Assembly: GCA_903921675.1 (NCBI GenBank) | Contig: CAIXQW010000116.1 | Span: 1-36,371, forward strand | DNA from: an uncultured bacterium | Lineage (GTDB): Bacteria; Bacteroidota; Bacteroidia; Chitinophagales; Chitinophagaceae | Direction: 5' to 3' | DNA length: 36,371 nt | Notes under the pieces: model-generated | Seen by the model: only the letters and a program-made list of their open reading frames with translations | The model's database searches: none | What the model was told of the DNA's origin: nothing | Made by a program: the position numbers and the translations under genes | Shown: one piece after another, positions 1 to 36,371 of the stretch | Layout: every line of letters starts with the position of its first letter | Numbering within the stretch: position 1 is the first letter of the stretch

Positions 1-426
1 GTAAGTGGTTCAACAGCAACAGATAATTGTACAGTAAGTTCTATAACACAAAATCCAACAGCAGGTAGTACACTAACTGCAGTGCACAATGGTACTTATA
101 CAGTAGTAGTAACAGCAACAGATGCTGCAGGCAATAGTTCATCATCAAATGTTGTATTAACAGCGAAAGATGTCACTAATCCAGTATTAACTGCTGAAGC
201 AGATCAAGATGTAAATGTTGCAGCGAATTGTGAATTAACGATACCAAACTTAGTAGATGGTTCAACAGCAACAGATAATTGTACAGTAAGTTCTATAACA
301 CAAAATCCAACAGCAGGTAGTACACTAACTGCAGTGCACAATGGTACTTATACAGTAGTAGTAACAGCAACAGATGCTGCTGGAAATAGTTCATCATCAA
401 ATGTTGTATTAACAGCAAAAGATGTA
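1..426 (+). repeat. Near-identical 252-bp (84-aa) coding tandem repeat, at least 1.7 copies visible
   Basis: The segment starting at 7 (ggttcaacagcaacagataattgtacagtaagttctataacacaaaatcc...) recurs at 259 with about 4 mismatches over about 170 bp; offset is exactly 252 bp. Confidence 0.95.
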
Positions 427-1716
427 ACAGCACCTGTAATAACTTGTCCAACAGCATTTACACATTTAGTTAACAGCACAGGATGCTTATATAATGGTAG
501 CATTGGTACACCAACAGCAACGGATAATTGTAGTATTGTTTCTATTGTTCCTGCACCAGCAGGACCTTACCCAGCAGGTGTAACAACTGTAACATGGACA
601 GCTACAGATGCAGGTGGTAACACTTCTACTTGTACACAAACTGTTACAATTACAAAAGAGCCAGTTGTTATACTTGCAACTTCTAGTACCAATCTTTATA
701 CTAACGATTTATTGGATATGGAAATTACTTCACCAACTGGTGGCAGCGCTTATGGTTGGGCAGGCCCATCTGGCGGTAGCTTAAGTTCTACTGACGAATT
801 CTTAAGTGGTACTGTTTCTAGTATTGATAGCGGAATATATGTTGCTACTGTTATAGATGCATTAGGTTGTGTAAACACAGCAAGCATTTTGGTGCAAGTA
901 CATGCTTCTGCAGTAGTAAGATTAAAAGCGTTATTAAGTGGTCCTTACGTGGCGACTGCAGGTTTGATGCACGATTCTTTAAGAACATACGGCATAATAC
1001 CTATTACAGACCCTTACACCGTTGCTCCATTTAATACTATCTTCCCACAAGTAGGTATGCCTAGTCCTAGTTCAAGTGTTGATCCTAGTGTATTCATACC
1101 TACAGGTGCGGATGCCATTGTAGATTGGGTATTTATTCAATTAAGAAGCGCTGCAAACGCAAGTACTGTAGTAGCTACAAGAAGTGCATTAATTCAACGC
1201 GATGGTGACATTGTAGCTTTAGATGGAGTTTCTCCAGTAACATTCCAAGGTACATACCCTGGAAGCTACTTTGTAACTGTTAAGCACAGAAATCATCTTG
1301 GTATAATGACAGCAGGTTCTATTAATATTTTAGAAAACGGTACAGCAGTAGACTTTACAAATCCGGGTACTCCATTGTATCTAAGAGCAGCACCTAACAA
1401 TAATCCTAGTCCTTTGTCAGGAGCAGTAAGGGTAACAGGTGGTAAAAATGTGATGTATGCTGGTAACTGTAATTTAGGTGGACCATCAGCAGCATATAGT
1501 AGATATATCACTTATAGTAATTTACCTAATAGTGATAGAACTACATTATTTTCTGCTGTAGGCTTATCTGGCAACCTCAATGGTTACAATGTTTTGGATG
1601 TTGACATGTCTGGTTCGGCTCGTTTTAATGGGTTTAATCCAGACAGGGTAGTCATATTATTAAACTGTGCAAATAATTCTAGCGGTTTAATCGTAAATGA
1701 ACAAACACCTAATTAA
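1..1716 (+). CDS. 3' part of a large HYR-like tandem-repeat surface protein with a conserved Bacteroidota C-terminal module (5' end outside window)
   Basis: Frame 1 is open from base 1 (VSGSTATDNCTVSSITQNPTAG...), so the listed ATG at 82 is internal. It carries HYR-like repeats (DVTNPVLTAEADQDVNVAANCELTIPNLVDGSTATDNC...) and then a region LKALLSGPYVATAGLMHDSLRT...DWVFIQLRS...RSALIQRDGDIV...FVTVKHRNHLGIMT, a C-terminal module I recognise from Bacteroidota surface proteins. Stop TAA at 1714-1716. Confidence 0.85.
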   Translation, partial: VSGSTATDNCTVSSITQNPTAGSTLTAVHNGTYTVVVTATDAAGNSSSSNVVLTAKDVTNPVLTAEADQDVNVAANCELTIPNLVDGSTATDNCTVSSITQNPTAGSTLTAVHNGTYTVVVTATDAAGNSSSSNVVLTAKDVTAPVITCPTAFTHLVNSTGCLYNGSIGTPTATDNCSIVSIVPAPAGPYPAGVTTVTWTATDAGGNTSTCTQTVTITKEPVVILATSSTNLYTNDLLDMEITSPTGGSAYGWAGPSGGSLSSTDEFLSGTVSSIDSGIYVATVIDALGCVNTASILVQVHASAVVRLKALLSGPYVATAGLMHDSLRTYGIIPITDPYTVAPFNTIFPQVGMPSPSSSVDPSVFIPTGADAIVDWVFIQLRSAANASTVVATRSALIQRDGDIVALDGVSPVTFQGTYPGSYFVTVKHRNHLGIMTAGSINILENGTAVDFTNPGTPLYLRAAPNNNPSPLSGAVRVTGGKNVMYAGNCNLGGPSAAYSRYITYSNLPNSDRTTLFSAVGLSGNLNGYNVLDVDMSGSARFNGFNPDRVVILLNCANNSSGLIVNEQTPN

Positions 1717-1740
1717 GGTTAAGTTATAAACTAAAAGAGA

Positions 1741-1772
1741 GCCAAGAGAATTTTCTCTTGGCTTTTCTTTTT
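1741..1772 (+). terminator. Rho-independent terminator
   Basis: gccaagagaa-tt-ttctcttggc followed by ttttcttttttt, 24 bp after the stop of the first CDS. Confidence 0.85.
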
Positions 1773-1830
1773 TAATATTTCATCCAATGCAATAGTATAT
1801 GAATCAATTATCTTTTTAAAAATAAAAATT

Positions 1831-3927
1831 ATGAACAAAAAAATTTTATCTATCGTTACCATTGTTGGTTTATTTGTAATTTATCTATCTATGAGTTCTA
1901 GCAGCAATGGAATTAATGGGCAAAGTACAGTTGGTTGTGGAGGCGGTAGTTGCCATGGTGCAGCTAATGCAAATACAACTATTACGCTAGCAGGTTTTCC
2001 TACGAACTACGTAAATGGGCAATCTTATAATATCACTGTTTCTGTCAATCATTCCACGCAAGTAGAAGCTGGTTTTGATTTATCTGTAACTGGTGGCACG
2101 ATTTCTTTACCAGGCACAGGAGCTGCTTTAAATGGCACAACAGAAATTAGGCATAATACTCCTAAAACAATCACTGCAGGTAGTGCATCTTGGACATTTA
2201 CATGGACAGCTCCAGCTACTGGCACTGCAGTTATTACATGTTTTGTTGCTGGCAATGCTGCTAATAATAATGGCACCACTTCTGGAGATGCTTGGACAAC
2301 ATCTAGTCAATTGATTGGTGCACCAATTGTAAATTTGGCAGTAACTGCCACTACCACAAATATTTTATGTAATGGTGGTACAAGTACAATTGTTGCAACT
2401 GGAACAAATGGCACTGCACCATATCAATATAAAATTAATGCAGGCACCTACCAATCTAGTGGCACCTTTATAGGTAATACTGCTGGTACATATACTATTA
2501 CTGTAAAAGATGCATCAAATGCAACTGCATCTACAGTAAAAACTATTACACAGCCCAATCAAATTATAGCTCCAATTTCTTCTACAAATATTTTATGTTT
2601 TGGCACTAATAATGCAACAGCACAAATAACCCCAACGGGAGGAACAGGCGCATTTACCTATTCTTGGTCGCCTATAGGAGGCACGGCAGCTTTGGCTACT
2701 AATTTAAATGCAGGCACTTATACATGCACTGTTACAGATGCTAATGGGTGTACCAAAACAGCCACTACTTTAATCACACAACCATTATCGGCTCCTAGTG
2801 TAAGTATTATATCTTCTACAAACGTTGGATGCAATACCGGAGCTACTGGAGCTGCTACGGCAAGTGCTAGTGGCGGTACTGGTGCATTGATGTATGGCTG
2901 GAATCCTGGCCTTATGACTACAGCAAGTGTTGCCAATTTAACTGCAGGCACTTATACTTGTATTGCTATGGATGCAAACCAATGTACTACTGCTACTACA
3001 ATAACTATTACACAAAATGCTGCAATTGTGCCTAGTATTACATCTAATAATATTTTATGTTTTGGACAAAGTAATGGTTCTGCATCTATTACTAGTACAG
3101 GTGGTGCAGGTGGATTTAGTTATATTTGGGCACCAAGTGGTGGAAGTGCAAGCACTGCGAGCAACTTAGTAGCTGGCGTATACACCTGCACTATTACGGA
3201 TGCTAATTTATGTACAAAAACAACTATTGTTGCTATTACACAACCACCTGCTTTAACACTTACATTCTTACAAGGAAATGTGAACTGCAAAAACGGATCT
3301 GATGGATTTGTTACAGCTGCAGTAACCGGTGGTACTGGTGTATATACTTATTCGTGGTTGCCAAGTGGAGTAGGTGTTTCTATTGCTGGTTTAGTTGCAG
3401 GTAGTTACACTTGCAATGTGGTAGATGCTAATGGCTGCTCTGCGTCTCAAGTAGCAACAGTTGCAGGTAGCAATGACACAGCTAATGCAAACTATACACA
3501 AGCATTGAATGTATTATCTGCCATACAACCAAATGCAAATTATCAGTGGTTGAAGTGCGATCCTAATTTGTCTATCATTCCAAATGCCATTGCACAAAAC
3601 TTTACTATACCTGCAGGAGGTAATTACGCATTAATTGTTTCTAGTGGTAATTGTCGCGATACATCTGTATGTAAACCAATTACTGCAGTCGGTATTCATA
3701 ATACAACATTAGACAATAATTTTTTAAGTATGATTTATCCAGGTTATTACAACTATTTAAATTCATCTTCTGCTATTTTAAATTATACTTTATCTAATAC
3801 GCAAGGCGCAATTTTACAAAAAGGAAAAATGCAAATTGGCGACAATAAAATATTGATAAATAATTTTGCAAATGGTGTATATTTTTTAGAAACAAATGGC
3901 AGGGTGTATAAATTGATTGCAGAATAA
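1831..3927 (+). CDS. Choice-of-anchor V domain protein with SprB repeats and a degenerate T9SS type A-like C-terminal domain
   Basis: N-terminal hydrophobic signal; VGCGGGSCHGAANANTTITLAGFPTNYVNGQSYNITVSV (choice-of-anchor V-like); several SprB repeats (TSTNILCFGTNNATAQITPTGGTGAFTYSW...AGTYTCTVTDANGC); C-term ILNYTLSNTQGAILQKGKMQIGDNKILINNFANGVYFLETNGRVYKLIAE. Confidence 0.85.
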   Translation: MNKKILSIVTIVGLFVIYLSMSSSSNGINGQSTVGCGGGSCHGAANANTTITLAGFPTNYVNGQSYNITVSVNHSTQVEAGFDLSVTGGTISLPGTGAALNGTTEIRHNTPKTITAGSASWTFTWTAPATGTAVITCFVAGNAANNNGTTSGDAWTTSSQLIGAPIVNLAVTATTTNILCNGGTSTIVATGTNGTAPYQYKINAGTYQSSGTFIGNTAGTYTITVKDASNATASTVKTITQPNQIIAPISSTNILCFGTNNATAQITPTGGTGAFTYSWSPIGGTAALATNLNAGTYTCTVTDANGCTKTATTLITQPLSAPSVSIISSTNVGCNTGATGAATASASGGTGALMYGWNPGLMTTASVANLTAGTYTCIAMDANQCTTATTITITQNAAIVPSITSNNILCFGQSNGSASITSTGGAGGFSYIWAPSGGSASTASNLVAGVYTCTITDANLCTKTTIVAITQPPALTLTFLQGNVNCKNGSDGFVTAAVTGGTGVYTYSWLPSGVGVSIAGLVAGSYTCNVVDANGCSASQVATVAGSNDTANANYTQALNVLSAIQPNANYQWLKCDPNLSIIPNAIAQNFTIPAGGNYALIVSSGNCRDTSVCKPITAVGIHNTTLDNNFLSMIYPGYYNYLNSSSAILNYTLSNTQGAILQKGKMQIGDNKILINNFANGVYFLETNGRVYKLIAE

Positions 3928-3953
3928 ACTTTTATTATTAAGCAATATTTTTT

Positions 3954-3988
3954 AAATGCCTTGCAACAATGCGAGGCATTTTTTTTGC
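3954..3988 (+). terminator. Rho-independent terminator
   Basis: aaatgccttgc-aacaat-gcgaggcattt followed by a T-tract (stem contains one G.T pair). Confidence 0.8.
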
Positions 3989-4457
3989 TCATCATTACTC
4001 AATATGCCGCACCATATATTGCACAAAAGAATACTAGCAAAATTTAATTGTATTTCAATTTTGCTATATCATTTTATTTAGGTTAATGGACAAAATTAAT
4101 GCTCCCAATCGTTGTAGCTATTGCATTACCTGTAAGTCCAATCAAAGTATAGGAATAAAATAACTGCTTTTATTACAATGAATAAAAATATATGCATATT
4201 GGCTGTGTAGTCTTTTTATTAAATGTAGATTTTCATTTTTTAGTTTCGAACGCTTGATTTTTTAAATATGCTATAAATTCCGCTTACCTTTTTGATCAAG
4301 TTGAAAATCCAGAGCAAAGCCTCAGGAAAAAAAGTAAAAATAATAAGAGTGGACTACTTCATTATCTTTATGATGACAAGTGATATTAAAGAAAATACGA
4401 TTAGCTTCAAAATAAAATCCTTATTACTCTCATTCTCTGCAAATCCAATGTATATCT

Positions 4458-4465
4458 TACATTTG
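4458..4465 (+). promoter_or_regulatory. Bacteroidota -7 box (TACATTTG) upstream of tatC
   Basis: Match to TAnnTTTG; 17 nt before the GTG start at 4483. Confidence 0.5.
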
Positions 4466-4482
4466 CGTTTTATAAACTAATT

Positions 4483-5328
4483 GTGTCTATACTTAATCGC
4501 TTAAATAAAAACAGAAATGCCGAGATGACTTTTGTGGATCATCTGGAGGCATTGCGTTGGCATGTAGTACGTAGCTTGTTAGCAATTTTAGTGTTTGCCA
4601 TTTTTGCATTTGTAAAAATAGAATGGATTTTTCAACATATTATTTTAGCACCTACCCATAGCTCTTTTCCTAGTTACAGAGTATTATGTTGGCTTGGGCA
4701 AAAAATTCATGTAGCTTCTTTATGCATGAAAGATGTAGAAATTAGTTTTCAAAGCAATGAACTTAGCACGCAATTTATGATGAGTTTTTCAAGTGCATTT
4801 GTATTTGGTTTTATAGCAGCAAGCCCTTATGTGTTTTGGGAGGTTTGGCGTTTTATCAAACCTGCATTATCTCCGTACGAGTTAAAACAAAGTAGGGGTG
4901 TTATTTTTTGGGTGTCTGCATTATTCTTTTTTGGTGTAGCATTTGGTTATTATATTTTGGCGCCATATACTGTCAATTTTTTTGCATCCTACCAATTAAG
5001 CCCACAATTTCATAATATTTTTAAAATAGACGATTATTTAGACAATATAATATCACTAACAATTGGCACAGGCTTGGTTTTTCAATTGCCAGTAATGGTT
5101 TACTTTTTTAGCAAAGTAGGCATTTTAACTCCGGGTTTTATGCGTAATGTGCGCAAATATGCCGTATTGATTATTTTGGTAGTTGCTGCTGTAATTACGC
5201 CACCAGATATGTTTAGTATGATAATAGTAGCAATACCATTGGTGTTGCTGTACGAAATTAGCATCCGCATTAGTGGAATTGTAGAAAAAGACAGAAAGAA
5301 AAAAGAAATAGAATTTTTCAATTCTTAA
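4483..5328 (+). CDS. tatC: Sec-independent protein translocase TatC
   Basis: TatC-like N-term MTFVDHLEALRWHVVRSLLAI, FIKPALSPYELKQSR, multiple TM helices, VVAAVITPPDMFSMIIVAIPLVLLYEISI; GTG start. Confidence 0.93.
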   Translation: MSILNRLNKNRNAEMTFVDHLEALRWHVVRSLLAILVFAIFAFVKIEWIFQHIILAPTHSSFPSYRVLCWLGQKIHVASLCMKDVEISFQSNELSTQFMMSFSSAFVFGFIAASPYVFWEVWRFIKPALSPYELKQSRGVIFWVSALFFFGVAFGYYILAPYTVNFFASYQLSPQFHNIFKIDDYLDNIISLTIGTGLVFQLPVMVYFFSKVGILTPGFMRNVRKYAVLIILVVAAVITPPDMFSMIIVAIPLVLLYEISIRISGIVEKDRKKKEIEFFNS

Positions 5329-5410
5329 TTGAGTTGAAAAAAGTTGTTAGTTTTTATACATGCAAATATTATTCATTAAAATAATTTGCCAATTTCCACG
5401 CAAATCCTTT

Positions 5411-5418
5411 TACCTTTA
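5411..5418 (+). promoter_or_regulatory. Near-consensus -7 box (TACCTTTA) upstream of rpiB
   Basis: 7/8 match to TAnnTTTG; 9 nt from the ATG at 5428. Confidence 0.4.
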
Positions 5419-5427
5419 CCCACAGAT

Positions 5428-5883
5428 ATGGAAACAATTTTCAACCTTAATTTGCCTATTGCAATTGGTGCCGACCATGCAGGGTTTGCTTATAAAGAAG
5501 CGATAAAAAAAATGCTAATGGAAGGTGGCTACACCATGGATGATAAAGGCACGGATAATGCAGAAAGTGTAGATTATCCAGACTATGCACATCCTGTAGC
5601 GATAGCTGTAGAAGCGCATGACGATTCTTTTGGCATACTAATATGTGGCAGTGCAAATGGTGTGGCTATTACTGCCAATAAGCACCAAGGTGTGCGTGCT
5701 GCTATTTGTTGGAACAAAGAAATTGCAGAATTGGCAAGAGCACACAACAATGCAAATGTTCTTTGCTTGCCTGCACGCTTTATTACCCCTGCAGAAGCAA
5801 AAGAAATTATCTTAGCATTTATACATACGCCATTTGAGGGTGGTCGCCACGAAAACCGTGTGAAGAAAATTGCTTGTCAATAA
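5428..5883 (+). CDS. rpiB: Ribose 5-phosphate isomerase B (RpiB/LacA/LacB family)
   Basis: IAIGADHAGFAYKEAIKKML, VDYPDYAHPVA, GILICGSANGVAITANKHQGVRAAICWNKEIAELARAHNNANVLCLPARFI. The track start at 5386 is a TTG; ATG 5428 (METIFNLNLPIAIGADHAG) is a better start. Confidence 0.93.
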   Translation: METIFNLNLPIAIGADHAGFAYKEAIKKMLMEGGYTMDDKGTDNAESVDYPDYAHPVAIAVEAHDDSFGILICGSANGVAITANKHQGVRAAICWNKEIAELARAHNNANVLCLPARFITPAEAKEIILAFIHTPFEGGRHENRVKKIACQ

Positions 5884-5910
5884 TTTATAAAATAAAAAAC
5901 AGAAATAAAT

Positions 5911-6519
5911 ATGTCACATACTTTACCCGCGCTAGCTTATGCGCATAATGCCCTAGAGCCAAATATTGATGCACGCACCATGGAAATTCATCATGGCAAG
6001 CATCATCAAGCTTATGTAGATAATTTAAACAAAGCCTTAGCTGGACATGCTATGGAAAACGCTTCTTTGGAAGAGTTAATGGCAGCTATGAGCACTTTGC
6101 CACCAGCTGTGCGCAACAATGGTGGTGGTCATTTCAATCATAGTTTGTTTTGGACAATAATTGGTCCAGATGCAGGCACATTGAGTGATGCACTAGCGGC
6201 TAAAATAGAAGAAGATTTAGGCGGAATGGATAAAATGAAATCTGATTTTGCAAATGCAGCAATGACTCGGTTTGGAAGTGGTTGGGCTTGGCTTTGTGTA
6301 AAAGTAGATGGTAAACTTTGCATTTGCAGTTCGCCAAACCAAGACAATCCGTTGATGGATATTAGTGAATGCCCAGGTATACCTATTTTAGGAGTAGATG
6401 TTTGGGAGCACGCTTATTACTTACATTATCAAAATCGTCGTGCAGATTATTTAGCTGCATTTTGGAATGTAGTAAATTGGTCAGCTGTTAGTGAAAGATT
6501 CGCAGCTGCAACTAAATAA
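5911..6519 (+). CDS. Superoxide dismutase, Fe/Mn type
   Basis: [94 protein letters not shown]. Confidence 0.97.
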
Positions 6520-6545
6520 TATTTTACTTAGATTATAAATACAAT

Positions 6546-6581
6546 AGCCACAAAGTAGGATTACTTTGTGGCTGTTTTTTT
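6546..6581 (+). terminator. Rho-independent terminator after SOD
   Basis: Perfect 12-bp stem agccacaaagta-ggat-tactttgtggct followed by gttttttt. Confidence 0.92.
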
Positions 6582-6686
6582 AGGGTGAATTTTTGTATTA
6601 ATTTTATTGATAGGCTGATTATCTTTTAATGATTTATTTACTCTGATTGGATATTTTTTATTTGTCTAATCAATAGTTTTAAATCA

Positions 6687-7754
6687 TTATTCTACCCAAT
6701 CACACATAAATACATTGGTATCTCGAGTGCCTTTATTATTTCTATTGCTGCTAAATATAAATTTTTTGCCATCAGGGCTAAATGCAGGAAATGCATCAAA
6801 GCCGCCATCTCTGCTTATTTTTTCTAAGCCAGTGCCATCTATATTGATTAAATACAAATTAAATGGAAAGCCACGCTTATGCTCGTGATTACTTGCAAAA
6901 ATAATTTTTTTACCATCTGGTGTAAAGTTTGGAGCCCAATTGGCTTGCCCTAAATTCGTAATTTGTTTTGCATCGCTGCCATCTGCATTGGCTACAAAAA
7001 TTTCCATATTGGTAGGCATTACTAAGCCGGTATCTAACAGCATTTTATATTCTGCAATTTCGGATTGTGTTTTTGGTCGGCTTGCACGCCAAACTATTTT
7101 ACTGCCATCTGGGCTAAACCATGCGCCACCATCGTATCCAAGAGAATTGGTTATTTGCTTGACATTGCTACCGTCTATATGCATAGTATATAAATCCAAA
7201 TCGCCATTGCGCATACTACAAAATAATATTTTATCGCCTTTGGGGCTTACTACAGCTTCTGCATCGTAGCCGGGACTATTGGTTAATTGCTTTGTAATTT
7301 TGCCTTTTGTTGTGGCTTCAAAAATTTCGTAGTCTGGATAAATACTCCATACATATTTTTTCCAAACTTCTCTGCTAGCCACTGCTGGACAAGCCTTGCT
7401 ACCAAGGTGCGTAGATGCATACAAAAAGTGTTTGCCGTCTGGCATTAAATAACTGCATGTAGTTCTGCCATCGCCTGTACTTACCATTTTTGTTTTGAAA
7501 GGTTTGCCCATCCTACTTGGCACAGTGCCATAGAAAATTTGATCGCACTCTACTCCGTTTTTTGCATTAGTTTGCTGGAATACAACATGCTTATTATCAA
7601 ACCCAAAATAACATTCTGCATTATCGCCTCCAAAAGTTAGTTGCTGCATGTTTTTAAAATGCTTTTCTCCATCAAACAAAATAGTGTCTTTTGTTTGCGC
7701 TAACATGTTTGCGCTAATGAATGTAGTAGCAATTGCGAATATTATTTTTTTCAT
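6687..7754 (-). CDS. PD40/TolB-like beta-propeller protein, secreted
   Basis: Signal peptide MKKIIFAIATTFISANMLAQ; repeated PDGKHFLYAS, SPKGDKILFCSMRNGDLDLYTMHIDG, SPDGSKIVWRAS, TPDGKKIIFASN, SPDGKKFIFSSNR. Confidence 0.9.
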   Translation of the reverse strand: MKKIIFAIATTFISANMLAQTKDTILFDGEKHFKNMQQLTFGGDNAECYFGFDNKHVVFQQTNAKNGVECDQIFYGTVPSRMGKPFKTKMVSTGDGRTTCSYLMPDGKHFLYASTHLGSKACPAVASREVWKKYVWSIYPDYEIFEATTKGKITKQLTNSPGYDAEAVVSPKGDKILFCSMRNGDLDLYTMHIDGSNVKQITNSLGYDGGAWFSPDGSKIVWRASRPKTQSEIAEYKMLLDTGLVMPTNMEIFVANADGSDAKQITNLGQANWAPNFTPDGKKIIFASNHEHKRGFPFNLYLINIDGTGLEKISRDGGFDAFPAFSPDGKKFIFSSNRNNKGTRDTNVFMCDWVE

Positions 7755-7778
7755 GCTTATCTATAATTTAGGTATAAG

Positions 7779-7786
7779 CAAAAATA
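7779..7786 (-). promoter_or_regulatory. -7 box (TATTTTTG on minus strand) upstream of the PD40 gene
   Basis: + strand CAAAAATA; 24 nt upstream of the ATG at 7754. Confidence 0.35.
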
Positions 7787-7869
7787 AGGTAGCAAAGCTT
7801 AATTGGATTGGTATTATGAATGATAATTGTAAAATAATGGTAATATTCCTAATGCTTTTTGAAGGAATT

Positions 7870-9468
7870 TTATTTATCCATTTCCTGCATTGCAATTTTT
7901 ACCATTTCGTCTGCTGCATTATACACTTGGTATTGCGCTGCAGCACCATACAATGCTTTTGCTAATTGTGCTTTGATGCGAGTGGTAATTAATTGTTTGT
8001 CGTTAGCATTAGCTAGGCAAATTGCAGTTATTCTATCTGCTGCACATCTTTTTTGTAAGTCGCCTAATATTTTAGTATCAACAGTATAATTTTTTATTAA
8101 ATCACCTACAGCAGGAAATAGTTTTAGCTTTTCTTTATTGGCTACAAAATAGTCGTTTACAATTTCTGTTAAATAGCCAGTGCCTAAAACCTCACCTAAA
8201 TTTTTAGAATATTTATTATCGTTTAATGGTACAAATACATCTGGAGATATTCCACCACCGCCATAAACTCTGCGGCCTCCCATCGTTTTATATACGGTTG
8301 TATCTTTAAATGTAATGCTATCTTTATTTACTAACTCGCCATGTTTGTATCTATCCATTACATCTTCCATATATAATTCTTTACCATGGCTATAATCTTT
8401 TTGAATACATCTGCCACTTGGTATGTAATAGCGTGCTACAGTTAAGCGCAGTGCGCCACCATTAGCTAATGGAAATTGCTCTTGCACCAATCCTTTGCCA
8501 AATGTTCTGCGACCCACCAATGTAGCTCTGTCGTAATCTTGCAATGCGCCACTCACTATCTCTGCAGCACTGGCACTTCCTTCGTCTATCAATACTACAA
8601 TTTTACCTACTTCAAAAATGCCATCTTTGTATGCACTTAAAGTTTCACTTTTTCTGTCTCTGCCTTTCGTGTAAACAATTTTCTTTTTGCCTGCAATTAA
8701 CTCATCTAATATTTGCACAGCTATTTCTAAAAATCCACCAGGGTTATCGCGCACATCTAACAATAATTTTTTCATGCCAGCGTTTTTTAGCAATTCCATA
8801 TTTGCCATAAACTCTTTGTAGGTAGTAGCAGAAAAACGATTGATCTTCATATAGCCAGTTGTTGCGTTCATCATATAAGCAGCATCTATGCTATACATTG
8901 GTATTTTGCCTCGCGTTATAGTAATTTCATTGATGGCTTTATTATTGCGTAACAAAGTAATTTTTGCTTTGGTTCCACTAGCACCTCTTAATTTTTTTAC
9001 TAAGGCTTCAGTACTTAATTTTTTACCAGCAATAATGCTGTCGTTTACTTTTATAAATTTATCACCAGTTTGTATACCTGCTTCTGCACTAGGGCCACCA
9101 GCTATTACACTAGTTACCATTAGCGTATCTTTCTGCAAAAAATATTCGATACCTATACCATCAAATTCTCCTTCTAAATCTTCGTCTACTCCTTTTAAAT
9201 CAGCAGGTGTAATATATACACTGTGTGGGTCTAACTGCGATAATAAATTATCAATTGCTTTTGCTTCCACACTATCTGTGCCTACAGAGTCTACATAATT
9301 ATTTTTTACAAGACTCATAATTTCATCTATCCTACCGCCGCCGCTATCTGTATTTTCGCCATGCAGCAATGTGCTTTTCATTTTAAAACCCAAAAACATG
9401 CCAATGCCAATGATTGCCGCATACAATATTGGGTTGTGTAAATTTATTTTTTTTTCTTGCTGCATCAT
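7870..9468 (-). CDS. S41 family C-terminal processing peptidase (PDZ domain)
   Basis: LLSQLDPHSVYITPADLKGVDEDLEGEFDGIGIEYFL, PDZ GPSAEAGIQTGDKFIKVNDSII, LLDVRDNPGGFLEIAVQILDELI, VLIDEGSASAAEIVSGALQDYDRATLVGRRTFGKGLVQEQFPL. Confidence 0.96.
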   Translation of the reverse strand: MMQQEKKINLHNPILYAAIIGIGMFLGFKMKSTLLHGENTDSGGGRIDEIMSLVKNNYVDSVGTDSVEAKAIDNLLSQLDPHSVYITPADLKGVDEDLEGEFDGIGIEYFLQKDTLMVTSVIAGGPSAEAGIQTGDKFIKVNDSIIAGKKLSTEALVKKLRGASGTKAKITLLRNNKAINEITITRGKIPMYSIDAAYMMNATTGYMKINRFSATTYKEFMANMELLKNAGMKKLLLDVRDNPGGFLEIAVQILDELIAGKKKIVYTKGRDRKSETLSAYKDGIFEVGKIVVLIDEGSASAAEIVSGALQDYDRATLVGRRTFGKGLVQEQFPLANGGALRLTVARYYIPSGRCIQKDYSHGKELYMEDVMDRYKHGELVNKDSITFKDTTVYKTMGGRRVYGGGGISPDVFVPLNDNKYSKNLGEVLGTGYLTEIVNDYFVANKEKLKLFPAVGDLIKNYTVDTKILGDLQKRCAADRITAICLANANDKQLITTRIKAQLAKALYGAAAQYQVYNAADEMVKIAMQEMDK

Positions 9469-9485
9469 TGTACAAATAAAGTGCC

Positions 9486-9493
9486 CAAAGGTA
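9486..9493 (-). promoter_or_regulatory. -7 box (TACCTTTG on minus strand) upstream of the S41 peptidase
   Basis: + strand CAAAGGTA; 17 nt upstream of the ATG at 9468. Confidence 0.55.
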
Positions 9494-9551
9494 ATTAGAA
9501 AAAATGTGTAGTACTGTGAATGTTTTTGTAAAATAAAAGGGGGATAAATTT

Positions 9552-11234
9552 TTATCCTTTCACAACTTCTTTAGCCCAACTATCTTTTAGCCCCACTGTT
9601 TTATTAAAAATCAAGTTTTCGTAAGTGCTATTTTTATCTAAACAAAAATATCCTAAACGCAAAAACTGAAATTTATCGGAAGCTATAGCCTTTGCTAATT
9701 CGTTTTCTATTTTGGCTTCTTTTACAATTTGCAAACTATTTTCGTTGATGTAATCTTTAAAATCGCCATCCTCTGCATTTGGGTTTTCTACTTTAAATAA
9801 TCTATCATAGATGCGCACTTCAGCTGTTTTGCAGTTGTTGGCATCCACCCAATGTATTACACCTTTTGCTTTAATGCCACTTGTATCGCTGCCGCTTTTA
9901 CTATTTGGCGCATAGGTGCAATGCACTTCTGTAATATTGCCATTGTCGTCTTTTGTAAAACCTGTACAAGTAACAATGTATGCACTTTTAAGTCTTACAG
10001 ATAATCCAACGCCTAAACGGAAAAACTTTTTAGTTGGCTCTTCCATAAAGTCGTCTTGCTCTATATACAAGGTATTGCTGAATGATAAATTTCTTGTACC
10101 TGCATTTTCGTCTTCGGTGTTATTTTCTGTTGGCAATAATTCTGAATTGCCTTCTGGATAATTGGTAATAATTAATTTGATTGGGTCTAATACAGCCATT
10201 CTGCGTAAAGATATTTTATTTAAATGCTCTCTGACACAAAATTCAAGCAATCCAATATCTATTAATTTATCTCTTTTGCTAACACCAACTCTATCGCAAA
10301 ACTCACGAATAGCTTCTGCGGTATAACCTCTGCGGCGCACCCCGCTAATTGTTGGCATACGAGGGTCATCCCATCCATCTACATGTTTTTCGTTTACCAA
10401 TTGCAATAATTTTCTTTTACTCATTACTGTGTAATTGATATTTACTCTTGCAAATTCGTATTGCTTACTTGGGAAAATTTCCAGCTTTTCTATACACCAA
10501 TCATACATGGCGCGATGAGGAATAAATTCTAAAGTACAAATGCTATGGGTAATATTTTCTATACTGTCGCTTTGCCCATGTGCAAAGTCGTACATTGGAT
10601 AAATACACCATGCATCGCCTGTGCGATGATGGTGTGCATGTTTGATTCTGTAAATTAATGGGTCGCGCATAATCATATTCGGATGCGCCATATCTATTTT
10701 TGCACGCAATACTCTTTCTCCATCTGCAAATTCTCCAGCACGCATTTTCGCAAATAATTCTAAATTTTCTTCAACGCTTCTATCTCTAAATGGGCTATTG
10801 ATACCAGGTGTATGCAAATCGCCTTTTTGCGCTGCTATTTGTTCGCTACTACTATCGTCTACATAAGCCAATCCTTTTTTTATTAAGTCTGTAGCAAAAG
10901 TATATAATTGTTCAAAGTAATCACTTGCATACAATTCATTAGCCCAATCAAAGCCAAGCCATTTAATATCTGCTTTAATGCTTTCTACATATTCTGTTTC
11001 TTCGGTTACAGGGTTGGTATCATCAAAACGCAAATTGGTTTTACCGCCAAACTTTTTAGCCAACCCAAAGTTTAAACAAATGCTACTACTATGCCCTAAA
11101 TGCAAATAACCATTCGGCTCTGGTGGAAAGCGAGTTAAAACTCTACCATTGTGTTTGCCTTCCTGAATATCTTTTTCTATTATCTCTTCTAAAAAATTTA
11201 AACTTTTGTCGTCGTTTATTTCGTTTGTATGCAT
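9552..11234 (-). CDS. glnS: Glutamine--tRNA ligase
   Basis: TRFPPEPNGYLHLGHSSSICLNFGLAKKFGGKTNLRFDDTNP, YVESIKADIKWLGFDW, VMSKRKLLQLV, GWDDPRMPTISGVRRRGYTAEAIREFC. The track start at 11243 is a TTG; ATG 11234 (MHTNEINDDK) preferred. Confidence 0.97.
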   Translation of the reverse strand: MHTNEINDDKSLNFLEEIIEKDIQEGKHNGRVLTRFPPEPNGYLHLGHSSSICLNFGLAKKFGGKTNLRFDDTNPVTEETEYVESIKADIKWLGFDWANELYASDYFEQLYTFATDLIKKGLAYVDDSSSEQIAAQKGDLHTPGINSPFRDRSVEENLELFAKMRAGEFADGERVLRAKIDMAHPNMIMRDPLIYRIKHAHHHRTGDAWCIYPMYDFAHGQSDSIENITHSICTLEFIPHRAMYDWCIEKLEIFPSKQYEFARVNINYTVMSKRKLLQLVNEKHVDGWDDPRMPTISGVRRRGYTAEAIREFCDRVGVSKRDKLIDIGLLEFCVREHLNKISLRRMAVLDPIKLIITNYPEGNSELLPTENNTEDENAGTRNLSFSNTLYIEQDDFMEEPTKKFFRLGVGLSVRLKSAYIVTCTGFTKDDNGNITEVHCTYAPNSKSGSDTSGIKAKGVIHWVDANNCKTAEVRIYDRLFKVENPNAEDGDFKDYINENSLQIVKEAKIENELAKAIASDKFQFLRLGYFCLDKNSTYENLIFNKTVGLKDSWAKEVVKG

Positions 11235-11240
11235 AGGGTG

Positions 11241-11248
11241 CAAAGGTA
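11241..11248 (-). promoter_or_regulatory. -7 box (TACCTTTG on minus strand) 6 nt from the glnS ATG
   Basis: Minus strand reads ccTACCTTTGcaccctATGcat. Confidence 0.6.
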
Positions 11249-11553
11249 GGTTGAAAAAATAATAATAGCAGAATCGTTAAATAATTATAATTGAAAAAAA
11301 CTTCATCTATATAATAAGCATCAAACAATAAATGAAATAATATTTGTTGGAATAGTTGTAATGATGGTGATTTGCTAATAAATATTGCGTTTTTTTTCAA
11401 TGGTAAAAATCTAGAATAGAATTATCTCATGGCATTTTAGAAAATTAAATAGTGCTTGCAGCAGTCTGAAAAGCAGATGTTTTATAGCTAATAAACCTTT
11501 ATTTTCTCTGGTGTTTTGGATAAATTTAGACTACAGATGATTAGATTTTTCGA

Positions 11554-12123
11554 TTAGTGTATTCCAATATTTTTTTTACAATTATCACAAAACCAAATTT
11601 TTTCTTGGTCTACTTGTTTGATTTTTCCTCTTGCATCATTCATCATACATTTTTTATCAAAATTGCAGTGTACTAAACCAAGATTATGTCCAATTTCGTG
11701 TAAACAAACTTTAGTTACTCTATCGTAAAATTTATCTTTCGAAACATTTCTTTTTAATCTAAATGTGGATACAACACAAGTAACACCTGGCCGATACCCC
11801 AAACCAAAAATCCCCCACTCATGTATACTTCCTTTTTCACAAGCAATATCTTTTTCAGTGATAATAAGTAAATTTTCAGTGGACTTGTATTTTTTTAAAA
11901 TTCTACTTGCTTCATATCTGGTTCTGCTATCAGCCAAAATTTCATTTGTAAAATTTACTTTTGGTTTAACTATACAGTTGAAACCATAAAATTGCTCAAC
12001 AGATGATTTAATTACATTGATAACTTGTGTGGAAACTTCTCCCAATGGTTGAATGAAAATATTTTTTTGAGCTTGTAGTGTTAAACTTAAAAAAATTAAA
12101 AGTGATACGATTATTGGTTGCAT
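11554..12123 (-). CDS. Archaemetzincin-like zinc metalloprotease with signal peptide
   Basis: Motif HEIGHNLGLVHC-NFDKK-CMM-(17 aa)-CDNC matches HExxHxxGxxHC...CxM-X17-CxxC (AMZ family), with X5 instead of the usual X4 before the second Cys. N-term MQPIIVSLLIFLSLTLQAQ is a signal peptide. Confidence 0.88.
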   Translation of the reverse strand: MQPIIVSLLIFLSLTLQAQKNIFIQPLGEVSTQVINVIKSSVEQFYGFNCIVKPKVNFTNEILADSRTRYEASRILKKYKSTENLLIITEKDIACEKGSIHEWGIFGLGYRPGVTCVVSTFRLKRNVSKDKFYDRVTKVCLHEIGHNLGLVHCNFDKKCMMNDARGKIKQVDQEKIWFCDNCKKNIGIH

Positions 12124-12573
12124 ACCACAAAGATAATCATCAAATTCTTAATATCGTTTTACAGATATTATTTATATAGAAAGTGCAGTTGACGATGCAA
12201 AAAAATACAGCAGCTAGATATTTTCTAAAGAAAAGAACTTTGACTTTTTTTGAAGGAACAATACCTGCCATAGATTTTTGCAGAGTGCATCCTGGCTATA
12301 TTGTAGCATTGCCATAACTTCTTAAAGTTGAACCTTAAGTAAAAGATGTTACAATTCTTACCCCAAAGCATAAGAAATAGCAGTGCCGTAAGCAAGGCAG
12401 GCTATAAGCGATTACAAGAAGTGTTGGGGGTGTAAGGAAAGTATGATTTGAGAGGTACTTATCTAAATATTCCTCTTTTCTTCTTTTTTTCAAAAAATAA
12501 ATTTACTTTTAGTCAACATATACGCGTAATGCCTCGTAAAGCATGACAGTAAAACCTTTAAATTTATTTTTTT

Positions 12574-15500
12574 ATGAAAAATTATATCTCAATTTTGTTT
12601 GTGCTGTTGTTGTGTTGTTTTGGAAAATTTTCAAAAGCTCAGGTAACTATAAATAATATTACAACTACTATGCCCTCATGTTGGGGTTCTTGTAACGGGT
12701 CATTAAATATAAATGCAACCGGAAATGGAGGACTAACATATCAAATTAGTGGATATAATCCTCAGTCAAGTCCATTATTTGTTAGCTTATGCCCATCTAT
12801 TTATACAGTTACTGTAACAGATGCAATGTCATTTACTGCTACTTCTACAATTGGGGTTTGGAATCCTAGCCAATTTACTATTTCTACTAGTTTAATTACA
12901 CAACCGTCATGTACAACATTAGGATCTATTTGTTTTTATGGTTATGGAGGAGTGCTCCCTTATACATTTAATATTGGTCCAAATGTTGGCACATTATCTT
13001 CCAATTGTTTTAGTAACCTAACTCCAGGTTCTTATTCAATTATGGGGGTTGATGCAAATGGTTGTACATCATTTATTTCAGGAGTTACTATGAATAATTC
13101 TCCAACCCTTTCCGTTACAGGTTTTAAACTCACCGATTCCTCTTGCGCAGGCGGCCTCTCCAAAGCAAAAGTAAATGTTACAGGTGGTACACCGCCATAC
13201 TCTTACTCTTGGAATACCAATCCAGTGCAAAACAATGATACTGCATTTAATATTCCAGCAGGTTCTTATACATGTACTGTTGTAGATAATGGTGGTTGTA
13301 ACAATACTACAGTGGTGCATTTTCAAGGCAATAATCAATGGTATGTAGTAGCAGATACTATTTGTGTAAATGAGCAAGGGTATAGCTATCTAGCACAAAA
13401 CTATGGCAATGCACCATTTGGTACAGGTACTACTGTGCAGCCTACTTTTGGTGCTGCGGTATATTCTAACGCAATTTTATTTACACCGCCTACTACTACT
13501 ATCTATACTGTAACCGGCAGCACAGCTGGCTCTTGCCAAACACAAGCTACAGTTACAATTGTTGTTAAAAGTCTGAATAATGCAGCAAGCTTAGTAAGTA
13601 CAGACCCTAATTGTGCAAATAGTCATGATGGCAATGTAGTGGTAAATGTTTCTCCCCCAAATCCTAATCTCGATTATTTTTGGAGTAATAATAGCAATAA
13701 CAATACAGCATTTAATTTAAATTTAAATCCTGGACAATACAGTGTAATGGTAAGAGATAGCGCCATTAATGGTTGTATGATTTTAAAAGACACACTTGTG
13801 GCACTTGGCACAAATTGTGGCGATATTGTTGGTAAAATTGTATGGGATAGCAATGCCAATTGTGTGATGGATGCAGGTGAAATTGGTGTAGCAAATGCCA
13901 AAGTTGTGATTAACCCTGGTGGCTATTTTACGTATACTAATGGGGCTGGTAATTACTATTTTAATGGTGTAGCTTATGGAACTTATACATTAGTAAATAC
14001 GCCAAATGCCATTTCTTTTTCTAATGCTTGTACCAATAATGTTGCCACTACCATCAATAGCGGCAACCCAGTAAGTACAGTTAATTTTTTAGATTCATTT
14101 AATAACACAGTGAACTATCATATTTACGAATTTGGACAATGCATGAGTTTTGCACAAGGTGTAGATTATAAATTTCTTACCTATGGTCATAATGTAATTG
14201 GTCAAACATTCCCTGCGCAAATATTTGCAGTGTTCGATTCTATACAGCAGTTTGCAAGTAGCGTGCCAGCAGCATCTAGCATTAGTGGTGATACTGTTTT
14301 TTGGAATGTAAATGTGGGGCCAAGTTTCAATCAAATAAAAATTAATTTTAATATTACTGGCTCTACACCAATTGGTACAGCATACCATGTAAATGCTGGC
14401 TATAGCAGTTACACTGGCACCGATTTAGATTCTACCAATAACAAAATAAACTTTACGGTATTTGCATGTGTATCTGCAGATCCAAATAATAAAGAAGTAA
14501 GTCCTGCTGGGCAATTAGCACAAGGCTATATTCCTAAAGAAGAAAAAACAATGAACTATAATATCAACTTTCAAAATACAGGTAATGCGCCTGCCGTAAA
14601 TGTAGTAATTGTAGATACTATCAGTAGTAAGTTAGATATAAGTACCTTGCAAGTGCTTGGTGCTAGCCATTCTTATTTTGTAGAAATTAAAGACTCAATT
14701 GTAAAGTTTAAATTTCCTTTAATAATGCTTCCTGATAGCGTGTATGATGAACCTAATAGTCATGGGCATATTACCTATACCATCAAACAAAAACCAAATT
14801 TAAGTATTGGCTCTGTAATGAAAAACACAGCACATATTTATTTTGATTATAATACGGCAATAGTTACTAATACTACTACCAATACTATCTATGATCATTT
14901 ATCTAACAACCCAACAGCCACATTCCGCAATACTAGCTGCAACTTGCCTTGTGGCAATGGTGCAATTGTAATGCAAAGCATTGGTGGTGTTTCTCCTTAT
15001 AGTTATTCTATTACACCATCTTGTGGTAATACTACTGTAAATGGCAATCAAATTAATAATTTACTAGGTGGCACTTACACAGTGCAAACCATAGATGCAA
15101 TAGGCAACTCATTGACGAATGTTTCCATCATTCAAAATCCAATACCAATTGTCTTAAACCTATCCACAACCCAACCTATTGGGCAACTAGGCAGTGCTAG
15201 TTTAGCACCTACTGGTGGCACCCCTCCTTACGATTACCTTTGGTTGCCAGGCAACTTTACAACAAGTAGTATTAGTGGTTTAGGTGCTGGAAATTATTCT
15301 GTAAATATTGTAGATGCCAATGGATGCTCTGATAGTACTAGTTTTATTTTGAATTATGCTACATCAATGCAAGATATGAAGGCAGGAGAATGGTTGCAGT
15401 TGTATCCTAATCCAGCCAATAATGCCTTGAACATAGAAGCCAATTTCCCATTACAAGTTATATTAATTTATAATCAACAGGGCCAAGTTGTAATGAAAGT

Positions 15501-15609
15501 AATTGCAGATCAAAACCAAAAAATAGCAATTCCTTTAACCCAACTTGCAAAAGGAATTTATACTATGCAAGTTGGCAAAGGAGATGTAAAAAGATTTACT
15601 ATACAATAA
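12574..15609 (+). CDS. SprB-repeat / SdrD-B-like / DUF11-like (DUF7619-type) surface protein with T9SS type A sorting domain
   Basis: Signal peptide [23 protein letters not shown]; SprB repeats; [69 protein letters not shown]...[23 protein letters not shown]-term [34 protein letters not shown]...[21 protein letters not shown]. Confidence 0.9.
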
Positions 15610-15630
15610 TACCTACTACTTTGTTTTTTT

Positions 15631-15661
15631 AAGAAGGGCTATGCAAATGGTTCTTCTTTTT
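15631..15661 (+). terminator. Possible Rho-independent terminator
   Basis: aagaaggg...ttcttctt followed by tttt; weak 8-bp stem including two G.T pairs. Confidence 0.5.
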
Positions 15662-15729
15662 TAATTTCAACTTAATTTTATGAATATTATAATGGATAAT
15701 GTAACTTTAGCCTCTAAAAAATATTTAGT

Positions 15730-17673
15730 TTGAAAAAAATAGTTACGATTGTACTTTTTCTTGTTGCTTGTTTTCAAGCAAATGCTCAATTTAATTTTTT
15801 GAATGCATATGCAAGTGCCGAAAGTTGCACCGGAGCAGCTAATGGTAGTATTTGCTGGACGCTTACCGGAGGCACTTCGCCTTATTTTATAAATATACTT
15901 GGTACCACAACTCCTAATTCTTTTACTTGCGCCAATAATTTGTCTGCAATGACATATACAATTGTTGCAACAGATGCTACTTCGGCTTCTACATCTACAG
16001 TTGTAGTTGTTGGCACTAACAGCGCAATGCTAAAAATATTTGTAAACGATTCTACTGTGTGTGCTGGGGATTCTGTTACAATTAGTCCAATGTATACATC
16101 TAATGGCATTATAAATTCTAATGGATATTGCACACCAATTATTGCTAGCGATGCCAATGAAGATATTATAAATGTTTCTATAGGTAATATTAATAATTCT
16201 ACATCTTGCACTTCTATTGGTGCTGCAGGTTCTATTGTCAATAAATATAATAATTATACTAATTTGGCTACTACTATTTCTCCATCAGTTCCATTACCTT
16301 TTAGTATAACAGTTGGTAATTGTAATAGTGGTGCCGGTACTAATAATAGCACTGCAATTTATATCGATTATAATGCAGATGGAGATTTTAATGATTTAGG
16401 AGAACAAGCATATTTAAGTACTTCGTCATCTGCTGGTTCGCATGTAGAAACAGGCACTATTTATCCGCCAAATATTTTGCAAAGTGGTGTTTCTAGAATG
16501 CGTATTGTAAATCTAACAGGGGCTCCAAGTGTACTTAATAGTTGTGGAAGTTTTGCATATGGAGAAGTAGAAGATTACACTGTGTTTTTTAATATAACGC
16601 CAATGAATATTTACTGGACAGATGGAACCTTTGGATCATCCGATACTGCTGTTACTGCCTATCCTAGTGCAACTACTGTTTATACACTTACTGTAGATTA
16701 TGGCTATGGATGCTTAGACTCTGCAACTACTATAGTTACTGTTTTTGCACAGCCAATTGTAAATGTTTTTACAAATAATATTACTTGCCCAAATGCAAAT
16801 TTACAAGCAATTGTAACTAATGGTACATATCCATTTGTGTATACTTGGTTGCCAGGTAATACATCTACACAAAGTATAACAAATCTAAGCAATGGTGTAT
16901 ATACATGTAATATAGTGGATAGTAATTCTTGCAAAGCTACTACTACATATAGCTTTACAGCAAGCACACCCATTAGTGCATCTCCTACTAAAACAGATGT
17001 AAAGTGCTTTGGAGATAGTACAGGTGCGATTGCTTTAGGTACTATTGGTGGCCTTGGTCCTTACACTTACACATGGACTCCTTCTGTTGCAAGTGGCGCA
17101 TCCCCTACAAATATTCCTGCAGGCACCTATCAAGTACAAATTACAGACGCAAATGGATGCATTTATGCAACAAGTGTAATTATTACGCAACCAAATGCTA
17201 AATTAGAAATTATTCTTACTAGTACAAATGCAACAGCCTTTGGTGCTGCAGATGGTACTGCAAAAGTAATTGCTAGCGGCGGCACTGTTCCATATCAATT
17301 TTTATGGGCACCTAATGGTAAAACTAGCGATACTATGAATGGTGTTATTGCAGGCACTTATACAATAACTGTTACAGATAATAATGGTTGCACATCTGTT
17401 GGTGCAGTAATTATTTCTCAACCAAACGGAATAGCTGAGTGGAATAAATTATATAATTTACAAGTTGCGCCAAATCCTAGTAGCGATTACATCAATATTA
17501 ATAGCCAAGTTACCATTTCTAATTTAGAGATATTAAATGTACAAGGCCAATTGGTGCAAAGCCAAACTGCAAATAGCAAGCAAATAAAATTGCAAATTGG
17601 GCAATTGCCAAATGGTATTTATTTGTTGAAAGTAAATGGATTAATTGCAAGAAAAATAGAATTGAGGAGGTAG
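15730..17673 (+). CDS. GEVED-domain and SprB-repeat protein with T9SS type A sorting domain
   Basis: TTG start followed by signal peptide (M)KKIVTIVLFLVACFQANAQ; IYIDYNADGDFNDLGEQAYL...SRMRIVN...YGEVEDYTVFF (GEVED); SprB repeats (KTDVKCFGDSTGAIALGTIGGLGPYTYTW); C-term LQVAPNPSSDYININSQVTISNLEILNVQGQLVQ...LPNGIYLLKVNGLIARKIELRR. Confidence 0.9.
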   Translation: MKKIVTIVLFLVACFQANAQFNFLNAYASAESCTGAANGSICWTLTGGTSPYFINILGTTTPNSFTCANNLSAMTYTIVATDATSASTSTVVVVGTNSAMLKIFVNDSTVCAGDSVTISPMYTSNGIINSNGYCTPIIASDANEDIINVSIGNINNSTSCTSIGAAGSIVNKYNNYTNLATTISPSVPLPFSITVGNCNSGAGTNNSTAIYIDYNADGDFNDLGEQAYLSTSSSAGSHVETGTIYPPNILQSGVSRMRIVNLTGAPSVLNSCGSFAYGEVEDYTVFFNITPMNIYWTDGTFGSSDTAVTAYPSATTVYTLTVDYGYGCLDSATTIVTVFAQPIVNVFTNNITCPNANLQAIVTNGTYPFVYTWLPGNTSTQSITNLSNGVYTCNIVDSNSCKATTTYSFTASTPISASPTKTDVKCFGDSTGAIALGTIGGLGPYTYTWTPSVASGASPTNIPAGTYQVQITDANGCIYATSVIITQPNAKLEIILTSTNATAFGAADGTAKVIASGGTVPYQFLWAPNGKTSDTMNGVIAGTYTITVTDNNGCTSVGAVIISQPNGIAEWNKLYNLQVAPNPSSDYININSQVTISNLEILNVQGQLVQSQTANSKQIKLQIGQLPNGIYLLKVNGLIARKIELRR

Positions 17674-17812
17674 GATGAAATATTTACTTCTAAATAATTG
17701 GATACTTTCAATAAAATATTGATTCCTGTATTATTTGGATTGTGTTCTGGAAGGAAGGAATAAATGCTTACATGCTGTGATGCAATTCCCCCAATAAAAT
17801 ATTTGTAATAAG

Positions 17813-18070
17813 ATGTTAGATGAGAAGTATTTTATATTTGCATTTTCTGCATTAGGTTTTGCATGGTATAGAATTGTAAAAAACAAAGATGTAGTTTTAA
17901 TCATTGGAGTTTTTTATCAAATATTATTCGTACTTATACTAATGGGTAAAAATTATAACCAATTTACAGTTATTAGAAATTATATTTCTAATAATGAATT
18001 AGAGACTATTAAAAAATATCAAATTGATAGAGGGATTGGTTATAGTAGTTGGTGTAGAAATTTTACATAG
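17813..18070 (+). CDS. Hypothetical small protein with predicted TM segments
   Basis: 85-aa ORF with two hydrophobic stretches (YFIFAFSALGFAWY, VVLIIGVFYQILFVLILMG) in an otherwise noncoding gap; no homologue recognised. Confidence 0.35.
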   Translation: MLDEKYFIFAFSALGFAWYRIVKNKDVVLIIGVFYQILFVLILMGKNYNQFTVIRNYISNNELETIKKYQIDRGIGYSSWCRNFT

Positions 18071-18130
18071 TTTGAAAATGTAAGGTGGATAAATTCGCCA
18101 ATTAAAAACGCATTGGCAATTTTATCAAAA

Positions 18131-18160
18131 AAAAGAGGCTGCAATAAAACAGCCTCTTTC
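18131..18160 (-). terminator. Rho-independent terminator of the PKD/T9SS gene (minus strand)
   Basis: aaagaggctg-caataaaa-cagcctcttt; A-tract on the left gives a U-tract on the minus strand. Confidence 0.85.
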
Positions 18161-18181
18161 CATAAAAAGATTAGTAATTGA

Positions 18182-19048
18182 TTATTTCAACACACTAAAT
18201 TGGGTGTGTAGATTTTTACCATTATTGCTTTTGGCAGATATAAAATAGCTGCCATTGTTAAGGTTTGTTACAGAAATTGCTTCCTTGCCTTTAACTGTTT
18301 GTGTTAATACTTTTTTACCAAAAACATCAAATACATTTACAGTCCAAGTGCTATTATCTAGCTGTAAATAAAATGCATCTTTTGTAGGGTTTGGGTACAA
18401 AGCTAATTGCTCTTTGCTGATATTTTGCACAGCCATTGGGTCTACAAAATTTATTGAAAATGGATCATTTTGCTTTTTATTAATAGCTTGTGTTGCACAA
18501 AAAGTATCTTTGCAAGTGCCATTGCTTACCATTAAGCAAAGTAAATAATTACCAGCCGCAGCATAAGTATGTGATGGTGCAAATCCTGTAGAAGAATCAC
18601 CATCACCCCAATACCAAAGGTATGATAAACCAGAACCAGTGCTTGCATTATAGCCTAAATAGGTATGTGGAGCAGAGTTCATAGAATCTGGCACTATATA
18701 ATACGATGCAGAACAACTTGGCAAATTGTTGGCATTAGTAATTAAAACAGAATCGCAAGTAGTATAAGTACATCCACCACTAATTACAGAATCTACAACT
18801 GTTACGCATACTACATAAGCGCCATTGTTATTGTAGGTAGTAGTAACTGTTTGCCCATAGGCTGCAGTGCCATTGCCCAAAGACCAACTAAAGGTTTGAT
18901 TAGCATTTGGTGCATTTGGCGTAGCAGTTAGTGTTGCCGCACCTCCAGGGTTGTAAGTAATAGAAATGGTACAAGCACATGGAGATTGCGCATTGGCAAA
19001 CATGGCAAATAGCGTTGTAAAAATGGTAATTAGTAAATTTTTTTTCAT
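18182..19048 (-). CDS. PKD-domain protein with T9SS type A sorting domain
   Basis: Signal peptide MKKNLLITIFTTLFAMFANAQ; PKD-like LSYLWYWGDGDSSTGFAPSHTYAAAGNYLLCLMV; C-term LALYPNPTKDAFYLQLDNSTWTVNVFDVFGKKVLTQ...NLNNGSYFISAKSNNGKNLHTQFSVLK. Confidence 0.9.
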   Translation of the reverse strand: MKKNLLITIFTTLFAMFANAQSPCACTISITYNPGGAATLTATPNAPNANQTFSWSLGNGTAAYGQTVTTTYNNNGAYVVCVTVVDSVISGGCTYTTCDSVLITNANNLPSCSASYYIVPDSMNSAPHTYLGYNASTGSGLSYLWYWGDGDSSTGFAPSHTYAAAGNYLLCLMVSNGTCKDTFCATQAINKKQNDPFSINFVDPMAVQNISKEQLALYPNPTKDAFYLQLDNSTWTVNVFDVFGKKVLTQTVKGKEAISVTNLNNGSYFISAKSNNGKNLHTQFSVLK

Positions 19049-19203
19049 TATTATTTTATTTTGTTGCGTAAATATATAGATTATTTTGTTGGATAGATAA
19101 TGGGATTTGATTTTTTATACATAACAACCCTTAACTTTTTTATATTGACATTTAAAAAATGCACAATGGCATACTCGAAAATACTTGCAAATAGAATCAG
19201 TAA

Positions 19204-19971
19204 TTATTTTGCTTTAAACTTTTCAATTGCTTTTCTAGTAAAATCACTTAGCACCAATCTGCCACTCATTGCAGCTCTTTCTGCTAATAATTTATCCCAA
19301 TTTTCTGTACCTTCCCAAAAAACCTTTTTTAATTCTTGCATAGCTTGCGGGCTGCTATGAGCAAGCCTGTCGGCCAATGCATTTACAGCATCATCGCATT
19401 CCTCAATTGTTGTATACATTTCGCTGTAAATATTTTGTCGCTTTGCCCAACCAGCTGTTCTCCACTCAGTAGCATCCATTGCCAATGCAGTATAACCATT
19501 CTTGCCAGTCTTTCTTTCTACTGCAGGGCCAATTACAAATGGACCTATGCCAATTGCTAATTCGCTTAATTTAATACTAGCAGCTTCTGTTGCAATTGCA
19601 TAGTCGCAAGCGCATGCTAAGCCTACCCCGCCGCCTACAGCCTTGCCATGTATTCTGCCAATCACAAATTTATGACTCTTACGTATGGCATTAATTACAT
19701 TGGCAAACCCACTAAAAAATTGTAAACCTTCAGCTTCTGTTTTTATACTCATCAGCTCATCAAAGCTGGCACCTGCACAAAAAGCACCGTTACCTGCACT
19801 ACGCAATACTATTACATTGTAAGATTGATTGCTACCAGCATCATTGATTGCTTTGGCCAAATCATTCAGTATTTTAGAAGGTAAACTATTGCTCTGTGGA
19901 TGATAAAATTCTATAGTTGCTATACCATGGTCATGCTCTGTTTTTACATAACCCTCTTGATGATTATTCAT
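19204..19971 (-). CDS. Enoyl-CoA hydratase/isomerase (crotonase) family protein
   Basis: VIVLRSAGNGAFCAGASFDELM, GRIHGKAVGGGVGLACACDYAIATEAASIKLSELAIGIGP. Confidence 0.93.
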   Translation of the reverse strand: MNNHQEGYVKTEHDHGIATIEFYHPQSNSLPSKILNDLAKAINDAGSNQSYNVIVLRSAGNGAFCAGASFDELMSIKTEAEGLQFFSGFANVINAIRKSHKFVIGRIHGKAVGGGVGLACACDYAIATEAASIKLSELAIGIGPFVIGPAVERKTGKNGYTALAMDATEWRTAGWAKRQNIYSEMYTTIEECDDAVNALADRLAHSSPQAMQELKKVFWEGTENWDKLLAERAAMSGRLVLSDFTRKAIEKFKAK

Positions 19972-20075
19972 TATCTATTTTTTTCTTGGTTCAAATATAG
20001 TAATTCTTTACATGGTGTTTATTCTTTTATATTTATTTTTCATAGAAACAAATTAATTTGCATCCATAAAATAAA

Positions 20076-21884
20076 ATGACACGAGAAGAGTTTTCTAAAA
20101 TTGCACCTAGTATTCCTCATCAGCCAGGAGTATATAAGTATTTCAATGCAGAAAACACCATTATTTATATAGGTAAAGCAAAAGATTTGCGAAAGCGCGT
20201 ATCCAATTATTTTGCAAAAACAATTGTGCATCGTAAAACCAGATTGTTGGTAGAGCAAATTTATAAATTAGAATTTACAATTGTAGCTACAGAACAAGAT
20301 GCATTGTTGTTAGAAAGTAGTTTGATTAAACATTTTCAACCACGTTATAATATCGACTTAAAAGACGACAAAAGCTATCCACATATTGTAATTAAAAACG
20401 AACAATTTCCGCGTATATTTTTTACCAGAAAAATAATAAAAGATGGTAGCACTTATCTTGGCCCTTATGTAAATTTTATAAAGGTGCGCGAATTGCTAGA
20501 AGTAATCAAGCAAAGTTTACCAATTCGTACTTGCAGCCTTCCACTTACAGAAGATGCAATAGCCAAAGGGAAATTTAAAGCTTGTTTAGAGTATCATATT
20601 GGTAATTGTAAAGCGCCTTGTATTAATAAACAAAGTAAGGAAGAATACAATTGGTATGTACAGCAAATAAAGGAAATTCTAAAAGGAAAATTAGGCGATA
20701 TTAAAAAAGTGTATTTAGAAGAAATGAAAGCGCTTGCTGCAGATATGCAGTTTGAAAAAGCAAATTTATTAAAAGAAAAACTACAATTTTTAGATCAGTA
20801 CACAAGCAAAAGTGTAATAGTAAGTACTAAGATAGACAATGTAGATGTAGTATGTATAAGAAGCACATCAGAGCAAGCTGTAGTGAATTTTATGGTCGTT
20901 TTTAATGGCACTGTAGTACATAGCAAAACATTGGTAATAGAAAAAAAATTAGAAGAACCCGACGAAGAAATTTTAGCAACAGCATTGCCTGTTTTGCGAG
21001 AGCAATTTAGCAGTACTAGTAAGGAAATTATTAGCGAATTGGAATTTGAATTAATTGGCATTGATGCAAGTATTACCATTCCTAAACTTGGGGATAAGAA
21101 AAAATTATTAGAATTAGCCGATCAAAATGTAACCTATTTTATTTCAGAATTGCGCAGGCAAAAAACATTGCTATTAAACCAAAGTGGCGAATATGCAAAG
21201 GTGGTTTTGCAAGAAATAAAAGACAAGTTAAGATTGAAAGAATTGCCAACACATATTGAGTGTTTTGATAACAGTAATTTTCAAGGTAGTTTTCCTGTAG
21301 CAGCAATGGTATGTTTTAAAAATGGAGAGCCGTTCAAAAAAGAATACCGACATTTCCATGTCAAAACAGTAGAAGGCATCAACGATTTTGCTAGCATGAC
21401 AGAAATTGTTTTTCGGAGATATAAGCGATTATCAGAAGAAGGAAAACCATTGCCGCAGCTCGTAATAATCGATGGCGGGAAAGGGCAACTTGGTGCAGCT
21501 TTAGACGCATTAAAACAATTAGATTTAATTGGCAAAATGGCTGTGGTAGGTCTTGCAAAAAATATCGAAGAAATATTTTTTCCAGGAGATAAAGAAAGTC
21601 TGCAATTGCCTTATTACAGCGAAGGCCTAAAATTAATTACTCGTATCCGCGATGAAGTACATCGCTTTGGTATTACATTCCACAGAGATACACGCAGCAA
21701 AGGAGTTATTAAAAATGAATTAGAAAGCATCAAAGGAATAGGAGAAAATACCGCTACACAATTATTGAAAAAATATAAAAGCATTAAAAAAATAAAAGAA
21801 TTAACACAACGCGAAATTGCTGGAATAGTAGGTACTGCCAAAGCAAGAATTATTTTTGAGGCTTTGCACATATTTGAGGAATAG
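20076..21884 (+). CDS. uvrC: Excinuclease ABC subunit C
   Basis: PHQPGVYKYFNAENTIIYIGKAKDLRKRVSNYF (GIY-YIG), FEKANLLKEKL (UVR), IECFDNSNFQGSFPVAAMVCFKNGEPFKKEYRHF, VIIDGGKGQLGAA, terminal HhH LESIKGIGENTATQLLKKYKS. Confidence 0.98.
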   Translation: MTREEFSKIAPSIPHQPGVYKYFNAENTIIYIGKAKDLRKRVSNYFAKTIVHRKTRLLVEQIYKLEFTIVATEQDALLLESSLIKHFQPRYNIDLKDDKSYPHIVIKNEQFPRIFFTRKIIKDGSTYLGPYVNFIKVRELLEVIKQSLPIRTCSLPLTEDAIAKGKFKACLEYHIGNCKAPCINKQSKEEYNWYVQQIKEILKGKLGDIKKVYLEEMKALAADMQFEKANLLKEKLQFLDQYTSKSVIVSTKIDNVDVVCIRSTSEQAVVNFMVVFNGTVVHSKTLVIEKKLEEPDEEILATALPVLREQFSSTSKEIISELEFELIGIDASITIPKLGDKKKLLELADQNVTYFISELRRQKTLLLNQSGEYAKVVLQEIKDKLRLKELPTHIECFDNSNFQGSFPVAAMVCFKNGEPFKKEYRHFHVKTVEGINDFASMTEIVFRRYKRLSEEGKPLPQLVIIDGGKGQLGAALDALKQLDLIGKMAVVGLAKNIEEIFFPGDKESLQLPYYSEGLKLITRIRDEVHRFGITFHRDTRSKGVIKNELESIKGIGENTATQLLKKYKSIKKIKELTQREIAGIVGTAKARIIFEALHIFEE

Positions 21885-21906
21885 TATGAAATAAAATAGA
21901 AACCCT

Positions 21907-21914
21907 TACCTTTG
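21907..21914 (+). promoter_or_regulatory. -7 box (TACCTTTG) upstream of the gene relic/regulator
   Basis: Exact TAnnTTTG, 27 nt before the ATG at 21942. Confidence 0.5.
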
Positions 21915-21941
21915 CTTTGCATTTCAAAGTACTTCAGCATT

Positions 21942-22049
21942 ATGGCAAACCAAGATAATTTACAATATTTTCTGCACATTCTCAGAATGATGGAAAACAG
22001 TAATCGCTTCATAAGCCTTAGTGGAAAAAGTGGGGTTGAAGTAAGATAG
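21942..22049 (+). pseudogene. Truncated N-terminal remnant of a regulator-associated membrane protein
   Basis: 35-codon ORF MANQDNLQYFLHILRMMENSNRFISLSGKSGVEVR*. The 'MMENSNRFISLSG.SG' segment resembles the N-terminus of Bacteroidota membrane proteins that I recall next to HTH_34 regulators, and the ORF stops where the first TM helix would start. Confidence 0.5.
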
Positions 22050-22118
22050 AAATAAATAAAAACAAAACTTCCAAAATAAAAATTCCAAATCCCCAATCCT
22101 AATTCGTAGATACAAAAA

Positions 22119-22415
22119 ATGAATCCCATTCTTCACTTAAATAAATTGTTTGATAGTAGAGTTCGATTAGGCATTATGAGTGCATTAATAGCAAATGAAG
22201 AAGTAAGCTATAACGAGTTGAAAGAATTGCTGGATGTAACAGATGGTAATTTAGCCAGCCACACGAAAGCACTACAAGTAAATAAATTCATTAAAGTAAA
22301 CAAAAGGTTTATCGGCAGAAAAACTAATACAACTTATCAAATTGCAAAGCATGGCGACAAAGCTTTTCGTGCTCATTTAGATGCATTAGAAGTAATGATA
22401 AAAGGAGTGGGGTAG
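22119..22415 (+). CDS. Winged-helix transcriptional regulator (HTH_34-like)
   Basis: LNKLFDSRVRLGIMSALIANEEVSYNELKELLDVTDGNLASHTKALQVNKFIKVNKRFIGRKTNTTYQIAKHGDKAFRAHLDALE. Confidence 0.92.
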   Translation: MNPILHLNKLFDSRVRLGIMSALIANEEVSYNELKELLDVTDGNLASHTKALQVNKFIKVNKRFIGRKTNTTYQIAKHGDKAFRAHLDALEVMIKGVG

Positions 22416-22452
22416 CATGTAAATTACCTAATTTGCTAATTGATTAATTAAT

Positions 22453-22460
22453 TACCTTTG
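22453..22460 (+). promoter_or_regulatory. -7 box (TACCTTTG) 6 nt from the SDR ATG, with TTTG 17 nt upstream
   Basis: aaTTTGctaattgattaattaatTACCTTTGtgccttATG. Confidence 0.6.
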
Positions 22461-22466
22461 TGCCTT

Positions 22467-23252
22467 ATGAATTTATCCCTATACGGAAAACACGCATTAA
22501 TTTGTGGTAGCACGCAAGGTATTGGTCTTGCAATTGCTAAAGAGTTGGCAGAACTTGGTGCTAATTGTACTTTACTTGCACGTAATGCAGAAGCATTAGT
22601 TACAGCAGTGGAAAGCTTGTCGAAATCGGAAACACAAACACATGATTTTTTAGTTGCAGATTTTACAAATAACGAAGAGGTAATTACCGCAGTAAAAAAT
22701 CTAGTTGTAGAAAATCCAATTCATATTTTAATTAATAATACTGGCGGTCCTCCAGCAGGTGCAATTGCCAATGCAACACCACAAGAATTTTTATTTGCTT
22801 ACAATTTACACTTAATCAATAATCACAATATTGCTAGCATTGTTTTAGATGGCATGAAGCAATCTGGCTTTGGTAGAATTATTAATGTAATTAGCACGAG
22901 TGTAAAAATTCCTTTAGCTAATTTAGGAGTAAGTAATACCACAAGGGCAGCAGTTGCGGCATGGGCAAAAACCTTAGCTGCAGAAGTAGCCAAGTTTGGT
23001 ATTACAGTAAACAATGTTTTGCCTGGCGCTACTAATACAGTGCGCTTATCCAATATTATTAGCAATAAAGCCAATAAAACAAATTCTACCACAGATAATG
23101 TAAGTGCCGAAATGATGCACGAAATTCCAATGGGGCGTTTTGGCGAAGCACAAGAAATTGCAGCAATGGCAGCGTTTCTTGCATCCCCAGCAGCTAGCTA
23201 TGTTACAGGGCAAAGTATTTGTGTAGATGGCGGCCGAACAGGATCTATTTAA
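22467..23252 (+). CDS. SDR family oxidoreductase
   Basis: LICGSTQGIGLAIAKELAELGANCTLLARN, NNTGGPPAG, VISTSVK, PGATNT, ASPAASYVTGQSICVDGGRTGSI. The track start at 22458 is a TTG; ATG 22467 preferred. Confidence 0.93.
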   Translation: MNLSLYGKHALICGSTQGIGLAIAKELAELGANCTLLARNAEALVTAVESLSKSETQTHDFLVADFTNNEEVITAVKNLVVENPIHILINNTGGPPAGAIANATPQEFLFAYNLHLINNHNIASIVLDGMKQSGFGRIINVISTSVKIPLANLGVSNTTRAAVAAWAKTLAAEVAKFGITVNNVLPGATNTVRLSNIISNKANKTNSTTDNVSAEMMHEIPMGRFGEAQEIAAMAAFLASPAASYVTGQSICVDGGRTGSI

Positions 23253-23309
23253 ATTACTTTCAACTTTTAAAATCGAACTAATAAACTGTAAACAAAAACA
23301 AATGTAACA

Positions 23310-24767
23310 ATGAATCTAATAGATTTTTCTACAATAAATAATTACATAGGTGGGCAATGGCTTGCTCCAAGCAATGGAAAATATTTTGACAATATCAATC
23401 CTGCCACTGGGCAAGTAATTGGGCAAATTGCAAGTAGTGATGAAGCAGATGTGCAATTGGCTGTAGCTGCTGCACAAGCTGCATTTCCTATGTGGAGTGT
23501 AACAAGTGCAGAAGATAGATTTACAATTTTAAATCGCATTGCTACATTGATAGATGAAAATCTAGAGGCTTTGGCAATGGCAGAGTGTATTGATAATGGC
23601 AAACCATTATGGCTTTGCAAAAAAGTAGATATCCCTCGCGCTTCATCTAACTTTAGATTTTTTGCTACAGGCATTATGCATTTTTCTGCAGAAAGTCATT
23701 GCATGGAGGATAAGGCCATCAATTATACAGTTCGTCAGCCGATTGGAGTAGTTGGTTGCATCAGCCCATGGAATTTACCTTTATATTTATTTACTTGGAA
23801 AATTGCACCTGCATTAGCTGCCGGTAATTGTGTAATTGCAAAGCCAAGCGAAGTAACTCCAGCCACTGCTTTTTTATTGACAAGAATTTGTGCAGAGGCA
23901 GGATTGCCTGCAGGGGTATTGAATATTTTGCATGGCAATGGAACAGATTGTGGCGCCGCAATTGTAGCGCATAAGGATATCAAAGCTATTAGCTTTACTG
24001 GTAGCACAAGAGCAGGTGAGCATATTGCAAAAACTGCTGCGCCAATGTTTAAAAAATTATCATTAGAGCTTGGCGGAAAAAATCCTGCCATTGTATTTGC
24101 AGATTGCGATTGGGAAAAAATGATTCGCACAGTAGTGCAAAGTAGCTTTAGTAATCAAGGACAAATTTGTTTATGCGGTAGTAGAGTTTTGGTACAAGAT
24201 ACTATCTATGAAAAATTTAAACTAGAATTTATAGAGCGCGTAAAAAAACTAACTGTTGGCAATCCATTAGTTGAAACTAGTAAACAAGGCGCTGTAGTTA
24301 GTGAAATGCATTTCGAAAAAATATTGAATTGTATTGCAATAGCTAAAGAAGAAGGAGGCAAAATTTTATTAGGTGGCAATGCAGTGCAATTAGATGGCGA
24401 AAATAAAAATGGTTTTTTTGTTGCACCTACTATTATCGAAAATTTAGGGCCAAATTGCAGAACTAATATGGAAGAAATTTTTGGACCAGTAGTTACATTG
24501 CAATCTTTTAGCACAGAAGAAGAAGCATTGGCTTTGGCTAATGCTAGCGAATATGGCTTAGCTGCCACTATTTGGACGCAAGATATAAGCCTTGCCAATA
24601 GAATGGCATTGAAAATTAAATGCGGTATCATCTGGATTAACTGCTGGTTGCTTCGCGATTTGCGTACTCCATTTGGTGGTATGCAAAATAGCGGAGTAGG
24701 CCGGGAAGGAGGCTGGGACGCTTTGAAGTTTTTTACAGAAACAAAAAATGTATGCATAGAAATATAA
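23310..24767 (+). CDS. Aldehyde dehydrogenase, 2-hydroxymuconic/2-aminomuconic semialdehyde dehydrogenase-like
   Basis: GCISPWNLPLYLFTWKIAPALAAGNCVIAKPSEVTP, SFTGSTRAGEHIA, LELGGKNPAIVFADCDW, SNQGQICLCGSR; C-term WINCWLLRDLRTPFGGMQNSGVGREGGWDALKFFTETKNVCI, typical of (amino)muconic semialdehyde dehydrogenases. Confidence 0.92.
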   Translation: MNLIDFSTINNYIGGQWLAPSNGKYFDNINPATGQVIGQIASSDEADVQLAVAAAQAAFPMWSVTSAEDRFTILNRIATLIDENLEALAMAECIDNGKPLWLCKKVDIPRASSNFRFFATGIMHFSAESHCMEDKAINYTVRQPIGVVGCISPWNLPLYLFTWKIAPALAAGNCVIAKPSEVTPATAFLLTRICAEAGLPAGVLNILHGNGTDCGAAIVAHKDIKAISFTGSTRAGEHIAKTAAPMFKKLSLELGGKNPAIVFADCDWEKMIRTVVQSSFSNQGQICLCGSRVLVQDTIYEKFKLEFIERVKKLTVGNPLVETSKQGAVVSEMHFEKILNCIAIAKEEGGKILLGGNAVQLDGENKNGFFVAPTIIENLGPNCRTNMEEIFGPVVTLQSFSTEEEALALANASEYGLAATIWTQDISLANRMALKIKCGIIWINCWLLRDLRTPFGGMQNSGVGREGGWDALKFFTETKNVCIEI

Positions 24768-24796
24768 TAGAATAATTTAAAACAATCCAACAATCT

Positions 24797-24872
24797 CGAG
24801 GCAAGTTCAGGACAGACAATAGAACAATAAACAATTCAACAATTCATCAATTCCGAGGCAAGCTCAGGACAG
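24797..24872 (+). repeat. Two copies of a 19-bp repeat (cgaggcaag[t/c]tcaggacag) 57 bp apart, within AACAAT/CATCAAT-rich sequence
   Basis: 24797-24815 cgaggcaagttcaggacag; 24854-24872 cgaggcaagctcaggacag. Confidence 0.9.
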
Positions 24873-24940
24873 GTAATTCAACAATACATCATTATAACAA
24901 TTCATCAATTAACAATATATCAATCCAACAATACATCAAT

Positions 24941-25357
24941 ATGGAGAACAATATCATTAATACCGCAAAAGCAGCCGCACCAGTTGGCTTATATCCACAT
25001 GCGCGCAAAGTAGGTAATTTATTATTTTTAAGTGGCATAGGCCCTCGTGTAGCTGGCACCGATGAAATACCAGGACTAACTCGCGATAAATTTGGCAACT
25101 TTATTTCTTTCGATTTTGAAGCACAATGTCGCAGTGTGTTTGAGAATGTGAAAATAGTTTTAGAAGAAAGCGGCAGCAAATGGGAAAACCTTGTAGATGT
25201 GACTGTTTTTTTGGTAAATATGAATCGCGATTTTCAAACCTACAATAGGTTATATGCTGAGTATTTTGCATCTGCTATGCCATGCAGAACCACTGTAGAA
25301 ATAAATAGCTTGCCTTCGCCAATTGCAATAGAGTTGAAGTGCATTGCAACAGTGTAG
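24941..25357 (+). CDS. RidA family protein, probable 2-aminomuconate deaminase
   Basis: APVGLYPHARKVGNLLFLSGIGPRVAGTDEIPGLTRD, LEESGSKWENLVDVTVFLVNMNRDFQTYNRLYAEYF, CRTTVEINSLPSPIAIELKCIAT (YjgF/RidA signature), downstream of an aminomuconate-type ALDH. Confidence 0.9.
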   Translation: MENNIINTAKAAAPVGLYPHARKVGNLLFLSGIGPRVAGTDEIPGLTRDKFGNFISFDFEAQCRSVFENVKIVLEESGSKWENLVDVTVFLVNMNRDFQTYNRLYAEYFASAMPCRTTVEINSLPSPIAIELKCIATV

Positions 25358-25442
25358 TAAATTTAGGTATTTACCGCTTATCAAATTTTAGCATTTCTAA
25401 CACAAAAATTTATTGTACTTTTATCTTTTAAAAAATTAAATA

Positions 25443-26192
25443 ATGAGTAATTACTATCAAAACACACCATTAGGTTACGAGCAAGATAATTTATTAACCG
25501 ATACTCCAGTAGCCTCTAAAACATTTTTAGCGAATGTATTTTTATGGATGTTTGTAGCACTAGCTATTTCTGCTACCACAGCGTTTTTGTTTTCAAGCAA
25601 TATGGATGCAGTGGCTGGCTATCTTGCATCTGGAGGTAAAATATTAATTTATGCTATTATGTTTGCTCCTCTCGCATTTGTGCTTGTAATGAATTTTGCA
25701 TACCACAGATTATCCATGCCAGTACTTGCATTATTATTTGTAGCTTATTCTATAATCAATGGTATTAGTTTTAGTTTCTTAACCTTAATTTACACTTCTT
25801 CATCTATAGTATCTTGCTTTGCAGCTGCATCTGGCATGTTTGCATTAATGGCTATCATGGGTTACAAAACCAAGCAAGATCTTACAAGCTTTGGCAGATT
25901 GATGATGATGGGATTGATAGGTATTGTAATTGCTTCTATTGTAAATTGGTTTATGCAAAGTGATGCAATGGGTTATATTATTGGCATTATTGGCGTTGCC
26001 GTATTTACAGGTTTAACAGCTTACGATGTGCAAAAATTAAAAAATATTGGTAATGGAATAGATGCAAATGGCAATGCAATGGGCATAGTAGATACCAAAA
26101 AATATGCAATCATTGGTGCATTAAGTTTATACTTAGATTTTGTAAACCTTTTCTTGATGTTGCTGAGAGTATTTGGCGGCAAAAAAAACTAG
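25443..26192 (+). CDS. Bax inhibitor-1/YccA family membrane protein
   Basis: About 7 TM segments; TFLANVFLWMFVALAISATTAFLF, FAAASGMFALMAIMGYKTKQDLTSFGRLMMMGLIGIVIASIVN, GLTAYDVQKLKNI, ALSLYLDFVNLFLMLLRVFGG. Confidence 0.95.
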   Translation: MSNYYQNTPLGYEQDNLLTDTPVASKTFLANVFLWMFVALAISATTAFLFSSNMDAVAGYLASGGKILIYAIMFAPLAFVLVMNFAYHRLSMPVLALLFVAYSIINGISFSFLTLIYTSSSIVSCFAAASGMFALMAIMGYKTKQDLTSFGRLMMMGLIGIVIASIVNWFMQSDAMGYIIGIIGVAVFTGLTAYDVQKLKNIGNGIDANGNAMGIVDTKKYAIIGALSLYLDFVNLFLMLLRVFGGKKN

Positions 26193-26211
26193 TGTAAAAT
26201 ATAATTATCAT

Positions 26212-26248
26212 AAAAAAATCGCATTAGTGTTTCTAATGCGATTTTTTT
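26212..26248. terminator. Bidirectional Rho-independent terminator between convergent genes
   Basis: Perfect 16-bp stem aaaaaaatcgcattag-tgttt-ctaatgcgattttttt. Confidence 0.92.
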
Positions 26249-26304
26249 ATGCCTTGTGCCTAGTTTGCGTCAACCTGCTAAATCTGCTTGGAAATTATGC
26301 AAAT

Positions 26305-27828
26305 CTATCCCAATATCCCTAATACTTTTTCTATCCTGCTTTTTGATTCTTCCTTGCCTATTCTGCTAGCTATTTGAAATACTGTAGGGCCATATTTAGC
26401 ACCAACCAGCATAATGCGCATTGGCAATTGCAATTCGCCAACTTTGATATTTTTTTCTGTTGCCAAATTTTTAAAATACTCTTCAATATTCTCTGCACTC
26501 CAATCTGAAATTTTATCAGTTGAAGCAATAAATTCTGTAAAGAAATTTTTCTTATCATCATTCCATTTTAATTTTATACTATCTATATCTATTGCTATTG
26601 GAGCTTCAAAAAAGTATCGTGCTTGTGGTATAAATTCTGGCAATAATCCACACCTTTCTTTTACTAATTCGCAAACTGCTAAAAAGTAATCTTCGTTTTT
26701 AATGTCTATATTTTCTGTGGCAAATAATGGTTTTACAAATTCATTTATTTGCGCTGCATCCATTTTTTTAATCCACTCCTGATTGTACCATTTTGCTTTT
26801 TCGTAATCGTATTTTGCACCACCTTTGTGTACTCTGCCCATGTCAAATTTCTTTATCATTTCTGCTAAAGAAAATATTTCCTGATCTGTACCATCATTCC
26901 ATCCAAGCATTACCAAAGTGTTTAAAAAGGCCGAAGGTAAAAAACCAATATCATCATAGCCTCTTGCTGTGCCATTTATATCTGTCCATTTTTTTGCAAA
27001 CACAGGAAAACCTAGTCTTTCTCCATCTCTTTTGCTTAATTTTCCATTGCCATCAGGTTTTAAAATTAATGGCAAATGAGCCCAGTTTGGCATATCGTTT
27101 TCCCAACCTAAATATTTCCAAAGCAAAATGTGTATTGGTGCACTAGGCAGCCACTCTTCACCTCTAAAGGCATGTGTAATATTCATCAAATAGTCATCTA
27201 CTACTACTGCTAAATGATATGTAGGCATGCCATCTGCTTTCACCAATACTTTATCGTCTAGCAAATTTGTATCAAAACTTACTTCATGTCTTATCATATC
27301 TGTAAAAGTTACCAATTCGTTTTCTGGCATTTTGATGCGCACTACATACCTTGTGTTTACATCTAGCAATGCTGTTGTTTCTTGTGCAGATAAGGTCAAT
27401 GAATTTTTCATAGTCATTCTTACCTTAGCATCGTATTGTGGGTTTGGATTGGTCTCACTACGATGCGCATTACGCATAGCTTCTAAATCTTCCGGTGTGT
27501 CAAATGCATAATACGCATTACCGCTTTTTATCAATTGCAAAGCATATTGCATATACATTTCTTTTCTTTCGCTTTGGCGATACGGTGCAAATTGTCCTCC
27601 TTTAGCTGGGCTCTCATCTGGTTCTATACCGCACCAGGTAAGTGTATCATTAATGTATTGCTCGGCACCTTCTACAAATCTTGTTTGGTCTGTATCTTCT
27701 ATACGTAATACAAATTGTCCATTGTGCTGTTTGGCATACAAATAACTAAATAATGCGGTGCGCACACCACCTAAATGCAAGCCTCCTGTTGGGCTTGGTG
27801 CAAATCTTGTTCTTACTATTTTACTCAT
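26305..27828 (-). CDS. gltX: Glutamate--tRNA ligase
   Basis: VRTRFAPSPTGGLHLGGVRTALFSYLYAKQHNGQFVLRIEDTDQTRFVEGAEQYI, LPLILKPDGNGKLSKRDG. Confidence 0.98.
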   Translation of the reverse strand: MSKIVRTRFAPSPTGGLHLGGVRTALFSYLYAKQHNGQFVLRIEDTDQTRFVEGAEQYINDTLTWCGIEPDESPAKGGQFAPYRQSERKEMYMQYALQLIKSGNAYYAFDTPEDLEAMRNAHRSETNPNPQYDAKVRMTMKNSLTLSAQETTALLDVNTRYVVRIKMPENELVTFTDMIRHEVSFDTNLLDDKVLVKADGMPTYHLAVVVDDYLMNITHAFRGEEWLPSAPIHILLWKYLGWENDMPNWAHLPLILKPDGNGKLSKRDGERLGFPVFAKKWTDINGTARGYDDIGFLPSAFLNTLVMLGWNDGTDQEIFSLAEMIKKFDMGRVHKGGAKYDYEKAKWYNQEWIKKMDAAQINEFVKPLFATENIDIKNEDYFLAVCELVKERCGLLPEFIPQARYFFEAPIAIDIDSIKLKWNDDKKNFFTEFIASTDKISDWSAENIEEYFKNLATEKNIKVGELQLPMRIMLVGAKYGPTVFQIASRIGKEESKSRIEKVLGILG

Positions 27829-27836
27829 TGATGCAG

Positions 27837-27844
27837 CAAAATTA
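27837..27844 (-). promoter_or_regulatory. -7 box (TAATTTTG on minus strand) 8 nt from the gltX ATG
   Basis: Minus strand reads gaTAATTTTGctgcatcaATGagt. Confidence 0.5.
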
Positions 27845-28001
27845 TCATCATTCCATCACTTTCGGCTTACTAATTTTACAAATCCACAAATTATTTTATA
27901 AAATATTTCGTTTTCTTATCAACCAATCAATAAATCATTTGCAGCTTTCATTACAAAAATGGTCTTTTGGACATTTTCCTTTTACTTTGCAATTGCCCAC
28001 T

Positions 28002-28631
28002 ATGCGGAATTATTTAGTAAAAACACCTCGTTTATTAAAAGCTGTTTACAACAGTTGTATTTGGCATGTAAATAATAATGCAAATAGCGTATATCTTACT
28101 TTTGATGATGGCCCACATCCTACTATTACACCTTTTGTTTTAGATGTATTAAACAAATACAATGCTAAAGCCACTTTTTTTTGTATTGGAAAAAATGTAA
28201 TAGAAAATCCAGAAATTTATCAACGCATTATTAGTGAAGGGCATGCCATTGGCAATCATACACATAATCATTGCAATGGATGGAAGGTCGATAGCTTAGA
28301 GTATATTGATAATATTACCCAAGCAGCTAATTACATTCAAAGCAATTTATTTAGGCCGCCTTATGGTAGAATTACTGCTAGTGAAATAAAAGGAATTTAT
28401 AAAAACAATCCTGATATGAAAATTGTAATGTGGGATGTACTGACCGGAGATTTTGACATAAACTTGACCCCTGAAAAGTGCTTGAAACATGCCGTAAATA
28501 GTACCAAACCGGGCAGTATCATTGTGTTTCATGATAGCGAAAAAGCATTTAAAAGATTAGAATATACGCTGCCAAGATTTTTAAAACATTGCCAAGAAAA
28601 TGGTTGGCAATTGAAGAAGTTGAACTATTAG
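28002..28631 (+). CDS. Polysaccharide deacetylase (NodB-like) family protein
   Basis: VYLTFDDGPHPTITPFVLDVLNKYNAKATFFCIGKNV, GHAIGNHTHNH, FRPPYGR, PGSIIVFHDSEKA. The track start at 27753 overlaps gltX; ATG 28002 (MRNYLVKTPRLLKAVY) preferred. Confidence 0.93.
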   Translation: MRNYLVKTPRLLKAVYNSCIWHVNNNANSVYLTFDDGPHPTITPFVLDVLNKYNAKATFFCIGKNVIENPEIYQRIISEGHAIGNHTHNHCNGWKVDSLEYIDNITQAANYIQSNLFRPPYGRITASEIKGIYKNNPDMKIVMWDVLTGDFDINLTPEKCLKHAVNSTKPGSIIVFHDSEKAFKRLEYTLPRFLKHCQENGWQLKKLNY

Positions 28632-28744
28632 GTTAGATTTAATAATTTAGACTTTCGATTTTTATTGCGTTTTACTATGTATGGCTATCCATCTTAAATC
28701 ATATTCGTATTCAATCTATTCATCTTACATCTATTAATCTATTT

Positions 28745-28752
28745 TATCTTTG
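28745..28752 (+). promoter_or_regulatory. -7 box (TATCTTTG) 4 nt from the tatD ATG
   Basis: tatttTATCTTTGccccATGatagat. Confidence 0.55.
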
Positions 28753-28756
28753 CCCC

Positions 28757-29527
28757 ATGATAGATACACATGCACATATTTATGATGTGAAATTTAATGA
28801 AGACAGAAATGAAGCAATACAAAGAGCTAAAGATAATGGTATCACAAAAATTTTAATGCCAAACTGTGCAGAAGAAACAATCCAGATGATGTTGGATTGC
28901 GAAACTGATTTTCCTGGTATTTGCATACCAATGATGGGCTTGCATCCATGCTATGTTATAGATACCAATGCAGAACATGAATTAGAATTAGTAAATAAAT
29001 GGCTTGGTAAGCATAAATTTTGTGCTGTTGGTGAAATAGGTTTAGACTACTATTGGGACACTACGTTTATAGAAGAGCAAAAAAAAGCATTTCGCTATCA
29101 AATAGAGCTAGCCTTGGCATACCAACTACCAATTGCAGTGCATAGCAGAGATAGCACTGCCGATTGTATAGCCATTATTAAAGAGTACATTCCACAAGGA
29201 TTAAAAGGTGTTATGCATTGCTTTAGTGGCAATTTGCAAGAAGCGCAAACTCTTGTAGATATTGGGTTTTACTTAGGTATTGGCGGTGTTTTAACTTACA
29301 AAAAAAGCGGATTGGATCAAATTGTAAAACAAGTTCCATTGTCTAATATTATTTTAGAAACAGATGCACCATACCTTGCGCCAGTTCCTTTTAGAGGCAA
29401 GCGCAATGAACCTGCCTACACTCAGCAAATTGCACAATGTTTAGCAGACACGCTGCAAATGCCTATTGCCAAAGTAGATGCAGTTACTACCCAAAATGCA
29501 ATCAATTTATTTGATTTAAAACAGTAA
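28757..29527 (+). CDS. TatD family hydrolase/DNase
   Basis: MIDTHAHIYDVKFNEDR, GLHPCYV, AVGEIGLDYYWDTTFIEEQKKAFRYQIELA, LPIAVHSRDS, GVMHCFSG, ILETDAPYLAPVPFRGKRNEP. Confidence 0.97.
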   Translation: MIDTHAHIYDVKFNEDRNEAIQRAKDNGITKILMPNCAEETIQMMLDCETDFPGICIPMMGLHPCYVIDTNAEHELELVNKWLGKHKFCAVGEIGLDYYWDTTFIEEQKKAFRYQIELALAYQLPIAVHSRDSTADCIAIIKEYIPQGLKGVMHCFSGNLQEAQTLVDIGFYLGIGGVLTYKKSGLDQIVKQVPLSNIILETDAPYLAPVPFRGKRNEPAYTQQIAQCLADTLQMPIAKVDAVTTQNAINLFDLKQ

Positions 29528-29680
29528 CTGTTAAAATTTGAAAACAAAAAAAATTTATTTTAATAGGAAAATGCTTATTTTAATTGAATTTTATTACTTT
29601 TACCTCTCAACTTATTAATAAATACAGCATAAAGTAAAATAAATTAAATGGTTATTCTTTGGTAAAATGAATAATACACT

Positions 29681-29688
29681 TATATTTG
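29681..29688 (+). promoter_or_regulatory. Promoter with -33 TTTG (29658-29661) and -7 TATATTTG upstream of gldJ
   Basis: TTTG-N19-TATATTTG, 31 nt upstream of the gldJ ATG. Confidence 0.6.
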
Positions 29689-29719
29689 CTATGCTCAAAA
29701 ATAGTTAGTTTATCATAAC

Positions 29720-31258
29720 ATGGGAAATATAAAAGCAATACACGGAGTAATTGGCGGTTTAGCCATTTTCTTTCTCGCATCATGCGGGCAAACACAATCT
29801 GCCAATTTAGTTTCTAGCAAAACTGGATGGAATTATAACGACCCAAAATTGGGTGGTTATGAAGTTACCCAATGGCAAGGTCAGTTAACTCCTCCGGGAA
29901 TGACCTTTATTGAAGGTGGTAGATTCACAATGGGACAGACAGAAGAAGATTTATTCCAAGAAGATAATAATACGCCACATAATGTTACTGTTTCTTCATT
30001 TTATATGGATCAAGCAGAGGTAGCAAATGTTGATTATCGTGAATATATCTATTGGATTACACGCGTTTATGGTCAAGATTATCCAAACTTGATATACAGT
30101 GCATTGCCAGATACCACTTGTTGGAGAAAAGGATTACAATATAATGAACCTTTAGTAGAGCATTATTTCCGCGAAGCTGGATATAATTACTACCCTGTAG
30201 TAGGAGTTACTTGGAAACAAGCAAACGACTATTGTGCATGGCGCACAGACCGCGTTAATGAGTTAATCTTAATTAAAGCTGGTTATCAAAAGAAAAATGC
30301 TACGCAAACGGCAGATGAAAACTTTACTACTAAAGCATACACAGGTGGTCAATACCTTGGTGCCGTTGGTATTAAAAGAAGAGATTTAGATCCTACAGGA
30401 GCTGGTTTTAGAACAATTCGTCAAGAAGATGGATTATTGTTGCCAGAAGTACGTCTCCCAACAGAAGCTGAATGGGAATATGCAGCTTTAGCATTGGTAG
30501 GTAATAACCCTGATCCAGATACTAAACGTCGTCGTGGAGAGGAAGTTGTTACGGACCGTCAAGTTTATCCTTGGGGAGATAATAATAGCACTCGTGAAGG
30601 TTTAAGAAATCAATATCAGGGAGAGCAATTGGCTAACTATCAGCGTGCTGGTGGAGATTATGCTGGTGTTGCTGGTGGTTTGAATGACCATGCTTTTATT
30701 ACTGCACCAGTATATAGTTACAAACCAAATGCGTTTGGCTTATATAATATGGCTGGTAATGTAAGTGAGTGGGTGATGGATGTATATAGAGCAGATGCGC
30801 CAACAGATCAAGGTTTAAATCCATTTCGTGGAAATGTATTCACAAAATACAGAGCTTTAGAAGATGGTACTTTAGATGAAAAAGATAGTCTTGGTAGATT
30901 ATCTCAAGATTTAGTTACACAAAATGAATTAGCAGATAAATATGTAGATTACAGATGGGCCGACCAACGTGGTAGAGATGATGATGATTCAACAGCAAGT
31001 GAATTTAAATATACAAATCAAAACACTGATGAGAGTCAATCAAAACTTGGTTCCACTTTGGTTAATAATGATGCACACGTAGTAAAAGGTGGTAGTTGGA
31101 ATGATCGCGCATACTATTTAAGCCCTGGTACTCGTCGTTATTTCCAAGCTCGTCATTCTAGTAGTACAATTGGTTTCCGTTGCGTATGCGATAGGATAGC
31201 TGGTCCTACTATTGGTAGCCATGCAGGTAATTATTTCAACGGAAAATCTAAGCGATAA
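29720..31258 (+). CDS. gldJ: Gliding motility lipoprotein GldJ (FGE-sulfatase/SUMF1-like domain)
   Basis: Lipobox FLASCGQ; TGWNYNDPKLGGYEV, PPGMTFIEGGRFTMGQTEED, NVTVSSFYMDQAEVANVDYREYIYWITRVYG, ALPDTTCWRKGLQYNEPLVEHYFREAGYNYYPVVGVTWKQANDYCAWRTDRVNE, GGSWNDRAYYLSPGTRRYFQARHSSSTIGFRCV. Confidence 0.93.
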   Translation: MGNIKAIHGVIGGLAIFFLASCGQTQSANLVSSKTGWNYNDPKLGGYEVTQWQGQLTPPGMTFIEGGRFTMGQTEEDLFQEDNNTPHNVTVSSFYMDQAEVANVDYREYIYWITRVYGQDYPNLIYSALPDTTCWRKGLQYNEPLVEHYFREAGYNYYPVVGVTWKQANDYCAWRTDRVNELILIKAGYQKKNATQTADENFTTKAYTGGQYLGAVGIKRRDLDPTGAGFRTIRQEDGLLLPEVRLPTEAEWEYAALALVGNNPDPDTKRRRGEEVVTDRQVYPWGDNNSTREGLRNQYQGEQLANYQRAGGDYAGVAGGLNDHAFITAPVYSYKPNAFGLYNMAGNVSEWVMDVYRADAPTDQGLNPFRGNVFTKYRALEDGTLDEKDSLGRLSQDLVTQNELADKYVDYRWADQRGRDDDDSTASEFKYTNQNTDESQSKLGSTLVNNDAHVVKGGSWNDRAYYLSPGTRRYFQARHSSSTIGFRCVCDRIAGPTIGSHAGNYFNGKSKR

Positions 31259-31280
31259 TTATACATAAAAAATAATCATG

Positions 31281-31314
31281 AAGCGTTATCAGAAATGGTA
31301 ACGCTTTTTTTTTT
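31281..31314 (+). terminator. Rho-independent terminator after gldJ
   Basis: aagcgttatc-agaaat-ggtaacgctt followed by tttttttt. Confidence 0.9.
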
Positions 31315-31453
31315 GCTAAATATGTGTAGTAAATTAGTTGTTTCATGATTGAAGATGGTATAATACCGGACGGATATTTTTGGTGAAAATATTGGATTTA
31401 GTATTCCAATTGAATAATAGATGGGCTATTCATTTTTTCACATTTCTATTACT

Positions 31454-31461
31454 TACCTTTG
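31454..31461 (+). promoter_or_regulatory. -7 box (TACCTTTG) upstream of def
   Basis: Exact TAnnTTTG; 21 nt before the ATG at 31483. Confidence 0.5.
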
Positions 31462-31482
31462 CAAAAATAGTTTGATTATTAT

Positions 31483-32064
31483 ATGATATTACCAATAGTG
31501 GCTTATGGCAGTTCTATTCTTAGGCAAGTATGCAAACCAATTGATGCCAACTACGAAGGATTGCAAGAGTTAATTGCAGACATGTGGCAAACCATGTACA
31601 ATAGCAATGGAGTAGGGCTTGCAGCTCCACAAATCAATCGTGGCATCCGTGTGTTTATGATAGACACTATACAAATAGTAGAAGGTGCAGAAGATGATGA
31701 AGAAAGAGAAGAATTGAAAAACGAAAAACCTCGCAAGCAATTATTTATCAATGCACAAATAGTTGCTGAAGACGGCGAGCCATGGGCTTACAATGAAGGC
31801 TGTTTAAGTATTCCTAAACTAAGGGCAGATGTAATGCGCAGTGAATCCGTTACGCTTCAATATCAAGATGAAAATTTTGTAGAACATACTGATACTTTTG
31901 ATGGCATTACAGCTAGAGTTATACTGCACGAGTATGATCATATAGAAGGTAAATTATTTATTGATAGATTGAAACCATTAAAACGCAAAATGATTGGAGG
32001 AAAGCTTGATGCTATTGCAAAAGGGAATGTAAAAATGGGTTACAGAATGATATATCCTAAATAG
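31483..32064 (+). CDS. def: Peptide deformylase
   Basis: NGVGLAAPQINRGIRVFMID, NEGCLSIPKLRADVMR, ARVILHEYDHIEGKLFIDRL. Confidence 0.97.
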   Translation: MILPIVAYGSSILRQVCKPIDANYEGLQELIADMWQTMYNSNGVGLAAPQINRGIRVFMIDTIQIVEGAEDDEEREELKNEKPRKQLFINAQIVAEDGEPWAYNEGCLSIPKLRADVMRSESVTLQYQDENFVEHTDTFDGITARVILHEYDHIEGKLFIDRLKPLKRKMIGGKLDAIAKGNVKMGYRMIYPK

Positions 32065-32138
32065 TTTTAGGCTAGCTTTATTTGTATTGGTTTTAATAGA
32101 ATTTGTTTAATAACTTAATAGTTGTAGTTTTATTTTTT

Positions 32139-33572
32139 ATGTCGCAACAACAACAAGAACGCCTATCTGTATTTGATATTTTTAAAATAGGTATTGGTCC
32201 TAGCAGTTCTCATACATTAGGGCCATGGAGGGCTGCTGAACAATTTATTCAATTGCTAAAAAGCAAAAATGTGCTACAGCAAGTTACCAATATTAAAGTG
32301 CTATTGTATGGTTCTTTGGCGAAAACAGGTGTTGGACATGGCACAGATATAGCGGTGCAACTTGGTTTATGTGGCTTTGATCCGGTTACTTTTGATGTAG
32401 ATGCTATAGATTCTACAATTGCAGCTATTACAACCAATCACACAATCAGTATCAACCAAGAAATAGAAATTGAATTTAATCCAAGTGTAGACATAGTATT
32501 TTTAAGGAATGAAAGTTTACCGTTTCATCCAAATGCATTAACCCTTTGTGCTACTATAACAGAAGCTGCTATTGCACAAACATATTATAGTATTGGCGGT
32601 GGTTTTGTAGTAGCAGAAAACGAAAATAAATCCAATTTAGAGCAGATTGATTTACCTTTTCCTATAGATAATAGCCAAGACTTATTGTACAATTGTATGA
32701 AAACAGGCCTAGGTATTCATGGTATAGTTTTGGAAAATGAAGCTACTTGGCGCACCGAAAAAGAAACAAAAGAAGGTGTACTGAAAATTTGGCACACCAT
32801 GCGCGATTGTATATACAGAGGTGCACATATTGGTGGCGAATTGCCTGGAGGCTTGCATGTAGTGCGCAGGGCAAAAAGCTTGAATAATAAATTATTAAAA
32901 GGTAAAAGATATGCCGACTTTGCAGAGTGGATGGTACAAATACAATCTGGTGGGCAACAATTTCAGTATATATTAGATTGGGTTAGTTGCTTTGCATTAG
33001 CAGTAAATGAAGAGAACGCAAGCTTTAGCCGAGTTGTTACAGCACCTACAAACGGTGCCGCTGGAGTAATTCCTGCAGTGCTTCTGTATTATATTATTTT
33101 TTGTGATGGCAATGATGAAGAAAAAATTATCCAATTTATTTTAACAGCTAGCGAAATAGGGTGCATTTTTAAAAAAGGAGCAACTATTAGTGCTGCAATG
33201 GGAGGTTGCCAAGCAGAAATTGGTGTAAGTAGTGCCATGGCTGCAGCAGCACTTTGCGAAAGCCTTGGAGGCACACCGCGCCAAGCATTAATGGCTAGTG
33301 AAATAGCTATGGAGCATCATCTAGGACTTACATGCGACCCTGTTGGCGGATTAGTGCAAGTGCCATGCATAGAGCGTAATACAATGGGGGCTATTAAAGC
33401 AATTACAGCCTGCCAATTGGCAATGCAGAGCAACCCCGATAATGCTAAAGTAAGCTTGGATTCTGTAGTTAAAACAATGTGGCAGACTGCGCAAGATATG
33501 AATCACAAATACAAAGAAACTAGCGATGCAGGCCTAGCAGTGCATGTTAGTGTAGGATTGAGTGAATGTTAA
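32139..33572 (+). CDS. L-serine ammonia-lyase, iron-sulfur dependent, single-chain
   Basis: [91 protein letters not shown] 32139 preferred over the track start at 32103. Confidence 0.95.
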
Positions 33573-33622
33573 TGGTATAAAACCACCTATTGTTAAGTCG
33601 ATTTTTTTAAATTTCTTTAAGT

Positions 33623-35884
33623 TTATCGCATCAACAAAACATCACGCTTGTATGTTTTTTTAGTTCCATCTTTTAGCTCCATTGTTAAGATGTAAATGTA
33701 AGTATCTATATCACATTTTTTACCATTAAAGGTTCCGTTCCAACCTTTGTCTTTTATGGACTGACTATTATAAATTTCTTGTCCCCATCTATTATATATT
33801 AACATGGAAAAATATGTAATATCTCCTTCGTCAAAAAAAACAGGTTTAAAATAATCATTATTCCCATCTCCATTTGGTGTAAATGCATTTGGCTGGTAAA
33901 TGCAATCGATATCTCCTAATATTTGTTTTACTACAGATGTAGAACAAACACCAGCCACACTAGCAGTTAATGTATAATCACCTGGATGAGTTACCACAAT
34001 ACTTTTGCCAGTTTCTCCCGTGCTCCAAAGATAATCTACAGCAATATTGTCATTGTAAATATCTGTCAATGTAATTTTATCCTTACCTGGGCATATCACT
34101 TCTGGGCCACCTAAATCTAAACCTGGGAAAGGATGTATTGTTATTTCTTTTGTGTCTTGCAAATTTGGACAAATTGCATAATTGGCATTTAATACAACAT
34201 TATATACTCCAGGTTTTGTGTAAAAATGGTCTAAACTTGGCCTGCTATCTAATGTTCCATCTCCAAAATCCCAATCATTTTTAATTGTATTTGTACTTAA
34301 TACAGATTGAAAATTAATTATATCACCAACACATGCTACTGTTTTATTGCTATTGATTTTTGCACTTGGAGCGCCATCTACCCATACTATTTTTGTGGAT
34401 ACATCCGTGCAACCGAACATATCTGTAATGGTAAGCGTAATTGTTTGCCAACCAGTAATTGAAGTATTATAGGTATGTGTAATATTTAAACTTGTGTATG
34501 TAGTACCATCACCCATATCCCATAAATAAGTAATAGTATTACCAGAGCTTGTATTGTTTGTGGTTACTTGGCTGCCACTGCAAAGGCTATCTGGTGTAAC
34601 AGTAAATGCAGAAATAACAGGAGTAGGATTTAGTATTACTGGATGAGAAATAGAAGTAGTACAACCAGGTGCCATAGCTGTAAGTGTTGCAGTAAATGGA
34701 CCTAAACTAGTATAGGTGTGTACCGGATTAGTTATAATATCAGTATTTCCATCTCCAAAATCCCATAGGTAACTAGTAGCATAAAGGCTTTGGTTTGTAA
34801 AAGTTGTAATACCTCCATTGCAAAAAGCTACAGAGGATAATGTGAAATTTGGAATAACTGTATTTACATATAAATGTTTATAAGGGCTAATGGCATTGCC
34901 ACAACCCTGGCCAGTAGTTGTATCGCCAATAATTACATAAACAGCCATTTCTTGGGTTGGCCAATAATTAAATGTTGCACCTGTATCTAAGCATAAGTTT
35001 GTAGCACTATCCATCCAATAAATGGTAGGATTTGTGCTGCTAAGAACAGCGCCAGCAGGCACAAAACTCCAAGTGTCATTAGAGGCTGTCCATTGGGTGC
35101 CATTTCTTCCTGGTACAGTATATGCTTTAGTGCCATTGGCATTTTGTATACCCTCATAAGCCAAACCTCCATTCCATGAACTACATAGTGGTTTGTTTAA
35201 AATATTAATTTCTATTTCATTTGTGCTTTCATACAAAACAATTTGCTGGCTTGCAATTAAACTCGTGCAACTAAACATTGGATTATCATACCAGCTAATT
35301 ACCATTTTTCTGCATGGGGCCGTGCCATATACATCCCAACTAATTACACTAGAAGTAGATGCTGGTGGGTAAATATCGTGGTAAGGACTACAAATAGTAT
35401 TATTTAATGTGATATTATTTGCAGGCATTGGGCCAAAAGTTGTAGAAGCCCAAGTATTTATCAATGTAGCTTGAGATATATCAAAAGAAATCTGCCCATT
35501 GTTGCCTACAATAAAATTATTGTATTGTTGCCCAAAAAAACAAAATTTAAAAGGCAATGCAAATGATTCACTCCAATAATCATCTACTGTGCTTAGGTTT
35601 ACTTTGCCACTAAATGTAATAGTAGTTGGTATGTTGCCACCAGTCCAAGGGCTAGGGTTAAAAGTTGCATTTTGTACCACAGCATAAGTATCTGTATTAG
35701 GGTAGCCAATACCACTAGTGCCAGAATAATTTAGATATAAATGAACTCCATCGTTACAAAAATTGATATCATCACCAAGTATTTGAATTGTAGAATTTGG
35801 ACCAGAACCTGTACATGCCAAATTTTGAGCATTTGCGAACAATGCAAACAAAAAACAGCTAAAGAGTAAAATTATTTTTTTCAT
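33623..35884 (-). CDS. Multi-PKD-domain protein with T9SS type B (CHU_C) sorting domain
   Basis: Signal peptide MKKIILLFSCFLFALFANAQ; PKD motifs SYLWDFGDGNTDIITNPVHTYTSLGPFTATLTA, TYLWDMGDGTTYTSLNITHTY, KNDWDFGDGTLDSRPSLDHFY; C-term YQPNAFTPNGDGNNDYFKPVFFDEGDITYFSMLIYNRWGQEIYNS...GWNGTFNGKKCDIDTYIYILTMELKDGTKKTYKRDVLLMR. Confidence 0.95.
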   Translation of the reverse strand: MKKIILLFSCFLFALFANAQNLACTGSGPNSTIQILGDDINFCNDGVHLYLNYSGTSGIGYPNTDTYAVVQNATFNPSPWTGGNIPTTITFSGKVNLSTVDDYWSESFALPFKFCFFGQQYNNFIVGNNGQISFDISQATLINTWASTTFGPMPANNITLNNTICSPYHDIYPPASTSSVISWDVYGTAPCRKMVISWYDNPMFSCTSLIASQQIVLYESTNEIEINILNKPLCSSWNGGLAYEGIQNANGTKAYTVPGRNGTQWTASNDTWSFVPAGAVLSSTNPTIYWMDSATNLCLDTGATFNYWPTQEMAVYVIIGDTTTGQGCGNAISPYKHLYVNTVIPNFTLSSVAFCNGGITTFTNQSLYATSYLWDFGDGNTDIITNPVHTYTSLGPFTATLTAMAPGCTTSISHPVILNPTPVISAFTVTPDSLCSGSQVTTNNTSSGNTITYLWDMGDGTTYTSLNITHTYNTSITGWQTITLTITDMFGCTDVSTKIVWVDGAPSAKINSNKTVACVGDIINFQSVLSTNTIKNDWDFGDGTLDSRPSLDHFYTKPGVYNVVLNANYAICPNLQDTKEITIHPFPGLDLGGPEVICPGKDKITLTDIYNDNIAVDYLWSTGETGKSIVVTHPGDYTLTASVAGVCSTSVVKQILGDIDCIYQPNAFTPNGDGNNDYFKPVFFDEGDITYFSMLIYNRWGQEIYNSQSIKDKGWNGTFNGKKCDIDTYIYILTMELKDGTKKTYKRDVLLMR

Positions 35885-36262
35885 TTTGTGCTAATATTAA
35901 ATTGGTAGCATTGCTAAAGACGGCGATTAATGCTAATTAGTTAGAAGAAATGCTGAAAATACAAGATAAAGTTAAGTGTTTTGATCCGAAAAGTATAATA
36001 AATAGCTAAATCGTTGGCGATAAACTGTATTATTGCTCGAAACCTATATTTTTCAATATTTGCTATTCTGTAATCTAATGAAATTTTAATACCAGAATGT
36101 GGTAGTTAAAAAACAGATTGCTGTTTGCTATGCAATGGTAAAACTTTCAATTACAAAATATAGGGTGTGAAATCGATTTTTTAAAAAATCATATAAATTG
36201 GTGGTTTTTAATTTGCCTTTTTTAAATTACTGCATCTCCTTAAATACCTACTTCATATTATA

Positions 36263-36371
36263 ATGCTAACAATTGCATCTTTAGTTGGCTTCTCTTCTGT
36301 TGCTATTTTTTACGTAATGCAAATTTTAGCAGATTCTATAAAAGGATTGTTTTCTTTTTCCATATTGCAAA
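36263..36371 (+). CDS. Possible 5' end of a hypothetical protein, truncated by the window edge
   Basis: ATG followed by 35 open codons to the edge (MLTIASLVGFSSVAIFYVMQILADSIKGLFSFSILQ); hydrophobic; too short to judge. Confidence 0.25.
   Translation, partial: MLTIASLVGFSSVAIFYVMQILADSIKGLFSFSILQ

Follow-up and report, generated by a model that had tools for sequence, protein, structure and literature searches.

Archaemetzincin gene and its surroundings

The window, that is the whole analysed stretch of 36,371 nucleotides from an uncultured member of the Chitinophagaceae, carries a gene for an archaemetzincin between glnS and a gene for a T9SS cargo protein. The original prediction described it as standing alone there, with no obvious partner. 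Both flanks and the lack of a partner beside the gene are confirmed, and no YkuD gene was found among the identified neighbours in the window. The features are as follows.

11554..12123, reverse strand: archaemetzincin gene (M54 zinc endopeptidase), 189 amino acids, ATG start
12070..12123, reverse strand: predicted signal peptide, residues 1-18, with cleavage after LQA-18 deduced from sequence
12040..12060, reverse strand: IFIQPLG, residues 22-28, first beta strand of the domain (alignment and model strand 21-27)
11776..11778, reverse strand: C116, extra cysteine in PGxxC (branch comparison and alignment)
11668..11700, reverse strand: HEIGHNLGLVH catalytic zinc motif, residues 142-152 (invariant residues in 62 sequences)
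11578..11667, reverse strand: Cys4 second metal site C153, C159, C179, C182 and Met-turn M161 (62-sequence alignment)
9552-11243, reverse strand: glnS, flank
12574-15609, forward strand: Por_Secre_tail/SprB cargo gene, flank

The encoded protein begins with MQPIIVSLLIFLSLTLQAQKNIFIQPLG and ends with CDNCKKNIGIH. Its ATG is preceded by only 8 codons after the upstream stop codon, and no other start lies 5' of the conserved domain in ORF 11554-12123. Hence, the hydrophobic N-terminus (MQPIIVSLLIFLSLTLQA-QKNIFIQPLG) is part of the protein, and the concern raised with the original prediction, that the signal peptide might be absent from the true N-terminus, is not borne out. TATCTTTG, located at -12 to -5 relative to the ATG, resembles a promoter element but was set aside, since no -33 element supports it.

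The motifs follow in the order HEIGHNLGLVH-C-NFDKK-CMM-(17 residues)-CDNC, with five residues (X5) between C153 and C159 and 17 (X17) between M161 and C179. The AMZ signature and both spacers had been read correctly before, and the I-PLG feature corresponds to IFIQPLG at residues 22-28. In the 62-sequence alignment H142, E143, G145, H146, G149 and H152 are invariant, as are C153, C159, C179 and C182, and M161 is present in at least 90% of the sequences.

Family assignment and fold

The window protein is an archaemetzincin (MEROPS M54, PF07998). Its membership is settled by sequence, profile and fold, all of which agree with the predicted archaemetzincin-like protease in a Bacteroidota genome. 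The Pfam match reaches 50.1 bits (E 4e-13; gathering cut-off 24.4), AfAmzA is matched by phmmer with E 1e-16, and the proteins of known structure nearest to it in sequence are AfAmzA, MkAmzA and MlAmzA. The archaemetzincin model NF033823 is matched at whole length with 117.9 bits (E 4e-34), below its curated cut-off of 145, which places the protein outside this NCBIfam subfamily model.

An AlphaFold2 model was built from the 62-sequence alignment. Its mean pLDDT is 94.5, being about 97 from residue 21 onward and lowered only in the N-terminal 20 residues or so. The top five PDB fold matches are solved archaemetzincin chains (E 3e-15 to 7e-12), and the next metzincin follows at E 2e-3. Membership of another metzincin family, for example a matrixin or reprolysin-like one, had been named as the finding that would overturn the prediction, and Pfam, with weak hits to PF00413 and PF13582, does point that way. 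However, both hits are under cut-off, the M54 profile is far better, the Cys4 motif is present, and archaemetzincin structures are the best matches by far. Another family is thus refuted by Pfam, phmmer and the PDB fold comparison, and we give it practically no weight.

The protein has the HEXXHXXGXXH motif with its catalytic Glu, the four cysteines (C...C-x-M...CxxC) and the archaemetzincin fold, but it departs from the published consensus of X4 and then X17 by its X5/X17 spacing. The X4 that served as the earlier reference is itself not constant among solved structures, as MkAmzA has X4 and AfAmzA has X3 (HC-SNN-CVM). By its own residue numbers (C128, C132, C151, C154) AfAmzA is spaced X3/X16 (PMC3427221), so that the published X4/X17 is not strict. 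Relatives range over X3-X6 and X12-X17. The exact X4/X17 spacing is not treated here as defining for M54.

Predicted export signal and the exported branch

A hydrophobic 9-mer in the N-terminus has a mean Kyte-Doolittle value of 3.46. The n-region has no Lys or Arg before the hydrophobic stretch, as is also the case in 3 of 93 relatives. Residues 1-49 hold no cysteine at all, so the Bacteroidota lipoprotein pattern is missing and it is reasonable to assume that signal peptidase I cleaves at LQA-18/Q19. The C-terminal sorting domain Por_Secre_tail finds no match in the protein, and T9SS export was rejected for want of this tail. Export via a signal peptide is very likely, and we regard it as well supported. 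For the same two reasons, the lack of both tail and lipobox Cys, "exported, probably periplasmic" fits better than the term "secreted" used in the original prediction.

M54 proteins were gathered from the own relatives of the window genome and from its phylum. In the tree, the proteins from the window genome's own class group together (34 rows, support 95/86), as do those from the remaining classes of the phylum (41 rows, 97/97). A protein was scored as having an export signal if, in the alignment, 18 or more residues preceded the IxIQP strand, with a hydrophobic 9-mer averaging at least 1.9 on the Kyte-Doolittle scale. Such a signal is present in 113 of 123 sampled archaemetzincins of the class Bacteroidia (a set to which later loci were added) versus none of the 41 cytosolic ones. 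Most of the 10 exceptions look like start-site or contig truncations, and one of them, L053b, is a cytosolic-type protein that was placed in the wrong set. Many members of the exported branch are lipoproteins. A cysteine at the C116 position occurs in 98 of 123 exported versus 0 of 41 cytosolic proteins and in at least 90% of the 62-sequence alignment. A second exported form of about 290-320 amino acids has an extra N-terminal domain (GDWLxxHxExGQTFEQ) and its own clade (99/99), with L046, L055, L059-L061, L064, L065, L068, L070, L071, L014 and L006 as members.

X5/X6 sub-branch

Among the first 71 proteins X5 was unique to the window protein. A single-sequence scan of genome contigs with the window protein gave no match, and a wider scan of named genomes and viral contigs, with a nine-sequence alignment as the query, then revealed a whole X5/X6 sub-branch. 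It comprises 40 rows (support 100/96), in which genes from scattered Bacteroidota chromosomes stand together with genes from T4-type phage contigs. In two of its phage members the spacer has become X4, and a few X5 cases lie outside it. The closest cellular copy, from Mucilaginibacter flavidus, is 61% identical to the window protein. X5 as an oddity of this protein or a sequencing error is thus rejected. Both the signal peptide and X5 had been noted as unusual traits; the observations stand, with export very likely and X5 correct, while their rarity does not, as export is the rule in the Bacteroidia branch and X5/X6 in the own sub-branch. They are clade traits.

Copies on phage genomes

Relatives are encoded by 33 IMG/VR contigs, the best being 63% identical over residues 22-182 of the window protein, so that phage copies are as close to it as the best cellular ones (63% versus 61%). 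Of 23 contigs tested, 9 encode the T4-type major capsid protein gp23, among them the ones behind L169 (148 kb), L179, L181, L184 and L196 (322 kb), and the large terminase TerL (phrog_2) is found on three (behind L176, L179 and L186); the remaining contigs, with neither marker, are fragments whose phage status rests on the IMG/VR classing. Phage copies carry signal peptides or lipoprotein signals. The window protein has no match among annotated phages (INPHARED) or plasmids, so that phage copies are known here from IMG/VR contigs only, and no convincing family was found in PHROGs.

Parsimony on the sub-branch tree requires at least seven changes between virus and cell. Six phage rows without any cellular gene form the sister clade of all other sub-branch members, and elsewhere phage and cellular genes interleave; the inner forks, which would show the direction of transfer, are without resolution, and the outgroups are cellular.

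Many unrelated phage ORFs share an N-terminal tag such as MKKIIRLTESDLIKIVKQVLLEQ, which was seen in 21 of 286 phage versus 0 of 272 cellular ORFs, at loci including L169, L174, L176, L181, L182, L189 and L190. Its L/I-x-E end resembles the T4 prohead protease site, so the tag may be a capsid-targeting one.

L,D-transpeptidase genes beside archaemetzincin genes

Recurrent neighbours were found by clustering the ORFs around archaemetzincin genes, followed by an HMM scan of all loci. An L,D-transpeptidase domain (YkuD_2, PF13645; 146 bits) is encoded directly downstream of the archaemetzincin at L101, L103, L111, L112 and L131, at the last of these by the HMM scan. L131 is a partial gene that was placed in the X5/X6 sub-branch by its X5/X17 motif and 51% identity. 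At L111 the two genes overlap by 4 bases. At L088 a different, classical YkuD with PDB YkuD matches lies directly downstream. Altogether a YkuD or YkuD_2 neighbour is present in 6 of 30 cellular sub-branch loci versus 0 of 125 other archaemetzincin loci (Fisher p 3e-5, which treats related loci as independent; the conservative count gives p 0.007). Since these genomes have about 2-5 such genes per several megabases, adjacency is expected by chance in only about 0.07 of 27 loci, and it is observed at four or more separate points in the cellular tree. The other 24 of the 30 cellular loci, as well as the window, are without a YkuD neighbour. Thus, either the coupling can be dispensed with or it acts in trans.

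In 12 of 13 distinct phage sub-branch loci a YkuD-like gene of 356-476 amino acids adjoins the archaemetzincin. A His and a Cys are invariant among its products, with the order and surroundings expected of a YkuD site, and hhalign to 19 YkuD domains gives an end-to-end score of 23.5 versus at most 12.0 in 40 block-shuffled decoys. A peptidoglycan-binding domain (PG_binding_1, E 1.5e-16) is present in 2 of 11 of these neighbours. The small YkuD_2 profile alone finds no match in them. The AlphaFold model is of low quality (pLDDT 66.5). None of its Foldseek matches is significant, and the named ones feature L,D-transpeptidases prominently. By profile and motif the phage neighbour is probably a YkuD enzyme.

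Two further kinds of proteins were seen at cellular loci. DUF5715 proteins adjoin the archaemetzincin/YkuD_2 pair (L103:6157-6777, L111:693-1340, L112:4187-4834) and contain S-x-H-x2-G-x3-D, reminiscent of M15 cell-wall peptidases. Elsewhere a 196-residue protein with no family assigned ends directly before the archaemetzincin start (L100:4270-4860, L102:2300-2890, L107:4279-4869); its pattern LGHGSQ...CNAD is suggestive of a caspase-like fold.

Origin of the window copy

The form of the sub-branch is found in 2 of 299 genomes of the family, the window's and G546 (53% identical), and the matches in the other 63 family genomes with any are at most 49% identical. The gene has a GC content of 28.6% versus 35% around it, and a GC3 of 18% versus 28.5% in glnS. 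This patchy occurrence and low GC fit, without proving, horizontal transfer, by which the gene was probably acquired. A prophage location was rejected, the neighbours being glnS, tatC, SOD, uvrC and the like. Five YkuD matches (PF03734) exist in the window's genome, all on other contigs.

Proposed role and alternatives

We suggest that the window protein is an exported periplasmic zinc endopeptidase from a mobile sub-branch that acts jointly with L,D-transpeptidases on the wall or on proteins linked to it, the explanation towards which we lean slightly. The active-site-complete archaemetzincin would leave the cytoplasm with its Sec-type signal peptide, which signal peptidase I would remove, and the mature protein would fold in the periplasm as a soluble single-domain enzyme. 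The X5/X6 sub-branch would move between Bacteroidota chromosomes and T4-type phages, the lone copy in the window genome being probably a horizontally acquired one. L,D-transpeptidases form 3-3 cross-links or attach proteins to peptidoglycan. The archaemetzincin might cut proteins or peptides that are attached to, or control, the peptidoglycan these enzymes modify, the simplest joint role being the release or trimming of wall-linked proteins or the processing of the transpeptidase. It might also cut peptidoglycan peptides directly, for which we know of no precedent among metzincins. AMZ-tk was reported to cut casein and to have antibacterial activity (PMC4681839), and the latter is compatible with the wall model without being specific to it. 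In a stricter form, which we offer only tentatively, the exported archaemetzincin and the L,D-transpeptidase would be a mobile two-gene wall module circulating between Bacteroidota and their T4-type phages, in which the former cuts wall-linked proteins or peptides that the latter makes or anchors.

The protein might instead be an ordinary exported archaemetzincin degrading periplasmic or environmental peptides, the YkuD neighbours of its relatives reflecting only operons rich in envelope genes and sharing no pathway with it. Most members of the exported branch, and the window gene itself, have no such neighbour, and the neighbours at cellular loci vary widely. However, the recurrence of YkuD in separate places of the cellular tree and in nearly all phage loci, its absence from archaemetzincin loci elsewhere and the small chance expectation argue against this, and we find it somewhat unlikely. 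The function might instead be primarily that of the phage, for example receptor shaving, superinfection exclusion or lysis support by an exported envelope-modifying protease, the chromosomal copies being captured. The sister position of the phage-only clade, the interleaving of phage and cellular genes, the signal peptides on phage copies and the low GC of the window gene would fit, but the inner forks leave the transfer direction unsettled, the outgroups are cellular, and the viral contigs are mostly fragments. We rate this as unlikely.

Archaeal archaemetzincins showed no activity on standard substrates (PMC3427221), and therefore activity is not assured for the window protein. Myxococcus CarG is a non-proteolytic homologue of the same fold family, and the window protein might likewise be a zinc-binding scaffold or an enzyme held inactive. 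We note that CarG has Gln in place of the catalytic Glu (PMC3427221), while none of the 62 sequences deviates at Glu143 or at any of the three His, and that NF033824, the model for non-proteolytic archaemetzincin-like proteins, scores 51.8 bits against a curated cut-off of 250. Hence, we consider this improbable and prefer the exported wall-acting protease.

Relation to known archaemetzincins

Archaemetzincins occur from archaea to humans and have no agreed substrate. The structural literature regards the family as chiefly archaeal, with bacterial examples being very rare (PMC3427221), and bacterial ones, even from Flavobacterium, are already known (PMC4681839). A literature search, incomplete in coverage, found no report of an exported branch, phage copies or a link to L,D-transpeptidases. 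In the present data archaemetzincins make up a large exported Bacteroidia branch, of which one sub-branch is carried by T4-type phages and adjoins L,D-transpeptidase genes; the sharing of this sub-branch between chromosomes and phages is the new point. Should the coupling be genuine, it would give the search for archaemetzincin substrates a concrete compartment and pathway; if the two-gene module is true, it would be the first defined cell-wall role of an archaemetzincin, with the first phage archaemetzincins.

AfAmzA of Archaeoglobus fulgidus (PDB 3zvs, 4axq, 4a3w) shares with the window protein the fold (TM 0.92 normalised to AfAmzA, rmsd 1.9), the HEIGH-H zinc site, the Met-turn and the four cysteines. 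However, it has no signal peptide, has Ala at the C116 position and is about 29% identical. MkAmzA (2x7m) and MlAmzA (3lmc) have the same family and fold and are more distant, the former with X4/X16 spacing and about 22% identity. Other exported Bacteroidia archaemetzincins, such as those of Limnovirga soli and Flavobacterium sp. H122, belong to the window's branch and mostly have the extra Cys, but they differ by X4, a second spacer of X15 to X17, a lipobox Cys in many, no YkuD neighbour and an identity of mostly 30-45%. The T4-type phage proteins (contigs behind L169, L179, L181, L184 and relatives) share X5/X17, a signal peptide or lipoprotein signal and at most 63% identity, and differ by lying on phage genomes beside the YkuD-like gene. 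Export also raises a structural question, namely whether the Cys4 site keeps its zinc in the oxidising periplasm or forms two disulfides, as in the metzincins compared by Graef et al.

Last, very divergent archaemetzincins with X4/X12 spacing were seen on large phage contigs, at L195/L196 (the 322 kb viral contig), L197 and L198.
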